Shown: piece by piece, positions 1 to 64,000 of the stretch
Layout of the letters: every line of letters starts with the position of its first letter
Numbering within the stretch: position 1 is the stretch's first letter
DNA from: Symmachiella macrocystis
Lineage (GTDB): Bacteria; Planctomycetota; Planctomycetia; Planctomycetales; Planctomycetaceae
Direction of reading: 5' to 3'
DNA length: 64,000 nt
NCBI RefSeq assembly: GCF_007860075.1
Contig: NZ_SJPP01000001.1
Coordinates: forward strand, 3,011,490 to 3,075,489
Translations under genes and position numbers: made by a program
Notes under the pieces: generated by a model
Databases searched by the model: none
Told to the model about the DNA's origin: nothing
What the model saw: only the letters and a program-made list of their open reading frames with translations

Positions 1-2
1 AC

Positions 3-548
3 GACAACGACCGGTTGTACGGCGGGAACGACCGCGACTACATGTACGGCCAAGACGGCAATGACTACATGCTTGGCCAAGCCGGCGACGACTACATGCG
101 GGGCGGCGATGGTGTCGACTCACTGTGGGGCCAAGACGGCAACGATTCGATTTATGGTGATAACGGGAACGATCAGCTCGTCGGCAACGACGGCAACGAC
201 TACGTCCGCGGCGGAAATGGCGACGACCGCATGTGGGGCTCGGATGGCGACGACCGCCTCTATGGCGACGCCGGAAATGACGCCATGTACGGCGGAAACG
301 ACGACGATGACCTCTACGGCGGAACCGGCCGGGACACACTGTCCGGTCAAGCCGGCGACGACTACCTCGATGGTGGTTACGACCCCGTCGGCGGCGTGTA
401 CGACTCGATTTATGGTGGCAGCGGATCTGACGTCTTCGTCCGCCACTACAAGCCGCTGGGAACCTCCGGTTACTGGCTGCTGCAACAATACCTCTACGGC
501 TACAACAGTGCCGAAGGGGATACGTACCAAAACGTTTACCATCCGTAA
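3..548 (+). CDS. RTX-type calcium-binding repeat protein, C-terminal part (5' truncated by window edge)
   Basis: The reading frame is open from the left edge, so only the C-terminal part is visible. It is built of glycine/aspartate nonapeptide-type repeats (GGNDRD, GQDGND, GDNGND, GGNGDD), which match the hemolysin-type calcium-binding (RTX) parallel beta-roll of secreted proteins. The repeats stop near residue 130 of the visible part. A last segment rich in Tyr and Gly follows (SGYWLLQQYLYGYNS) and may be the end cap or a secretion signal. Repeat proteins of this kind are usually exported and fold on binding extracellular calcium. The N-terminal domain that would define the function lies outside the window. 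A good intrinsic terminator follows the stop codon. Confidence 0.85.
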   Translation, partial: DNDRLYGGNDRDYMYGQDGNDYMLGQAGDDYMRGGDGVDSLWGQDGNDSIYGDNGNDQLVGNDGNDYVRGGNGDDRMWGSDGDDRLYGDAGNDAMYGGNDDDDLYGGTGRDTLSGQAGDDYLDGGYDPVGGVYDSIYGGSGSDVFVRHYKPLGTSGYWLLQQYLYGYNSAEGDTYQNVYHP

Positions 549-582
549 GGAAATAGCTGTAAACGGATGTCAATTTTCAACC

Positions 583-618
583 GCCCCGCCTCGGATTCGT
601 CCGCGGCGGGGCATTTTT
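583..618 (+). terminator. Intrinsic terminator after the RTX gene
   Basis: GCCCCGCC (583-590) pairs with GGCGGGGC (605-612) and is followed by ATTTTTG. It lies 35 bases past the stop codon of the RTX gene. An 8-bp GC stem plus a T run fits a rho-independent terminator. Confidence 0.75.
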
Positions 619-905
619 GTTGCGGTTTGCCTTGCCCACAGTCCGATTCGATGCCTCGCCAATTGCGACCACGAGTTGCCGGTTGGGGATTTCCCGGCAG
701 GGCGACTGCGTAACCATGTGAATTCCCTATGAATCTGTGGCTAAACAATCCTCTGGCCGTTACGATAGATGTCACGTAGGGCCGATTTTACCGGCCGCTG
801 TTGGCTAACGAGTGCTCTCTGAGCATAGTCCGGTTTTCATTCCGGTCGCCGACACAATCGTCTGGGATATCCGGACCTACATTTCCATCTGAGAGGACGT
901 TGTTG
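619..905. other. Intergenic region upstream of the radical SAM gene
   Basis: No gene is supported here. The frame of the downstream radical SAM gene stays open back to about 801, but that stretch looks non-coding. GAGAGG at about 891-896 lies 9 bases before the ATG at 906 and is the likely ribosome binding site. No convincing promoter hexamers were recognised. Confidence 0.5.
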
Positions 906-2159
906 ATGTACCTGCGAATGGCCAAACGCGCCTTGTTCGAAACCGACAAGCGGCTGTTGTGGAAGCTCATGTACAACATGGGTTTTAAAGGGCTGCGCAG
1001 CGTTTACAAATTCAAGCAGCGGCTCAAACGCGGCGAATATTTTCCACCATTTTTGTACGTCTCAATCATCAACAGTTGCAACCTCCGCTGCCAAGGCTGC
1101 TGGGTCGACGTCGCTGCCAAACAGCAGACCATCGATCTGACAGCCATGAACCGGCTGATCACCGAAGCCAAAGAGGTCGGCAACAGCTTTTTCGGCATCG
1201 TCGGCGGCGAACCTTTCATGCATCCGGAATTGTTTGATATCCTCGAGCAACATCCTGATTGCTATTTCCAGGTATTTACGAACGGCCAATTCATCACCGA
1301 TGAAAAAGCAAAGCGGCTTCGCAAACTGGGCAACGTCACGCCGCTAATCAGTGTTGAAGGAACGGAAATCGTCAGCGACGAACGCCGCGGCCGTAAAGAC
1401 GTGCTCAGCAAGACGATGCAGGGCATTGAAAACTGTGTGAACAACAAACTGCTCACCGGTGTATGCACCTCCGTCTGCCAAACCAACATCGATGATTTGG
1501 TGACCGACGCGTGGGTCGACCGACTTATCGAAATGGGTGTGATGTACACCTGGTATCACGTCTATCGCCCGATGGGTCCCGATCCCGAACCAGAGATGGC
1601 GCTCACACCCGAACAACAGACCCGCATTCGCAAATTCGTAGTCGAGACCCGAGCGACAAAACCGATCGGCGTCATCGATGCCTATTACGACGGAGAAGGC
1701 CGCGCGCTCTGCCCGGCGGCCACTGGGATCAGTCACCACATCAATCCCTGGGGCGATATCGAACCCTGTCCGATCGTGCAGTTTTCCAAAGAGTCGATCC
1801 ACGACGAACGGCACATTCGAGACGTTTTCCGTGAGTCGGATTTCCTGCAGGATTTCCGCCAACTCGCCGCCTCGTCGACGCGGGGTTGCATCGTGCTGGA
1901 GCGGCCGGACTTGTTGGAGGAATTGGTCGTCCTACACGGCGCCAAAGATGCCACCGTGCGGCAAACGGCGCTGGCAGAATTGCAGGCGATGGAAAACCGC
2001 ACTTCACAGTACAATCCCGCTGTCGAGATTCCGGAGAAAAACCTGATCTATCGCTTAGTCAAGCGATTCTGTTTCAACGATTTCGGCGCCTACGACGCCC
2101 CCGTCAATCCGCTCCCCTCAGCAAAATCCGAGTCAATGGTCGCCGCCGACCAAGCCTAA
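906..2159 (+). CDS. Radical SAM protein with SPASM-like C-terminal cysteines
   Basis: A 417-residue protein using the ATG at 906, chosen because GAGAGG precedes it and the family core begins soon after. The radical SAM [4Fe-4S] motif CNLRCQGC is at residues 58-65, and a glycine-rich GGEPF motif follows as in radical SAM enzymes. Further cysteines (ALCPAATG, IEPCPIVQFS, RGCIV) sit in the C-terminal third and could bind an auxiliary cluster as in SPASM/twitch proteins. The reaction cannot be told from sequence. The neighbouring sigma factor and comB do not point to a substrate, and no precursor peptide was recognised nearby. Relatives are common in planctomycetes as uncharacterised radical SAM proteins. 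Confidence 0.85.
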   Translation: MYLRMAKRALFETDKRLLWKLMYNMGFKGLRSVYKFKQRLKRGEYFPPFLYVSIINSCNLRCQGCWVDVAAKQQTIDLTAMNRLITEAKEVGNSFFGIVGGEPFMHPELFDILEQHPDCYFQVFTNGQFITDEKAKRLRKLGNVTPLISVEGTEIVSDERRGRKDVLSKTMQGIENCVNNKLLTGVCTSVCQTNIDDLVTDAWVDRLIEMGVMYTWYHVYRPMGPDPEPEMALTPEQQTRIRKFVVETRATKPIGVIDAYYDGEGRALCPAATGISHHINPWGDIEPCPIVQFSKESIHDERHIRDVFRESDFLQDFRQLAASSTRGCIVLERPDLLEELVVLHGAKDATVRQTALAELQAMENRTSQYNPAVEIPEKNLIYRLVKRFCFNDFGAYDAPVNPLPSAKSESMVAADQA

Positions 2160-2259
2160 TAAACGGCGACGAATGACGGGTGCCCAGAAATAACGGCGCA
2201 AGACACAACGTGCAACCCGCAAACCCTCAAGCCTATCCCCTTAAGCCTCAAGCCTAACG

Positions 2260-2877
2260 ATGTGGCCCGATTCCGACCAAACGCAAGAACTGCTGCGTGG
2301 CGCCCAACAGGGTGATTCCGCCGCTGTGGGACAATTGCTGGATCGGCATCGCGAGGCGCTGCGGCAGATGGTTCGCCTCCGTCTAGATCGTAAGTTAGCG
2401 CAGCGTGTCGATGCCAGCGACGTGGTGCAGGATGTGCTGTTGGAGGCGAGTCGCCGGCTTGCCCGCTATCTGGATGACCCGAAGATGCCCTTTCATCTTT
2501 GGTTGCGACATCTGGCCAAGGACCACATGATCGATGCGCATCGCAAACACCGCGTTGCCGAGCGGCGCAGCGTCGACCGCGAGCAACCCATGCACCGCCC
2601 GGGGACTGGCGATCAGTCGAGCCTGGACTTGGCTGCCCAATTACGCGACCAAGAACTCACCCCGGCCGCCGCCACAATTCGACGGGAATTGCAGGAACGT
2701 TTCTTAGCCGCCCTGGATGAGTTAGACGAAGACGATCGCGAGATCATGTTGATGCGGCATATCGAACAACTTTCCAACAGCGAAGTCGCGCAGGCACTCG
2801 ACCTCAGCCAACCGGCCGCCGGAATGCGATACGTACGAGCCTTGCGGCGGCTCCGCACGGTGTTGGGAGGCAGTTAA
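2260..2877 (+). CDS. ECF-like RNA polymerase sigma factor
   Basis: A 205-residue sigma-70 family protein. Region 2 (about residues 15-100) includes RVDASDVVQDVLLEASRRL and HLWLRHLAKDHMIDAHRKH, which bind the -10 element and core polymerase. Region 4 (about 140-200) includes LDELDEDDREIMLMRHIEQLSNSEVA followed by a helix-turn-helix. The RVDASDVVQ signature is typical of the planctomycete sigma group and recurs in the second sigma factor at 46267. No anti-sigma factor or kinase is adjacent, and the next gene, comB, starts 4 bases after the stop. The target regulon is unknown. Confidence 0.9.
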   Translation: MWPDSDQTQELLRGAQQGDSAAVGQLLDRHREALRQMVRLRLDRKLAQRVDASDVVQDVLLEASRRLARYLDDPKMPFHLWLRHLAKDHMIDAHRKHRVAERRSVDREQPMHRPGTGDQSSLDLAAQLRDQELTPAAATIRRELQERFLAALDELDEDDREIMLMRHIEQLSNSEVAQALDLSQPAAGMRYVRALRRLRTVLGGS

Positions 2878-2881
2878 CCCG

Positions 2882-3742
2882 ATGCAAACCCCCACCGCTC
2901 CCACCGCCAATACAGCGCTCCCGTTCTCCGTCCACCTCTTGCCACACCTGCTCGACCAGGATTTGCTCTTGGGTTCTGTCGCTGTCGTGATCGACTTGTT
3001 GCGCGCGTCGACGACAATAACCACCGCACTTGCCGTCGGCGCTGAAGCGGTTGTTCCTTGCGCGACTGTCGACGCGTCTCGGCAATTGGCCACACAACTC
3101 GCCGACAAGGAAATCCTGCTAGGGGGTGAGCGGCAGGGAGTAATGATCGCAGGTTTCGATTTAGACAACTCCCCCGCAAAGTACACTGCTGAGCGAATTG
3201 CCGGCAAGACGATCATCTTCACCACCACCAACGGTACAGCAGCAATCGACGCGGTTGCCGCTGCCGAGCGGATTGTGATTGGATGTTTCGCAAACCTCAA
3301 TGCGTTACTCGACGTGTTGATTCGCGACGGACGCCCGGTGCGTTTAATCTGCGCCGGCACGAACGGCGAAGTCACCGTCGAAGACGCCCTCTGCGCCGGA
3401 GCCATCGCCAATGCCTTGTGGACACAGCATGGCTGCCCAGACATCAAGGACGACCAAACCGCGCTAGCCATGTCGCTATGGGAATCAGCCGGGAAAGATA
3501 GGGAGACATTTTTAAGCACATTGCGAAACAGCTACGGCGGCCGTAATCTCCGCCAGCTCGGACTCGACTCGGATATCGTGATCGCCTCGCACTGGGACAC
3601 ACACCCCATCGTTCCGGAACTGTCCACCGCCAATCACACGCTCTATCCCGCCACCGACACCCATGAGGACTACCCGGTGTTGTTGCAGCCGCCAAAATGG
3701 TACACAATCAAACCCCCAAACCTGTCCCCACCCTCCCTCTAG
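2882..3742 (+). CDS. comB: 2-phosphosulfolactate phosphatase family protein (ComB)
   Basis: A 286-residue protein of the ComB family, which hydrolyses 2-phosphosulfolactate to sulfolactate plus phosphate. The family signature is clear: VIDLLRASTTITTAL near the N-terminus, then LLGGERQGVMIAGFDLDNSP and TIIFTTTNGTAA. In archaea the enzyme serves coenzyme M synthesis; in bacteria it is often part of sulfolactate metabolism. No ComA or ComC homologue is visible in the window, so its route here is open. The last residues and the TAG stop lie inside a dispersed repeat (3731-3763), so the C-terminus appears to have been set by that repeat. It starts 4 bases after the sigma factor and could be cotranscribed. 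Confidence 0.88.
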   Translation: MQTPTAPTANTALPFSVHLLPHLLDQDLLLGSVAVVIDLLRASTTITTALAVGAEAVVPCATVDASRQLATQLADKEILLGGERQGVMIAGFDLDNSPAKYTAERIAGKTIIFTTTNGTAAIDAVAAAERIVIGCFANLNALLDVLIRDGRPVRLICAGTNGEVTVEDALCAGAIANALWTQHGCPDIKDDQTALAMSLWESAGKDRETFLSTLRNSYGGRNLRQLGLDSDIVIASHWDTHPIVPELSTANHTLYPATDTHEDYPVLLQPPKWYTIKPPNLSPPSL

Positions 3743-3763
3743 GAGAGGGGCCGGGGGTGAGGG
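3731..3763 (+). repeat. Dispersed CTCTCCC/GGGAGAG hairpin repeat, copy 1
   Basis: CCCTCCCTCTAGGAGAGGGG followed by CCGGGGGTGAGGG. It lies at the comB 3' end and contains its stop codon. The CCTCTAGGAGAGG palindrome may act as a bidirectional 3'-end structure between the convergent genes comB and the aminotransferase. Confidence 0.8.
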
Positions 3764-3811
3764 TTTTCGCACAACCAGCAGCCTTCTTGGGCCCCTAATC
3801 CATCACACGCC

Positions 3812-5122
3812 TCACAAGGCGCGCAACACGCCCTCAACAATATCCAGCGCCGCATCCAACTCCGCTTCGCTGATCACCAACGGAGGCATCAAGGTGAGCA
3901 CGTTGCCGTCGGAGACTTTGAAGCTCAGGCCCCGCGACAAACACTCATATAGCGCCCGCTCCGCTTCGGCATTCGCCCTTTGACCATCGCGCGACAATTC
4001 AACAGCGATCGCCAACCCTAGCGCCCGCACGTCGCTGATCAAGGGGAGTTGCTGTTGCAGGTTGCGCAAACGACGGGCTGCGTGTTGTCCCAATGCGTGG
4101 GCGCGGGCGACGAGGTTCTCTTGTTCGATGACGTCGATCGTAGCCAGCGCCGCTGCGGCGGCCAACGGGCTTTTTTCGTGTGTGTAGTGCCCCAATGCAC
4201 GATGGGGAGCGACGTCTAAATCGGCACGGGTGATCGCCGCCGCCAGGGGCATCACACCGCCGCCCAACCCCTTGCCCATCACCAGCACATCGGGGGTGAC
4301 GTCAAAATGTTCGCAACAAAAGAACCGCCCGGTGCGTCCCAGGCCGAGTGGGATCTCATCAAAAATCAATAATGCACCGTGCGCATCACAGAGTTCACGG
4401 ACCCGCCGCCAATAAGCGGCCGGTGGGGCATCGACGGTAGTACAACGCATCGGTTCGGCGACCACCGCACCGATATCGCCTTCCTGGATCATCAATTGTT
4501 CGATCTCGCCAGCATCCTCTTCTTTGTGCGGCCAAGGGACGTGCAGACTGCCGGGCAAAAGCGGCCCCAGCCCCTCACGGAATAGGGCTTCGCCGCCAAC
4601 CGAGATCGCATCCAACGAGGCTCCGTGAAACGAGCCCCACATCGAAATCGTCTTGTGTCGCCCAGTCGCATACCGTGCTAGTTTCAAAGCAATGCCGATC
4701 GCAGCGGTCCCGGCGGGGGCAAAGAGCACTTTGCTCAAATCGCCCGGCGCGATTTGGGCCAATTTTTTGGCTAACTCAATCGCAGGTGCATTCGTGTACC
4801 GCCGGGGACAAAATGGCAGATTATCGAGTTGATCCTTCACTGCTTGCACGACGCGTGGATGTCCATAGCCGACTTGGTGGGCGCTATTACCGTGAAAGTC
4901 CATTATCCGTCGTCCGGCACTATCAATCAGATAGATGCCCTCGCAGCCCTCGAGGGCATTTAGGCAAGGCGTGGAGAGTGATTGATGCAAAAACGCCCGC
5001 GCATCGTCATCTAAGATACTGCGCGTTCGCTCATCAAGATGCGCGGCCTGCCATTGCCGCCGCACCGCGGAGAAATTCACATCCCCTTCCGCCCGCAGTT
5101 GATCATCGTTCGGTGAATTCAT
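3812..5122 (-). CDS. Class III PLP-dependent aminotransferase-family protein
   Basis: A 436-residue fold-type I PLP enzyme, using the ATG at 5122; an upstream in-frame GTG at 5137 is also possible. The PLP lysine lies in VLVMGKGLGGGVMPLAA, and LLIFDEIPLGLGRTGRFF supplies the cofactor aspartate. The family-specific start (FLHQSLSTPCLNALEGCEGIYL then DFHGNSAHQVGYGHP) resembles a subgroup that I recall as including PbfA, the (R)-1-hydroxy-2-aminoethylphosphonate ammonia-lyase, so a lyase acting on an amino-phosphonate or a related amino acid is possible. No phosphonatase or phosphonoacetaldehyde dehydrogenase is next to it. The exact substrate is unproven. Confidence 0.85.
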   Translation of the reverse strand: MNSPNDDQLRAEGDVNFSAVRRQWQAAHLDERTRSILDDDARAFLHQSLSTPCLNALEGCEGIYLIDSAGRRIMDFHGNSAHQVGYGHPRVVQAVKDQLDNLPFCPRRYTNAPAIELAKKLAQIAPGDLSKVLFAPAGTAAIGIALKLARYATGRHKTISMWGSFHGASLDAISVGGEALFREGLGPLLPGSLHVPWPHKEEDAGEIEQLMIQEGDIGAVVAEPMRCTTVDAPPAAYWRRVRELCDAHGALLIFDEIPLGLGRTGRFFCCEHFDVTPDVLVMGKGLGGGVMPLAAAITRADLDVAPHRALGHYTHEKSPLAAAAALATIDVIEQENLVARAHALGQHAARRLRNLQQQLPLISDVRALGLAIAVELSRDGQRANAEAERALYECLSRGLSFKVSDGNVLTLMPPLVISEAELDAALDIVEGVLRAL

Positions 5123-5367
5123 AGTCCCCTTACGCACCAGCGTCCCAATTCATTCTTTGCACTTCCCCATCCGTTGGCTGCGCCGTCGCTGACAGTGTGA
5201 CGCGTTTCATGATTGTCCGCGATCAACGCGCGCACGTCTACGATGAATCGAATTCGTCAAAGCCGGCGCCCAATTCGCGGCGTGGACGAACAGGTTTCGA
5301 CCCGGTTATGATGGCAGTTGGCCGCCCGATAAGTTCCCCGGCACTTGGATTTTCCCGGAGTTTTTTC

Positions 5368-6981
5368 ATGCCGCGCTTCCGCCCTCTCCTGTTGTCCAGC
5401 ATTTGCTTGTTGAATATTGCCGTCGTCATGAGCGCCGCGCGCGCCGATCATGACGGGAAATTGCAAATCCTGCTTATGGGAGACAGCACATGTATCGGCA
5501 GCATCTGCCGCAAGACCGACCCTGATGCGCATCACCTGGAACATGTGATTCGCGATTTACTCAAAGCGGACAACGACATCCCCGCCACGAATGTGATCAA
5601 CCAAGGCCGTGACGGAGAGTTCGTGCATGGCTTAATCACCTCGGGACGGTATGACCGCGATATCAAACCGTTACCAGGAATCGATTATGTGCTGATTCGT
5701 TACGGACTCAACGATCGTGGTAAACGCAAGGACTTTGCCAAGAATTTTCCCAACGATCTACGCGATTTAATGGCACGGTTACGTCAGGATCATCCCGGAG
5801 CCGAGTTGATTCTAATGCCCACGTTTCCCTATTTTCGCGATCAACGCGACGAGGACATCAATACCATTGTCCGCGCGGTGGCCGAAAGCGAAAACGTTCC
5901 GTTGTTGGATGTCCACAAGCGGTTTGCCGCAGAGCTGAAATCGGCCGGTCCGCAGGCTCTTACCTATCGCCGCGTTCCACTCAAAAATGTTCCGGAGAAA
6001 TTTCATCTGCTGATTCGCCCAGCGATCTACGGCCAGCAAGTGATTGCCATGGGCAATCGCTACGACACGCACCTCAAAGACGTCCCCGGCTGGTTCGGCG
6101 ACCGGCATCCCAACCTGGCCGGTTATCATGTCATCGGCGATGAAATAGCCAAGTTCCTAGCACCCCTGATCAAAAAACGCATCGCTGAAAAAGATGCGGC
6201 TTCCACAAGCGATCAACCGACCGTTCGCGTCGCGGGGATCGTACTCAAATGGATTCGTACCGAGAAGGAAACCAATTACCAACGGGCCCAGGCATTAATT
6301 CGCGAAGCGGCCGCCGGCGGCGCGAAGATCGTCGTCACCACCGAATCGTTTTTGGATGGTTACGCAATCGCCGACAAATCGATTCCGCTCCTACAATACC
6401 GCGCACTGGGCGAGCCGATCCCCGATGGCGAATACTTTAAAAAGTTAGCGGCGCTGGCGGACGAATTGGACATTCATCTCGTGGCAGGCATGATGGAAGC
6501 CGACGGCAATAAACGGTACAACACCGCTGTGTTCATCAGTCCCGAAGGTGAACTGGTAGGAAAATACCGCAAGCAGAAACTACAACACGAATTGGTCCGC
6601 AACACTCCCGGCGATCAGTCGTTGGTGTTTGATTCCCCCTTCGGAAAAACCGGCCTAATGATCTGCGCCGACCGGACGGAACAATCCATCGTGGGCCGCT
6701 TCAATGAGAACGGCGCGGAATTTCTGATCTGCCCTTCCGGCGGCATGTTCGGTCCGCGAAGTAACGACCCGATCGTCCAAAGCCGTTCGCGGCAAAACGG
6801 CAAATACATCGTCTTCGTGCATCCAGCGGAATTTTTAGTCACCGCCCCCGACGGCACAATCAAAAGCCGCACGATCCTGGGCGACCGGTTATTGATCCCC
6901 AAGGAAGAAATCGGCGGCCCGCTGGATCAAAACCGCGTGTTTTATTTTGAGTTGCCGGTGTCGGCTATGTCCGAGTCGTGA
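5368..6981 (+). CDS. Secreted SGNH-type hydrolase fused to a carbon-nitrogen hydrolase (nitrilase) domain
   Basis: A 537-residue protein beginning at ATG 5368, preceded by GGAG. A signal peptide follows (MPRFRPLLLSSICLLNIAVV ending ...SAARA). The first half is SGNH/GDSL-like: LLMGDSTCIG carries the nucleophile serine, VLIRYGLNDRG the block with Asn, and DRHPNLAGYHVIGDEIA the catalytic Asp/His block. The second half, from about VRVAGIVLKW, is nitrilase-like: TTESFLDGYA holds the Glu, KYRKQKLQHE the Lys and GLMICADRTEQS the Cys of the Glu-Lys-Cys triad. All six residues appear present, so both domains may be active. The protein probably acts in the periplasm or outside the cell on an ester and an amide of the same compound, but the substrate is unknown. 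The ORF is open further upstream to 5197, but the signal peptide fixes the start. Confidence 0.82.
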   Translation: MPRFRPLLLSSICLLNIAVVMSAARADHDGKLQILLMGDSTCIGSICRKTDPDAHHLEHVIRDLLKADNDIPATNVINQGRDGEFVHGLITSGRYDRDIKPLPGIDYVLIRYGLNDRGKRKDFAKNFPNDLRDLMARLRQDHPGAELILMPTFPYFRDQRDEDINTIVRAVAESENVPLLDVHKRFAAELKSAGPQALTYRRVPLKNVPEKFHLLIRPAIYGQQVIAMGNRYDTHLKDVPGWFGDRHPNLAGYHVIGDEIAKFLAPLIKKRIAEKDAASTSDQPTVRVAGIVLKWIRTEKETNYQRAQALIREAAAGGAKIVVTTESFLDGYAIADKSIPLLQYRALGEPIPDGEYFKKLAALADELDIHLVAGMMEADGNKRYNTAVFISPEGELVGKYRKQKLQHELVRNTPGDQSLVFDSPFGKTGLMICADRTEQSIVGRFNENGAEFLICPSGGMFGPRSNDPIVQSRSRQNGKYIVFVHPAEFLVTAPDGTIKSRTILGDRLLIPKEEIGGPLDQNRVFYFELPVSAMSES

Positions 6982-7078
6982 TCGGTCACGCCGCCATCCA
7001 GCAAGTCGCTATTGCTGCCGTTTCAGGGATCGGATAACGTTTTCAGCGAATCGCAATCGTTTTCTGGAGCCGTTGTCG

Positions 7079-8191
7079 ATGAAACGGAATTCATACTTCG
7101 GGCTGGCAATGGCATTGTGCCTCGCAACGTTTGCCGGATGTGCCTCGCAAATCGACATGGATGGAGCCATTCAGGACGACGATGGCTGGGCGTTTAGCGG
7201 ATCGGTCTCAGCCGGAGCATTTGCGGTTGATTCGCTGGCCTTCTCGCCAGAGGGTAAGAAATTGGCGAGTACGCACTACCCGCAAAATCCGAGCAGCTGG
7301 CGGGTTCAATGGTTAATCGAAAATCCGCCGGGAACGGTTCGTATCTGGGAACCCAAGGACTTTGGCTCCGGCCTTGAGTTTTGGGTCGACCAAGCTTCGC
7401 TCACGATTGACGCCATGGTCGGATATGCGCCCCTTTATTTTACTCCAGACGGCGAGTGCGTCCATGTGATGGGGGGCAGCGAAGTCGTCCGCTGGAACAT
7501 CCACGAACTGAAACCGGAACGTTTCCCAGTCAAGAACCCCCGTTTGGTTTCGCCCGACGGCCGTCATGTCGCTGTCAGGACCGGCAATGATCAGGTGGTC
7601 GTGATGGAAGTGGAGACGAGCGAGAAGCGCGCGGAGTTGTCCGCAGACGGCCTTGATATGTGGCCCATCGGTTTTGTTGATGACGGACGCCTGTTGGCAA
7701 TTCAAGTGACAGAAGCGGACAATAGTCGTTACCTCGCCATCTACGATATTGCCAGTCAATCGGAGCAAAGCCGCTGTTTGCTTCGTACGACCACTTCCAT
7801 CCAGATGGCACACGCCAAGACGAGAATAGCGACGACCCAGTTTTGCTGTGGAGATGTCATTTCGATTTGGGACATCAATGACGGGTCCCTATACCGTACG
7901 TTCAATGCCGGTGATGTCGTGATCTGTGGAATCGCTCTGTCTCCCGATGCTCGCTTACTAGCGGCTTGTACCGAAACACCAGACGGCCAAGATCAAGGTA
8001 TGACTTTGATTTGGGATATCGAAGCGGGCGAGTTAATTAAAACAATCAGGGATGACGCCACTGTGAAAGACGACGACGAATATTGGGGTGTCACTGCAGT
8101 TGCTTTTTCGCCTGATGGAAAAACGCTCGCAACCGGAAATAGTGAGGGGGATGTCAACTTCTATTCTGTACCTGAGATTCACGCTGAATAG
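7079..8191 (+). CDS. Lipoprotein with WD40-like beta-propeller repeats
   Basis: A 370-residue protein starting at ATG 7079. The N-terminus [21 protein letters not shown] is a lipoprotein signal with lipobox TFAGC, so it should be lipid-anchored. The rest has repeats typical of WD40-like propellers: [48 protein letters not shown] and [20 protein letters not shown]. Such domains are usually scaffolds; no enzyme motif was recognised. Its 3' end overlaps the end of queG on the other strand by 13 bases. Confidence 0.8.
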
Positions 8192-9297
8192 TTCGTTAAT
8201 GCCGCGTCGATCTCAAGGATCACCTTGCTATCATTTTCGATCCTACTTCGCTCTATCAGGGCCACTCGCGCGACCGCCCCACCAATCCTCCCCAGCGCCC
8301 AAGCGGCCACCCCGCGAATCAGCGGTTCGTCATCGTTCAGCACCGCTATCAGCGCCGGCACAACTCGCTCATCCCCCGCATTGCCCAACACGATCGCCGC
8401 ATTGCGCAACAATCCCGCACGACCCGGACGGAAGAGCGGTGTGTGTCGAAAACGCTCACGGAACTCCGCTTCGCTCAGCGTGAGCAATTCCAGTGCATCG
8501 ACCGGACGCATGTCATCGCGGGGTTGAAACGTCGGTTCGTCGGACACCGGGGCTTTGCGATTCCACGGGCAAACCTCCTGACAAATGTCACAACCAAACA
8601 ACCAATCCCCCATCGGCTTTCGCAATTCGGTCGGAATTGGACCCCGCAATTCGATGGTCAAATACGAAATACAACGGTTCGCATCCAGCACGAACGGTTC
8701 GGGAAACGCATCGGTTGGACAAGCATCGAGACACCGCGTGCAACTGCCGCAATGCGATGTTTCGTGCGGGGCGTCGTAGTCGAGTTCGCGATCGATGAGC
8801 AGCGCCGCTAGAAACGTCCAACTACCGATCTGCTTATTGATCAGCATCGTATTTTTCGCCGACCAACCCAGTCCCGCCAGTTGAGCGAAATCGCGTTCCA
8901 GCAGCGGTGCAGTGTCGACGACACCCCGTGTGCGACAACCGGGGAGTTGTTCGTGCACATGCCCCGCAAGCTGCCGTAATTTGCCGCGAATCGTATCGTG
9001 ATAATCGACGTCGCCCCAGGCATAGCGCGAAGTTCGCCCTGCGGTGGGTGGCGGCGCGACTGGTTCCTCCGTGCGATAATTCAGCCCCAGCATGATCACG
9101 CTTTGCACGTGTGGCAGCACAAATTCGGGATGCGCGTATGCCTCTTCACGGCCGCGGAGATACCGCATTTCGCCATCGTAACATTTTTGCAACCACGCCT
9201 GGAAATCACCAAACCCCGCCGGGCGGACCGCCGGCGCAATGCCGACGAGGTCGAAACCCACGTCCCGGGCATGTTGTTTGATGGCGGCAGTGGGCAT
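8179..9297 (-). CDS. queG: Epoxyqueuosine reductase
   Basis: A 372-residue cobalamin-dependent iron-sulfur enzyme that reduces epoxyqueuosine to queuosine, the last step of Q modification of tRNA position 34. Two [4Fe-4S] motifs are visible: [12 protein letters not shown] (Cys 183, 186, 189, 193) and CDICQEVCP (Cys 236, 239, 243). [13 protein letters not shown] near 127-139 has the conserved Asp. A HEAT-like C-terminal segment ([29 protein letters not shown]) matches full-length QueG. It is in the same direction as purB, with a 15-base gap. Confidence 0.95.
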
Positions 9298-9312
9298 GTT
9301 ATCCCAAGGAGA

Positions 9313-10743
9313 TTAAACCCGGACCTCACCTGCGGAACGATCCAGGTCCTCGGCGTACCGCGTGCGGATCGGTTCGATGACTTCACTGATAAAGGCGTCG
9401 ACTTGCTCCGGAGCGCGGCCGATGTATTTGTTGACATCCAGCGCGCCGTCCAAATCGACATTCGCGAAGGCGGGGTCCCCTTTAAGCCGCGCGATCAGGT
9501 CGTTGGACTGGCCATGTTCTTTGACCTGCTGAGCGGCCGCTTGGCTGTGTACGCGGACGCTTTCGTGTAAGTCTTGCCGATCCCCACCGGCGCGGACGCC
9601 CGCCATCAGGATTTCTTCGGTGGCCAAAAACGGTAGCTCCTCGGCGACATGTTTGGCGATCACCTGCGGATAGACCACCAGTCCGTCCGCCACGTTGCGG
9701 TACAAAATCAGCGCCGCATCAATGGCCAAAAACGATTGCGGCAAACTCAAGCGACGGTTGGCGCTGTCATCCAGCGTCCGCTCCATCCACTGCGTCGCCA
9801 ACGTGTTGTCCGCGCTGCTGGTGAGGCTAATCGCATAACGGGCCAGTCCGCACATCCGCTCCGCCCGCATCGGGTTGCGTTTGTAGGCCATGGCAGAGGA
9901 GCCGATTTGTTGTTTGCCGAACGGCTCTTCCAATTCCTTGCGGCTTTGCAACAACCGCAGATCGCTGCCCGCCTTGTGCGCCGATTGCCCAATGCCGCTC
10001 AAGACCGCCAACACCTGTGCGTCGATCTTGCGCGAATAGGTTTGACCGGTCACCGCATAGGTCGTCTCGAAGCCCATTTTTTCAGCAACGAGTTTATCGA
10101 GTGTTTCGACCTTGGCATGATCGCCGTCAAACAGTTGCAAGAAAGTCGCCTGCGTTCCGGTCGTCCCTTTCACACCGCGAAAACGGAGTGTATTCAAGCG
10201 GTGCTGAATTTCCGCCAAATCGAGAACCAGATCATAACACCACAGCGTCGCTCGCTTGCCGACGGTTGTCGGTTGCGCGGGTTGCAGATGCGTGAATCCC
10301 AGACAGGCGACATCGCGATACTCAGCGGCGAATTTCGCCAACTGGTCGATCGTCAACACCAACCGGGCTCGGATCAATTCCAAGCTGTCCCGCAACAACA
10401 ACAAGTCGGTGTTATCCGTGACATAACAACTCGTCGCCCCCAGGTGGATGATGCCTCGCGCATTCGGGCAACGGTCGCCATAGGCATGCACATGGGCCAT
10501 CACATCGTGCCGCAAGGTTTCTTCATGTCGACGGGCAGCGGCAAAATCAATATCGTCCACCGCTTCACGAAGTTCAGCGATCTGCGCGGCTGAGATATCC
10601 AACCCCAATTCGCGCTCCGCCTCAGCCAGCGCGACCCACAAGCGTCGCCAGGTGGAGAATTTCGTCTGCGGCGACCAAATGCCGCTCATTTCCGCGGAGC
10701 TATATCGTGAGATCAACGGGTTTTCGTACTGGTTGGCAGTCAA
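9313..10743 (-). CDS. purB: Adenylosuccinate lyase
   Basis: A 476-residue member of the fumarase/aspartase superfamily acting twice in purine synthesis (SAICAR to AICAR, adenylosuccinate to AMP). The signature loop with the catalytic Ser is [11 protein letters not shown] in the middle of the chain; [14 protein letters not shown] and [16 protein letters not shown] are conserved substrate-binding segments. The length matches the eukaryote-like PurB form (about 480) rather than the shorter 430-residue type. It precedes queG on the same strand. Confidence 0.95.
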
Positions 10744-10769
10744 AGTGTGTTCCTGTTCTGTTGCCTCAT

Positions 10770-10794
10770 GTAGGTCATGCAGAGCATGACCTAC
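10770..10794. repeat. Perfect 11-bp hairpin with AGA loop
   Basis: GTAGGTCATGC, AGA, GCATGACCTAC in the gap between purB and the DUF151 gene. The left arm recurs at 23150-23160 (CGTAGGTCATGC), so this is a dispersed element. There is no T tract, so it is not a canonical terminator. Confidence 0.75.
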
Positions 10795-10849
10795 GCATAG
10801 TGTTCAATGCGACCTCGACATCGACCGCAAGCGGTCGGAATGGGATTGG

Positions 10850-11251
10850 TCAATTCGCCGCTTCGGCAAGCACTTCCTCATCGACATAAATCGGCAAGTG
10901 CGGCGTGAATTGGACCGCCAAGGCGATCGCATCCGAGGGGCGGCAGTCGATTTCGACCGTTTCACCGTCCTGCAGAATCCGCAGCAAACCGTAGTACGTG
11001 TGATCCAACAGGTTGTTGATCACCACGTCTTGCAATTCGCCACCCAGCTCTTCGATTGTGTTTTTCAGCAATTCGTGGGTCAACGGCCGCGGCGGAGCTT
11101 CGTCTTTGACGCGACGATCGATGCTCGATGCCTCGAAAAATCCGATGACGATCGGAAATTGCCGGTCGCCATTCACTTCCCGCAGATAAACAATCTGGTG
11201 ATCGTTGATCTCGTTGATAATGATGCGGGCCAATTCCATATGGACGAGCAC
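10850..11251 (-). CDS. DUF151 / bifunctional nuclease (BFN) domain protein
   Basis: A 133-residue protein that is almost entirely one BFN domain. Landmarks are VYLREVNGDRQFPIVIGFFEASSI and the closing CRPSDAIALAVQFTPHLPIYVDEEVL. Some family members are reported to have nuclease activity and stress roles, but most bacterial copies are uncharacterised. The GTG at 11251 has GGAG about 9 bases upstream; an internal ATG four codons later (11239) is the alternative. It stands alone between purB and valS on the same strand. Confidence 0.88.
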   Translation of the reverse strand: MLVHMELARIIINEINDHQIVYLREVNGDRQFPIVIGFFEASSIDRRVKDEAPPRPLTHELLKNTIEELGGELQDVVINNLLDHTYYGLLRILQDGETVEIDCRPSDAIALAVQFTPHLPIYVDEEVLAEAAN

Positions 11252-11359
11252 GGCTGAGTTCTCCGGGTGTATACGAATAGATGTCTATCGCCCAGTATAG
11301 GCAATTGGCCGGCAATGCAAAATCCAAGCCGCTACAGGGCTGTCGGTATCGAGAGAATT

Positions 11360-14284
11360 CTATGACCCACCCAATTGGGCGACAATGGTTTCGATACTCT
11401 CCAGCTGTTTTTTCAGGCCCGCCAACGTCTCGCGAACATCGTCGACAACCTCCGCCGGAGCGCGGTCCACGAAATTCTTGTTGGCCAGTTTCTTCTCATG
11501 GCCGCCAATATGCCCGCGGAGTTTCTCCGCTTCCGCTTTTTGTCGCTCCAATTCCTCTCCCAGGTCGACAATTCCTTCGAGTGGGACAAATCCATCCGCA
11601 TCGGTCAACGAAAAACTCGCCGACGCCGGGGGAGGATCGATGTCCGGTCCGGTAGCGGCCAACTTCGTTTTGGCCAAATTGTCGAATTGCGGGGCGACAT
11701 CATCCAGTTCCGCCGCGACCTCCGCGGGGCAACGGACGTGCAGTTGCAGTTCAACCGCATTGGCGATGCGATACACCGCCCGCAGGTTGCGGACAGCGAC
11801 AATCGTTTCCTGCAGCCGCGCGAACCGCGATTCCAACCCTGCATCCTGCCAGTCGAGCGGGAACTCAGGATACGAGGCAATCATGCAACTCTCGGCCGCC
11901 GGTTGTGGCGAGAACAAGCCTCGCTGCGGCGCGATTTCATTCAGCCGCGCCCAAAGCTCTTCTGTCAGGAAGGGAGTAAACGGTGCCAACAATCGGACAA
12001 TGCCATCTAGCACCCCCACCAAAATTCGCTGTGTCGAGGGTTTTGCCTCTTCATCGCGCAGCCGTGGTTTGACCATCTCGACGTACCAGTCGCAGAATTC
12101 ATTCCAGACAAAATCCCGCAAGGCACGCGTCGCCGCGTCGAATTTGTATTCGCTCAACAGCGCGTTGATTGACTCGGCCGTCCGCGACAACCGACTGAGA
12201 ATCCAACGGTCTTCGACCTGCAATTCGTCCTGGGCAATCTCGCCGGGTGTATAGCCTTCGAGGTTCAACATGGCGAACCGAGCGGCGTTCCACAGCTTGT
12301 TGCAGAAATTACGGCCGTATTCAAACCGCTCGCTAACGATCCGCGCGACAGGTTCTCCCTCGTCGGGATCGAACCACGGGCTGGAAAACTGTGAACTCTT
12401 CTTGCACTGCTTGCATGTGACGCGCGGTTTCGCACCGCCGTCGGGAGTCGCTTTTTGATTCTTGAGCGTCTGCGGAATCAACCCGCCGCAATGGGGGCAT
12501 TCGTAGTCGACCGGAATCTTGACGTCCTGGCTTTCGCCAGCGAACGAGGCGATCGTAAACCGCATCGCATCGGTGCCGTATTTGTCGATGATGTCCAACG
12601 GATTGACGCCGTTTCCTTTGCTTTTGGACATCGTTTGGCCGAAGGAATCCAAAATCTTGGGATGGATATGAACATGCGCGAAGGGAACGTCGCCCATGTT
12701 ATACAACCCCATGATGACCATTCGCGCGACCCACAACGTAATAATATCGCGACTGGTGATCAGCACATTGCCGGGATAGAAATAGTCCAGGTCTTTGGTC
12801 TGCTCCGGCCAACCGAGCGTCGCATGCGGCCACAGGGCGGAGCTGAACCACGTGTCGAGAACGTCCGGATCGCGAACCAATGTGTGTTCAGCGCCGAGCT
12901 CATCTTCGGCAAGATCGGTTTCGCCGCAAATCAACCACGTCGTATCATCCGTGGCACGGCGATAGGTGACATCCTCGCGTTCACCGAAGGCGGCTTGCAG
13001 ATCCGCTTCACTACAAGTATCGCAATACCAAATCGGAATCTGGTGTCCCCACCACAATTGGCGACTAATGCACCAATCCCGTTTTTCACCTAGCCAGTCG
13101 TTGTAGGTTTTCGCATACCGCGCCGGATAGAAGCGAACGCGACCATCGTCAACCGCATCAATCGCCGATTGTGCCAAGTCCTGCATGGCGACGAACCATT
13201 GGTCGGACAAATAGGGTTCAATCGGTGTCTTACTGCGATCGCTATGCGCGATCTCAATATCGCGGTCCTCAATCTTGATCAGATGTCCCGCTGCCTCCAT
13301 ATCGGCAACAATTTTCTTGCGAGCCTCGTATCGGTCCAACCCTTCATAGGGAGCACCGTTCTCGTTGATCGTGCCGTCATTGTTGAGGATGTTGATGACC
13401 GGCAGATCGTTGCGCTGGCCGCAAGCGTAGTCGTTATGGTCATGCGCGGGAGTGACTTTGACCGCTCCCGTGCCGAGTTCCTTGTCGACCAAAATTCCAT
13501 CGGCAATGATCGGAATCTCGCGGCCGGTGACCGAAATGCTGACCTTTTTGCCGATCAGATGCGCATAACGTTCATCGCTGGGATGAACGGCAATCGCCGA
13601 GTCGCCCAACATCGTCTCAGGCCGCGTTGTCGAAAACGCGAGAGTCTCATCGCTGCCAACGACCGGATAAGTGAAGGTCCAAAAATGGCCGGGAACCGTC
13701 TCGTGAAACACCTCGTCATTGGCGACCGCGGTTTGCAGGAAGGTATCCCAATTGACCAACCGCTTCCCGCGAAAGATCAATTCATCACGAAACAACTTGA
13801 AGAACGTCTTGCGCACAGCGGCCGAGCACATGTCGTCGAGCGTAAACCGAGTCCGCCGCCAATCACAACTAGCCCCCATCTGTTTCAGTTGGTTGAGAAT
13901 GCGAGCTTCGTATTGGTCCTTCCATTTCCAAATCCGCTCGACCAGCGCTTCGCGGCCAATATCATGTCGCGAGAGCCCCTCTTCTTCAAACATCCGTCGT
14001 TCAACGACCGACTGTGTGGCGATTCCGGCATGATCCGTGCCGGGCATCCATAGCGCCTCAAAGCCCTGCATCCGCCGCCAGCGGGTGATCAGGTCCTGCA
14101 ACGTCCCGTTGAGCGCATGCCCCATGTGCAGCGCGCCGGTGACGTTCGGCAGTGGGATCATGATTGTATGCGATGGCTTATCCGGATCAGGATCGGCATC
14201 AAACCGGCTGTCCTGTTCCCACTGCGAATACCACCGCTCTTGCGCGGCTTTCGGTTCATACTGCTTGGGCAGTTCAGTCGTCAT
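11360..14284 (-). CDS. valS: Valyl-tRNA synthetase with an inserted zinc ribbon
   Basis: A 974-residue class I synthetase that attaches valine to tRNA-Val. The HIGH box appears as HMGH in PNVTGALHMGHALN (about 47-59). The editing domain includes STTRPETMLGDSA, and the KMSKS loop is TMSKS at 551-555. A C-terminal coiled coil (about 905-974) fits the ValRS tRNA-binding arm. Unusually, about 57 residues (592-648) with CPHC (596-599) and CKQC (624-627) sit between IASFAGESQDVKI and EYGRNFCNKLWNA, where most bacterial ValRS have a short link. This looks like an extra zinc ribbon next to the catalytic loop. The rest is normal, so the enzyme should be functional. Confidence 0.96.
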   Translation of the reverse strand: MTTELPKQYEPKAAQERWYSQWEQDSRFDADPDPDKPSHTIMIPLPNVTGALHMGHALNGTLQDLITRWRRMQGFEALWMPGTDHAGIATQSVVERRMFEEEGLSRHDIGREALVERIWKWKDQYEARILNQLKQMGASCDWRRTRFTLDDMCSAAVRKTFFKLFRDELIFRGKRLVNWDTFLQTAVANDEVFHETVPGHFWTFTYPVVGSDETLAFSTTRPETMLGDSAIAVHPSDERYAHLIGKKVSISVTGREIPIIADGILVDKELGTGAVKVTPAHDHNDYACGQRNDLPVINILNNDGTINENGAPYEGLDRYEARKKIVADMEAAGHLIKIEDRDIEIAHSDRSKTPIEPYLSDQWFVAMQDLAQSAIDAVDDGRVRFYPARYAKTYNDWLGEKRDWCISRQLWWGHQIPIWYCDTCSEADLQAAFGEREDVTYRRATDDTTWLICGETDLAEDELGAEHTLVRDPDVLDTWFSSALWPHATLGWPEQTKDLDYFYPGNVLITSRDIITLWVARMVIMGLYNMGDVPFAHVHIHPKILDSFGQTMSKSKGNGVNPLDIIDKYGTDAMRFTIASFAGESQDVKIPVDYECPHCGGLIPQTLKNQKATPDGGAKPRVTCKQCKKSSQFSSPWFDPDEGEPVARIVSERFEYGRNFCNKLWNAARFAMLNLEGYTPGEIAQDELQVEDRWILSRLSRTAESINALLSEYKFDAATRALRDFVWNEFCDWYVEMVKPRLRDEEAKPSTQRILVGVLDGIVRLLAPFTPFLTEELWARLNEIAPQRGLFSPQPAAESCMIASYPEFPLDWQDAGLESRFARLQETIVAVRNLRAVYRIANAVELQLHVRCPAEVAAELDDVAPQFDNLAKTKLAATGPDIDPPPASASFSLTDADGFVPLEGIVDLGEELERQKAEAEKLRGHIGGHEKKLANKNFVDRAPAEVVDDVRETLAGLKKQLESIETIVAQLGGS

Positions 14285-14363
14285 GAGGTTTTCTAGATTC
14301 TTCGTATTTCAGTAAGCCAGGCAGCCGCCTGACGCGGTTTCTATTGGACAGTACACGATAAGG

Positions 14364-14383
14364 GGATCAGGCGGGAGCCTGAC
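14364..14383. repeat. AGGCGGGAGCCT hairpin repeat
   Basis: TCAGGCGGGAGCCTGA upstream of valS. The same core, GGCAGGCGGGAGCCTGCC, occurs at 57531-57548. It is a short dispersed palindrome. Confidence 0.6.
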
Positions 14384-14393
14384 CTGCGGGCTA

Positions 14394-15986
14394 TTAGTCG
14401 GCGGCGCTCATCGCTTCGATTTTGAAATGTCCCGCATCCTTGAGTAATTTGTATTCCACACTATCGACCAGCGCCAACCAACTTGCCTCAATGACATTTT
14501 CACTCACGCCGATCGTGCTCCAAATCTCTTCTTTATCACGGCTTTCGATCACGACTCGTACACGGGCGGCGGTTCCTTCGGTGGAGTTGATCACGCGGAC
14601 TTTATAGTCCACCAGATGCATCTCCTCCAGTCCCGGATAGGCCCCGTTGAGTGCCTTTCGCAAAGCCGAATCCAACGCGTTGACCGGTCCGTCCCCTTCG
14701 GCCACTTCGTGCCGCACTTCGCCGTTGACCCGTAGTTTGACCGTTGCTTCGGTGACTGGTTGCGACTTCTGATCGGTTTCCACGTTCACGCGGTAATGCA
14801 TCCGCTCAAACATCGCTTCGTAATTGCCCGCGACCTTTTTGATGAGCAGGTCAAACGATGCTTCTGCCGCCTCGAATTGGTAGCCTTCGCTCTCCAGATC
14901 CTGCACACGCTCCAGAATCTTGGCCATCAGGTCCGCATCTTGCTCCAATTTGTATTTGGTCGCCTTGGCCACAATGTTCGACCGGCCCGACAATTCACTC
15001 ACCAGCACGCGACGCACGTTCCCCACGACCTGTGGTTCAATGTGTTCGTAACTGTGCGCGATGCGATTGACCGCATGCACGTGCATGCCTCCCTTATGGG
15101 CAAACGCGCTGGCGCCCACAAACGGCTGGTTGTTACGGAAATTCATGTTGGCCAGTTCGTAAACGTAGCGCGACAATTCGGTCAGATGCCGCACTCCTTT
15201 GCCGTCGAGTACTTCATGCTCTTGCTTCAGCGATAAATTCGCAGCAACGCAGACTAAGTCGGCATTGCCGCAACGTTCGCCGATGCCGTTGATGGTGCCT
15301 TGCACCTGCACAGCCCCCGCTGCCACAGCAGCCAGGGAATTCGCCGTCGCAAGATCACCGTCGTTATGCGTGTGAATTCCAATCGGGATTTTTAACGTGT
15401 CACAAGCGATCCCAACGGTGCGGGCAATTTGCTCGGGCAAGCTACCTCCATTGGTGTCGCACAACACCGCCATTGTGGCTCCCGCTTCTTGCGCTGCCCG
15501 AATCGTAGCTAGGGCGAACTCGGGGTTGTGGAGATATCCGTCAAAGAAATGCTCGGCATCATAGATGACCTCCCGTCCCTGCGAGACAACAAACTCCACA
15601 GAGTCGCGGATCATCGCTAGGTTTTCTGCCTCATTAACGCGGAGGATCTCCTCGACGTGCAAATCCCACGACTTGCCGACAATAGTCACCACCGGCGCTT
15701 GCGAATCGATCAAGGCTCGCATGCCGACATCATTTTCCGCCATCACACCGCGACGACGCGTCATGCCAAACGCGCACACCCGTGCATGCTTGAGTGACAA
15801 CTCCGCTGCTTGCTGAAAGTATTCGAAGTCCTTCGGGTTGGAGAGAGGATACCCCCCTTCAATGTAGTCAAAACCAAGGGCGTCCAACTTGCGCGTAATC
15901 AGCAGTTTGTCCTGCAGTGAAAAGTTCACCCCTTCTCCCTGACTGCCGTCACGGAGTGTCGTGTCGTAAAGTTGTATCCGGGCCAT
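14394..15986 (-). CDS. cimA: (R)-citramalate synthase
   Basis: A 530-residue member of the DRE-TIM metallolyase family that condenses pyruvate and acetyl-CoA to citramalate, starting the threonine-independent route to 2-oxobutyrate and isoleucine. The start MARIQLYDTTLRDGSQGEGVNFS carries the metal/catalytic motif, GIHTHNDGDLATANS has the HxH metal ligands, and the C-terminal 120 residues form the allosteric domain (NGEVRHEVAEGDGPVNALDSALRKAL). The phrase LDALGFDYIEGGYPLSNPKD is typical of the CimA-type branch rather than LeuA. A leader with an Ile-rich short ORF and a terminator precedes it, suggesting control by isoleucine supply. Confidence 0.92.
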   Translation of the reverse strand: MARIQLYDTTLRDGSQGEGVNFSLQDKLLITRKLDALGFDYIEGGYPLSNPKDFEYFQQAAELSLKHARVCAFGMTRRRGVMAENDVGMRALIDSQAPVVTIVGKSWDLHVEEILRVNEAENLAMIRDSVEFVVSQGREVIYDAEHFFDGYLHNPEFALATIRAAQEAGATMAVLCDTNGGSLPEQIARTVGIACDTLKIPIGIHTHNDGDLATANSLAAVAAGAVQVQGTINGIGERCGNADLVCVAANLSLKQEHEVLDGKGVRHLTELSRYVYELANMNFRNNQPFVGASAFAHKGGMHVHAVNRIAHSYEHIEPQVVGNVRRVLVSELSGRSNIVAKATKYKLEQDADLMAKILERVQDLESEGYQFEAAEASFDLLIKKVAGNYEAMFERMHYRVNVETDQKSQPVTEATVKLRVNGEVRHEVAEGDGPVNALDSALRKALNGAYPGLEEMHLVDYKVRVINSTEGTAARVRVVIESRDKEEIWSTIGVSENVIEASWLALVDSVEYKLLKDAGHFKIEAMSAAD

Positions 15987-16002
15987 ACGAAAACCTGTGT
16001 GA

Positions 16003-16080
16003 GTAGGTAGTAGACAGAGGGTAGTAGACAGAACAGACTCCCTATAAAGAGCTGTCTATTGTCTACCGTATACTGCCTGC
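16003..16080. repeat. TAGTAGACAG / GCCTACTGTCTAC-type repeat in the cimA leader
   Basis: Iterated TAGTAGACAG, then TGTCTATTGTCTACC and TACTGCCTGC, between the leader terminator and the cimA start. The same vocabulary recurs at 21661-21703, 24701-24711 and 51063-51080. Confidence 0.6.
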
Positions 16081-16087
16081 TGGAAAC

Positions 16088-16120
16088 AAAAAAACCCTCA
16101 GATCAAATCGACCTGAGGGT
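16088..16120 (-). terminator. Leader terminator (attenuator) upstream of cimA
   Basis: On the minus strand, ACCCTCAGGTC pairs with GATCTGAGGGT around a GATTT loop (11 bp, one G-U) and is followed at once by a run of seven T. It lies 28 bases after the leader ORF stop and about 100 bases before cimA. The position between promoter and gene, rather than after a gene, indicates attenuation. Confidence 0.85.
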
Positions 16121-16156
16121 GGAAGGTTGTGTGAAAACCGTTGGTGCTCAAGGTCG
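16109..16156 (-). promoter_or_regulatory. Possible antiterminator of the cimA attenuator
   Basis: CGACCTTGAG (16156-16147) can pair with CTCAGGTCG (16117-16109), 9 bp with a single bulged T. This pairing would take up the 5' arm of the terminator at 16088-16120. The upstream strand overlaps the stop codon of the leader ORF. Confidence 0.65.
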
Positions 16157-16243
16157 CGGGGGTTGCTCAATAATAATCTCGCCAATGCGCACGCCAATAG
16201 CGCCGCTATGAGGAGTTTGAATATCGTTTAGCAACCGAGACAT
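16148..16243 (-). CDS. Isoleucine-rich leader peptide of cimA
   Basis: A 31-codon ORF (too short for most gene finders) beginning MSRLLNDIQTPH and ending GEIIIEQPPRP. It has six isoleucine codons, all ATT, three of them consecutive (codons 23-25, 16177-16169). It starts about 45 bases after a near-consensus promoter -10 and its stop precedes a strong intrinsic terminator. Codons 29-31 plus the stop overlap CGACCTTGAG (16156-16147), which can pair with CTCAGGTCG (16117-16109) in the 5' arm of the terminator with one bulged T. A ribosome stalled at the Ile codons would leave that segment free (antiterminator); one reaching the stop codon would cover it (terminator). This is the arrangement of amino-acid biosynthetic leader peptides, and the sensed amino acid matches the CimA pathway. 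There is no strong Shine-Dalgarno. Translation is inferred. Confidence 0.75.
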   Translation of the reverse strand: MSRLLNDIQTPHSGAIGVRIGEIIIEQPPRP

Positions 16244-16287
16244 CTGAGCAATCCACGATGAAAGAGAGTCACCTGAACAGAATTCCA

Positions 16288-16316
16288 ATAATACGGCACA
16301 GAACGGAGATTGTCAA
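16288..16316 (-). promoter_or_regulatory. Sigma-70-type promoter for the cimA leader
   Basis: On the minus strand, TTGACA (16316-16311), a 17-base spacer, then TATTAT (16293-16288). This is the best promoter match seen in the window. It places the transcript start about 35-40 bases before the leader ORF. Confidence 0.8.
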
Positions 16317-16320
16317 ACTA

Positions 16321-16475
16321 GGCCCTCATAACGAGTTAAGCCCAAATGTTCCACTCCAGTAAACGACGATACGCATCGGATTTCAGGCCCCGACGCAGTG
16401 CTAGGTGAGACGACGTTTTCAGAGAGTTTTCGATGAATTTATACGGTCTCCACCAGGGAATCAGCCGTCACGTCC
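16321..16475. other. Intergenic gap upstream of the cimA promoter
   Basis: Lies between the cimA promoter and the end of the small membrane protein. No gene or clear signal was recognised. Confidence 0.4.
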
Positions 16476-16757
16476 TCATTGGCCCGACTCTGGAAATTGA
16501 GCGTTGGCTTCGTCTTCGTCGGTGATCCGCTGCGACAACAACCGCCCCCAGACAAGATAGTGCAATAGGCCGACCAGTGTGGCAGCAATGAGCAGTACGG
16601 GGATGAAAAAGAAGAATCCGGTTTGAGTGGCGGCCCCGATCAGAGCCAGGAACCCCCCGGCGATCAGCAGGATGAAAAAGACGGCCAACAAGATCCCGGC
16701 GTTGGATTCCGAATTGCGACGCGAGGCCGGCAGTTTTGGGGGGCGAGGTTGGCTCAT
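16476..16757 (-). CDS. Small membrane protein, unknown function
   Basis: A 93-residue protein from ATG 16757; the frame is open further upstream but that stretch overlaps the preceding gene and looks non-coding. After a basic, proline-rich start (MSQPRPPKLPASRRNS) come two hydrophobic segments, GILLAVFFILLIAGGFLALIG and FFFFIPVLLIAATLVGLLHYL, both probably membrane-spanning. The acidic tail is probably cytoplasmic. It follows the SRPBCC gene by 40 bases on the same strand and is probably cotranscribed with it. No family was recognised. Confidence 0.65.
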   Translation of the reverse strand: MSQPRPPKLPASRRNSESNAGILLAVFFILLIAGGFLALIGAATQTGFFFFIPVLLIAATLVGLLHYLVWGRLLSQRITDEDEANAQFPESGQ

Positions 16758-16797
16758 GGAAGGAGGCCGTTCATCGAAAGGTGTGGGAACATGCCGT

Positions 16798-17250
16798 TTA
16801 GCTTTCGTTGCCCAGCAGTTTTTGCAATTGTGCGTGCCGGTGCGCAAACCCGTCGTCTAAGGAATCCAAAATCGACTCTTCGGTCACCAGCAAACCGATC
16901 AATCCGCCGGGCGGTTCGAAGGAAATGCGATCGATAATCGTCACACCCTCACCCGTTGCTTCAAATGCATGTTCATGCTGCCATTGCTTGAACGGTCCCT
17001 GGACCTGCTTTTCGATGAAACTCGTCGGGCGGTCGAGATGCGTGATTTCGTGAGTGATCTGCTGCACGACCCCGCGGGCGAGCACCTTGAACTCCATGAT
17101 GCTGCCCAGTTCGACCACTTCAGGCGCATTCACAAAGTTCAGCCCCATATCGGGGGGACTGATGCGGGTCACATTTTTGGGACGGAGCAGAAAATCAAAC
17201 ACTTCTTCCAGTCCACTCGTAACGACGATGCTACGTTCAAATTCCGCCAT
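16798..17250 (-). CDS. SRPBCC (START-like) domain protein
   Basis: A 150-residue protein of the polyketide cyclase/SRPBCC type. The N-terminal strand FERSIVVTSGLEEVFDFLLRP and the pattern RISPPDMGLNFV...FKVLARGVVQQITHEIT...FIEKQVQGPFKQWQHEHAFE are typical of the helix-grip fold that encloses a hydrophobic ligand. Homologues are often annotated as cyclase/dehydrase or cell-division-inhibitor-like. No ligand or reaction can be assigned. It is divergent from miaA. Confidence 0.75.
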   Translation of the reverse strand: MAEFERSIVVTSGLEEVFDFLLRPKNVTRISPPDMGLNFVNAPEVVELGSIMEFKVLARGVVQQITHEITHLDRPTSFIEKQVQGPFKQWQHEHAFEATGEGVTIIDRISFEPPGGLIGLLVTEESILDSLDDGFAHRHAQLQKLLGNES

Positions 17251-17446
17251 CGATAGATTTCGCCCTGTCTTCCTCGGTGCTTCAAGTCCGGTCTAAATTC
17301 ACGCGCGATGTCATAGTAACCGATTCGGGAAGGCGATGCGATCAATTCGGCCATCCGCCGTAAGATCTGGCCAAATGGTAACGGGGTCTCTATGCTGGCG
17401 GAATACAGGACCACCCTCTGTTTCTCCCGCTGACGATGCCATTTTT

Positions 17447-18406
17447 ATGCAGTTTTCGCCCGATATTTTGCCCCGCTGTCAATTTTTGGCCGGTCCGACC
17501 GCCTGTGGAAAAACAGCAACGGCGTTGCGGCTGGCGGAGCAATTGTCGGCGGAGATCGTCTCGTTGGATTCGATGGCCATCTACCGCGGCATGGATATCG
17601 GCACCGCCAAGCCAGATCCCGCAGAACAGGCCCGCATCCCGCATCACATGCTCGACGTCGTCGATCCGCACGAAGAATTCAGCGTAGCAGATTACGTCGC
17701 CCAGGCGCAAGTCGTGTGCGAAGAGATCCTAAATCGCGGCCGAGTTCCATTGTTTGTGGGGGGGACAGGCTTGTATCTGCGCGCCGTCTTACGAGGTGTC
17801 TTCGAAGGCCCGTCGGCGGATTGGGAATTGCGGAAACAACTCGACCAATTCGGAAAAGAGCACGGCGCCGGATCACTGCATCGTCGATTAGCGGAAGTCG
17901 ATCCGGCGACTGCCGCCCGGTTGCACCCCAATGATCTGCGACGGATCGTTCGCGCCCTAGAAGTGCACGAACTGACCGGCAAGCCACTCTCCGCACAACA
18001 ACAACAAGGCCCGCTGCCCAGCGAGCAACGCCCCGCAAACGTATTTTGGATCTCCCCGCCGCGCGATTGGCTGTACCAGCGAATTAACCTCCGCGTCGAG
18101 CAAATGATCGCTGCCGGGTTGGTCGAGGAAGTCCGCGGACTCTTAACGATTTCACCACCAATGGCCAACACAGCGCGGCAGGCGCTGGGTTATAAAGAAA
18201 TCATCGAACACTTGGAGCAGCGAACCACATTGCCCGCAGCCATCGAAACCCTACAAACCCGCACCCGCCAATTCGCCAAACGGCAACACACCTGGTTTCG
18301 CAACTTAGAAGAATGCCGCGAGTTGGAAATCAACGGAACCGAATCACCGGACGAACTGGCCGAGCGATTCGTACAATCCAGCAAAACATCCAGCCAAAGC
18401 ACCTAA
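17447..18406 (+). CDS. miaA: tRNA dimethylallyltransferase
   Basis: A 319-residue protein using ATG 17447. It transfers a dimethylallyl group to A37 of tRNAs reading UNN codons. The P-loop GPTACGKTATAL (about 15-26) and DSMAIYRGMDIGTAKP (substrate/catalytic Asp) are diagnostic. VGGTGLYLRAVLRG and the tail FAKRQHTWFRN, which contacts tRNA, are also present. The length is normal for bacterial MiaA. The frame is open upstream to 17336, but that part is unrelated to the family. Confidence 0.95.
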   Translation: MQFSPDILPRCQFLAGPTACGKTATALRLAEQLSAEIVSLDSMAIYRGMDIGTAKPDPAEQARIPHHMLDVVDPHEEFSVADYVAQAQVVCEEILNRGRVPLFVGGTGLYLRAVLRGVFEGPSADWELRKQLDQFGKEHGAGSLHRRLAEVDPATAARLHPNDLRRIVRALEVHELTGKPLSAQQQQGPLPSEQRPANVFWISPPRDWLYQRINLRVEQMIAAGLVEEVRGLLTISPPMANTARQALGYKEIIEHLEQRTTLPAAIETLQTRTRQFAKRQHTWFRNLEECRELEINGTESPDELAERFVQSSKTSSQST

Positions 18407-18466
18407 ACCAAACGCGCACCACAACAAACGGACCACAAAACAAACACAAAATCGGCCGCCAATATT

Positions 18467-18505
18467 CCCCCCTCTCCCTCTGGGAGAGGGGCCGGGGGTG
18501 AGGGC
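18467..18505 (+). repeat. Dispersed CTCTCCC/GGGAGAG hairpin repeat, copy 2
   Basis: CCCTCTCCCTCTGGGAGAGG, then GGCCGGGGGTGAGGG, in the gap between miaA and the convergent DUF1501 gene. Confidence 0.85.
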
Positions 18506-18557
18506 CCCCAACCAAAGACAAACCCACTACCTCAAGCCCACCCCAATTAACTGGGTG

Positions 18558-18595
18558 GCCCCGATAGCTCCGCTATCGGGGCGGGCAAAGCCCGC
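18558..18595. repeat. Two adjacent hairpins between miaA and the DUF1501 gene
   Basis: GCCCCGATAGC, TCC, GCTATCGGGGC (18558-18582) overlaps GCGGGC, AAA, GCCCGC (18581-18595). The GCGGGCAAAGCCCG motif recurs at about 22020 inside a coding region. The remainder of the 300-base gap 18407-18708 holds only repeat copy 2 and low-complexity sequence. Confidence 0.7.
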
Positions 18596-18708
18596 AAGAC
18601 GCCGCAATTTCCGCGCTCTGAAACAGGTGGAGTTTCACTAGCAAAGACAGCTGAAACAACTTCAACCAGAGCCTGACAGATAACGAGAGTCGCCTACCCC
18701 AACCCCAA

Positions 18709-20613
18709 TCAAACATACCCCAAATGCCGCTCCGATATCCGATCCCCCACCAAAACTAGGTCAGTCAGCCGCCAATCCGCACCGCAAATTTCTAAATCGA
18801 AATTCTTGCTCCCGGCAATCGTGCCGGGAGGGAATGGGATGTGCCAGATTTTTGACGGCGGTTCCTGTGCCAGGTTTTCAGGAATCGGCAACGGCTGGCC
18901 TTCCAGTGTGAGGACCAAGCCGTCCAGCGTGCGCGGTTCGGGGCAACGCAGGACCAAGTAGGCCCAGTCGAACATCACATGCCAAATGCCTTGATACGTC
19001 ACTCGTGCCACCTCGGCAGCCGGTTGGCGATAACGCTCCAGACCTTCACCAACCGCTTCGCCGAAACCGGCCAGCTTCCAATCCGCTTCGCTATCCGGAT
19101 TGCCGAAGTCGACCGTCAAATACCGCAGCCCACGCTCCCGCAACATTTGCGTGAACCGACCGATTTTCGGGCGTCCTAAAATGGGCGGCGGATCGAGCGA
19201 CGGTTCTGGTTGAGCGCGATTGCCCAGCAACTTGTGAATCGGTTCGCCCAACGCGACTGGATAGGGGCGGCCCAGTTTGTCTTGGATGGCGGTCTCAGGT
19301 TCGATCCCCAACAGGTGATACACCGTGGCGGCTATGTCGTCTTGTGTGACTTTTTCCGAAATCGGATGCGCCGCCTGTTCATCGGAGGCCCCGAAAATCT
19401 GCCCGCCGGGAACGCCGCCGCCGGCCATCACCACCGAATTGCAAGCGCCCCAATGATCGCGGCCGCCATAACGATTGAAACGAGGTGAACGACCGAACTC
19501 GCTGTTCCAAATCACCAACGTCTCATCCAACAATCCGCTAGCCTTGAGGTCTTCCAATAGCGCCGCAATCGGCCGGTCGACGACCGGCATCAACCGATTG
19601 CGCAGTTCCTGATTGTTCAGCCAATGCGTATCCCAACTGGCATCGACCGTCGGTTTTTCGCGGTGCCAATAAACGGTCACCAACTTCACCCCCGCTTCGA
19701 CCAATCGCCTGGCGAGCAGCGTGCTTTGGCCAAACGTGTGCCAACCATATCGCCGTCGCGTCTCTTCACTCTCCGACGAAATATCAAACGCCCGCCGTGC
19801 TTCGGCCGACAACACCAAATTGAGCGCCCGCGCATAAAACGCGTCCATGTCCCGCACGCGGGCATCGCGGTCGACCAATCGCCGGACGTCGTCGATTTGT
19901 TCCAGCAACTGCCGCCGCGTATCCATCCGCTGTGGATTCATCCCGCCTCGCAGCGCCAAACTCGATATCGAAAAGTCAGGCAAGTCCGGGTGTTGATCGA
20001 TCTGAAACGGATTGTGCGCCTTGCCCAACATGCCGCCGAATTGTCCCGGCGTCACCGTGCCATCGGTCGTGGCAATGATTTCCGGCATCGACACAAACGT
20101 CGGCATCCCCGCCGCATTGGGACGCAATTTCGAGAGCACCGAACCGATGTGCGGAAAATCCGTTTCGCGGGCGGCAAAGCGTTCTTGCTTCAGCTCATGC
20201 CGCCGTCCGGTCAAACCCGCATGCGCACCGGTGGAGTGGTTGTTGTCTTCCTGTCCCACGGAACGAATGATCGCCAACTTGTCGCCGTGCTGCGAAATCA
20301 GCGGAAAATGTTCCGAAACATGCATGCCCGGCACGTTGGTCGCGATCGGCAAAAACTCGCCCCGCGTAGCGGAAGGACCATCCGGTTTGAGGTCCCACGT
20401 ATCCTGATGCGCCGGTCCGCCCCACATGAAAAAGAAGATCACCCGCTTCGCCCGGCCAAACGTCGACGCAGACGATGCCGCCTCGCTGTTCGCCTTGAGC
20501 AGTTGCGGCAGCCCCAACCCCAGCGTCCCCAACCCCCCGACCTGCAACATCCGCCGCCGCGATAACCCATCGCAAAAATTGGGCGAACCAGAATCGGAAA
20601 GCAACTGCAGCAT
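18709..20613 (-). CDS. DUF1501 domain protein with Tat signal
   Basis: A 634-residue protein of the DUF1501 family, abundant in planctomycetes and related in fold to sulfatases. The N-terminus SRRRMLQVGGLGTLGLGLPQL is a twin-arginine type signal, so it is exported folded. Family motifs are FFFMWGGPAHQDTWDLKP, HSTGAHAGLTGRR and NSEFGRSPRFN followed by GRDHWGACNSVVMAGGGVPGGQ. The last 150 residues (from about ILGRPKIGRF) extend beyond the usual domain and may bind ligand. The function of the family is not established. Confidence 0.88.
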   Translation of the reverse strand: MLQLLSDSGSPNFCDGLSRRRMLQVGGLGTLGLGLPQLLKANSEAASSASTFGRAKRVIFFFMWGGPAHQDTWDLKPDGPSATRGEFLPIATNVPGMHVSEHFPLISQHGDKLAIIRSVGQEDNNHSTGAHAGLTGRRHELKQERFAARETDFPHIGSVLSKLRPNAAGMPTFVSMPEIIATTDGTVTPGQFGGMLGKAHNPFQIDQHPDLPDFSISSLALRGGMNPQRMDTRRQLLEQIDDVRRLVDRDARVRDMDAFYARALNLVLSAEARRAFDISSESEETRRRYGWHTFGQSTLLARRLVEAGVKLVTVYWHREKPTVDASWDTHWLNNQELRNRLMPVVDRPIAALLEDLKASGLLDETLVIWNSEFGRSPRFNRYGGRDHWGACNSVVMAGGGVPGGQIFGASDEQAAHPISEKVTQDDIAATVYHLLGIEPETAIQDKLGRPYPVALGEPIHKLLGNRAQPEPSLDPPPILGRPKIGRFTQMLRERGLRYLTVDFGNPDSEADWKLAGFGEAVGEGLERYRQPAAEVARVTYQGIWHVMFDWAYLVLRCPEPRTLDGLVLTLEGQPLPIPENLAQEPPSKIWHIPFPPGTIAGSKNFDLEICGADWRLTDLVLVGDRISERHLGYV

Positions 20614-20684
20614 GTCGACCTCGACTGCGGGGTGAGACGTTAACTAGACCTATATCATACCCGCCGCCCCAACTTGGCAACAGA

Positions 20685-20999
20685 TCATGCAGCGGGAATT
20701 TCGCTGTTTAGAATACCCGCTCGGCGTTTCAATCGTGTGGCCACCCTATAACAATATAAGCCCGCTCCTAGGCAAACCAGTGCAATTGGAATTACGATTT
20801 CGTTAGTTCGCCATGACAACGACACCGTCTTCTCGACTGCTTGTTCAACCGCCACCTCTGGAACAACTTCGGTTTGACTGATTTGTTCATAGGTATTGGT
20901 CATTCCCACAACAGTTACGAGGAAGCCGACGAGCAAGGCGAGCACGGCCACGAGGAGGAACGTCTTGCCAAGTCTTCTGAAGGTTTTCGGATTTGCCAT
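20685..20999 (-). CDS. Small membrane protein, unknown function
   Basis: A 104-residue protein from ATG 20999. It has two hydrophobic stretches: TFLLVAVLALLVGFLVTVVGM near the start and EIVIPIALVCLGAGLYCYRVA near the end, separated by about 35 polar residues probably on the outer face of the membrane. The basic ends (RRLGK, RLKRRAG) should be cytoplasmic. No family was recognised. It lies 55 bases after another small gene on the same strand. Confidence 0.55.
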   Translation of the reverse strand: MANPKTFRRLGKTFLLVAVLALLVGFLVTVVGMTNTYEQISQTEVVPEVAVEQAVEKTVSLSWRTNEIVIPIALVCLGAGLYCYRVATRLKRRAGILNSEIPAA

Positions 21000-21054
21000 G
21001 TTTACGACTTTCGTGTGAGCGACAACAGCAGCAACGAGAAGATTCACCCAGGCT

Positions 21055-21327
21055 CTATGGTAGGTGTGACAAATCGACTCTGTCTACTTGGTACATCACG
21101 GCTTCAAATTCGCCGCCCAGCCAAAGTGCGAGATAAGAAAAAAACAAGCGATCAGTAACTTCAAACCTCCCGGCTTCGGTCTCTAAGAATGCATAAGCCG
21201 GATCGACCGCCGTGCGAATCCCGTCCGACAAATGACTGTTATAGTCGAGCCAAGCATACGGCCCCACTAAGAGCGGACAGGCCATGACGGCCAGCAGGGT
21301 GATGACAATCAGAAAACGACGTTTCAT
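21055..21327 (-). CDS. Small exported or membrane-anchored protein, unknown function
   Basis: A 90-residue protein. The start MKRRFLIVITLLAVMACPLL is a signal peptide or N-terminal anchor. GGGAGG lies 9 bases upstream of the ATG, a good ribosome binding site. The rest is unremarkable and no family was recognised. It is probably cotranscribed with the small membrane protein downstream. Confidence 0.6.
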   Translation of the reverse strand: MKRRFLIVITLLAVMACPLLVGPYAWLDYNSHLSDGIRTAVDPAYAFLETEAGRFEVTDRLFFSYLALWLGGEFEAVMYQVDRVDLSHLP

Positions 21328-21462
21328 AGCGAGCAGCCTCCCAGTTTGTCTGCCGTCAGCTTAACCGTTCACCGGGGTCGAAGCGACACCATGTTGGCCG
21401 CCGAAGCAGAATAGATTCGATCGCATGGGGGATCGCTCGTGATCGACTTTCAGAAAAAAGAT

Positions 21463-21544
21463 CTCGCGCAAAGCCGCCAAGCCGCAAAGTTTTCACCAAC
21501 CATCGCCCCCCTAAAACCTCTGCGGCTTGGCGGCTCTGCGCGAG
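21463..21544. repeat. 82-bp imperfect inverted repeat (MITE/REP-pair-like)
   Basis: The left arm CTCGCGCAAAGCCGCCAAGC continues to CGCAAAGTTTT (21463-21493). The right arm runs AAAACCTCTGCGGCTTGGCG to CTCTGCGCGAG (21513-21544). The arms are complementary except at about four positions. No ORF is present. Confidence 0.8.
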
Positions 21545-21660
21545 TCTATTGTTAAATAAATATTTATCAACCACTACCCGCGCAGTCATCTCAATTCCCG
21601 CCCCCTTTTTCGTAGGGATGCCGCTCCACTTGGAGTTGGCTACCGGACGACCCCTTCTCT

Positions 21661-21703
21661 GCCTACTGTCTACCGCCTACTGCCTACTCCCCACCGCCCA
21701 CTT
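21661..21703. repeat. GCCTACTGTCTACCGCCTACT repeat
   Basis: Iterations of (G)CCTACTG(C/T)C in the 21328-21914 gap. That gap otherwise holds the 82-bp inverted repeat and no supported gene. The same strings occur near cimA and near 51063. Confidence 0.6.
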
Positions 21704-21914
21704 CAAAAAAAGCTTTTCCCATCTCAATTCCCCCCAGACACAGACTTGCTGTTGACGAAAATCGCCGGTTTTAGACAATCGCACACCGCTCCTTAAACGC
21801 GCGGACTACACAACGTGTGGATTCGCCCCATCCCCGGAGCAAACGTGGCATCTCTCAAGGACATTTCGCCACCGATTTCCCCCCGCACTTCCCAGAAATC
21901 ATAGGTGCACTGGC

Positions 21915-23096
21915 GTGAACGCACAATTACTTTGCCTACTGGCCCTGATATCCGCTGAGCCTGAAGCTGCCGGTCCCATTCATGTAACGTCACCGTCAGC
22001 CGCTTTCGCTGCCGATGTGCGCGGGCAAAGCCCGACTTACATGCAACAACCCACAGCATTTCCGGTCGGCCAATCGTTTCCAGCTGCGGGTGGCCCTTAC
22101 AACGCCCCGTTGGCGCCGCCCACTTTTTCACAACCGGTCCAGGTCGCACAGGTTTACGGCGATCCGGCCCCTTATGGAACTCCGCCTCCCTATTCCGGCG
22201 GGGATCCGTTTCTGCCTCCGCAGCCCGGATTCGTCACCCCTTACGACCAATCGATGACGACCTACAATACGTTTCCCGGTTCCAACGGATTCTACGGCTC
22301 CGCCGGCCCCGAACCGGTCCGATACGGCTGGAGTTCGAAATGGGAAGTCGGATATCTACCGGCCGCCAGTACCGAAAGCCCGTTCGGCAAATTCAGCGTT
22401 TTCGAGTTCGACGCCCAATTACGGCGGACTTGGAAGTGGTTTCAAGATTCCGCCTTTTCCTGGAGTCCGGAATTCAACTATCGCAACTGGGGCGGTCCGG
22501 CGGGTTTGGCTTTGGGCTCGAACGCCTATCGCCTTGCCAGCGATTTCCAACTCTCGACTTCCGTCAGCAGCCCTTACTCTTTTGAGATTGGCTTTACTCC
22601 CCAAGTCGCCACCGACTTCGAAAAGGCTTCGTCCGAAGCCTGGATGTTTGACGGCCGGGGAGCCTTGTTCATCCGTACCAGCCCCCAATGGACCTGGGCC
22701 CTCGGAGCACAATATTGGGACCGGGTCGACGATCTAATTGTTCCCTACGCCGGTTTCGTCTGGCGTCCCGATTCCCGCTGGGAATTCACAATGGTCTGGC
22801 CGCGCCCCCGCATCGACTATTTCATCGGCAACACCGCCTTCGGACCGACGTGGTTCTATGGCCGCGGTGAATACCACGTCGAAGCCTACGAAGTCACGCT
22901 CCAGGACTCAGGCCTAACCGACCGCATGCAAATCGAAGACTTCCGCATCCTGATGGGCTTTCGCAACTACGGCTGCTGTGTGTCAGGCTTCATCGAAGCC
23001 GGTTGGGTCTTCAACCGCGAATTCAGCTTCCAAACAATTGCCCCCGACCTAGACATCAGCAGCGGCTTCATCGCCCGCATGGGCCTGCGGTTTTAG
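21915..23096 (+). CDS. Putative outer-membrane beta-barrel protein (DUF6268-like)
   Basis: A 393-residue protein with a short hydrophobic start (MNAQLLCLLALI) that is a weak signal peptide. A Pro/Gln/Tyr-rich linker of about 100 residues follows (PYNAPLAPPTFSQPVQ, GTPPPYSGG). The C-terminal 250 residues alternate aromatic and polar residues (WSPEFNYRNWGG, FEIGFTPQVATDF, WTWALGAQYWDRVDDL, WEFTMVWPRPRIDYF) and end in ARMGLRF, with a terminal phenylalanine as in outer-membrane barrels. It resembles the planctomycete DUF6268 proteins, but I cannot confirm that assignment. It is followed by dispersed repeats. Confidence 0.7.
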   Translation: MNAQLLCLLALISAEPEAAGPIHVTSPSAAFAADVRGQSPTYMQQPTAFPVGQSFPAAGGPYNAPLAPPTFSQPVQVAQVYGDPAPYGTPPPYSGGDPFLPPQPGFVTPYDQSMTTYNTFPGSNGFYGSAGPEPVRYGWSSKWEVGYLPAASTESPFGKFSVFEFDAQLRRTWKWFQDSAFSWSPEFNYRNWGGPAGLALGSNAYRLASDFQLSTSVSSPYSFEIGFTPQVATDFEKASSEAWMFDGRGALFIRTSPQWTWALGAQYWDRVDDLIVPYAGFVWRPDSRWEFTMVWPRPRIDYFIGNTAFGPTWFYGRGEYHVEAYEVTLQDSGLTDRMQIEDFRILMGFRNYGCCVSGFIEAGWVFNREFSFQTIAPDLDISSGFIARMGLRF

Positions 23097-23104
23097 GGGA
23101 AAAA

Positions 23105-23170
23105 GTGGCCAGTGTCCAGTGGCCGGTGTCCAGTGGCCAGATAAATCCCGTAGGTCATGCTGTGCATAAC
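23105..23170. repeat. AGTGGCC(A/G)GTG repeat and partial GTAGGTCATGC arm
   Basis: AGTGGCCAGTGTCCAGTGGCCGGTGTCCAGTGGCCAG-type iterations at 23105-23140, then CGTAGGTCATGCTGTGCATAAC, which resembles one arm of the hairpin at 10770. Confidence 0.7.
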
Positions 23171-23189
23171 GCATCAAAACTGAGGCATC

Positions 23190-23588
23190 GTGCAAAATCG
23201 ATCAACCCTGAATCGCTTCGCCTTACCTGCCGTTCTCATCACGGTCATAGGCTGCGCCGGATTGGGTAAATCGCCAATGCGATACCTCGGCAATTCCACT
23301 GAGGTCGCAGACCTCGAAACACCAGACGGATTCAAAGTCTCGCCCAGCGAACTACGAGACATCATATTTGCACGAGATGGCGCGAAAATTTTTATTGACG
23401 ATTACTATGCCGACGAAAACAATTACTATGTCCGAAATGGGTTTCCTTTTAGAGGGTCTCGTTCTTCTGCCAAAAAGCACGGCCGGATGATCAACGGCCA
23501 AACCGGTGAAATCTACAACCAAACCACCGAGACGTGGGAACCCGATCCTCGCGAGCAAACGAACACTCCACTCGCCACCGGCCACTGA
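23190..23588 (+). CDS. Short lipoprotein, tandem paralogue of the next gene
   Basis: A 132-residue protein from GTG 23190. The start ALPAVLITVIGCAG is a lipoprotein signal with lipobox VIGC. From KSPMRYLGNSTEVADLETPD to TWEPDPREQTNTPL it is clearly similar to the N-terminal third of the following protein (KSPIQYVGEITEVADLKTPE to LWEPDPRGQANTPL). The last residues (LATGH) and stop come from a CTCGCCACCGGCCACT repeat, so it looks like a truncated duplicate. No known domain was recognised. Confidence 0.6.
   Translation: MQNRSTLNRFALPAVLITVIGCAGLGKSPMRYLGNSTEVADLETPDGFKVSPSELRDIIFARDGAKIFIDDYYADENNYYVRNGFPFRGSRSSAKKHGRMINGQTGEIYNQTTETWEPDPREQTNTPLATGH
23571..23588 (+). repeat. CTCGCCACCGGCCACT repeat forming a gene end
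   Basis: The same 16-mer is present at 24681-24696 at the 3' end of the paralogous gene. Confidence 0.7.
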
Positions 23589-23597
23589 CAGGAATGT

Positions 23598-24728
23598 ATG
23601 TTTAACGTGATCAATGGTGAGAGCATGGACTCGTGCCGAGACCTCCTGCGAATGCGATCAACTATTTTTCGCTCTGGCATACTCATCCTCCTGATCACAG
23701 TCATTGCCTACGCGATATTGAACAAATCGCCAATTCAGTACGTCGGCGAAATCACTGAGGTTGCAGACCTCAAGACACCTGAGGGATTCAAAATCTCGCC
23801 CACCGAAGTCCGTGACATCATATTCGCACGAGATGGCGCGAAGCTTTTCACCGACCACTGCTATGCCGACGGAAATAATTACTATGTCTTCAATCTGCTT
23901 GGCCTTCTCAAATCTCGTTTTTCTGCCAAAAGTGGCGGCATGATGATCAACGGTCAAACTGGTGAAATCTTCAACCGGACCACCGAATTGTGGGAACCCG
24001 ATCCTCGCGGGCAGGCTAATACTCCACTTACCATGGAACACATTCTCGCCCTCGGACGCTTGCTGTCGGAACTAGGCCAGGAGTACCTAGTCGCGTTCGC
24101 GCAGGACCGTGCCTTGACTCTGCAAGCAGACAGCCTTGAAGTCGATAAAAAGGGTGATGTTTGGGTATCCCTCACATTGGCTTACAACAAACAGGATGCC
24201 GGAGAGTTCCTTGCCCCCTATTGTCCCGACGAAGTTGTTATCAATAAGTGGAATCTTCCCTGGTCAAAGCCCAATCGGAGCTGGAAAGAGGTCTCCGGAA
24301 TACCGGACCAATTTCGTGTCAAAGACGTGTTTTCTTTCTGCACATTGTCTGGGCACGACCCCTTTGGTCACGATAATCCAGTGACCCTCAACGATGGTGA
24401 CAAAGTTTCAGGGAAGGTCTGGATATCAAATCAATTCAACGACGATTTCCACGTGCTAAAGGAAAAGCCCGATCTAGACCTGTTCATTTCCGCAAAGACT
24501 GCCTACGAAAAAACAACGGGGAATAATCTCCCGGAGTGGATCCAAGAACGATTTGGCGCTTACGACTCCAGTGGTTTAGCGACAAAACCCACGTCCCGTA
24601 CCGTGAATTTCAAGCGGGTCGCCGTGCGTTCGAAACCAACAAAACAACCCAATCCACAAAACAAACAAACAACACCTTCACTCGCCACCGGCCACTCTTT
24701 TCTGCCTACTGAGAAAGCCACACCATGA
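23598..24728 (+). CDS. Membrane-anchored protein of unknown function, tandem paralogue
   Basis: A 376-residue protein. One hydrophobic segment near the start (ILILLITVIAYAIL) anchors it. The start may be ATG 23598, or the ATG at 23652 whose product (MRSTIFRSG) aligns with the start of the upstream paralogue. The N-terminal 150 residues are shared with that paralogue (DIIFARDGAKLF...MMINGQTGEIFNRTTELWEPDPR). The remainder (about 150-330) has no recognised motif. The C-terminal 40 residues are low complexity (TKQPNPQNKQTTPSLATGHS) and derive from dispersed repeats. The last bases overlap the start of glmU by 4. Confidence 0.6.
   Translation: MFNVINGESMDSCRDLLRMRSTIFRSGILILLITVIAYAILNKSPIQYVGEITEVADLKTPEGFKISPTEVRDIIFARDGAKLFTDHCYADGNNYYVFNLLGLLKSRFSAKSGGMMINGQTGEIFNRTTELWEPDPRGQANTPLTMEHILALGRLLSELGQEYLVAFAQDRALTLQADSLEVDKKGDVWVSLTLAYNKQDAGEFLAPYCPDEVVINKWNLPWSKPNRSWKEVSGIPDQFRVKDVFSFCTLSGHDPFGHDNPVTLNDGDKVSGKVWISNQFNDDFHVLKEKPDLDLFISAKTAYEKTTGNNLPEWIQERFGAYDSSGLATKPTSRTVNFKRVAVRSKPTKQPNPQNKQTTPSLATGHSFLPTEKATP
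24681..24711 (+). repeat. CTCGCCACCGGCCACT + CTGCCTACTG repeats at a gene 3' end
   Basis: The repeat is translated as the last residues of the preceding unknown protein, and shows two repeat vocabularies next to each other. Confidence 0.65.
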
Positions 24729-25690
24729 CCGCCGCCCCCGTCGCCATCGTCCTCGCTGCCGGAAAAAGCACCCGTATGAAATCGGCGACGCCTAAGGTCC
24801 TGCACCCATTGTGCGGCCGGCCGATGATCGAATACGTCCTCGATGCCGCCCGTTCCGCCGGTGTCGAGCGGCTAGTCGTCGTCGTGGGGCATGAGGCAGA
24901 GCAGGTCAAAAGTGCGCTCTCGGTGCACAAGGATGTCGAATTTGCCCTGCAAGCCCAACAAAACGGCACTGGGCATGCGGTGATGGTCTGTGAAGAAAAC
25001 CTCCGCCAGCATGACGGCGCCACCATGATCCTCACCGGCGACGCGCCGCTGATGCAAAGCAGTTCCTTCTCCGCCTTGCTCAAGGACTATGAAGAAGAAA
25101 AAGCCTCCTGCGTGATCGGCACCGCTGTCACCGAAAACAACTTCGGACTCGGCCGCATCGTCCGCAACGCCGACGGTGAATTCCAGTGCATCGTCGAAGA
25201 GAAAGATGCCGATGCTGCTCAAAAAGCAATCACCGAAATCAACGTCGGTTGCTACGTCTTCGACAATCAACGGCTCTTCGCTGCCCTGAAACACGTCAAC
25301 ACCGACAACAAGCAAGGCGAACTCTACCTGACCGACGCCCCCGCCATCATGCTGGCCGACGGCCAACGCGTCGTCGCCGCTCACCGGTTGACCATCGAAG
25401 AAGCCTTGGGCGTCAACAGCCGCGATCAACTGGCACAGGTGCATCGCAACATCCAAGAAGTTACCATGCAGACGTTAATGCTGGAGGGGGCCACTATCGT
25501 CGACCCGGCACAAACCTACATCGACCCCCGCGCCAAAATCGGCCGCGACACCACGATCTACCCCTTCACCACAATCAGCGGCCCAGTCACCATCGGCAAC
25601 AACTGCCAAATCGGCCCCCACGCAGCCATCGACGGAACAGCCAGCATCCCCGACGGCACGACGGTCGAACCATTCGCCAAAATCGGGTAA
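24725..25690 (+). CDS. glmU: GlmU-type UDP-GlcNAc pyrophosphorylase lacking most of the acetyltransferase domain
   Basis: A 321-residue protein. The N-terminal uridylyltransferase domain is complete: VLAAGKSTRMKSATPKVLHPLCGRPM binds the nucleotide, then QQNGTGHAV, LTGDAPLM and EKDADAAQKAITEINVGCYVF. From about residue 245 a left-handed beta-helix begins (TIVDPAQTYIDPRAKIGRDT) but stops after three or four coils. Full GlmU has about 456 residues and its acetyltransferase active site lies in the missing part. The protein should make UDP-GlcNAc from GlcNAc-1-P, and another enzyme would be needed to acetylate glucosamine-1-P. The neighbour is prs, an order also seen in Firmicutes. Confidence 0.9.
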   Translation: MTAAPVAIVLAAGKSTRMKSATPKVLHPLCGRPMIEYVLDAARSAGVERLVVVVGHEAEQVKSALSVHKDVEFALQAQQNGTGHAVMVCEENLRQHDGATMILTGDAPLMQSSSFSALLKDYEEEKASCVIGTAVTENNFGLGRIVRNADGEFQCIVEEKDADAAQKAITEINVGCYVFDNQRLFAALKHVNTDNKQGELYLTDAPAIMLADGQRVVAAHRLTIEEALGVNSRDQLAQVHRNIQEVTMQTLMLEGATIVDPAQTYIDPRAKIGRDTTIYPFTTISGPVTIGNNCQIGPHAAIDGTASIPDGTTVEPFAKIG

Positions 25691-25746
25691 TGAACGTTTC
25701 ATTCCTCCCCCACAACGGCGCGGGCTAGCGGAGCACTGCCCCCCTT

Positions 25747-25800
25747 CTGGCCACTGACCACTAGCTACCGGCCACTCCTGCCCCGCCTACCGCCGCCGCC
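25747..25800. repeat. GGCCACTGACCACTAGC-type repeat between glmU and prs
   Basis: CTGGCCACTGACCACTAG, then CTACCGGCCACTCCTG and CCGCCTACCGCC. It belongs to the AGTGGCC family of dispersed strings. Confidence 0.6.
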
Positions 25801-25891
25801 GTACGCTTGACACTCCCTCCGTCCCACGATTCAATGGCGCGTGCCGGTACTCTCTCATTCCGCCACGTTCCCGCGCGCAGCAAAATCCGCC

Positions 25892-26839
25892 ATGCACGAT
25901 ATTCTCACGCTGATCAGCGGCCGGGCACATCCCGAATTAGCCCGTGAAGTCGCCGATTATCTCGGCATCACGCTCGGGAAAATTGATCTCTGGGATTTTC
26001 CCGATGGGGAAATCGGCTGCAAATTGGAGCAGAACATTCGCGGCCGCGATGTGTTCTTGTTTCAACCCACCGGCCCGCCGGTCAATGACAACTTAATGGA
26101 GTTGTTGATCATGATCGACGCTTGCAAACGGGCCAGCGCCGAACGGATCACCACGGTCATCCCCTACTTCGGCTACGCCCGACAAGACCGCAAAGACGCC
26201 GGACGCGTTCCCATCACCGCCAAGTTGGCCGCCAACATGATCGTCACCGCCGGTGCTGATCGTGTGCTGACGATGGATCTGCATGCTGCCCAAATCCAAG
26301 GGTTCTTCGACCTGCCGGTCGACCACCTGTATGCTGCGCCGATTCTGGATCAATACTTTCGTTCGCTAAATTTGCCCCCCGACAAACTAGCCATCGTCAG
26401 TCCCGACGAGGGCAGCATTAAGCGCGCCTTGCATCATCAACGTCACCTGGGTGGCAGTTTGACCATCGTCGACAAACGCCGCAGCAGTGCCACCCGCACG
26501 CAACAGGCCAATCTCATCGGCGAACCGCTGCAGGGTAAAATTGCCTTGCTGTTCGATGACATGATCTCCACCGCCGGTTCGATTTGCGGTGCTGCCGACG
26601 TCGCCCACAAGCATGGAGCCGACGAAATCTACATCAGCGCCGCACATGCCGTGTTTTGTGGTTCAGCCGTGTCACGGTTGTGCGAGGCTCCTGTCAAGGA
26701 AGTGGTCGTCACCAACAGCTTGCCAATCGCCAAAGCTCAAGACCTCCCAAACCTGCACACAGTCACCGTCGCTCCCTTACTCGGCGAGGCCATCAAACGC
26801 ATCCACCGCGCTGAATCAGTCAGCTATTTGTTTGATTAA
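25892..26839 (+). CDS. prs: Ribose-phosphate pyrophosphokinase
   Basis: A 315-residue protein from ATG 25892, the usual length; the frame is also open to a GTG at 25841. It makes PRPP from ribose-5-phosphate and ATP for nucleotide, histidine and tryptophan synthesis. Diagnostic segments are FPDGEIGCKLEQNIRGRDVF, TVIPYFGYARQDRK, VLTMDLHAAQIQGFFD and the PRPP loop LLFDDMISTAGS. It lies downstream of glmU on the same strand. Confidence 0.95.
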   Translation: MHDILTLISGRAHPELAREVADYLGITLGKIDLWDFPDGEIGCKLEQNIRGRDVFLFQPTGPPVNDNLMELLIMIDACKRASAERITTVIPYFGYARQDRKDAGRVPITAKLAANMIVTAGADRVLTMDLHAAQIQGFFDLPVDHLYAAPILDQYFRSLNLPPDKLAIVSPDEGSIKRALHHQRHLGGSLTIVDKRRSSATRTQQANLIGEPLQGKIALLFDDMISTAGSICGAADVAHKHGADEIYISAAHAVFCGSAVSRLCEAPVKEVVVTNSLPIAKAQDLPNLHTVTVAPLLGEAIKRIHRAESVSYLFD

Positions 26840-26896
26840 CCTTAACGTTGCAAGAGTCACTATCTACGGGCATTGGCTACCGGCATGGGGGCAACT

Positions 26897-26925
26897 TTGA
26901 CCTAATACTCTCTCCGTGATAACCT
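26897..26925 (+). promoter_or_regulatory. Candidate promoter for the toxin-antitoxin pair
   Basis: TTGACC (26897-26902), a 17-base spacer, then TAACCT (26920-26925), 38 bases before the antitoxin ATG. The -10 match is moderate. Confidence 0.45.
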
Positions 26926-26962
26926 AGTAAGGACATCTTTTTCCTTTGGAAATCACAGAACC

Positions 26963-27229
26963 ATGTCAAACACCATTCCTACAGACTTAGAGCAGTTTGT
27001 TTCCCAACAGTTTGCTGCTGGCCAATTCCACACGCCCAATGAATTGGCCGAAGCAGTTCGCGCAGCTGCTGTGGAATTGTTTGATCGCGATCAACGCCTG
27101 AAGGAACTGCAAGCTGAAGTGCAACCTGCCCTGGACCGCCTTGAGCAAGGTGAAGGTGTCGAAGCAGATTTTGAAGATATCAAACGCCGCGGATCCGAGC
27201 GGCTTGCTTCCCGAATCAAGAGGGACTGA
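26963..27229 (+). CDS. ParD-like antitoxin
   Basis: An 88-residue protein of the ParD/CC2985 type. The N-terminal half (TIPTDLEQFVSQQFAAGQFHTPNELAEAVRAAAVEL) is the ribbon-helix-helix DNA-binding and dimerisation part. The charged C-terminal part (LKELQAEVQPALDRLEQGEGVEADFEDIKRRG) would wrap the toxin. The last base of its stop codon is the first base of the toxin start, the usual translational coupling in such pairs. It probably represses its own promoter. Confidence 0.85.
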   Translation: MSNTIPTDLEQFVSQQFAAGQFHTPNELAEAVRAAAVELFDRDQRLKELQAEVQPALDRLEQGEGVEADFEDIKRRGSERLASRIKRD

Positions 27230-27540
27230 TGCCGCAGGTATTGTGGGACAAAGCCGCAATCCAAGACCTAGACAATATCTGGGATTACATCGGCTCAGAG
27301 AACCATGACCCGATCGCGGCGGATCGCTTTATTGACCTGATTTGCGAGCGTTGCAAGGCATATTCGCAGCAACCCAATATGGGAACATCTTGGCCTGAGT
27401 TGGCCCCCGAGGTTTGTTTTTTTGTAGTGGGAGTCTATGTCGTGATCTACCGACCGACAGGTGATGGGATCGGTGTTGCCCGCATACTGCACGGCGCTCG
27501 CGATATTCAGGCCATCTTCCAGGAATCCCATCGCCAGTAG
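27229..27540 (+). CDS. ParE/RelE-family toxin
   Basis: A 103-residue protein with the ParE-type core: VLWDKAAIQDLDNIWDYIGSENHDPIAADRFIDLI, then GTSWPELAPEVCFFVVGVYVVIYRPTGDGIGVARILHGARD. The ending RILHGARDI is typical of the family. ParE members poison gyrase and RelE members cut mRNA; this one looks closer to ParE. The gene is full length and coupled to its antitoxin. Confidence 0.88.
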   Translation: MPQVLWDKAAIQDLDNIWDYIGSENHDPIAADRFIDLICERCKAYSQQPNMGTSWPELAPEVCFFVVGVYVVIYRPTGDGIGVARILHGARDIQAIFQESHRQ

Positions 27541-27848
27541 CAATTCGAATTGCGATAGAAATTTAAGGCTTTCGAGAATAGTCCCCAACAAGATTGTCCG
27601 GTGTTAGAGACGCACTGGGGCAATGCGATCAGACTTTTCAGAAACTCAACTTTCCTCGCCAATGGTTTCTGTTAAGATCGTTCTAAGTTCGCTGCATCCT
27701 TCTGCGAACCGCTGGCCGAATTTTGGTGTCCAGAACCCTTTCGGCACGTGATGTTTGAAGAATATCTTGAGCGTCGCACTCACCCAGCCCCTTTCATGGG
27801 GTTGCTTCCCATTGTGAGGAATATCCTCTGAACGGCCCCCCACAGGAA
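27541..27848. other. Intergenic region before the kinase gene
   Basis: About 300 bases with no supported gene. The minus-strand frame at 27646-27987 has no family features and overlaps the kinase. No repeat or promoter was recognised with confidence. Confidence 0.4.
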
Positions 27849-28967
27849 TTGCTGGCCAATTACAACGCGATACTCGATCGGCAAAAGCTCGATTGGGTCG
27901 CTCAACGCCCCTTTCTGCGCCGTATCGGCGTCGGGGGGCAAGGAGTTGTTTATCTGAGCGAACGCAGTGGCGTTGACGGCTTTTCATTGCCCGTTGCCCT
28001 CAAAATCTTTTCCCCCGAGCATTTCGACGAAACCGCCAAATACGAGCGGGAAATGACCCGCATTGCGCAGGTCTCCTCTCAGGTCGCCGGCGTTCAACAC
28101 GACAATTTGATCGCCGTCCACGACTTCGTGGCCATCGATGGCTTGCGTCTGTTGGAGATGGAATGGGTCGACGGATTCGATTTACAACGCCTGCTCAAGC
28201 CGGGCATGATGAAACATCTCAAGTCACGCGTCTCGGCGGAGCGCTGGCGCGATATCAATGAGATCGTTGTAACGCGCGGCCTGGACAAGCCACGGCTGAG
28301 GCCGGCATTTGCCATCGCCGTGTTTCGCGGCTGCCTGTCCGCGCTCGATGCGTTACATCGACGCGGGATTGTTCATAACGACATCAAACCGGCCAACATC
28401 ATGCTCAAACGGACCGGTAGCGTGAAAATTATCGATATTGGATCGGCCTACGATCTTCGCAATCGGCCTGAAACGGGACGCTGTACACCCGCTTATGCCG
28501 CACCGGAAGTCCTGCAGGGCACCGTCGGCTCACCCGCAGCCGACTTGGCCGGCTTGGGCTACGTCCTGATTGAAATGCTCACAGGGGCACAGCCTTTTCT
28601 CGGCAAAAAAAGCCTGAATGCCGCTCTCAAAGCAAAGCACACCATCCTGGATCAAATTCCCCAGTTGCTGCCGCCTGAAGAATTGGCGTTCAATGAGTTG
28701 CTGATTCGGATGCTGCGGAAACTGGTGCACCCCGATCCTGAAAAGAGATTCAAAACGGCCGAAGACGCCGATCTCGCACGACACGGCGCCGCCGAGTTTC
28801 AAAACGTTCTCGTCAAAGGGGATCTGTCCAGCGAGTACGTTGCGGAGATCCGGCATTGGATGGAAGAAATCGAACTCACCGATTTCCCTGACCGCTCCCA
28901 AACAGCGGCCGATTCCGATTCTGATTCGATCTATTTAGCGTCCACACGATTCGCTGCTGATGAATAA
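27849..28967 (+). CDS. Serine/threonine protein kinase with HND and DIG motifs
   Basis: A 372-residue Hanks-type kinase. The glycine loop is RIGVGGQGVVYL (25-36) and the ATP lysine is in VALKIF (K52). The catalytic loop is HNDIKPANIM (176-185) instead of HRD, and the magnesium motif is DIG (196-198) instead of DFG. An APE-like AAPEVLQG follows. There is no transmembrane segment, so it is probably cytosolic. No ATG is available near the start: the first usable codon in frame is TTG 27849, after an in-frame stop at 27768, so the start is uncertain. The end overlaps the GH3 gene on the other strand by 37 bases. Confidence 0.85.
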   Translation: MLANYNAILDRQKLDWVAQRPFLRRIGVGGQGVVYLSERSGVDGFSLPVALKIFSPEHFDETAKYEREMTRIAQVSSQVAGVQHDNLIAVHDFVAIDGLRLLEMEWVDGFDLQRLLKPGMMKHLKSRVSAERWRDINEIVVTRGLDKPRLRPAFAIAVFRGCLSALDALHRRGIVHNDIKPANIMLKRTGSVKIIDIGSAYDLRNRPETGRCTPAYAAPEVLQGTVGSPAADLAGLGYVLIEMLTGAQPFLGKKSLNAALKAKHTILDQIPQLLPPEELAFNELLIRMLRKLVHPDPEKRFKTAEDADLARHGAAEFQNVLVKGDLSSEYVAEIRHWMEEIELTDFPDRSQTAADSDSDSIYLASTRFAADE

Positions 28968-30679
28968 GGACGCGGAATCCCATCGGTCTCCGTCCGGCAA
29001 CCGTTGACGAATTCGGCCATAAACTCCTGGTAGAATTCCAACTGCGGGACCAGGCAGGGATGCTTGTATTGCTCAAGGCTGCCTCCCAGACGGGACTGCC
29101 GTTTCAGGCAAAACTTCTCCCAGGTCCCTTTGGGCAACAACTGCATTGTCATTGGTCCCAGCCGGCCGGTGTTTCGTTTTTCGTCGTACTCGGGGTTCAA
29201 CGTCTTCAAGTATTGATCGGTACTGGCCACAATTTTAGCGCCGACATCAGCCGAAGGCAGATTCGTTTCTTCCACTAAGAATCGATACTGCGGCGGCTCG
29301 CCCCACGACGGGACGACCGTAAAATGTCCCAATTCCAGACCCAGCGGATCCACGCTTTCGCGAACAGCAGCAACGATTTGGCTTTCCGAAATCTTCTCGC
29401 CCGTGATGCTGGAAATGTGAGCACCCTTATTGAGGAACTCCAATGTCGGCGTCGTTCCTAGGAATCCCGTACAGCGCACGACATCGTGAATATCGTATCG
29501 GTATAGCCCTGATGCGGTCGTCAACAGGATGAAATAGTTCCGGTCTTCGATCAGCTCGTGCGCTGCGAGCACCGTCGGATCAGCCGAGCCCATTTCCTCT
29601 TCGGGAATAAACTCGAAGAAGTGCGACGTTGCATCGAGCACACCGGACGACGTATTGCTGGACAAAGGAATCGTCATGCGACCTTCACTGGCCGACAGGC
29701 CGTGGTCGCGGATGTTGTTTTGTCCGTAAAACTGAGGCAGGCCCGCCAAGTACGGTCCCATGCTGCCACCGGTCCAGACCGACAGCAATTCCAAATCGGG
29801 CCAGAAGTCCTTGGGATACAGGTGACCCGTCCGATTGACAATCGCTTCCAGTTCACGTGCTCGCTGCGGGTTTGCGCGCGTCTTGCGCTGCAATCCACGA
29901 CGGATCTCATCATCGACCGTCACCTTTGTCGACAACGTGCCGTCGGCGATGTCGCGAATCAAGTCCTCACGGCATTCGTCCGCCAACTTCGCCAGATGCA
30001 GCAGGGTGCTCGGGTTGGCCGTGGTGACGATACCCACTTTCGAGTCCGTAATCGCCGCCCGCAGCATGGCATAGTATTTTGACCGCGGATCTTTGATTTT
30101 CATCACCGGCTTGGGCACGGTGTACATCGTTTGGATCAGCGGATTGAGCATTTCGCAGGCCAGTCCGCTGATATTACCGCAAGGCGTCCCTCCCGGTGTG
30201 CGAAACTGGTCGTAGTCGCTACTGAGCTGCACGATCCTTCGCTTGTACAAAGCGCGGTGGTCGTCATAAGCGCAGACACCCCAGATCCGCCAACCCAGAC
30301 GATAGTCGTCCATGAATTGCGACGTGATCGGAATGTATTTCGCACCGGAGGTTGTTCCGCTGGTAAGCGCGAACATCAACAGCCGGTTTTGCGGGCCCAG
30401 CAGCGCCGAACTTTCCCCGTTTTTAAGCCGCTCGATGTAGGGGCGAAAATACTCGTAATCGGAAATCGGCAAGCGGGCGCGAAAATCGGCTACGTTGCGT
30501 ATCTCAGAAAAGCCATGTTCGCGACCAAAATCGCTGTCTGCGTTGAGCGCGATCAGACGCTTGAGGACGGCATTTTGCGCACCGCGTGAGTTTTGCGTAG
30601 CCTTCACAAAGCTCGCAACTTGACGGCGCATGCGGAGACGGATTGGTGCACCGCCCCAGTATCGGACTGTATCGAGCAT
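28931..30679 (-). CDS. GH3-family acyl-adenylate/amido synthetase-like protein
   Basis: A 582-residue protein of the GH3 superfamily, known from plant auxin and jasmonate conjugating enzymes but widespread in bacteria. The first nucleotide-binding motif is LTSGTTSGAKYIPIT (about 107-121). Later segments are SASEGRMTIP, ELIEDRNYFILLTTASGLYRYDIHDVVRCTGFLG and GEKISESQ, the last binding the adenylate. The family activates carboxylic acids with ATP and couples them to amines. The bacterial substrate is unknown. Confidence 0.88.
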   Translation of the reverse strand: MLDTVRYWGGAPIRLRMRRQVASFVKATQNSRGAQNAVLKRLIALNADSDFGREHGFSEIRNVADFRARLPISDYEYFRPYIERLKNGESSALLGPQNRLLMFALTSGTTSGAKYIPITSQFMDDYRLGWRIWGVCAYDDHRALYKRRIVQLSSDYDQFRTPGGTPCGNISGLACEMLNPLIQTMYTVPKPVMKIKDPRSKYYAMLRAAITDSKVGIVTTANPSTLLHLAKLADECREDLIRDIADGTLSTKVTVDDEIRRGLQRKTRANPQRARELEAIVNRTGHLYPKDFWPDLELLSVWTGGSMGPYLAGLPQFYGQNNIRDHGLSASEGRMTIPLSSNTSSGVLDATSHFFEFIPEEEMGSADPTVLAAHELIEDRNYFILLTTASGLYRYDIHDVVRCTGFLGTTPTLEFLNKGAHISSITGEKISESQIVAAVRESVDPLGLELGHFTVVPSWGEPPQYRFLVEETNLPSADVGAKIVASTDQYLKTLNPEYDEKRNTGRLGPMTMQLLPKGTWEKFCLKRQSRLGGSLEQYKHPCLVPQLEFYQEFMAEFVNGCRTETDGIPRPYSSAANRVDAK

Positions 30680-31017
30680 GACTCCTGTCCGCGAATTCGT
30701 GCAGTATCAAAGCCGATTCGACAGGCGACCCACCGCCAATGCAATACCCGTCAAATCGAGTATCGATCAGCAGCCCTATGTGGCTCGACCAACGAAAACG
30801 AAAACGCGAAGGATGCTTTACCAGCCCGACCTCCTCTGGCGGGTCCCGGTGACTTTCGAATCACGGTGCACATTCAAACCGTGCTGCAAAAGCAAACGCA
30901 TGAGAATTCGATGCGGGCAAATATCCGTCCTGGTATTTGGCTAATCCGCTCAAAATCTCGGGAATTACAACAATACGGCCGTACGTAGCCGTCGCTGGAA
31001 CTCCTCTAGCGTCCTTC
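30680..31017. other. Intergenic region between the GH3 gene and the small basic protein
   Basis: About 340 bases that should include the GH3 promoter on the minus strand. No convincing ORF, repeat or promoter was recognised. Confidence 0.4.
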
Positions 31018-31227
31018 TCAATTAGTTTCGTCTTCTTCCGCAGATTTCTTCTTCTTCTTTTTCCCAATGACCAACTTAATGACCCGAACTTTGGGAAGTC
31101 CCAGAGGACTGCGTCCTTCGACCCAGCGATCTTCCGATTTCATTTGGGCGACCCGCTCCGCTCGCGTTAACACATTCCGCGAACGCGCCAGACGGCCTCC
31201 CCGACGTAAACTCTTATGAACTGTCAC
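31018..31227 (-). CDS. Small basic protein (TIGR04137-like, PVC superphylum)
   Basis: A 69-residue, highly basic protein: MTVHKSLRRGGRLARSRNVL, then RWVEGRSPLGLPKVRVIKLV and a lysine run (GKKKKKK) with an acidic tail. This pattern matches the small basic protein family shared by Planctomycetes, Verrucomicrobia and Chlamydiae, whose composition suggests RNA or ribosome binding. The start is GTG 31227 with GAGAGG upstream. It has its own upstream gap of about 345 bases. Confidence 0.85.
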   Translation of the reverse strand: MTVHKSLRRGGRLARSRNVLTRAERVAQMKSEDRWVEGRSPLGLPKVRVIKLVIGKKKKKKSAEEDETN

Positions 31228-31572
31228 GTTAAACCTCTCTTCACTGTCTCGAAAACCACTACGGCAACACGCCGCCGGTTGACTGCCTTGTGCATGCCAA
31301 GCGCTTGCTTGACACGATCTGTATCTGAATTATCCGCTTAGCCGCCATAAACGACACAACAGATTTGACGTTCTAAAGACCAAAATTCCGCAAATTAGAC
31401 GATCAACAACACTGAGCACACGATTCGTCGCGGTGACCGGGACAAATTGCCGCAATCCGCGATTTTAGGGATCTTTGTCCCACTTTTCAACTGAAATCGG
31501 TACCATCCCGCCCCAGGAACGATTTCAAACGCTGAGCTCCACCGGCGTGTCGCCCCAACGAATCCACGCGGA
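31228..31572. other. Intergenic region upstream of the small basic protein
   Basis: About 345 bases between the end of the ketosynthase gene and the small basic protein. It probably contains the promoter of the latter, but no hexamer pair was convincing. No ORF was recognised. Confidence 0.4.
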
Positions 31573-32859
31573 TTAGTCTTGGAACTTGGAGAAGATAAGC
31601 GAAATATTTTGTCCCCCGAATCCAAAACTGTTCGAGAGTGCTCGTGTGACATCTTGCGGACGCGATTCATTCGGGACATAGTCCAAATCGCAATCCGGGT
31701 CAGGAGTCTCGTAATTGATCGTCGGCGGCAGGACGCCATCGCGCATTGCCATAATACATGTGATCGCTTCCACGCTTCCCGCAGCGGCGATTAAATGTCC
31801 CATCATGCTTTTGATGCTGGAAACCGGCGTGTTGCGAGCATCATCGCCCAGCGCGCCTTTGATCGCCAACGTCTCCACGCGGTCATTCACCGAAGTGCTC
31901 GTGCCGTGCGCGTTCACATAGTCGATCTGATCCGTATTCAACTTCGCATCGTTGAGCGCCATTTTGATACAGGCAATCGCTCCCCGTCCTTCGGGATGCG
32001 TGTCGGTAATGCGAAACGCATCAGCTGTCGAACCGTAACCGGCAATCTCGGCATAAATCTTGGCGCCTCGTGCTTGGGCCCGTTCCAATTCTTCCAAAAC
32101 CAACATCCCCGCCCCTTCGCCTAACACAAAACCATCCCGGTTTTTGTCAAACGGTCGCGACGCGGCTTGGGGGACTTCGTTATTGGTCGACAGGGCTGTT
32201 AATAGGTTAAATCCGGTCACGCCAAAGGGGTGAATCATGCTGTGCGAGCCGCCCGACAACATGACGTCGGCATCACCGCGACGAATAATTTCTGTCGCTT
32301 CGCCGATTGCTTGGCTGGAGGCGGCACAGGCGGTTAGACAATTGGCATTTGGGCCTTGGGCATTGAAAATCGATGCCAAGTGACCGACAGGCATGTTGGG
32401 TTCTTGTTCCAATTCCGCTTGAGGATGCAGAGCAGCTAAGCCATTTCGCGTAAATTGCACCAAGTCGACTTCGCCGTTTTTCGAGGCATCGGCGATGATC
32501 CGCATCAGGCTCATGAAGTCCTGTTGCCCTTCACCGGCCCCCAGATAGACGCCAAAATCGACCGGGTCGAGATTCGGATCGTCCATCAGTCCCGAGTCTT
32601 TAATCGCGTCGGTCGCCGCCCCAATCGCAAAGCGAACGTTCCGTCCGGCATGCTCATACAGGCTTTCGTCATCGACGTAGCTACTGAAGTCGAATCCTTT
32701 GACTTCGCCGGCAATTTGCGTGGGAAAGTTGGAGGCATCGAAGTGTGAAATCGGCCCCACGCCGCTACCCGCTTCCTGCAAGACTTTCCACATGGATTCC
32801 ACAGTGTTGCCCACGGGCGTGATACAACCGATTCCGGTTACGACAACTCGACGTCTCAT
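31573..32859 (-). CDS. fabF: Beta-ketoacyl-ACP synthase II type
   Basis: A 428-residue condensing enzyme from ATG 32859; an upstream TTG at 32874 is less likely. The Cys-His-His triad is visible: TACAASSQAIGEA, NAHGTSTSVND and SMMGHLIAAAGSVEA. The N-terminus MRRRVVVTGIGCITPVGNTV is typical of FabF. It elongates acyl-ACP with malonyl-ACP. It is the last gene of a minus-strand cluster of dehydratase, reductase, ACP, dehydratase and synthase, and could be either the main or a specialised synthase. Confidence 0.92.
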   Translation of the reverse strand: MRRRVVVTGIGCITPVGNTVESMWKVLQEAGSGVGPISHFDASNFPTQIAGEVKGFDFSSYVDDESLYEHAGRNVRFAIGAATDAIKDSGLMDDPNLDPVDFGVYLGAGEGQQDFMSLMRIIADASKNGEVDLVQFTRNGLAALHPQAELEQEPNMPVGHLASIFNAQGPNANCLTACAASSQAIGEATEIIRRGDADVMLSGGSHSMIHPFGVTGFNLLTALSTNNEVPQAASRPFDKNRDGFVLGEGAGMLVLEELERAQARGAKIYAEIAGYGSTADAFRITDTHPEGRGAIACIKMALNDAKLNTDQIDYVNAHGTSTSVNDRVETLAIKGALGDDARNTPVSSIKSMMGHLIAAAGSVEAITCIMAMRDGVLPPTINYETPDPDCDLDYVPNESRPQDVTRALSNSFGFGGQNISLIFSKFQD

Positions 32860-33055
32860 GGAACTGCTATCCAAATTCTCAAAGGAATGGAAACGCGGGG
32901 ATTTGAAAACTCAACTGCGGCGGCCGGGCATCCATCACGTGCCGCGGGCGACAACTATTGTATCCGTGTAGCCCCTTGTAGGCCAAGCACGATTCTCAGA
33001 GATGTGGCCACGGGACCGCCCAGCAGACTCGGTTCATTCTGGGTCAACAAGCCTG

Positions 33056-33565
33056 TTAGTGGGATTCGGCTTTCACGGAAATCTTGGTACTGCCGTCCCC
33101 TGCTTTGCCGACATCCATCACTCCCAGCAACCGCATGCTGAAAACGAAGTTCTTTTGATCAATCGCCGCCGCTTCCGGACGGGTCTTGTCGACGTGGGCG
33201 AACACAATTTCGGCTTCGGCGACGAGGCGGTCCCCGGCCGTTGCCGTACATTCCACCATGCCGCCTTGCTCTGAAGACTCCACTAGGTTGACTTTATAGG
33301 TCAGCTTGTCACCCGGGCAGGCCCAACTGTGAAATTCACACTTCGGGATTTTGGCGAGGATCACGACATGCTCGAAGTCGTTTTTCTCACCGAGCAAAAT
33401 CCCACCCGTTTGCGCCAAACCTTCCATGATCAACGAACCGGGCATCACCGGAAATCCGGGATAATGGTCGTGCAAATGTTCTTCGGCCAACGTGACATTC
33501 TTAACGGCCGTGGCATGCGAACCGCTTTCGAACTCCGTAAACCGGTCTATCCAGATCCACCGCAT
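33056..33565 (-). CDS. FabZ-type 3-hydroxyacyl-ACP dehydratase, copy 1
   Basis: A 169-residue hot-dog protein from ATG 33565. The active-site block HYPGFPVMPGSLIMEGLAQTGG has the catalytic His and Glu in the FabZ arrangement. The chain is about 20 residues longer than E. coli FabZ, with a tail VDKTRPEAAAIDQKNFVFSM. It dehydrates 3-hydroxyacyl-ACP. It is placed between the ACP and fabF, and a second FabZ-like gene starts the cluster. Confidence 0.88.
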   Translation of the reverse strand: MRWIWIDRFTEFESGSHATAVKNVTLAEEHLHDHYPGFPVMPGSLIMEGLAQTGGILLGEKNDFEHVVILAKIPKCEFHSWACPGDKLTYKVNLVESSEQGGMVECTATAGDRLVAEAEIVFAHVDKTRPEAAAIDQKNFVFSMRLLGVMDVGKAGDGSTKISVKAESH

Positions 33566-33695
33566 GGAATCACTCGCCTCTGCTCTGAGTGCAACGCGCG
33601 TTAGGCCGCGGTATCCGCGCAAACAACGTGAAAAGGCCGGCCCGGCGAATCTAACGCCGAACCGGTCTGTTTAAAAATCTACCTCGAACTGCGCG

Positions 33696-34085
33696 TTAGG
33701 ACGCCAGTTTTTTATCGAGGTAATTGACGATCATTTGTACGGTGAACAGGTCGCCGATGTTCTCCACTTGGGGATCCGCAGCAAACTTGTCGACATCCGC
33801 AAACGGCAACTTTTCACGCAGAGTCGCCAAGCCTTCTTCGGTCACGACGCCGTCTTTGACCAAATTGGGATCGCCGGCGGTCAGATTCTCCGGGAACAAT
33901 TCGCCGCGAGGAATCTTCACATCGAACGTCTTTTCCAAACGGAACACGATGTCCAAAAAGTCGATCGATTCCGCACCCAAATCGCCAACCAATGTCGCCT
34001 CGGGAGTGACTTCGTCGTCATCCAAACCCAAAGCATCCACCATCGTCTCGGCAACTTTTTCGTAAATCTCGTCTTTTGTCGGCAT
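33696..34085 (-). CDS. Acyl carrier protein with about 50-residue insertion
   Basis: A 129-residue protein from ATG 34085, with GGAGG 6-7 bases upstream. The N-terminal part is ordinary ACP: helix I IYEKVAETMVDALGL, then DLGAESIDFLDIVFRLEKTFDVKIP with the phosphopantetheine serine at residue 40. A normal ACP would close with helix IV soon after, near residue 75. Here a segment of about 50 residues (62-113, VVTEEGLATLREKLPFADVDKF...) comes first, and the closing helix FTVQMIVNYLDKKL is at the very end. It shares its transcript with two dehydratases, a reductase and a synthase, so it is probably their carrier. Confidence 0.88.
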   Translation of the reverse strand: MPTKDEIYEKVAETMVDALGLDDDEVTPEATLVGDLGAESIDFLDIVFRLEKTFDVKIPRGELFPENLTAGDPNLVKDGVVTEEGLATLREKLPFADVDKFAADPQVENIGDLFTVQMIVNYLDKKLAS

Positions 34086-34260
34086 TACGCCTCCTCCTAG
34101 TGGCGGTTCCGTGACCTGAGATGTCACAGGGACCGCGCTGTGTCCCTAATTTGAAAATACCCAACCAAATTGTTCATCGTCATTTTGGTCGCCATCCAGC
34201 ATGCCGACCCGACCCACTTTTCTATATCCGTTGCCTCTCCGTCCCGGGAGAGGCCCACAC

Positions 34261-35013
34261 TCAAAATCCACCCAACGTCAATCCGCCATCAACGCTGATC
34301 GTTTGACCAGTGACATATGAGGCCCCGTCACCGGCCAAAAATAGGACTGCTTGGGCAACGTCATCCGGTTGACCCAACCGTCGGGCAGGAATTTTTTTCT
34401 TCAGTTCGCTGCCCGCCAAGTTGCGGACCGCTTCCGTCATATCCGTTTCAATAAAACCAGGAGCGACCGCATTCACAGTCACGCCCCGCCGCGCCAATTC
34501 CGTGGCCAGACAACGCGTAAAACCGATCATGCCCGCTTTACTCGATGCATAATTCACTTGTCCGGAATTCCCGAACTCAGCAGCGACGCTCGACATATTG
34601 ACAATTCGACCGTAACGCGCCGACATCATCGGCCGGGTGACCGCTTGGCAGAAGTTGTACACCGACGTCAGATTCGTATCGATGACTTCCTGCCATTGCT
34701 GCGGCGACATTTGCGCCAATAAGGTATCGCGGATAATCCCCGCGTTATTGACCAAAATGTCGATCTTTTCCCACTTTTCGAGTACCTGAGCCACAGCGGC
34801 ATCGGCGGCGTCTTTGTCTTTGACGTCTGCTTGAATCGCAAGGGCTTCGTGTTGATCCAGCTCCAGATCGGAGACCAATTGGTCGGCCGCCTCTTTGCTG
34901 GATTGATAGACGAACGCGACCTTCGCACCGGCTCGCGCCAACGCCCATACGATCGCCTTGCCGATCCCCCGGCTTCCACCGGTCACTAACGCCGTTTTAC
35001 CTTCGAGACTCAT
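34261..35013 (-). CDS. fabG: 3-oxoacyl-ACP reductase
   Basis: A 250-residue short-chain dehydrogenase. The NADP-binding motif is [11 protein letters not shown] (12-22), NNAG is present, and the Ser-Tyr-Lys set is in [22 protein letters not shown]. The ending [18 protein letters not shown] is typical of FabG. It reduces 3-oxoacyl-ACP. It is 56 bases downstream of the first FabZ-like gene, in the same direction as the ACP. Confidence 0.93.
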
Positions 35014-35069
35014 CAGATTCCAACTTCTTCCACAATGAAGCGTGATTCAATAAAGGGTCAGGCCCCGAT

Positions 35070-35555
35070 TCACACAGTTTGTTCTAGAGGTGTCCACAAT
35101 TCCGCGAACAGCTCGCGCAATTTGCGAATACGATATTCGTCCGACGCCGCCAATTCCGGGTTGCGGTCGGCCAGATTGAATTTTTCCAAGGTCAGCCGCG
35201 CGCTCACCGTCGATCGGCCATCCACCGTCCCTTTGCCTTTGAGAGTGACCTCTCCGTCGGACGTTTTTTGCAAGTTCACTTCGATCGTCAGGCAATTTCC
35301 CGGAGTCACAAAACTATTGAATTTCACTGCCTTGGCGCTCTTCAGCAGGATCGTGCTCTCAGCAAAATCATCCGTCGCACGCACCAGCCAAGCCCCGGCT
35401 TGCACCATGGCTTCCAGCATCAAGACACCCGGCATGACCGGGAACCCGGGAAAATGGTCGGCTAGATATTCCTCGGCCAACGACAGGTTCTTGACAGCCG
35501 TGATCGAACGTCCCGGTTCCAATGACGTAATTTTATCAACAAGCGAAAAACGCAT
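35070..35555 (-). CDS. FabZ-type 3-hydroxyacyl-ACP dehydratase, copy 2
   Basis: A 161-residue hot-dog protein. The active-site block HFPGFPVMPGVLMLEAMVQAG keeps the catalytic His and Glu. The sequence differs clearly from the copy at 33056, so the two are diverged paralogues and not a recent duplication. It is the first gene of the cluster on the minus strand. Confidence 0.88.
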   Translation of the reverse strand: MRFSLVDKITSLEPGRSITAVKNLSLAEEYLADHFPGFPVMPGVLMLEAMVQAGAWLVRATDDFAESTILLKSAKAVKFNSFVTPGNCLTIEVNLQKTSDGEVTLKGKGTVDGRSTVSARLTLEKFNLADRNPELAASDEYRIRKLRELFAELWTPLEQTV

Positions 35556-36015
35556 CGATCCTCTTTTTTACGGCCTCGCGCCGTGTTGCTCCATCGTTAC
35601 TTAACACGTGATGGCGGACGGCAGTCCGTTCATACCACGATCGTCAGTCGGTTCAATCTTTCCGGACGTTGAGCCAGTTCCGTCACGGCTACGCCAGAAT
35701 CGTAAGAGTATAGTCAGCCTCGAAATCCATCACAAGGCTATCAGTCTGAGGCCTTGGGGCGATTGGGATATGTGCGAAGCCTCGTTGATCCAGGCTGCGC
35801 ATGTGTCCCTAAATACCCCAACCCTCCGCCGCTGCAACCGTCACAATACGACCTTCCCGGCAACCAGGCCCCACATATTGATAAGCAACGGTTACCGTTT
35901 TTGACACTTCGCACTCCTCGAACTATGGTTGCGCAACTCATATCGTTATGTACCACAACGATTTAAGGTCCATAACGCCAGATAAACAGTGGAAGAAGCA
36001 GCGGTTGCCCGGACT
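35556..36015. other. Divergent intergenic region between the FabZ cluster and the PilZ gene
   Basis: About 460 bases with promoters expected on both strands. A plus-strand candidate is listed separately. No ORF or repeat was recognised. Confidence 0.4.
35901..35929 (+). promoter_or_regulatory. Candidate sigma-70 promoter of the PilZ gene
   Basis: TTGACA (35901-35906), a 17-base spacer, then TATGGT (35924-35929). The -35 is perfect and the -10 is 4 of 6. It lies about 85 bases upstream of the PilZ ORF. Confidence 0.5.
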
Positions 36016-36609
36016 ATGATAGACACCAAACAAATCATCACTCCCTCGTCACTGAACACGAACGAGAAGGGGGAGCAGGATTCGGTTCAAACCACAGCTC
36101 CACGCTCGGCGCTGGCTCATGCGCTGAAAACGCTCGCCCAAAAACGACCAACGCGCACTCCACAGCCACCTTCTGTCGCTGCAAACCCAGTAATAATTCA
36201 CCACACCGCCGCACCGAGCGTTCAACCGCCACGCCAAGATCGACGAGCTTTTCCGCGTCGCATCAGCCGCTGTACGGTTTCTCTATGTGCCGATACCGGT
36301 GGAGGAGAGGATTCTCTCTTTAAGCGCGCCTGGACGTTGCATAGTTCGCAAATCAAAGGCCGCATGGTCGACATCAGTCGCAGCGGTCTGTCCATGACGC
36401 TCGGCCGTTCGTTGGAACTCGGACAATCGATCTGCATGAAGATTGAAAACCCGCTCTTCAACCATCGCTTGATAGCCGTTGCTGAAGTCGTGCGTCAGCA
36501 ACCGGATGGCTGGGGAAACTGGACGGTCATGTGTCGATTCGCCAGACCGTTGGAATTCGAACAGATCGAATTCTTCGGCTGCCACCTCTTCACCGCCCGC
36601 GTCGTCTAA
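36016..36609 (+). CDS. PilZ domain protein
   Basis: A 197-residue protein from ATG 36016; an in-frame GTG at 35989 is possible. The first 75 residues are low-complexity and probably disordered. The PilZ domain follows: RRAFPRRISRCTVSL supplies the RxxxR cyclic-di-GMP contact, and GRMVDISRSGLSMTL the D/NxSxxG motif. Both c-di-GMP motifs appear intact, so ligand binding is likely. No diguanylate cyclase is adjacent, so the output is unknown. Confidence 0.85.
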   Translation: MIDTKQIITPSSLNTNEKGEQDSVQTTAPRSALAHALKTLAQKRPTRTPQPPSVAANPVIIHHTAAPSVQPPRQDRRAFPRRISRCTVSLCADTGGGEDSLFKRAWTLHSSQIKGRMVDISRSGLSMTLGRSLELGQSICMKIENPLFNHRLIAVAEVVRQQPDGWGNWTVMCRFARPLEFEQIEFFGCHLFTARVV

Positions 36610-36670
36610 TCGCGAAAAGCTCCCAAACCGACAGCTCCGCCGTCGCATTGCGGGCTCGGTATTGCCGAAG

Positions 36671-37969
36671 CTATTCGCCCGCTTCCACCGCAGCTGCAAT
36701 CGATTCCCCTGCCGCCGCAATCGTCGCGTCGATCTCTTCGTCGGTATGACTGACCGACACGAAGTTCGCTTCGAACTGGCTGCAAGGCAAATAGTATCCG
36801 CGGTTCAGCATGCCCCAAAAATACCGCCCAAACCGCTCCGTATCATTCTGCGAGGACACTGTATAATTAGTGACCGGCTCGGGGTTGAAAAACAACGTGA
36901 ACATGCTCCCCACATGGGGAACCGTATGTGGCACGTCCGCTTTGCTGGCCGCCTTGCTCAAACCGGCCACCAATCGCTTGGTTTTCCGTTCCAATTCGGC
37001 ATACGGATCGGTTTCTTTGAGCGTCTGCAACGTGGCAATCCCACAGGCCATGGCCATCGGATTGCCCGAAAGTGTTCCCGCTTGATAGACCGGACCGGTT
37101 GGTGAAATCGATTTCATCACATCCGCCCGCCCACCGTAGGCTCCCACCGGCATGCCGCCGCCGATGATTTTTCCCAGCGTCGTCAAATCGGGCCGCATCC
37201 CAAACCGCTCTTGCGCGCCGCCATAAGCAACCCGAAATCCGGTCATCACTTCGTCGAAAATCAATAACGTTCCGTGCTCGTCACACAACCGGCGAAGCGT
37301 CTGTAAAAACTCCGTTGAGGGAGCAACCACGCCCATATTGCCCACGACCGGCTCCAAAATGACGCAGGCAATTTCACTCCCCTGAGCAGCAAATACCTCG
37401 GCCAATTGCTGGGTGTCGTTGTATTCCAAGGAGAGTGTATCAGCCGTGCAACCGGCTGGGATTCCGGGGCTTGAGGGGGTCCCCAACGTCAATGCCGCAC
37501 TCCCCGCCTGGACCAGCAGACTGTCGACATGCCCGTGATAGCAGCCGGCGAATTTGACGATCTTATCCCGCCCGGTGAACCCCCGCGCCAGCCGAATGGC
37601 GCTCATCGTCGCTTCGGTCCCGGAGTTGACCATCCGCACTTGCTCGATCGAAGGAACCGCATCAACGACCAATTCCGCCAATTCCGATTCTTGTACCGTC
37701 GGCGCTCCAAAGCTGGTTCCCCGTGCCAGGGTTTGCTGAATCGCCTCAATCACCGCCGGATGCCGATGCCCCAAAATATGCGGCCCCCACGAGCCCACAT
37801 AGTCCAGCAACTTGTTGCCATCCACGTCATATAGATACGCCCCGCTCCCCCGCTCAATAAACGGCGGCTCGCCCCCGACCCCACCAAAAGCGCGCGCCGG
37901 GCTATTCACACCGCCGGGAATGAGTTGTTGTGCACGTTGAAATTCGTTGTGGCTGACGTCGTGTTGCAT
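36671..37969 (-). CDS. hemL: Glutamate-1-semialdehyde 2,1-aminomutase
   Basis: A 432-residue class III PLP enzyme from ATG 37969; a GTG at 37984 is possible. It converts glutamate-1-semialdehyde to 5-aminolevulinate for tetrapyrrole synthesis by the C5 route. Diagnostic parts are [60 protein letters not shown] and the PLP-lysine loop [17 protein letters not shown]. Its length is normal. It is convergent with the PilZ gene. Confidence 0.96.
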
Positions 37970-38002
37970 GGTGGGTTCACTCAACTATTCGATGATTCAT
38001 AT

Positions 38003-38040
38003 CTCCCTCTCCTTCTGGGAGAGGGCCGGGGTGAGGGGCG
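38003..38040 (+). repeat. Dispersed CTCTCCC/GGGAGAG hairpin repeat, copy 3
   Basis: CTCCCTCTCCTTCTGGGAGAG, then GGCCGGGGTGAGGGGCG, upstream of hemL. Confidence 0.8.
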
Positions 38041-38142
38041 ACGAACCTGGGACGTCATCCATCCCACCCGCGCCGCGAACGACGGCAAAGCCGTCGGTTT
38101 GGGATACCACACGCTTGCAATGAAATCAAACGTAGTGATCGA

Positions 38143-39009
38143 TCACCCGCCATAAAAACATTCCGCTGGCACCCCGGTCTCCCGCTGCACCTGTTCGGCG
38201 ATCGCATCGACTTCGGCATCGGTTAGCGACGAGACGAAACTCTCTGCTGGGGGGCGGGCGACGGTGTAGATTTGGGCGAGTTTGATTTGTCCGCCGGCCA
38301 CTTGGATTTCATTGATCCGAGCGCAGTAGGCATCGATTTCTTCCGGCGGCGGGGGATCGCCGTTGACGCGCATGAATAGGCTTTGCAACACCAACGGCCG
38401 TTCGCGGGCGGCTTCGGTGATGTTGTCTAGGATCCGTTGAAACGGGATCTTCGTCCGCTCGATCAGCTGATAATACTCCGCCGTCCCCGCATCGAGCTTG
38501 GCCCAGATCTCGCCGTTGTTGGCATCCAAAATCCGCAGGGCCTCGCGGCAGGCTGGGCGGTGGAACATGCTGGCGTTGGTGATCAACACCATCTTTACGT
38601 CGTCCAATCCGTACCGTTTTTTAAGACCGGCGACCTCTCCGACGATCTGGTCAATGTTGCGATACGTCGTCGGCTCGCCATCGCCGGAAAAGGCGATGTC
38701 GTTAAGCCGCTGCAACTGGGGCGGCACGGTGGAGAACGGTTCTTCGGCGAACAGCGCGCCACTGGAGACGTATCCCAGCATCGTGTCGATCTCGGTCAAC
38801 AACTGCTCCGTGGCAACAAACCGCGTCTCCGCTTCGCTACGTCGATCGACCTGACAATAGATACAGTCGAAGTTGCAGACCTTGTCCGGATTCAGATTCA
38901 CCCCGATCGACACCCCGCGGCTACGGCGGGAGAGGACCGGATAGACAAATGTATTCTCGCGCCAATGCCGCGAGTGATCGGTATGCAGGGTATGTTGCGG
39001 GTTGGTCAC
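38143..39009 (-). CDS. Radical SAM protein, COG0731-like
   Basis: A protein of about 288 residues. The cluster motif CNFDCIYCQV (CxxxCxxC) follows NTFVYPVLSRRSRGVSIGVNLNPDKV, typical of a bacterial radical SAM group placed in COG0731 with wyosine-type tRNA enzymes, although bacteria usually lack wyosine. The SAM-binding GDGEPTTY motif (FSGDGEPTTYRNID) is present. The frame is open to 39231, but the extra N-terminus is translated from a dispersed repeat (39121-39180), so I place the start at GTG 39009; GTG 39060 is an alternative. The substrate is unknown. Confidence 0.82.
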   Translation of the reverse strand: MTNPQHTLHTDHSRHWRENTFVYPVLSRRSRGVSIGVNLNPDKVCNFDCIYCQVDRRSEAETRFVATEQLLTEIDTMLGYVSSGALFAEEPFSTVPPQLQRLNDIAFSGDGEPTTYRNIDQIVGEVAGLKKRYGLDDVKMVLITNASMFHRPACREALRILDANNGEIWAKLDAGTAEYYQLIERTKIPFQRILDNITEAARERPLVLQSLFMRVNGDPPPPEEIDAYCARINEIQVAGGQIKLAQIYTVARPPAESFVSSLTDAEVDAIAEQVQRETGVPAECFYGG

Positions 39010-39120
39010 GGTGGATCGAAGGCTCGATGAACTCAGCGGATAATGTTGGAAAATGCCCACGACGAATGGACGCCCACCATTATACGCACCCGCACCGCCG
39101 GTGGTAACCGTCCCATGAAT

Positions 39121-39180
39121 CCTCCCCTCTCCCTCTGGGAGAGGGGCCGGGGGTGAGGGGCGTTCCACGTTTGGCGTTCC
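39121..39180 (+). repeat. Dispersed CTCTCCC/GGGAGAG hairpin repeat, copy 4, with GTTCCACGTTTGG tail
   Basis: CCTCTCCCTCTGGGAGAGGG, then GCCGGGGGTGAGGGGCGTTCC ending ACGTTTGGCGTTCCC. The tail repeats at 41391-41410 and 41614-41635. Confidence 0.85.
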
Positions 39181-39238
39181 CATTGCCCTTCGCAACAGAT
39201 TGCATTTTACCGGAGAGGGGGAAACCATCATCGAGTGG

Positions 39239-39263
39239 CACCGATTGCCAACGGCAATCGGTG
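39239..39263. repeat. Perfect 11-bp hairpin with AAC loop
   Basis: CACCGATTGCC, AAC, GGCAATCGGTG. A related CCCCGATTGCCGGGGGCAATCG follows at 39364-39385. The rest of the 39010-39545 gap holds repeat copies and no supported gene. Confidence 0.7.
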
Positions 39264-39407
39264 TGCCGTAGGCACAAGGCGCAGCAATTTCAGTTGTCCC
39301 TGCTGAAGAGGCTCTGCTTGTTTAGGAGCGCACAAATTGCGGCTTCTTGCGGGCTTCGCCCGCCCCGATTGCCGGGGGCAATCGCGGCTACCCCCTGCCA
39401 ATTTCTT

Positions 39408-39435
39408 TCTCCGGGAGAGGGGCCGGGGGTGGGAG
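39408..39435 (+). repeat. Partial copy of the GGGAGAGGGGCCGGGGGTG repeat
   Basis: CTCCGGGAGAGGGGCCGGGG, then GTGGG. The left arm is degenerate. Confidence 0.65.
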
Positions 39436-39545
39436 CCTATTGCAAAAAGTGATCCGCGCCGATGGTTGGCACGTTGTCTAAGACAGACTATCGTGCATTG
39501 AGTTTGCACGTCACGAGTTGTCTACTGAATCATTGGAAGCGCCCC

Positions 39546-40001
39546 ATGATCAACTTTCAGCAGCCCCCATGGATGTTCGTCTGGCTGGTCCCGGCAATTC
39601 TGGCGGCGTCGGCTGCGATTCTGTTCATCATGGCAGAAGTTGGCGGCTGGCGGCGGCTGGCCAAAACATATGCCTGCTGTGAGAAGATCGATGGCACCAC
39701 TTGGTGGATGCAATCCGGCTCGATGGGGGGCTCGACGGGGTACGGATTGAGCCTGAATATTACCGCCAACGACCAAGGCCTGAGGATTGCGGTTGTCCCG
39801 CTGGTCGTCTTTTTCGGTCTCTTTCACCCACCGTTGTTTATTCCGTGGGAGGAGATTCAGGCGGTTCGCAGCCAGATGTTTTTTTATCAGTATGTGACTC
39901 TGGTCTTCCAGGCCCATCCCGATATCCCCTTTGCGATCAGCAATTGCTTGGCCGAAAAAATCCAAGCAGCAACCGGCCAGCGATGGCTGGAAGAGGCATA
40001 G
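39546..40001 (+). CDS. Small membrane protein, unknown function
   Basis: A 151-residue protein from ATG 39546. A transmembrane segment near the start (FVWLVPAILAASAAILFIMA) is followed by GGWRRLAKTYACCEK and a beta-rich region (GYGLSLNITANDQGLRIAVVPLVVFFGLFHPPLFIPWEEI). The hydrophobic middle could be a second membrane segment or a hydrophobic core. No family was recognised. It stands alone between the radical SAM gene and parB. Confidence 0.65.
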   Translation: MINFQQPPWMFVWLVPAILAASAAILFIMAEVGGWRRLAKTYACCEKIDGTTWWMQSGSMGGSTGYGLSLNITANDQGLRIAVVPLVVFFGLFHPPLFIPWEEIQAVRSQMFFYQYVTLVFQAHPDIPFAISNCLAEKIQAATGQRWLEEA

Positions 40002-40103
40002 GGGCGTGCGTCGGGGGGCGGGTTCACTGACCGGAATGCAAAGCCCTTCTCCTTTTTGACACCGACAACCTTTCCGAGGTCGGGCGTCAAACTTGGCTTG
40101 CCA

Positions 40104-40139
40104 CTCACCCCGCCCCTCTCCCAGAGGGAGAGGGGGTTC
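40104..40139 (-). repeat. Dispersed CTCTCCC/GGGAGAG hairpin repeat, copy 5 (inverted)
   Basis: CTCACCCCGCCCCTCTCCCA, then GAGGGAGAGGGGG, just downstream of the parB stop, in inverse orientation. Confidence 0.8.
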
Positions 40140-40154
40140 TCTAGCTAGCTCGAA

Positions 40155-41099
40155 TTAGGCTGCTTTTTTCAACTGGTCGATGATCCGCTCGAATTCATCG
40201 TTGGTGTTGAAATGGATGATGATCTTGCCGCGGTCCTTGCCGCTGACGCGGATGTCGACCTTGGCGCTGACCAGATCGCGCAACTGCTGTTGCAGCGACG
40301 AGAGGTGGTGATTCGGCTGGGGGGCCGGTTTGCCGGCTTGTGGTTTCTCGAACGGGATTGTTGCTTCGTCCTCTTCGGCGTTGGCGTCGCGGACGGCTTG
40401 TTCGGTCTGGCGGACCGACATCGACTCCGATTGGATCCGCTGGCACATGGCGATTTGCTGTGACTCGTCTTCCAGCGGCAAGAGGGCGCGAGCGTGTCCG
40501 GCGGAGATTTTCTTCTCTGCTAGGGTCTGCTTGATGAATTTGGGGAGCTCCAATAACCGTAGGCAGTTGCTGATCGAGGAGCGTCCCTTGCCCACCTTGC
40601 GGGCCAATTCTTCGACCGTGCAATGGAACTTATCAAGGTATTCTTGATACGCCTGGGCGCGTTCGATGTCGTTCAGGTCCTGCCGTTGGTCGTTTTCGAC
40701 AATGGCGATTTCGAAGACTGCCTGGTCATCGATTTCCAAAACGCGGCAGGGAACCGTCGTCAGGCCGGCATTTTGAGATGCGATCAACCGCCGCTCACCG
40801 GCGATCAATTGATAGCCTTGCTCTGTCAGCCGGACCAGCAGTGGTTGCAGGACACCGTGCTGCGAAACGCTGTCGACCAGTTCGTTGATCGCATCGAGGT
40901 CGAACTCGCGGCGGGGCTGGTAGGGGTTGCGCTCGATCTCATCGACGGCCACATGCACCAGTTCCGAGGGGCCGGGAGCTTGGATGGTGGCCGGCACTTC
41001 AGGCGGATCGGGTTCGTGTGTTTCCACAGCCGAACCACCCAGCAGAGAACTCAGTCCACGTCCCAGCCGCCGTTTGGAGTCTTGTTGTTGATCATCCAT
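40155..41099 (-). CDS. parB: ParB/Spo0J-type chromosome partitioning protein
   Basis: A 314-residue protein from ATG 41099. The N-terminus KRRLGRGLSSLLGG is the ParA-contact segment. The ParB/CTPase domain includes NPYQPRREFD, HGVLQPLLVR and LIAGERRLIAS (GERR motif). The helix-turn-helix is at VEELARKVGKGRSSISNCLRLLELP. The C-terminal dimerisation domain ends KIIIHFNTNDEFERIIDQLKKA. It should load on parS and, with ParA and SMC, segregate the chromosome. No parA is in the window. Candidate parS sites lie in the 830-base gap upstream of the gene. Confidence 0.95.
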   Translation of the reverse strand: MDDQQQDSKRRLGRGLSSLLGGSAVETHEPDPPEVPATIQAPGPSELVHVAVDEIERNPYQPRREFDLDAINELVDSVSQHGVLQPLLVRLTEQGYQLIAGERRLIASQNAGLTTVPCRVLEIDDQAVFEIAIVENDQRQDLNDIERAQAYQEYLDKFHCTVEELARKVGKGRSSISNCLRLLELPKFIKQTLAEKKISAGHARALLPLEDESQQIAMCQRIQSESMSVRQTEQAVRDANAEEDEATIPFEKPQAGKPAPQPNHHLSSLQQQLRDLVSAKVDIRVSGKDRGKIIIHFNTNDEFERIIDQLKKAA

Positions 41100-41268
41100 G
41101 ATCGATCGCTTTCGAAAAAAAACCACATGCCGAAGTGCGGCATACTGAAATGCCCGGGGTCGTCAACGCGACGGCGAAACGTCTAGGCTCGTCGCGGGCG
41201 GGGATTCTAACTGCCATTGCCGATTAGAAGCAAGATGACTTCTAGGCCGTCCGGTCCGGTCGGGCGAG

Positions 41269-41282
41269 GTTCCACGTATAAC
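41269..41282. promoter_or_regulatory. Degenerate parS-like site
   Basis: GTTCCACGTATAAC, two mismatches from GTTCCACGTGGAAC. It lies 170 bases upstream of parB. Weak on its own. Confidence 0.4.
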
Positions 41283-41348
41283 CAGCGATCCGGCTGTCAA
41301 AACCCCCTCACCCGCCGCCCCCCCCCAATGGAGTGGGAGACAACAACT

Positions 41349-41410
41349 CTCCCCTCTCCCTCTGGGAGAGGGGCCGGGGGTGAGGGGCGTTCCACGTTTG
41401 ACGCTCCCTT
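41349..41410 (+). repeat. Dispersed CTCTCCC/GGGAGAG hairpin repeat, copy 6
   Basis: CTCCCCTCTCCCTCTGGGAG, then AGGGGCCGGGGGTGAGGGGC and GTTCCACGTTTGACGCTCCC. It lies in the parB upstream gap. Confidence 0.85.
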
Positions 41411-41527
41411 TGCCCGGGTGAATGCCGACCGTATTCAACCCTTTGCCGGGATGGGAGCACGGGGCATATTTCCGTCGGGTTGCCTTGGGCGATTGGTTGG
41501 ATGAGGAGCGCCAACTGTTGTGCGAAA

Positions 41528-41562
41528 ACCCTCACCCCGGCCCTCTCCCAGAGGGAGAGGGA
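41528..41562 (-). repeat. Dispersed CTCTCCC/GGGAGAG hairpin repeat, copy 7 (inverted)
   Basis: ACCCTCACCCCGGCCCTCTC, then CCAGAGGGAGAGGG, inverse orientation. Confidence 0.8.
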
Positions 41563-41574
41563 GAAGAATTGGAT

Positions 41575-41640
41575 CCCCCCTCTCCCCCTGGGAGAGGGGC
41601 TGGGGATGAGGGGCGTTCCACGTTTGACGCTCCCTTTGCC
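41575..41640 (+). repeat. Dispersed CTCTCCC/GGGAGAG hairpin repeat, copy 8
   Basis: CCCCCCTCTCCCCCTGGGAG, then AGGGGCTGGGGATGAGGGGC and GTTCCACGTTTGACGCTCCC. Apart from small changes it copies 41349-41410, including the flank TTTGCCCGGGTG.ATGCCGACCG. Confidence 0.85.
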
Positions 41641-41683
41641 CGGGTGGATGCCGACCGTTCCCGAATCAAATGCCGGTTTGAGA

Positions 41684-41705
41684 CGAAGTTCCACGTGGAA
41701 CTTCG
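41684..41705. promoter_or_regulatory. parS-like palindrome 1 (22-bp perfect)
   Basis: A perfect 22-base palindrome centred on CACGTG with core GTTCCACGTGGAAC, extended on each side by CGAA/TTCG. It resembles the bacterial parS consensus TGTTTCACGTGAAACA and lies about 585 bases upstream of the parB start. Confidence 0.75.
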
Positions 41706-41913
41706 ACCGGGGCGGCAGTACCACCTTTGGGGTGCTTTAGCGATTGAATAGGTCATTCCGGGCGAGGCCCTTTAAGAGCCCCACGCTCCCGATGTACCGT
41801 TGCGGCTCAACAGGAGCTTCGCCCTCCCGGTGCGCTGTATGGATCATCCGCAGCGACCAACGGGAGCGGCCTACCCCAACCGAGCGGAAGCTCGCACAAA
41901 GCGGCTATGCCGC

Positions 41914-41929
41914 AGTTCCACGTGGAACT
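41914..41929. promoter_or_regulatory. parS-like palindrome 2 (16-bp perfect)
   Basis: AGTTCCACGTGGAACT, directly beside the stop codon of the family-39 glycosyltransferase (41931). It shares the 14-base core with site 1. Confidence 0.75.
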
Positions 41930-41930
41930 T

Positions 41931-43694
41931 TTACTCAAGTTGGTAGAGTCGGACGGAATACTGGCGCTGCTGGCCGTCTGCTTGGCGGATCTCTTCCGGG
42001 GGGTGTTGGTTGAGGAGTACGAAATCGCTGGGGGTGTACGGGTAGGTCTTCAGCAGTTTCAGACGGCCGGCGGTCTCCGCAAGCTGCTCCTCGAATTGTG
42101 AGCTGCGGAGGGCATGCGGTCCGGCGAGCAGGAAAGTGGGATGTGTCGGGGGGGCGAGGCCGGGTTGTGCGAATCTGAGGTTACTGGCCGGCAGGGCTAA
42201 TTCGATGCCCAGTTGTCGCAGTTGAAAAAACAGGCTGGGTTCGCCATAGACATCGACGACGTAATTGTCGCTGCGGGGGGATCCCCCCTGCTCTGTGATC
42301 CGCTGTTCGATGTCTGTTTTGACCTCAGCGGCAATGTCGGCCAGACCGGTGTGAGACTGCCATGCGCTCCACGTGGAACCGGGATTCCAATAGCGGCCAA
42401 CGATGGCAACCGCGAGTCCCACGACAATGATTCCGGTAGCCCATGCGATGGTTCCACGTGGTGCGGTGGCGGTTGGTGTTTCGTCGGCCGCTTGTCGGAT
42501 GCCGGCGACCAGCCAAGCAATCGCTGCTCCGCCGGCCAACCAGATCGGCACCAGCCAGGGGAGCGTGATTCGGGGGTAGGCGGTGTAGAGTGGTGTGGTC
42601 AATGAGAGGCCGGCGATCCAAGCGATCAACATCCACAGCGCCAATTGGACGGCAGCCGGATCTTCATCGGGAGGTGAATCCGCGGGATGCCATTCGACGT
42701 TTCGCCACAGCCAATAGACGGCCAGCGCGGCAAGCACAATGCTAGATGCTGACAGGCTGGCCAGTGCGGTCAGTCCCACGGCGAGGGCGACCAGTTTCCA
42801 AAAATGTGAGGTGCGGGTTGTCGCGGAAGCATTGTCCTGCAGGTGCGAAAAGGCTCCCACAACAATGACTGCCGCAGCCAGACTCAGGGGACCCAAGGCG
42901 CCTTCGAGTATCCGGTGGTTGAGCAATTGTTGCCAGAGTGTCTGCGGCCAGCGGTCGAGGCCGACGAGATATTGACGATGATTGGCAGCGACCGCGGCAT
43001 AGCCATCGGGCAGGTTGTACCAGACCGGGGACCAGACAAGCCCGGCTGTCGCGATGATGATCGCTAGGCAGACGAGCGACGTGCGGAGCCGTGCGCGGTC
43101 GCGACAGACGATCAACCAAGGGATGGTCGCCGAAACACCGATGGCCAGGGGAAGCCAGCCGTTGTACTTCGTCCACCACGACAAACCGGTCAGCAGCCCG
43201 GCGATCAACGCCCAGCTTTTGTCTCCGTAGGAGAGAGAGCACCAAATGGCATAGACCGCAGCTAGCATCCAAAAGCAGACGAGCGGGTCGGTCAGAGCGG
43301 TACGGGAATACAGAATATGAACTCCCGACAATGCAGCCAGCGCGGCGGCGGCGATGCCGGCGCGATCGTTGAACCAGCGTGCGGCGATGAAGCCGACCAG
43401 CCAAACGGTCAGCCCGCCCGCGATGAGATTCACCTCGACCGATGCCAAATCATTGATGCCCCACGCCACCTGCGACCACTCGATCAACCAGGGACCGAGC
43501 GGCGGCGCGAAGAGATGTCGGCTGGGATACCGGTATTCGTATTCGGGTCCGGTGACGAGATTCGAGGCATAGACCCCTTCGTCGAAATGCTCGATCGCGA
43601 TACGACTGGGCAGCGCGCCGCGAAGCAAAAAGCCGGCGACGACCACGAGCAAGATCACGGTCAGTGCTGAGATGGGTTGGCGGGGTGAGTTCAT
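41931..43694 (-). CDS. Family-39-like membrane glycosyltransferase (ArnT/RgtA type)
   Basis: A 587-residue multi-pass protein from ATG 43694; the longer frame to 43793 is unlikely. The start PISALTVILLVVVAGFLLRG is the first membrane helix, followed by IAIEHFDEGVYASNLV carrying the acidic motif of GT39/GT83 enzymes, and about ten more hydrophobic segments. A hydrophilic C-terminal domain of about 100 residues follows (ADIAAEVKTDIEQRI...). Such enzymes use lipid-linked sugars on the periplasmic side to modify lipids or proteins. The acceptor is unknown. Two parS-like sites lie inside the gene and one beside its stop codon. Confidence 0.85.
   Translation of the reverse strand: MNSPRQPISALTVILLVVVAGFLLRGALPSRIAIEHFDEGVYASNLVTGPEYEYRYPSRHLFAPPLGPWLIEWSQVAWGINDLASVEVNLIAGGLTVWLVGFIAARWFNDRAGIAAAALAALSGVHILYSRTALTDPLVCFWMLAAVYAIWCSLSYGDKSWALIAGLLTGLSWWTKYNGWLPLAIGVSATIPWLIVCRDRARLRTSLVCLAIIIATAGLVWSPVWYNLPDGYAAVAANHRQYLVGLDRWPQTLWQQLLNHRILEGALGPLSLAAAVIVVGAFSHLQDNASATTRTSHFWKLVALAVGLTALASLSASSIVLAALAVYWLWRNVEWHPADSPPDEDPAAVQLALWMLIAWIAGLSLTTPLYTAYPRITLPWLVPIWLAGGAAIAWLVAGIRQAADETPTATAPRGTIAWATGIIVVGLAVAIVGRYWNPGSTWSAWQSHTGLADIAAEVKTDIEQRITEQGGSPRSDNYVVDVYGEPSLFFQLRQLGIELALPASNLRFAQPGLAPPTHPTFLLAGPHALRSSQFEEQLAETAGRLKLLKTYPYTPSDFVLLNQHPPEEIRQADGQQRQYSVRLYQLE
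42366..42379. promoter_or_regulatory. parS-like site 3 (one mismatch), inside a CDS
   Basis: GCTCCACGTGGAAC within the glycosyltransferase coding region, one mismatch from the core of sites 1 and 2. Confidence 0.55.
42451..42464. promoter_or_regulatory. parS-like site 4 (two mismatches), inside a CDS
   Basis: GTTCCACGTGGTGC within the glycosyltransferase coding region. The left half is perfect. Confidence 0.4.
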
Positions 43695-43853
43695 TGAGGT
43701 TGATCGACGGGTCGGTTTTTTAAGAATGCGTGACGGTCTGTTTGGGCGTGAAAGATCATAGCATACCCCGTCGCAACCCTCAGCCCACGGCAACTCCGGG
43801 GGCTATCTTTGGTGCGGGCGACAACGAATTGAGCATTCGATTACAATGCACAC

Positions 43854-44777
43854 ATGCACCAAGACCGAATACGATTGGAAGAGATGATCCGCGTCGCCTG
43901 CCTGTGGGAGGCGACGGCGCGCAAGCCGGGGAACGTTCATCCCGCCGCTGCATTCGTCGATTTGACCTACGATGATTTTGTCCAAGCGGCAAATGTGGTC
44001 GCACCGGTGTTGGCCCGTTCAGAAGAACTGGGAGTCGGACCAACGGTGTTGGCGGCGACTCGCGCGACGCGCGAGGCGTTGGGTCGGAACGTGAATTTGG
44101 GGATCGTCTTGTTGATCGCGCCACTGGCAGCGGTGCCGCCAGGTCGCACGTTGGCTGCCGGGATCGGCGACATTTTAGAGGGGCTGGACAACGAAGATGC
44201 CGCGCTGGTTTACGAGGCGATTCGTCTCGCCGCCCCAGGTGGGATGGGGACGGTCGAGGATCAAGATGTGGCCACCGCGCCGACCGAGTCGTTGTTGGCC
44301 GTCATGAAACGGGCAGCGGAGTGGGATCAAATTGCGGCTGAATATGCCAATGAGTTTGGCGTGGTCTTGGACATTGCCGCCTCACATTTCGAGAATGCCC
44401 CCTCGAGTTGGGAGCAATGGAACACATCGATCATCCATGTGCAGTTGAAGTTGATGACACGATTTGGTGATTCGTTGATCGCCCGGAAGTGTGGAGCAGC
44501 GATTGCCAGCGAAGCTCAACAGCGCGCGCAGCGGGTATTGGACTCGTTTGAGGAGTCGGCCGATATGGCATCGACGGAAGTGGCTGAGTTGGATGTTTGG
44601 TTGCGCGGCGATGGGCACCGTCGCAATCCGGGGACGACGGCGGACTTGATCGCGGCCATTTTATTCGCCGCTTTCCGAGACGGGCATGCCGATTTTGAGA
44701 ACGTACGGCAGACCCTCAACGACGCAAGAGACAGCGCGGCGGGTCAGGACATTTTGATCAATGAAAGAAGACGATGA
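43854..44777 (+). CDS. CitG-like triphosphoribosyl-dephospho-CoA synthase family protein
   Basis: A 307-residue protein of the CitG/MdcB family. Segments are CLWEATARKPGNVHPAAAFVDLTYDDFVQAA, GRNVNLGIVLLIAPLAAVP, NPGTTADLIAAILFAAF and the charged region around AYDSLI-like RFGDSLIARKCG. In citrate lyase systems the family makes the prosthetic-group precursor from dephospho-CoA and ATP, but no citrate lyase is here. The gene overlaps the following PTPS gene by 4 bases (ATGA), so the two are coupled. CitG homologues are also found in tetrahydromethanopterin gene islands of methylotrophs and planctomycetes, and that role fits the context better. Confidence 0.82.
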   Translation: MHQDRIRLEEMIRVACLWEATARKPGNVHPAAAFVDLTYDDFVQAANVVAPVLARSEELGVGPTVLAATRATREALGRNVNLGIVLLIAPLAAVPPGRTLAAGIGDILEGLDNEDAALVYEAIRLAAPGGMGTVEDQDVATAPTESLLAVMKRAAEWDQIAAEYANEFGVVLDIAASHFENAPSSWEQWNTSIIHVQLKLMTRFGDSLIARKCGAAIASEAQQRAQRVLDSFEESADMASTEVAELDVWLRGDGHRRNPGTTADLIAAILFAAFRDGHADFENVRQTLNDARDSAAGQDILINERRR

Positions 44778-45265
44778 CCAACGAACGATTTCGTGTGCGC
44801 GTGACCAAAGACCATCTCGTATTTAGTGCGGCACATTTCATCACGTTTGCCGGCAACATTTGCGAGCGGCTGCATGGCCACAATTGGCGTGTGGCGGCAG
44901 AGGTGGCTGGGGCGCTCGATGAGAATTATTACGTGTTTGATTTCATTGCGCTGCGCGATGAGTTGCAGGCGATTGTCGATGAACTCGATCACCGCGTGTT
45001 GTTGCCGACCGGGCATGCGGAAATCAAAGTCGTGGCAGGAAACCGTGAAGTCGAGGCGACTTTCCAGGAGCGGCGGTGGGTGTTTCCTCGGGAGGACTGT
45101 ATCTTGTTACCGGTAGAAAACACGACGGCGGAGCTGATCGCCCGCTGGATCGGCCGGCGCCTGGAGGATGTGGTCCATCAAAAGGCGGGAGCGCCGGTCG
45201 AATCCATACGGGTCGATGTCGAAGAAAATTTTGGTCAATGGGCGACCTGCGAAATGAGTTTGTAG
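44774..45265 (+). CDS. 6-pyruvoyltetrahydropterin synthase / QueD-like protein
   Basis: A 163-residue protein of the PTPS/QueD family. The zinc-binding histidines are in FSAAHFITFAGNICERLHGHNWRVAAEV, the substrate Glu in IRVDVEENFGQWATCEM, and YYVFDFIALRDELQAIVDELDHRVLLP is conserved. The family makes pterins or carboxytetrahydropterin (queuosine precursor). The Cys just before the HGHNW motif is typical of PTPS-type catalysis. Coupling to the CitG-like gene suggests a pterin cofactor such as tetrahydromethanopterin rather than queuosine, but this is inference. Confidence 0.88.
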   Translation: MTNERFRVRVTKDHLVFSAAHFITFAGNICERLHGHNWRVAAEVAGALDENYYVFDFIALRDELQAIVDELDHRVLLPTGHAEIKVVAGNREVEATFQERRWVFPREDCILLPVENTTAELIARWIGRRLEDVVHQKAGAPVESIRVDVEENFGQWATCEMSL

Positions 45266-45346
45266 AAACCGGTCGTCGCCCGGGCCGGGTTCATGAGTTT
45301 GGTGCGCAGTGGCACCGTTGCAGCGGGCTCACACTTCCGTGGTTGG

Positions 45347-45874
45347 TTATTGTCCGCCGGTGGATGCGATGCGAGTCTCCGACTCCGCTTCAGCTTTCGC
45401 TTCGATTTGCTCGCGAATGCGATTCAACCGTTCAAGATTTCGGGCGATACGTTCCTCTCGGAGTAGACGTCGTTCTTCGCGTCGTGCCTGAACTGTTTTT
45501 TCGCTCACGCGGCGACTTCGTTTGGTCTCGGTGTTGTTGTTACGAACCGAAGCCAAATACATCTCGCGGCGTTGTTGGAGGTACTGCCGGTACTGTTCGT
45601 TACGCTGTTGACGCATTTGCATCATCTGTTGCGCGGCTTGTACGGCAGCTAACGCACTTGTGGCAGAACTGCTCGCGCTTGCTCCGCCGGTTGACGCCGT
45701 TTCGCCGCCCGTTCCACCGGTGGTTCCACCTGACGTTCCCCCGTTTGGGCACTGTTGTGCTTGCGCGGAGTTTGGCATCGCGAGTGCGGCCACGGCAACG
45801 ATGGCAAAGCCCATCGCGGCGCACGGTCGAAATCTCGACTTGATGCGAGGTTGTTTGTGAACCTGATCAGTCAT
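45347..45874 (-). CDS. Secreted low-complexity / coiled-coil protein, unknown function
   Basis: A 175-residue protein from ATG 45874; the frame extends to 45952. The signal peptide MGFAIVAVAALAMPNSAQAQ has a clear AQA cleavage site, after a basic lead. A Gly/Thr/Ser stretch follows (GGTSGGTTGGTGGE), then a Gln/Arg-rich helical region (QQMMQMRQQRNEQYRQYLQQ) and a charged helix to the end, likely coiled coil. No known domain was recognised. It faces the next sigma factor across a 390-base gap. Confidence 0.65.
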   Translation of the reverse strand: MTDQVHKQPRIKSRFRPCAAMGFAIVAVAALAMPNSAQAQQCPNGGTSGGTTGGTGGETASTGGASASSSATSALAAVQAAQQMMQMRQQRNEQYRQYLQQRREMYLASVRNNNTETKRSRRVSEKTVQARREERRLLREERIARNLERLNRIREQIEAKAEAESETRIASTGGQ

Positions 45875-46266
45875 GGTTGTCCCTTTCAAAAAAGACAGAG
45901 AGGAGTAAAAGTTTCCATAGGTATCCAAACGAGATAAAGTGAGGGTTTTCACTGATGGGGGCGCCGATTCGATTGGGAATTAAGAGGTATTCCGTTTATT
46001 GTTTAGCAAATTCTCTGGCAGAATGACCGGTGCGACACAACCGCCAGTTTACTCAGGCATGTCACGAAACCGCATCCGCGGGTTGACAACACCTCGATCG
46101 AGTCAAAGAATGGAACTTGATGCGAAGTCTTCGCGGTGGATCACCAGGCAGACGGGGCGGCAGCAGTAAACACTTCGCGGGAAGTGAGGCGCAACCACAA
46201 GCTCACCGGCAAGCTGTGGAATGAAGTAGAGCCGGCGGTCATTTTGCATTTGCGGGAAATCGACGT
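45875..46266. other. Divergent intergenic region before the second sigma factor
   Basis: About 390 bases with no supported gene. The frame at 46136-46399 overlaps the sigma factor and lacks family features. No convincing promoter was recognised on either strand. Confidence 0.4.
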
Positions 46267-46881
46267 ATGGCGGACGAGCGTTCAAACGCGTCTAGGCGAA
46301 TGCGAGAGCATCAAGATTCAGCGACGCTTGCGTCGTCGTTTGATCAATATCGCGATCAATTGCAACGGCTTGTCGCGTTTCACATGGACCGTCGCTTGAC
46401 TCGACGAGTTGATGCGTCGGATGTGGTTCAGCAGTCGTTCATCGAAGCGCGATCTCGGTTGCCACATTTTTTAGAGCAAAGTTCGATGCCGTTTTCATTG
46501 TGGATCCGGCAGATCACGATGCAGACTTTAATCGATATCCACCGGCGGCATTTCGGCGTGCAGAAGCGCGACATTCGCCAAGAAGTCTCGATGCAACAAG
46601 CGGACTCTTCCTACGCGATCTTGGCTGACAAGTTGGTTTCCAACATTGCCTCGCCATCGAGCATGGCGGACCGCCGAGAGAAATTGGCCCGCGTGCGCGA
46701 CGCGATTGATGGGATGGACGAGATCGACCGCGAGATTCTGGTGTTGCGACATTTTGAAGAGATGAGCAACAAGGACATTGCGGATCTATTGGGCATCGGA
46801 CAACCGGCGGCCAGCAACCGTTACCTGCGCGCCTTGAATCGGTTGCGGACGATCCTGGTCGACGAGTCGGGAACCATTTAG
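46267..46881 (+). CDS. ECF-like sigma factor linked to a Ser/Thr kinase
   Basis: A 204-residue sigma factor. Region 2 includes RRVDASDVVQQSFIEARSRLPHFL and SMPFSLWIRQITMQTLIDIHRRHF. Region 4 is ARVRDAIDGMDEIDREILVLRHFEEMSNKDIADLLGIGQPAASNRYLRAL, with a clear helix-turn-helix. It belongs to the same planctomycete type as the gene at 2260. The membrane kinase follows 300 bases downstream on the same strand, and kinase-linked ECF sigma factors are a known planctomycete arrangement, so the kinase may control this sigma factor. Confidence 0.9.
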   Translation: MADERSNASRRMREHQDSATLASSFDQYRDQLQRLVAFHMDRRLTRRVDASDVVQQSFIEARSRLPHFLEQSSMPFSLWIRQITMQTLIDIHRRHFGVQKRDIRQEVSMQQADSSYAILADKLVSNIASPSSMADRREKLARVRDAIDGMDEIDREILVLRHFEEMSNKDIADLLGIGQPAASNRYLRALNRLRTILVDESGTI

Positions 46882-47180
46882 TCGTTCCAGGTTGGCGACA
46901 CGTTCACGGTGAACATTGCAGCGCAACCGAATCGCAATTCATTTCAGACTTCATCTTTCGCCACAGGTTGAACGCAGGTGAAGCACAGATCTGCTGGTGG
47001 AGGTTTGGGAGAATTTTTGTGAAACGAGGCAACGGTTTATCGTTACTCTCTAAAACGCACGAATATACTGGGAGGAATCGGCGAGTCCTTCGTTTGTTAT
47101 ACTGTACATACATTGTGTACGGATCGTGATTTGGAAATGAGACTGGGATTCAAAGTCATGCGGGGCGGACGGCGGTTATT

Positions 47181-48776
47181 ATGACACGGAACGACTCACG
47201 GCGGACCCCGATTGAAATGCTCGCCGAGGATTTTTCACGGCGATTGCAGGCGGGTGATCAGCCGACGATTGACGAGTACCTCGTCAATTACCCCAGTTAT
47301 GCTGAGGGGATTCGCAGTCTGTTTCCGATCATTGCGATCCTTGAGGAAGCCAAGCCGCAAGACGATTCGCACCCGACGGTGGTCGTGAATGAACCGGCGC
47401 TTCCCGCGCAAACTGTGTTCGGCGACTTCGTCATTCAACGCGAGGTCGGTCGCGGCGGGATGGGTATCGTTTATGAAGCGATGCAAAGTTCACTCAACCG
47501 CCGCGTCGCTCTGAAAGTGCTACCGGCCAATTATCTACCGTCTCCCAAACACGTCTTGCGATTCAAACGAGAAGCGCTCTCGTCGGCAAAATTGCACCAT
47601 ACAAACATTGCGCCGGTGTTTGGCGTGGGGGATAAAGACGGATCGCATTATTACGCGATGCAGCTGATCGACGGTTATTCGTTAGACAGTATTATTGGTT
47701 GTTTGAAACGGCTGACCGAGGAAGAGGGCGATGATGCCGCCGCTCTGGATGAGTACCTCGATTCGCGCCCCGATGCGACGCTGTCTTCGACCGGGATAGC
47801 GCAGCGGCTAGTCTCCTCAAAAGTCACCACGGAACAACCCCATCTGGAGGGGCGAAATCCGCCGGATCCGCATTCGTTGAAGAGATCGTCTGCAAGCGAC
47901 CAAAGCGAGATGTCGGGGGGAGATTCCTCGACGCGGTTTTGGAGGTTTTTCGTTCAGCCCACGGGGGTGCGGACGGAGTCGTATTATTGGCGGAATATTG
48001 CCGGTATGGGTATTCAAGTGGGGGGTGCTTTGCAACACGCGCATGACATGGCGATTTATCACCGGGATATTAAACCGTCGAATCTGATGATCGATTTTAC
48101 GGGCAAGGTGTGGGTGACTGATTTTGGATTGGCGCGGGTGTTGGGCGACACGAATCTCACGGAATCGCATGACACCGTGGGGACGTTGCGTTATATGGCG
48201 CCGGAACAATTTCGCGGCGAATTCGATGTGCGGACGGAAATCTACAATTTGGGTGTGACGTTGTACGAAATCGCCACGTTGCAACCGGCGGTGACGGAAC
48301 CCGAAGCGCCGCGTTTGATTCAACAAGCGATGACCGAGCCGCCGATTCGGCCGCGGGCCATCAACCGCGAAATCCCCCGTGATCTGGAAACGATCATCCT
48401 CAAATCGATCGCGGCTGATCCCGCCGACCGTTATCAATCGGCGTTGGAATTGACCGAGGACCTGCGGCGGTTCGCAGCCGGCGACGTGATTCATGCGGGA
48501 CGCAAACGCCCGTTGGCGGTGCTTTGGCGATGGTGCCAACGCAATTCAACAATCGCCCGGTTGGCCAGCGCCGTGCTGATCTTGTTGTTGTCTGTGGCTG
48601 TGGTCGCCACGGTTGGTTATGTCCGCACAACCAACGCGCTGGGGGCTGTCGATGAGGAACGTCAAGTGGCGAAGGACCGGCAAGCCCAGACGCAAAAACA
48701 ACAGGCCCGTGACCGACAGCGGATCAAACGCTTGGAAGATGCGCTGAAACAGCATGGCATACAAGTACCGCGGTGA
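47181..48776 (+). CDS. Transmembrane serine/threonine protein kinase
   Basis: A 531-residue Hanks-type kinase. A 75-residue N-terminal region (MLAEDFSRRLQAGDQPTIDEYLVNYPSYAEG...) is a planctomycete kinase leader. The glycine loop is VGRGGMGIVYEA, the ATP lysine is in VALKVL, the catalytic loop is HRDIKPSNLMI, the magnesium motif is DFGLA, and APEQFRG follows. An extra insertion of about 80 residues (EEGDDAAALDEYLDSRPDATL... to ESYYWRNIA) interrupts the domain before the catalytic loop. One transmembrane helix, ASAVLILLLSVAVVATVGY, lies at about 460-478, with a short coiled-coil tail outside. It follows the sigma factor. Confidence 0.93.
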   Translation: MTRNDSRRTPIEMLAEDFSRRLQAGDQPTIDEYLVNYPSYAEGIRSLFPIIAILEEAKPQDDSHPTVVVNEPALPAQTVFGDFVIQREVGRGGMGIVYEAMQSSLNRRVALKVLPANYLPSPKHVLRFKREALSSAKLHHTNIAPVFGVGDKDGSHYYAMQLIDGYSLDSIIGCLKRLTEEEGDDAAALDEYLDSRPDATLSSTGIAQRLVSSKVTTEQPHLEGRNPPDPHSLKRSSASDQSEMSGGDSSTRFWRFFVQPTGVRTESYYWRNIAGMGIQVGGALQHAHDMAIYHRDIKPSNLMIDFTGKVWVTDFGLARVLGDTNLTESHDTVGTLRYMAPEQFRGEFDVRTEIYNLGVTLYEIATLQPAVTEPEAPRLIQQAMTEPPIRPRAINREIPRDLETIILKSIAADPADRYQSALELTEDLRRFAAGDVIHAGRKRPLAVLWRWCQRNSTIARLASAVLILLLSVAVVATVGYVRTTNALGAVDEERQVAKDRQAQTQKQQARDRQRIKRLEDALKQHGIQVPR

Positions 48777-48819
48777 GCGCGGTCGCTGGGCGCTGAGCTA
48801 GAAGTGCAACCCCTAGGTT

Positions 48820-50082
48820 TCAGGCAACAGCATCGGCACGGTTGGTATCGACCAGGTCGCCCAGGCCGGTGAGTTTGCCGATGGCGACGATTCCCGATTC
48901 GGTGATCGTGAACCCCCGCGCGCGGTCAGCCTCGAGGTCGTAGCCGATTTCCATTCCTTCGGGGACAGAGATGCCCTTGTCAATAATCGCTCGCCGGATT
49001 TTGGCGTGCCGACCCACGTCAACGCCATCGAACAGAATCGAGTCTTCGACTTCGGCCCAACTGTTCACGCGGACGTCGGTGGACAAGATGGAGCGTAGTA
49101 CGCGGCCGCCGGAAATGATCGATCCGCTGCAAATGATACTGTCCCAAGCTTGTCCGACGCGGGGGTCATCGGCATCTGCCTGGGAGAAGACAAACTTGGG
49201 CGGCGGCATCAACGGTTGGTAGGTCCGAATCGGCCACGATTTGTCATACAGGTTCAATTCGGGATCGACAGCGACGAGATCCATGTTGGCTTCGTAATAA
49301 GCATCGATGGTCCCCACATCGCGCCAGTACAGGCTGTCTCCCGTGTTCTTGTCGTGGAACGGATAGGCGCGCACGAGGTGTGTATCAATGATCGAGGGAA
49401 TAATATTTTTACCGAAGTCGTGGGCGCTGTCGCTGTGTGTGGCGTCGCGGCAAAGTTCATCGAAGAGGAACTCCGCCTTGAAGACATAAATCCCCATCGA
49501 AGCCAGGCAGCGATTGGGGTCGTCGGGGAGCGGTTGAGGGTTGGCCGGTTTTTCTTGGAAATTGACTATGCGGCGGCGGTCATCGACTTGCACCACGCCG
49601 AATTGCCGACCTTCCTCGAGGCTGGCGGGAATGCAGGCGATGGTTACATCGGCGCCGGAGAGTTTGTGTTCCCGAATGAGTTCGGAGTAATCCATCTTGT
49701 AGATGTGATCACCGGAGAGGATCAGTACATCTTCGGGGCGGCTTTTTTCGATGGAGTAGATGTTTTGATAAACGGCGTCAGCGGTTCCCTGATACCACTG
49801 CTCGTCGATGCGTTGCTGGGGAGGTAGGATGTCGATGAATTCATCGAGTTCGCGATTGAGGAATCGCCAGCCGAGGTTGATATGCCGATCGAGGCTGGCA
49901 GCCTTGTATTGCGTGAGTACGAGTATCTGTCGCAATCCGCTATTGAGGCAATTCGACAGCGTGAAATCGATGATGCGGTATTGCCCGCCAAAAGGGACCG
50001 CCGGTTTGGCTCGATCGCGCGTGAGTGGTTCGAGCCGGCTGCCTTTTCCACCCGCCAAGACCATGGCGAGAACATTTTTCAT
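48820..50082 (-). CDS. glgC: Glucose-1-phosphate adenylyltransferase
   Basis: A 420-residue nucleotidyltransferase that makes ADP-glucose for glycogen. The start [40 protein letters not shown] holds the nucleotide- and effector-binding residues. [22 protein letters not shown] and the C-terminal beta-helix ([23 protein letters not shown]) are typical. I use ATG 50082; ATG 50097 is the alternative. It is convergent with the kinase gene (43 bases between stops). No other glycogen gene is adjacent. Confidence 0.95.
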
Positions 50083-50298
50083 CCTTGTTTCCCCCATTCA
50101 TCACGCGGTGGAGAACGCATTCGCGTGGCGATCATTCCGCGAAGTACAACACTTGTGGCCCGTTACGATATCCGTATTATCAAAAGTCGATAGTGATGGG
50201 CAATGGTGATTCGTTGAAATGCCGCGTATGGTGAAGTTTTCAGCGCATTGGATGTTGCGCGATATTTTGTGTTTGATTCAAAATTAGGATTGTGTTTT

Positions 50299-51057
50299 AT
50301 GAAACTTGCCGGCAAACAGGCGTTGGTGACAGGTGCGGGACGCGGGATCGGCAAAGGCTGCGCGCTCGAGTTGGCTTGCGCTGGCGCGGACCTGGTGATT
50401 AACGATCGCCCTGGGAGTCCCGATGTGCAGGCAACCGCACAAGAGATTCGCGACTTGGGGCGACAGTGCACCGTGGTTGAGGCCGACATCTTTTCCCGTA
50501 GCGGCTGCGAGGACTTAGTGGAGCGCGCCGTTGCCGCTGTGGGGATGCTGGATATTCTGGTGAGTAACCCCGCTTACGCCGTGCGTTGTGAATTCCTCGA
50601 TTATGATCCGGACGTGTTTGAAAAAGTGATTCAGGGAACACTGGTGAGCGGATTTCACGTGGCGCAATTGACGGCGCGGCAGATGGTCGAATCGAAGACG
50701 CCGGGACGAATCGTGTTCATTTCCAGCGTGCAAGCGGCGATGCCGTATCGGTTGAGCGTGGGGTACAACGCAGCCAAAGCGGGGCTGAACCACATGGCGC
50801 GGACGATTGCCGTGGAACTGACCGAGCACAACATCCGTGTGAACGTCATCGAACCGGGCTGGATCGACACACCGGGAGAACACATCGCCTTCGACGAAGA
50901 GACGATCCGCGAGCAAGGCGCGAAGCTTCCGTTGAAGCGATTGGGAACCCCGTCCGACATCGGCAAAGCGGCAACGTTTTTGTGTTCCGACGATGCGGAC
51001 TACATTACCGGCGAAGTGTTGCGCGTGGATGGGGGGTTTTGGTTTAAGGACTGCTGA
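50299..51057 (+). CDS. Short-chain dehydrogenase/reductase
   Basis: A 252-residue SDR from ATG 50299. The cofactor motif is TGAGRGIGKGCAL (11-23) and the active-site set is in FISSVQAAMPYRLSVGYNAAKAG (Ser, Tyr, Lys). The usual NNAG is replaced by SNPA (ILVSNPAYAV). The ending DADYITGEVLRVDGGFWF is typical. The substrate is unknown; the closest relatives by pattern are glucose or 3-oxoacyl dehydrogenase-like enzymes. It is followed by dispersed repeats. Confidence 0.88.
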   Translation: MKLAGKQALVTGAGRGIGKGCALELACAGADLVINDRPGSPDVQATAQEIRDLGRQCTVVEADIFSRSGCEDLVERAVAAVGMLDILVSNPAYAVRCEFLDYDPDVFEKVIQGTLVSGFHVAQLTARQMVESKTPGRIVFISSVQAAMPYRLSVGYNAAKAGLNHMARTIAVELTEHNIRVNVIEPGWIDTPGEHIAFDEETIREQGAKLPLKRLGTPSDIGKAATFLCSDDADYITGEVLRVDGGFWFKDC

Positions 51058-51062
51058 ATTGG

Positions 51063-51106
51063 GTAGGCAGTAGGCAGTAGCGAGTGGCCGGTGGCCGGTG
51101 GCCAGA
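51063..51106. repeat. GTAGGCAGTAGGCAGTAG + GTGGCCGGTGGCCGGTGGCC repeat
   Basis: Two repeat vocabularies fused side by side between the SDR and the acyl-CoA dehydrogenase-like gene. The same pair occurs at 24681-24711 on the other strand. Confidence 0.75.
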
Positions 51107-51141
51107 ATGGGGGCGTCTTTTGCGTCGCGTTTTTCGAGGGC

Positions 51142-52221
51142 TTACCCGTCCATTGTGCAGGCGAATTCTTTGAGGGCGGCGGCGGCTACGGGTTGGGGGC
51201 AGGACCAGACGAGGAAGAACATGGCTTCGCGGACGGCGCGCTCGGCGGGATGGCCGGAAACGTAACCGGCTCCTTTTGTCGCCGTGAGGACTGCTTGCGT
51301 GCTGCGCAGTGCGAGTGAGTTTGCGCGGCGGCGGAGCGATTCGGCAGTGTGTTCGGCACCGGCTTCGCCGCGCGTGGCGGCGTGTAGGTCCTCGGCCAAC
51401 TGTGTGGCGGACACGGCGAATTGCTCGTGGACTTCGGTGAGGTCGGGGCGCAGCGAAGCTTCTTGAGCGAGAGAGGTGACAGCGGCATTTGTCACGCCCA
51501 GCGCCAATGCGGAGGTGGTGAACGAACCGGCGCCGCCGGAGGTTTGTTTCATTACCTGTTCGACGGGCCCGGCGATCAACATGTCGCGAGGGACTTCGAC
51601 ATCGTTGAGCTTCACAGCGCCGGTTTGTGTGGCGGAGAGCGCCATCAAACTGACGGGGTCTTGCGGCTGGACGCCGGGGTGATCGGTTTTGATCGCAGCC
51701 AGGACTTGTCGTCCGTCGTCCAGCGTGCCGCCGCTGACAATGTAGTCCGCCGCCCGGGCACCGGTGACCCAAGGCATGAATCCCTCGAAGACGAAACCGG
51801 CAGCGGATTCGCGAACCGAGACCACTGGTTTGGCGACATGTTGCCGGGAGGTGGTCAGGTGCGAGATGCCCACCGTCGCAAAGATGTCGGCGTGAACCAA
51901 GCCGGGCAAGAGCGTGTCCCGTACGCATTCGTTGGCGGAGCCGGCGATACGTTGGATGGCGCCGTTGCGCTGTGTGAGGACAAAGGTGGTCGTGAGGCAA
52001 GCTGCGGCGAGTTGCTCGTAACCTGCGACCAATTCGGCAGCGGAGATTTCGGATCCGCCATAGGCGCGGGGGACCGTCCAACCCAAGACGCCCGCCTCGT
52101 CCAGCCAGCTCAATTGCTGGCTGGGCCAGATTTGTTGTTGGTCGAGCTCGCCGGTGGTTTCGGCGAGCCGTTTGAGCAATGGCTCGATCGGTTGTGTTGT
52201 GGGCGGGGAGTTGGATGCCAT
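51142..52221 (-). CDS. Acyl-CoA dehydrogenase-family protein
   Basis: A 359-residue protein of the acyl-CoA dehydrogenase superfamily. The N-terminal helical part (WLDEAGVLGWTVPRAYGGSEIS), middle beta-domain (GFVFEGFMPWVTGARAADYIVSG, VKLNDVEVPRDMLI) and C-terminal helices (LRRRANSLALRSTQAVLTATKGAGYVSGHPAERAVREAMFFLVW) follow the family order. The catalytic Glu cannot be assigned with certainty, and the C-terminus is shorter than in true beta-oxidation enzymes, so it may act on another substrate or as a desaturase/monooxygenase-like flavoprotein. It diverges from the acetolactate synthase small subunit. Confidence 0.8.
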   Translation of the reverse strand: MASNSPPTTQPIEPLLKRLAETTGELDQQQIWPSQQLSWLDEAGVLGWTVPRAYGGSEISAAELVAGYEQLAAACLTTTFVLTQRNGAIQRIAGSANECVRDTLLPGLVHADIFATVGISHLTTSRQHVAKPVVSVRESAAGFVFEGFMPWVTGARAADYIVSGGTLDDGRQVLAAIKTDHPGVQPQDPVSLMALSATQTGAVKLNDVEVPRDMLIAGPVEQVMKQTSGGAGSFTTSALALGVTNAAVTSLAQEASLRPDLTEVHEQFAVSATQLAEDLHAATRGEAGAEHTAESLRRRANSLALRSTQAVLTATKGAGYVSGHPAERAVREAMFFLVWSCPQPVAAAALKEFACTMDG

Positions 52222-52450
52222 GCGAATACCGGAGTGTCGGCCTATCTCATACTACAGGAACAACTTGCGAAAGATACGCGGCGGTCATCCTCTATTGTCG
52301 AGTGTCGGCTGGCGGAATTCAAGTGTGGGGATTTGGGGGCGAAAACGGCGGACGCTTGTGATCCGAGGTCTCGACAATTACACTCTTTGCATTCAAGTTG
52401 CACAGGCAGGGAGGCGGTCTGCGCCGACCCGGCCGCGCTGATGGTGCACA

Positions 52451-52483
52451 CTTGCCCGTTTGAGTGGGCAAGGCTTGCTTTTT
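52451..52483 (+). promoter_or_regulatory. Hairpin in the leader of the acetolactate synthase small-subunit gene
   Basis: CTTGCCC (52451-52457), an 8-base loop, GGGCAAG (52466-52472), then GCTTGCTTTTT. It is 33 bases upstream of the ATG. It could be an attenuator, but the T run is displaced by about 6 bases and no control ORF is evident. Confidence 0.4.
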
Positions 52484-52515
52484 ACCCTCGTTTTTTGACA
52501 GGAGAATTTCGTTCT

Positions 52516-53010
52516 ATGCGACACGTTCTCTCGGCGTTGGTGATGAACCAACCCGGGGTCTTGGCCCACATTTCCGGTATGTTGGCGTCCCGCGCCTTTA
52601 ATATCGACAGCCTGGCTGTTGGTGAAACTGAGAACCCCGAGTTTTCGCGGATTACTTTCGTAGTAGCCGGCGATGATCGGGTACTCGATCAAGCACGTAA
52701 ACAACTGGAAAAAATCGTTACCGTGGTCAAGGTACTGGATGTATCGCAAGAAGAATACGTCGAACGCGACTTGATGTTGATCAAAGTCAAAACGGAAAAC
52801 GGGACGCGGAGCGACGTCAAGGAATTGACCGAAATTTTCCGGGGAAGCATCGTCGGTGTGGGGCCGGATCATGTGATGATCGAAATTTCCGGCCAAGAGA
52901 AAAAACTGGTAGCGTTCGTCGAAGTGATGCGACCATATGGCATCATCGAACTCGTCCGCACCGGACGGATCGCCCTGACCCGCGGGGCGGAGAGTGCGGT
53001 TGGGAAATAA
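52516..53010 (+). CDS. ilvN: Acetolactate synthase small (regulatory) subunit
   Basis: A 164-residue regulatory subunit of acetohydroxyacid synthase, from ATG 52516 with GGAG upstream. The N-terminal ACT domain is MRHVLSALVMNQPGVLAHISGMLASRAFNIDSLAVGETE; the second half (RDLMLIKVKTENGTRSDVKELTEIFRGSIVGVGPDHVMIEISG) completes the fold. It confers valine feedback inhibition and activates the catalytic subunit, which is not in the window. ilvC follows 123 bases downstream. The much longer ORF open to 51421 is antisense to the acyl-CoA dehydrogenase gene and is rejected. Confidence 0.93.
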   Translation: MRHVLSALVMNQPGVLAHISGMLASRAFNIDSLAVGETENPEFSRITFVVAGDDRVLDQARKQLEKIVTVVKVLDVSQEEYVERDLMLIKVKTENGTRSDVKELTEIFRGSIVGVGPDHVMIEISGQEKKLVAFVEVMRPYGIIELVRTGRIALTRGAESAVGK

Positions 53011-53035
53011 CGGCTGATGTCTAAGTGTTGATATC

Positions 53036-53064
53036 CTGGTTCCCAAACAGAGTTTGGGAACCAG
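53036..53064. repeat. Perfect 13-bp hairpin with AGA loop between ilvN and ilvC
   Basis: CTGGTTCCCAAAC, AGA, GTTTGGGAACCAG. There is no T run, so it is not a classic terminator. It may stabilise or process the ilvNC message or be a mobile repeat. Confidence 0.75.
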
Positions 53065-53121
53065 TTAACGACGATTCACAATAAACCTAACAAACCACAG
53101 ATTGTAATTCGCAGAAACTGA

Positions 53122-54132
<1,011 letters not shown>

Positions 54133-54156
54133 TTTCGCGGTGATGAATTGATATTC

Positions 54157-54196
54157 AAAACGACCGTTACCTTGATTGGTAGCGGTCGTTTTTTTG
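54157..54196 (+). terminator. Intrinsic terminator after ilvC
   Basis: AAAACGACCGTTACC and GGTAGCGGTCGTTTT pair around a TTGATT loop (one G-T) and are followed by a T run. It ends the ilvN-ilvC unit 25 bases after the ilvC stop. Confidence 0.9.
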
Positions 54197-54353
54197 TGCT
54201 TGGGTATCACGCTCAGCGGAGCCGGGGGGGAACTTTGAAACGGTTGGCGAATTTTCTTGCTCCCCAGAAATTCCCGCCGTAGGATGGGGGCTTGAGAATT
54301 TCGTTTTTTAGAAATTCGCCATGCAATCACCACGAACTGAAAGGGCCGTGGAC

Positions 54354-55301
54354 ATGTCCGAAACCGCTCACCGTTATTATCGCCCGTCGAGTGCTGCTCC
54401 GATTTCCGGCATCATTACCATGTTCACCGTCGGCTCGCTCGCAGCAGCTGTGCTAGCGGTGATTTATGGATTGGTGGCGTATTTCAACCCGCTCGTCTAT
54501 TTCACATTCATTGCCGCAGCCATTTTTGGGGCTGGTGTCGGAATGGCTATTCAGTATGGCACACGGATTGGGCGGGTCAGGAATCGTAAAGTCGTTATCG
54601 GCGTCAGTTTCGTGATTGCGGCGGTTGCTGTGTATCTGTGTTGGGTGGCCTATGTGTCGTTGGTCATCCAAATGAACGCCAATGCAGAAGACAAAGCTGC
54701 GATCGGCCTCGTCGTCACGAATCCGGTGGCTGTCGCGGCCTTAATCCAGTTTTTTGCTGAAAACCCACTGTGGGAAATGCGCGGTTCGAAGCCGTCGGCC
54801 TCGGGGCTTTATACCATTTGGGCGATCGAAGCGCTGATTATCGGGGGCGTGGTGCTGCTCACGGGGGTGGGGGCATGCATTCCGTTCTGCGAAGCGTGCA
54901 ATCGGTGGACGGAACCGGAAGAAGTGGCTGCGAAGATCCCGTTGGAGAACGCGGCCGATTTTTCACAAGCCTTGGAAGGGGAGCAGTATTCGAAGCTGTT
55001 GGGGTTGCGCAGCGGGACGGTCAATCCGTTGGACTGCGTGCACCTGACTGCTTATGCGTGTCCCCTGTGTGAAGAGGCAGACCACCTCACCGCAGTGCGG
55101 AAGACGACGTCGACCAATGACAAAGGTGAGGAAGAGACGCAGGAACAGACCGTCTTCGAGAACATGATTGTCCCACACTCCGTGGTCCAAGGGTTAGCCA
55201 CCTTGCCGGCAGAGGCGCCAGCGGAGGAGGTGGTTTTGTCGAGCGAGGAAACGGTGCCCCCGAAGGCGGATGTTGACGTCGAAGAGCCACCGGCGGTTTG
55301 A
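54354..55301 (+). CDS. Membrane protein with zinc-ribbon-like cysteines, tandem paralogue A
   Basis: A 315-residue protein from ATG 54354, with AAGGG upstream; ATG 54321 is possible. It starts AHRYYRPSSAAPISGIITMF, then four or five hydrophobic segments (about 20-190). A cytosolic part has CIPFCEACNRW and YACPLCEEADHL, four CxxC-type cysteines that could bind zinc. The next gene is its paralogue: both share RYYRPSSAAPISGI and the layout of helices followed by cysteines. The function is unknown. Confidence 0.72.
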   Translation: MSETAHRYYRPSSAAPISGIITMFTVGSLAAAVLAVIYGLVAYFNPLVYFTFIAAAIFGAGVGMAIQYGTRIGRVRNRKVVIGVSFVIAAVAVYLCWVAYVSLVIQMNANAEDKAAIGLVVTNPVAVAALIQFFAENPLWEMRGSKPSASGLYTIWAIEALIIGGVVLLTGVGACIPFCEACNRWTEPEEVAAKIPLENAADFSQALEGEQYSKLLGLRSGTVNPLDCVHLTAYACPLCEEADHLTAVRKTTSTNDKGEEETQEQTVFENMIVPHSVVQGLATLPAEAPAEEVVLSSEETVPPKADVDVEEPPAV

Positions 55302-55448
55302 TGGTATTGTTACCAATGCAGAGCCGGGGACTCGCGGAATTCCGTAAAGTCTAATGCTCCTCAATATATCTGCTCGCTAGGTGCCATCGATGAGTTTAGT
55401 TGTTGGAAATCCGCCGCGTGTTCATTGCGCCGTGAAAGGGTTGCGCTG

Positions 55449-56348
55449 ATGCCTGAAGCTGCCGATCGTTATTACCGCCCATCAAGTGCTGCTCCGATTT
55501 CGGGTATTTTCACGATGCTCACCGTTGGCGGTCTTGCGGCCATGGTGATGGGCGCAATCTACGCACTAGTTAGTTTTTACGATCCGTTTGTCGTCTTTAG
55601 TTTTTTTGGGGCTTTGATCATCGGTGCCCTGGGAGGATCGGCGGTTGACTATGGGGCGCGCGTGGGCAAGGTCCGCAATCGAATTGTTGTCCATAGCGTG
55701 AGCATTGTTGTCGGATTGTTTTTGGTCTACGTGAGTTGGGTTGCCTATATCGGCCTGCTCACTGGTTCTATCATTCTTTCGCCGCAAATTATTTGGCAAG
55801 TGATTCAAATCATTGCCCAACAAGGCGTCTGGGAATTCAACGGTGAAGAGCCGCTGGGTGCGGAACTGTATGTGATTTGGGTTTGCGAAGCTGTAATGAT
55901 TTGCGGGCTGGTCATCGTGTCAGGATACAGAAAAAGACCTCCCTATTGTGAAGCATGTGGGCGCTGGTCGGAAGCAATGGGATTGGAGGTACGGGTTTCA
56001 TCGGATTGTCGCGATGAACTCGTTCAGGTCCTTGAAACCGAGCGTTATTCGGCACTCATGGAGTTTCGAAGCGAGATTATCCACGACAGTGACTACATAC
56101 AGCTGACGCCGTATCAATGTCCTGGTTGTGAAGAATCCTGTTTCCTGTCTGCCTGGCGAGTCATCACTGAAATTAATAAGCAAGGCGCGTGGGAAACGAG
56201 AACACTCGACTTATTCAAGGACATGATCGTCCCCCGTGAAATTATCGATGGATTAACGTCCTTCCCGCAAGAGGTCCCCGAAGACGAAGAGGGTGATCTA
56301 AGTGAGGACGGTTATGCTTCCGCAGAGTCGGAGGCTGTGGATGATTGA
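55449..56348 (+). CDS. Membrane protein with zinc-ribbon-like cysteines, tandem paralogue B
   Basis: A 299-residue protein from ATG 55449, with AAAGGG 8 bases upstream. It begins ADRYYRPSSAAPISGIFTML and has the same layout as the gene before: membrane segments, then YCEACGRWSEA and YQCPGCEESCFL. The two are diverged over most of the length but keep the N-terminal block and the cysteines. Its last 37 bases overlap the end of lpxK on the other strand. The function is unknown. Confidence 0.72.
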   Translation: MPEAADRYYRPSSAAPISGIFTMLTVGGLAAMVMGAIYALVSFYDPFVVFSFFGALIIGALGGSAVDYGARVGKVRNRIVVHSVSIVVGLFLVYVSWVAYIGLLTGSIILSPQIIWQVIQIIAQQGVWEFNGEEPLGAELYVIWVCEAVMICGLVIVSGYRKRPPYCEACGRWSEAMGLEVRVSSDCRDELVQVLETERYSALMEFRSEIIHDSDYIQLTPYQCPGCEESCFLSAWRVITEINKQGAWETRTLDLFKDMIVPREIIDGLTSFPQEVPEDEEGDLSEDGYASAESEAVDD

Positions 56349-57385
56349 GTGAGGCGGGTCAGCGCCGCTGAGAGCGTCTCTTCGCCGCGATTGATTTTGC
56401 AGCCGATTTCCAAGGCCCACAGGGGAACGCCATTTAATTCGGTCATGTTCAGTTTGACGAGGTCTTTTTGCGTGACGAGCGCGGCTGCTGCGTTCGTGTC
56501 TGCGGCCCAACGTTTGAGTTGTGTGACGTCGTCGTTGCCATAGGGGTGATGGTCGGGGAATTCGCGAAACGCGGCGATTGTCAAACCGAGGGTTTCGATG
56601 GCTGCTTGAAAAGCGGTGGGGTTGCCGATCCCGCAGAAGACTGCCAACGGTAGTCCGTGCAGCGAATTGATTTCAGCCGTTTGGCCGGCAGCGTTGATTA
56701 GCCGCACCGGAGGGAACGAGATTTCGACCGGTTCAGCACGAGTGTATTGGGCAATTTGTCGGCGTATGGCAGCGAGACGGTCTTCGTCGACTTGATCGAC
56801 GCGGGTGATGACAACGACGTCAGCGCGGCGCAAACCGGTGCGTGGTTCTCGCAGCAAACCGCGCGGCAAGAGATAGCCATAGCCCCAGGGATTGACGGCA
56901 TCGATTAAGGCGATGTCCAGATCTCGGTGTAGGCGGCGGTGCTGGAATCCGTCGTCTAAAATGAGTATTTCTGAATCGAACTGAGCGACGGCTGTCTGTG
57001 CGGAGGCGACGCGGTTGGGGTTTTGTAGGTGGGGGACATTAGGGCAGAGTTGCTCGAGCACGCGGGCTTCGTCGTTGACCTGCCCCGATTCGGCGCGGTA
57101 ACCGCGGCTGAGGAAGCAAACCTGCCGGTCGTGTTCGCGAAACCAATGGGCGAGGTAAGCAGCGAAGGGGGTCTTGCCGGTGCCGCCGGTGGTGAGGTTG
57201 CCGATGCTGACCACTGGAACGGGGGCGCGATGAATCGTGTGCAGGCCGCAATGGAAGCCCGCGTTGCGAAGTCTAACGCCGCAGCCATAGAACGGTGAGA
57301 GCAGTCGCAGGCCGCCGCGCGCCAGCGTAGCGGCCGCTCCTCGCGTTTGTCCGGAGATCAGGTCGCGGAAGGATTTTTCATTCAC
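56312..57385 (-). CDS. lpxK: Tetraacyldisaccharide 4'-kinase
   Basis: A 357-residue inner-membrane kinase that phosphorylates the 4' position of the lipid A precursor. The P-loop is SIGNLTTGGTGKTPFAAYL (about 60-78), and LILDDGFQHRRLHRDLDIALID is the family signature with the catalytic Asp. A hydrophobic N-terminal helix (LARGGLRLLSPFYGCG) would hold it at the membrane. Its presence implies lipid A and an outer membrane. No other lpx gene is in the window. Confidence 0.93.
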   Translation of the reverse strand: MNEKSFRDLISGQTRGAAATLARGGLRLLSPFYGCGVRLRNAGFHCGLHTIHRAPVPVVSIGNLTTGGTGKTPFAAYLAHWFREHDRQVCFLSRGYRAESGQVNDEARVLEQLCPNVPHLQNPNRVASAQTAVAQFDSEILILDDGFQHRRLHRDLDIALIDAVNPWGYGYLLPRGLLREPRTGLRRADVVVITRVDQVDEDRLAAIRRQIAQYTRAEPVEISFPPVRLINAAGQTAEINSLHGLPLAVFCGIGNPTAFQAAIETLGLTIAAFREFPDHHPYGNDDVTQLKRWAADTNAAAALVTQKDLVKLNMTELNGVPLWALEIGCKINRGEETLSAALTRLTQSSTASDSAEA

Positions 57386-57422
57386 GACGGGACGATAGCC
57401 CGGAAGGAATCACCGCCCAGCA

Positions 57423-57451
57423 GCACTGGCGGACAAGCCGCCAGTGGCACC
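57423..57451 (+). repeat. CACTGGCGG hairpin repeat, copy 1
   Basis: CACTGGCGG, ACAAG, CCGCCAGTG: a perfect 9-bp stem with a 5-base loop, then GCACCC. It lies upstream of lpxK. Confidence 0.8.
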
Positions 57452-57482
57452 CGACGAATAGTTAATGGTTACCGCTCCAAGG

Positions 57483-57511
57483 CACTGGCGGACAAGCCGT
57501 CGGTGGCACCC
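57483..57511 (+). repeat. CACTGGCGG hairpin repeat, copy 2
   Basis: CACTGGCGGACAAGCCGTCG, then GTGGCACCC. It is 60 bases from copy 1 with compensating and non-compensating changes in the stem. Confidence 0.75.
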
Positions 57512-57530
57512 GGTGCCGGTGTTTCAAAGC

Positions 57531-57548
57531 GGCAGGCGGGAGCCTGCC
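57531..57548. repeat. GGCAGGCGGGAGCCTGCC hairpin
   Basis: A short palindrome sharing the AGGCGGGAGCCT core with 14364-14383. Together with the two CACTGGCGG copies and the GGCCACAGGCCACT string at 57650-57661 it fills the gap 57386-57674. Confidence 0.65.
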
Positions 57549-57674
57549 CTACTTTTCTAAGTCGTTTCAAAACCCTCTGACGCGAATCGCTGAGACTGAT
57601 CTGCAAGTTGTCGCAACAAGCGCAACCGGGTTTTGAAACTGATTCTGGCCACAGGCCACTCTATCCACTGCCGA

Positions 57675-58844
57675 CTACATGCGACGGCAGATGGCTTCGG
57701 CCATTTCTTGGGTGCCGACAGCTGTGGGGTCGTTGCGGTCGGGTTTCATGTCGTAGGTCACTTCTTTGCCTTCGGCGATGACTTCGGCGACAGCGTTGTC
57801 CAACTTGGCGGCGGCTTCGTGTTCGCCGATGTGGTTCAACATCATTTTGCCGGAGAGGATCAAGGCGACCGGGTTGACCTTGTTTTGGCCTTTGTACTTG
57901 GGAGCACTGCCGTGCGTGGCTTCGAACATGGCGGCTTCGGTGCCGATGTTGGCTCCCGGGGCGACACCCAGTCCGCCGACGAGTCCGGCACACAGGTCGC
58001 TGAGAATATCGCCGTACAGGTTTTCGGTGACGATTACGTCATAGAGTTCCGGTTTTTGCACCAACTGCATGCACATGTTGTCAATCAGGCGTTCGTTGTA
58101 TTCGATTTCGCCATTGGTATCGCTGACTTTACCGACAAGAGCGGGGTCAGGTTGGACGCCTTCGGCCAAATCGGGCCATTCGAATTTCGCGCCGTAGGCC
58201 AACGCCACCGCACGGGTTTCATCGTACCACAGCCCATCGGTGAATTTCATGATGTTGGCTTTACAGACCGACGAGACGATCTTGCGTTTGTTGTCGACGG
58301 CGTATTGGAAAGCGTAGTCGGCGATCCGTCGCGTGCCTTCGATAGAGATCGGTTTAATGCTCACGCCGGTGGTGTCGCTGCCGGTATCGATTGTTCGTCC
58401 GGTGGCGGCTTCGTTGATCTTGGCGATCAATTGCGCGGTCCGTTCCTCACCAGCTTGGAATTCGACGCCGGCATACAGGTCTTCGGTGTTTTCACGGACG
58501 AGCACTAGGTCGACGTTGGAATCTTCGAAGTAGGTTCGCACGCCCTTGTAGGTTTTGCAGGGGCGGACGCAGGCGTACAGGCCGAGTTCTTGTCGCAAGA
58601 AAACGTTGACGCTGCGAAAGCCTTTGCCGATGGGGGTCGTGATCGGGGCTTTGAGGGCGATTTTGTTGGCGCGGATCGATTCCATCACGCGGTCGGGGAC
58701 TTTGCCCTCGGCTTCGATGACTTCAATCCCGCACTCCTGGAAATCCCAATCAATTTTCACGCCGGTGGCATCGACGCATTTTCGCGTGGCTTCGGCAATT
58801 TCAGGACCTACCCCGTCTCCGGGAATCAACGTCACCTTGTACAT
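57675..58844 (-). CDS. NAD-dependent isocitrate/isopropylmalate dehydrogenase family protein
   Basis: A 389-residue beta-decarboxylating dehydrogenase. Landmarks are [64 protein letters not shown], and [34 protein letters not shown] with the metal aspartates. The [12 protein letters not shown] wording is typical of isocitrate dehydrogenase (NAD) rather than LeuB, so I favour the TCA-cycle enzyme. Homoisocitrate dehydrogenase is a less likely alternative. Confidence 0.9.
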
Positions 58845-59016
58845 AAAAAACCTGCCTGTGCGGTCCGATGGAACCTGAAATTGAGTAAGAACTTGCGTCG
58901 ATTCCGCGCGGGGAATCTGAGTTAAACGTGCGATGTCAAACGGTAGCAGAACGCAAGGGGGTTTTCAACTAAGGGTCCCGGGGCAATTCGCGACGCAGCT
59001 TGTGGGCAGCGATCGG

Positions 59017-59913
59017 CTATTTGAGTAATGCTTGCAGGCAATTGCCGAGCTGATCGTGTTGAAATGTAAAAGCGGCGTCGCGCAATTTGTCGGGAATCAC
59101 GCGGGCACTGGCCAGTAGTAACCCGTCGGCCATTTCCCCGAAAGCCAAACGAGCGGCAAAGGCGGGCATGGGCAGTACGGTCGGCCGTGAAAGGACGGCA
59201 CCGAGTGTTTTGGTGAACTTCAAATTGGTCACCGGATTGGGGGTCACGATATTGACCGGCCCCTCTAAACTGGGGACGTCGAGAATGAATTCCATCGCTC
59301 GGACCACGTCAAGCAAGGAGACCCAACTGTAGTATTGTTCTCCGGTGCCGATTTTCCCTCCGACGCCCATTTTGAATGGCGTGAGCATTTTGGCCAGCGA
59401 TCCGCCATCGGGGCTGAGGATCATACCAAAGCGGAGGTTGACGACACGGACTCCTTTGTCGCGTGCGGGTTGGCAGGCGGCTTCCCAGGCTTGGCAGACC
59501 TCAGGTAAAAATCCGGTCCCGGGAGAACTTCCTTCGTCCAGGGTCTCGTTTCCGCGGTCGCCGTAGAAGCCAATGGCTGAGGCGCACAGAAATGTCTTGG
59601 GCGGATGCTCAAGCTTTGCGGCGGTTTCGGCGAGCAAGCGAGTGCTATCGACTCGGCTGTCGCGGATGCGTTCTTTTTTTTCGGGAGTCCAACGTCCTTC
59701 AGCAATATTGTCGCCGCCGAGGTGAATGATTACGTCGACACCTTCCAATGCGGCGGGGTCTAATTTGCCGGCGGCTGGATCCCAGAAATAATCATTTTCA
59801 GAAACTGAGATGCGGCGGCGGACGAGTCGAGCGACGTCGTGTCCTGCATCAAGAAATGCCTGAACAACCGCTCCTCCCACAAGTCCGCTTGCTCCGGATA
59901 CCAAGAATTTCAT
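59017..59913 (-). CDS. TIGR01777-family NAD-dependent epimerase
   Basis: A 298-residue extended SDR. The N-terminus MKFLVSGASGLVGGAVVQAFLDAGHDV binds NAD(P). VDVIIHLGGDNIAEGRWTPEKKERIRDSRVDSTRLL and ASAIGFYGDRGNETLDEGS are the TIGR01777 signatures, and the C-terminal DUF1731-like end includes RDAAFTFQHDQLGNCLQALL. The family (YfcH type) has no settled substrate. It stands alone on the minus strand. Confidence 0.92.
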   Translation of the reverse strand: MKFLVSGASGLVGGAVVQAFLDAGHDVARLVRRRISVSENDYFWDPAAGKLDPAALEGVDVIIHLGGDNIAEGRWTPEKKERIRDSRVDSTRLLAETAAKLEHPPKTFLCASAIGFYGDRGNETLDEGSSPGTGFLPEVCQAWEAACQPARDKGVRVVNLRFGMILSPDGGSLAKMLTPFKMGVGGKIGTGEQYYSWVSLLDVVRAMEFILDVPSLEGPVNIVTPNPVTNLKFTKTLGAVLSRPTVLPMPAFAARLAFGEMADGLLLASARVIPDKLRDAAFTFQHDQLGNCLQALLK

Positions 59914-60056
59914 TGGACTAACGTCTCCTGTACGTGCCGACGGGAAGCGCAGTGATCGTGCGATGAATGATATGAACCGAGAAATGGCGGCAAAGATTAA
60001 CCGCTGCGTCCCATCATGATGTCTGGAATGTTAGACAACAAGGCAAAAATGACCAC

Positions 60057-60482
60057 TTAGTCCAGATTCGCGCCACTGACGTATTGAATGATGCCGGCAA
60101 CAAACAGCGCTAACCCGATGGCGAGGATGCTGAACACGACGATCGCGCCGCGGCTAACCAGCGCCAACAAGCCTGCCCCAGCCAGCAAACCGGCACCAGC
60201 AAGAATGCGGTACCCGCCGGTGCGACGATTGGCGCGGCGGACGTTACGGCGCGCGGAGGTGATGATGTCGTCGGCGACGATTTCACTGAACCCTTTGTCG
60301 ACGAGTCGTTGATGCACGCAAAGTACAGATGCGCCGTGGGAGATGTCGAGTTCGGCTTGATTGGTTTCGTAATCAGCGGTGGATGCCAACGGCGGCCGGT
60401 AGTCACCGCAAGCGGGGCAGGTTACAGCTGTGGGGGTAAACTGTGTATCGCAATGAGGGCAAGTCACCAGCATGGGGGGCAT
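60057..60482 (-). CDS. Zinc-ribbon membrane protein, unknown function
   Basis: A 141-residue protein. The N-terminus has two CxxC pairs, CPHCDTQFTPTAVTCPACG, a zinc ribbon. A middle helical region (VHQRLVDKGFSEIVADDIITSARRNVRRANRR) is followed by two hydrophobic segments (GYRILAGAGLLAGAGLLALV and AIVVFSILAIGLALFVAGIIQYV). The C-terminal half is likely membrane-embedded. No specific family was recognised. Confidence 0.7.
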   Translation of the reverse strand: MPPMLVTCPHCDTQFTPTAVTCPACGDYRPPLASTADYETNQAELDISHGASVLCVHQRLVDKGFSEIVADDIITSARRNVRRANRRTGGYRILAGAGLLAGAGLLALVSRGAIVVFSILAIGLALFVAGIIQYVSGANLD

Positions 60483-60530
60483 CCGGGGTGTGAGATCAGC
60501 GATGTGAAAACTGTGGTTGTGGCGGGCGTG

Positions 60531-60734
60531 TTAGTCTTTTCCCCAACGGTCGGCAGCGGCAAACAAACGTGTGATGGGAAGTTCAAAGCCGGGCAGAATG
60601 TCGGTGCGGTAGGTTTTCATTTCCGGCACAATTTGTTCAGCGACGCCCTGGTCGGTTTGGTGATAGACGGTCATGGCGATCCCGTTCAACTCAGGGCCGA
60701 GGTGATATGTTCCCTGGTTCTCGGTGATACTCAT
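60531..60734 (-). CDS. Small conserved-looking protein, unknown function
   Basis: A 67-residue protein: MSITENQGTYHLGPELNGIAMTVYHQTDQG, then EQIVPEMKTYRTDILPGFELPITRLFAAADRW. GGGGAG lies 8 bases before the ATG. No motif was recognised, but the composition and start signal look genuine. It is 48 bases upstream of the zinc-ribbon gene and probably cotranscribed with it. Confidence 0.55.
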   Translation of the reverse strand: MSITENQGTYHLGPELNGIAMTVYHQTDQGVAEQIVPEMKTYRTDILPGFELPITRLFAAADRWGKD

Positions 60735-60941
60735 GCGTGCTGCTCCCCATCAGAAATTCGGGTGGACTGCTGCCCTTATTGTACGCGCAATTCGGGCAGC
60801 TTCGAAGACTTTTTCCCGGATATTATGGCTGAGAATGTCTTACGGGGGATTAGCTCCGATTGTCTCGGCGGCGGGGGGGACCTATGATGCATCGTGATTG
60901 AGGGACCAAACGGGTCGAGTTTTCTACGTCGTTAAAGGCAG

Positions 60942-61691
60942 ATGCAAGTGATTTCGATCCGGGATTTCCACAAGACCTACGAAAAAACGGTGGCGGTACG
61001 TGGACTGTCGTTCGACGTTGAGCCGGGGCACATCTTGGGATTGGTCGGTCCCAATGGTGCCGGGAAGACCACCACGATGCGGGCAATCGCGGGGATTTTG
61101 CCACCGACGCACGGCCGGCTTTTGGTTGCCGGGCATGACGTTGTGGAAACCCCCGTTGCTGCCAAACGAGAACTCGCGTATGTCCCGGACGATCCGCATT
61201 TATTCGACGCATTGTCGGTTTGGGAACATTTGGAGTTCATCGCTTCGGCCTATGAAGTCGCCGATTTAGAAACCGCAGGAGTATCGCTGCTGGAGCAATT
61301 CGAGCTGACCGAAAAACGAGATGCGTTCGCGCATGGACTGTCGCGGGGCATGCGGCAAAAACTGGCCATTGCCTGCGCCTATTTGCACAATCCGCGGGCG
61401 ATTCTACTCGACGAGCCGCTGACCGGATTGGATCCGCGGGGCATCCGCATCATGCGGGAGTCGATTAAGCAGCGTGCCGCAGCGGGGGCGGCGGTGCTAG
61501 TGAGCTCGCACTTGATGTCGTTGGTGGAAGGCTTGTGCACGCATGTGTTGATCCTTAGTTCGGGCAACCAATTGTTCTTCGGAACCATCGCTGAGGCGCG
61601 TTCAGCTTACGAGGAGTTGGGTGGTGAAGCGTCGTTGGAGGATGTGTTCTTTCATGCAACAGAAGGCACGCGGACGCAGAGTGAGGCTTGA
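60942..61691 (+). CDS. ABC transporter ATP-binding protein
   Basis: A 249-residue ABC ATPase. Walker A is GPNGAGKTTTMRA, the signature is LSRGMRQKLAIA (a variant of LSGGQ), Walker B is AILLDEPLTGLDPRG, and VLVSSHLMSLVE has the switch His. The overall type is the ABC-2 / drug or lipid exporter class. The permease-like gene follows 140 bases downstream, so they probably form one transporter. The substrate is unknown. Confidence 0.93.
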   Translation: MQVISIRDFHKTYEKTVAVRGLSFDVEPGHILGLVGPNGAGKTTTMRAIAGILPPTHGRLLVAGHDVVETPVAAKRELAYVPDDPHLFDALSVWEHLEFIASAYEVADLETAGVSLLEQFELTEKRDAFAHGLSRGMRQKLAIACAYLHNPRAILLDEPLTGLDPRGIRIMRESIKQRAAAGAAVLVSSHLMSLVEGLCTHVLILSSGNQLFFGTIAEARSAYEELGGEASLEDVFFHATEGTRTQSEA

Positions 61692-61831
61692 GGGGTGTTC
61701 TTTCACGACTGGATTGTTGGTGGTGTGTTCAATTGCTATTCATTTCCCAAGCGGCGTTCTATGTCATTCGACTTTTGCGAGCCAATCCTGTCCCCTGTAG
61801 CCTCAGGCCTGTAGCCTAAAAAGGTCCCCTC

Positions 61832-63451
61832 ATGCATCCGGCTTTGTGGAAACTATTGTGGTTACGGTATCGCGCGAATTTGCGGCGGACGTTGAGTGGC
61901 CTGAAGTCGGTTCGCGGAGCGATTACGTTTTGTTGCGGCGCGATGATGTTGGTTTTGATGCTGGGGTCCAACGTGTTTGTGCTGTTGAGTACGCCTCACG
62001 AACCGCAGACTGAGTTATTGCGGACGATGGTGCCGGTGTTTCTGTTGGGCTTTACGCTGTTGAGTTTGAACTCCAGTGCAAAGTTGCAGGCGATTCATTT
62101 TTGGCCGGCGGAGGTGGACTTTTTATTCGCCGGCCCGTTTGCCCGTCGCGAGTTGTTGTACTACAAGATCGCCGGCAATGTGGTGGGGGCGGTTTTTCTG
62201 TCGCTGCTGTTTTCAACGTGGACGACTAGATACGCCGTGTCGTGGTGGTTTGTGATTGCGGGATTGTTTTTGGCCATCTGTTTTGTGCAGTTGCTGCAAA
62301 TCGCCTTTGTATTGGTGGTGCAAACGCTGTCTGAGCACGGTGTGTCGTTGTCGCGAAAATTGATTCTACTGGCGTTGGGGGTGGTGCTGGCCATTGCCGT
62401 GTGGAATGGCTTGGAGGCGCGTCAAGGGGATCGACCGCAGGATTATGTAAACGCCGTGCGGCAGACAACAGCGGGCATTGTGTTATTGGCTCCCTTTGAT
62501 ATCTATGGTCGCGTGATGGCCGCCGAGCAGGTGTTTCCGGAATTCATCCTCTGGGCCAGTGCGGCGGTGGCAATCAATGCCGCGTTGGTGCTGCTCATTG
62601 TGCAACTAGACGCGAATTATTTGGAGTCCGCGGTCGCCGGCAGTCAAGCGGTCTATCAGCGGATGCAGCGGATGCGGAGCGGGAACTTTAAGTTCACCGC
62701 CAACGAAGGGGCCATCGGTCGCCGGCTTCCCCAATTCCCGCGTTTGGGCGGAGTGGGGACCATCGCGCGGCGTCAATTTACGAAAGCCTTGCGGAGCTCG
62801 ATGTGGGTTCCGCTGATCATGATTTTCGTGGGTGGCGGGGTTGTGCTGTTTTTGGTGCACAAGATGGAAGGCGAAAACTTGGTGGGGGTGCTGGTGGGGG
62901 CATCGGTGTATTGCACGTTTATTTTTTCATCGCTGTTCCCGTTTGATTTTCGCGGCGATTTGGAGCAAATGGAATTGCTCAAGCAGTTGCCGCTACGGCC
63001 GATCGCCATTGCTGCCGGAGAGTTGGCGGCGCCGATCATTTTGGTCACGCTCTTGCAGTTGGTGTTGTTCGTAGTGGTGGCGGTTTTCACGGGCAACGTG
63101 CTTGTCGCTGGATTGGCGGGCGTGTTTGTTGTGCCGTTGAATGTGTTGTTGTACGGCGTGGAGAACGTGACGTTTCTGATCTATCCGGTCCGGATTGCCG
63201 CCAGTACGCCGGGCGACTTTCAACACTTCGGCCGGCAGATGATGATGATGATGGCCAAGATGCTGTTCTTGGCTGTGATCGTCGGATTCGCGACTGGCGG
63301 CGGAGCAGCGGCGTATGTGCTGTTGGGGAAATCTACAGCGGCCGGATTGATCGTCGCATGGAGTCTACTGATGCTCGCCGTGGCAGGCATCTTGCCACTG
63401 GTGGCTTGGGCGTTTCAGCGGTTTGATGTTTCGCGGTCGTTGGCGAGTTGA
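61832..63451 (+). CDS. ABC exporter permease-like protein (putative ABC exporter family)
   Basis: A 539-residue multi-pass membrane protein. Hydrophobic segments include AMMLVLMLGSNVFVLLS, VVGAVFLSLLFSTW, WWFVIAGLFLAICFVQLLQIAFVLV, LVGVLVGASVYCTFIFSSLFPF and ILVTLLQLVLFVVVAVFTG, with more near the end. FLFAGPFARRELLYYKI near residue 95-110 resembles the coupling region of ABC-2 exporters. It resembles the putative ABC exporter family (PF16962-like), an assignment I cannot confirm. Together with the ATPase upstream it should form an efflux or export system. Confidence 0.8.
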   Translation: MHPALWKLLWLRYRANLRRTLSGLKSVRGAITFCCGAMMLVLMLGSNVFVLLSTPHEPQTELLRTMVPVFLLGFTLLSLNSSAKLQAIHFWPAEVDFLFAGPFARRELLYYKIAGNVVGAVFLSLLFSTWTTRYAVSWWFVIAGLFLAICFVQLLQIAFVLVVQTLSEHGVSLSRKLILLALGVVLAIAVWNGLEARQGDRPQDYVNAVRQTTAGIVLLAPFDIYGRVMAAEQVFPEFILWASAAVAINAALVLLIVQLDANYLESAVAGSQAVYQRMQRMRSGNFKFTANEGAIGRRLPQFPRLGGVGTIARRQFTKALRSSMWVPLIMIFVGGGVVLFLVHKMEGENLVGVLVGASVYCTFIFSSLFPFDFRGDLEQMELLKQLPLRPIAIAAGELAAPIILVTLLQLVLFVVVAVFTGNVLVAGLAGVFVVPLNVLLYGVENVTFLIYPVRIAASTPGDFQHFGRQMMMMMAKMLFLAVIVGFATGGGAAAYVLLGKSTAAGLIVAWSLLMLAVAGILPLVAWAFQRFDVSRSLAS

Positions 63452-63484
63452 GCAGGTTGGGACGCAGTCCGTATGGCCAGCAAG

Positions 63485-63512
63485 CACTGGCGGACAAGCC
63501 GCTAGTGGCACC
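63485..63512 (+). repeat. CACTGGCGG hairpin repeat, copy 3
   Basis: CACTGGCGGACAAGCCGCTA, then GTGGCACCCC. It lies between the permease gene and the convergent gene at the right edge. Confidence 0.8.
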
Positions 63513-63536
63513 CCAACGAATCGCTTTGACTTTGCG

Positions 63537-64000
63537 CTAATTTTGGCCAGCGTCGTTTTGATGTTCGTGGGGTAGGTTTTCCCACTCGGCGCGGACCTGA
63601 TGCAGACCGGTCATGCAGAGTTCGAACTCTTCGCTGAGTCGTCGCAAGATGGGTGCTTCGTCGCGATACGGTTCGTCATCGAATGTGCTGGCGATGAAGT
63701 AGGAGCGTTTGCCCTGTGCGCAGTAGTCGATCAATTGATCTTTGGAACTGGCGCCTTGAAATCTCGGCAGAGCTTCGGGGTAGACCCCGGTCCAGAAGAG
63801 CGTGTAGTCGCCAATGTGGCGGAAGGCTTCCCGTTGCGGTTTGGCTTGTCGAGCCTCCGCTTCGGCCAGCATGTCGACCACTTCGTTGAGGCAGTTGCCT
63901 TCGACGTCACGGACGCGATACATGGCATCGGTGCGGATGAAACGGAGCAGTAACTTGGAGAGGTAGTCAATCAGCGGAGGATCGGCGATGCCCAGATCGT
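63537..64000 (-). CDS. Unknown protein, 5' end beyond the right edge
   Basis: The reading frame stays open from the stop at 63537 to the window edge (about 154 codons). An internal Met at 63923 could be mistaken for the start, but the upstream codons read ...ADPPLIDYLSKLLLRFIRTDA, which is a continuous plausible protein, so the real start is outside. The visible part includes HIGDYTLFWTGVYPEALPRF and YFIASTF. No domain was recognised. Confidence 0.7.
   Translation of the reverse strand, partial: DLGIADPPLIDYLSKLLLRFIRTDAMYRVRDVEGNCLNEVVDMLAEAEARQAKPQREAFRHIGDYTLFWTGVYPEALPRFQGASSKDQLIDYCAQGKRSYFIASTFDDEPYRDEAPILRRLSEEFELCMTGLHQVRAEWENLPHEHQNDAGQN

Follow-up and report, generated by a model that had tools for sequence, protein, structure and literature searches.

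The window analyzed here, a stretch of 64,000 nucleotides from Symmachiella macrocystis, carries on its minus strand a gene for citramalate synthase (cimA, 14394–15986), whose product scores 679.6 bits against the TIGR00977 model (cut-off 450), and, after a gap of 109 nt, a gene for valine–tRNA ligase (valS, 11360–14284; above the cut-offs of NF004349 and TIGR00422) that is possibly co-transcribed with it. The DNA preceding cimA, read on the same strand, contains a promoter-like site (TTGACA, 17 bases, TATTAT; 16288–16316; 11 of 12 matches), a 31-codon leader open reading frame (ORF) (MSRLLNDIQTPHSGAIGVRIGEIIIEQPPRP; 16148–16243, ATG at 16243–16241 and TGA at 16150–16148), and an intrinsic terminator (ACCCTCAGGTCGATTTGATCTGAGGGT followed by seven T; 16088–16120), for which the scan gave 12 pairs (hairpin 16120–16094, T run 16094–16088). 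Six codons of the leader are ATT, three of them consecutive as read from the sequence (16169–16177), and these are the putative control codons. A segment enclosing the leader stop codon, CGACCTTGAG (16147–16156), is complementary to CTCAGGTCG (16109–16117), which is part of the terminator's 5′ arm and so would be shared by the terminator and an antiterminator; the assignment of both segments draws on pairing and covariation, and that of the former also on simulated stalling. The duplex of CGACCTTGAG with CTCAGGTCG has a predicted energy of −13.1 kcal/mol with one bulged U, and the first base of the last ATT of the triple is 15 nt upstream of the first antiterminator pair. The promoter-like site, 31-codon ORF, ATT triple, terminator, and segment overlapping the stop codon named in the preliminary description all read exactly as given there, and the one-bulge pairing that it proposed is both stable by this calculation and, as described below, covarying in the bulged register.

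Single-sequence statistics differ among these parts. Two promoter-like sites were found in the 1-kb region, both upstream of the terminator in the sequence scan, against 0.6 ± 0.8 in shuffled sequences, and the number of terminators was not above chance (2 in the 1-kb region versus 1.2 ± 1.1 in shuffles). When the terminator was folded with its surroundings a z score of −3.4 was obtained, with none of 200 shuffles equally stable; folding of the leader also revealed strong upstream pairing (z = −3.65; 1 of 200 shuffles as stable). It is the conservation tests, on Ile leaders, pairing, and covariation, that identify the unit as more than a chance arrangement.

We searched 150 genomes of the same family and found cimA in 137; the upstream DNA of 130 loci was read and three loci were added later, with G063, G101, G110, and G147 excluded because the gene start or the upstream DNA was missing. 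A terminator occurs within the last 520 bases upstream of cimA in 125 of the 130 loci. Requiring an ORF to end 12–60 nt before one of at most three terminators, and counting Ile in its last 22 codons, we found leaders with at least four Ile in 107 of the 130 loci and with at least three in 119 (11 loci have no such leader), although these loci are kin (CimA is 98% identical in G066) and the counts are not numbers of independent events. The set includes Gimesia, which belongs to the Planctomycetaceae (L194 and L051 agree at 100% over the start of CimA). Shuffling the 150 bases preceding each terminator, with the same freedom of choice as in the count, gave 2.2 leaders with at least four Ile expected for mononucleotide and 2.7 for dinucleotide shuffles (highest replicate, 6), and 1.8 with one terminator per locus. 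The runner-up amino acid at the same threshold is Ser (30 of 130 loci), and Val reaches it in 19. The three loci added later have four, five, and seven Ile in their leaders. The leader stop codon lies 19–47 nt from the terminator, further DNA separates the terminator from cimA, and of 117 leaders, 103 have a promoter-like site upstream (9.6 expected from mononucleotide shuffles). The preliminary description had made its reading depend on Ile codons and a terminator being retained in related cimA leaders, and both are retained in 119 of the 130 loci.

The leaders favor ATT for Ile, whereas the cimA genes of the same 30 family loci favor ATC (110 ATT, 40 ATC, and 3 ATA codons in the leaders; 250, 553, and 8, respectively, in the genes). 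ATT is not rare in the genes of the window, however, with 12 ATT and 14 ATC codons in cimA and 31 ATT and 24 ATC codons in valS.

A covariance model of the element was searched against 15 genomes, scoring 150 of the 438–1562 first-look candidates per genome, and gave hits in 14, of which 13 had one just upstream of cimA, several of the leaders found having been part of the model. Among the candidates scored, the only hit in G033 lies far from cimA and G023 has none, and second hits fall just upstream of leuA in G018 and at an unplaced position in G070. The cimA locus of G023 (L004), which is from the same genus as the window, has neither leader nor terminator, and its upstream DNA differs. At three other loci (L043, L098, and L100) the terminator, by eye, directly follows the promoter-like site with no Ile-rich leader, possibly a degenerate or translation-free form of the element.

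Structural conservation was examined in an alignment of 68 leaders below 80% similarity, chosen from 119. For the terminator, 94.7% of cells are paired (90.0% when shuffled) and double changes occur at 8 of 10 pairs (2.7 when shuffled). In the bulged register the antiterminator has 81.1% of cells paired (77.4% when shuffled) and a covariation value of 0.206 versus 0.155 ± 0.010, which none of 500 shuffles reached; two weaker measures were reached by 37 and 113 of 500 shuffles. In the unbulged register paired cells are no better than in shuffles, 266 of 500 of which reach the value. An alignment-free comparison of the stop-codon region with the 5′ arm of the terminator gave a mean of −15.6 kcal/mol over the 119 loci, compared with −14.1 ± 0.2 kcal/mol when arms were exchanged among genomes (lowest of 20 replicates, −14.5) and −9.8 kcal/mol when the segment was shuffled. 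In one genus (L058, L073, L077, and L080) CCCCCGG takes the place of the core CCTCAGG and the partner has changed to CCGGGGG, with pairing preserved. Covariation across relatives, which the preliminary description had named as a check, is found for both the terminator and the bulged-register antiterminator, and arms pair better within than between genomes.

These features suggest how the leader would operate. From the promoter-like site, transcription would start near 16281, and a ribosome would translate the 31-codon leader. When charged tRNA-Ile is scarce, this ribosome would stall on the ATT codons with its front edge just short of CGACCTTGAG, leaving that segment free to pair with CTCAGGTCG as the latter emerges, so that the terminator would not form in time and cimA would be transcribed. 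With ample Ile, a ribosome reaching the stop codon would mask the antiterminator segment and the terminator would form. On the evidence of sequence comparison, we consider it very probable that the leader upstream of cimA senses charged tRNA-Ile and acts as a ribosome-mediated transcription attenuator: it has a terminator with a U run, an ORF with control codons, an antiterminator (bulged) that excludes the terminator, and an appropriate spacing of stall and stop positions. Such a function would entail translation of the leader, termination in the cell that Ile starvation relieves, and a response of cimA expression to Ile; we infer from the conservation of the element that transcription and translation are coupled in the host.

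The geometry was examined by simulated stalling: a ribosome was placed on the final Ile codon of the longest Ile run, 13 nt counted from the first base of that codon were masked, and the RNA was folded up to the point where the 5′ arm ends. A ribosome covers about 12–13 nt beyond the first base of the codon in its A site. A stall at Ile gave the antiterminator as the predicted fold in 118 of the 119 loci, and occupancy of the stop codon did so in 24. Of the 119 loci, 113 have 12 nt or more between the last Ile codon and the antiterminator, and 6 have less. The arrangement put forward in the preliminary description, in which a stall at Ile exposes the segment and a ribosome at the stop codon covers it, is therefore predicted across the family. 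Once the transcript is complete, 113 of 119 loci have the terminator as their minimum-energy fold despite a ribosome stalled on Ile, implying that antitermination would have to be kinetic, the antiterminator forming first. A conserved 1:2 pause hairpin has no support across the family (mean, −12.2 versus −11.6 shuffled), although L001 and L003 have a 1:2-type pairing of −14.2 kcal/mol. We considered such a hairpin as a means of keeping the terminator on without translation and rejected it because the family mean hardly exceeds that of the shuffles. Its absence counts against the classical three-hairpin subtype only; the architecture looks like a two-hairpin design.

Other amino acid genes were compared in 16 genomes, 14 from the family of the window and two from a second family of the class, f3. 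The leuA upstream regions (L292–L307) display a further putative attenuator built in the same way: in 13 of the 16 genomes a leader with at least five Leu precedes a terminator (0.8 expected), for example MQIHNLLSLSLLLNLLTQARS, and that of the genome of the window (L296) reads MFRFLLLNLALRLSLLTEGRG from its ATG. At leuA, no Ile leader was found in any of the 16 genomes, and no Leu leader at this threshold in three. Conversely, an ORF with at least five Leu occurs at 8 of the 130 cimA loci, versus 107 with at least four Ile. The match between sensed amino acid and pathway pointed out in the preliminary description is in keeping with this distribution, Ile leaders at cimA and Leu leaders at leuA. 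Upstream of trpE no terminator was found within 700 bases of the match in any of the 16 genomes; the same holds for hisG in 15, the remaining genome having no leader, and for ilvB 13 genomes have no terminator, with one doubtful Ile case among the other three. Two ilvB ORFs, one in L274 (5 Ile and 6 Thr) that precedes a hairpin lying 558 bases upstream and one in L285 with 4 Val, were judged to be chance or coding.

From other families of the class, 86 cimA loci were found and 60 fetched, 17 of which have leaders with at least four Ile. Family f2, which holds Isosphaera, lacks the leader in all 17 loci and a terminator in 16. The 43 loci outside f2 include 32 with a terminator and 24 with at least six Ile plus Val in 22 codons (0.1 expected), a threshold chosen after inspection of earlier leader counts for these families. 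On sequence grounds f3 is probably Gemmataceae: a Gemmataceae metagenome-assembled genome (MAG), L200, is nearest to it once the family of the window is set aside (longer references inflate scores), and the L200 leader has QGVR in common with f3 leaders. Contrary to this naming, a MAG labeled Singulisphaera (L199) is identical to the f3 locus L148; Singulisphaera sp. GP187 is nearest to f2, and we take the label of L199 to be wrong.

Beyond the class, 20 loci from among 30 fetched (out of 54 matches) were examined, and 4 of them have leaders with at least four Ile; in one of the four, L394, the best pairing is far beyond the stop codon. Of 80 named loci, 17 have leaders with at least three Ile, some of which, such as L241 (Abditibacteriaceae), may be due to chance. 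A Desulfobacterota-like set (L396–L426), comprising relatives of L248 (Deltaproteobacteria) and made up of the best 30 of the matches and L398, has leaders with at least four Ile before cimA in 28 of 31 loci (1.1 expected), for example MAGNMITIIIRPIIIIEGIILVSKT in L403. Their terminator, CCGTTATCAGG, is unrelated in sequence to the planctomycete one, and their antiterminators (−16.8 versus −9.3 shuffled) often lie entirely before the stop codon. The occurrence of the arrangement in unrelated sequences suggests either repeated invention or very rapid sequence turnover.

Other explanations of the conserved unit can be set against these observations. The short ORF might act through its peptide, by nascent-chain arrest, or through translational coupling, with the terminator incidental; certain leaders do finish in Pro- or Arg-rich stretches (QPPRP in the window). 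We consider this very unlikely, as the leader peptides of the family have, by eye, little in common except Ile, the terminator and antiterminator covary, and the stop codon is 19–47 nt ahead of the terminator with more DNA before cimA. The hairpin might instead be the terminator of an upstream gene and the Ile-rich ORF a product of chance, and there are same-strand ORFs upstream in the window. However, the DNA before the leader varies among loci while leader and terminator are kept (by eye), 103 of 117 leaders have a promoter-like site before them, and shuffles yield two to three Ile leaders where 107 were observed, which leaves this explanation with almost no credibility.

Regulation of cimA by a T-box or a metabolite riboswitch would have precedent, since T-boxes control Ile genes in other phyla, but what is conserved here is an ORF carrying Ile codons, and the Rfam 15 covariance models (T-box, riboswitch, and leader families) gave no match at gathering score in the window and 20 chosen loci; we regard such control as exceedingly improbable. 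Attenuation could also be real and respond in addition to another amino acid, such as Val in other families, or to slower translation in general. Val is interspersed in leaders such as TVAIIATVVVITTG, and 24 of the 43 loci of other families (without f2) have at least six Ile plus Val in 22 codons; in the family of the window, Ile is far above Val (107 versus 19 of 130 loci), and a broader specificity of this kind is very improbable in our estimation.

Leader-peptide attenuation is a classical mechanism, with a well-known pairing scheme in Proteobacterial attenuators. The cimA leaders would resemble the Proteobacterial leu, thr, ilv, his, trp, and pheA attenuators in having a short translated leader, control codons matched to the pathway, and read-through set by ribosome position (PMC1183508). 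They differ in the gene (cimA), the two hairpins, the position of the stop codon within the antiterminator, the lack of an Rfam leader match, and the lack of a 1:2 pause hairpin. They also have alternative structures and leader peptides with control-codon runs in common with the Actinobacterial trp attenuators, ilvB leaders, and leuA LEU element (PMC1262725). For Actinobacterial leuA, however, that source describes a pseudoknot-like element whose pairing partner is the Shine-Dalgarno box (PMC1262725), whereas the planctomycete cimA and leuA leaders precede intrinsic terminators. The histidine leader peptides of hisS and hisZ in bacilli are a further case of attenuation outside Proteobacteria and Actinobacteria; according to a 2010 paper, leader-peptide systems had until then been demonstrated only in these two phyla, ermC excepted, and that paper adds bacilli (PMC2965389). 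The bacilli leaders concern a different amino acid, gene, and phylum, and a word search of the accessible text returned no planctomycete (PMC2965389).

Leader genes in Planctomycetes are counted in PMC4833913, for short-distance reinitiation; PMC13158618, PMC11611912, and PMC3223726 are unrelated in content. Among the papers listed in a literature search that did not extend to most subscription journals, none described leader-peptide attenuation for cimA or for planctomycetes, in line with the preliminary description, which knew of none for cimA in this group. The mechanism is already known, and the gene cimA and the phylum Planctomycetota appear to be new to it. Citramalate synthase, the entry of the threonine-independent isoleucine route, would join the genes under leader-peptide attenuation, and the mechanism would extend to Planctomycetota.

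Spatial segregation of transcription and translation in Gemmata, reported by Gottshall et al. (2014), is debated, according to the excerpts consulted (PMC6212462, PMC5394234). As attenuation needs a ribosome that follows the polymerase, the element would provide a simple genetic assay of transcription-translation coupling in organisms where separation was claimed. We put at slightly below even the chance that Ile/Leu attenuation of cimA and leuA forms a widespread planctomycete regulon that includes f3 and shows ribosomes trailing RNA polymerase closely, contrary to segregation in Gemmata; the estimate was lowered slightly in view of the one label that contradicts the naming of f3.

Downstream, no terminator- or promoter-like site was found on the same strand between cimA and valS. 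Of 30 family loci, 19 have the start of valyl-tRNA synthetase adjoining cimA, and at some others the flank is not long enough to tell. The Ile attenuator may therefore also govern valyl-tRNA synthetase levels. Between the terminator and cimA, the minus strand of the window has short repeated words of the GTAGAC/GTCTAC type (16075–16000) that are partly kept in L003, repeat-like palindromes are inserted at this position in L014, L018, and L020, and L042 has there a small ORF resembling a four-helix-bundle protein (all by eye).
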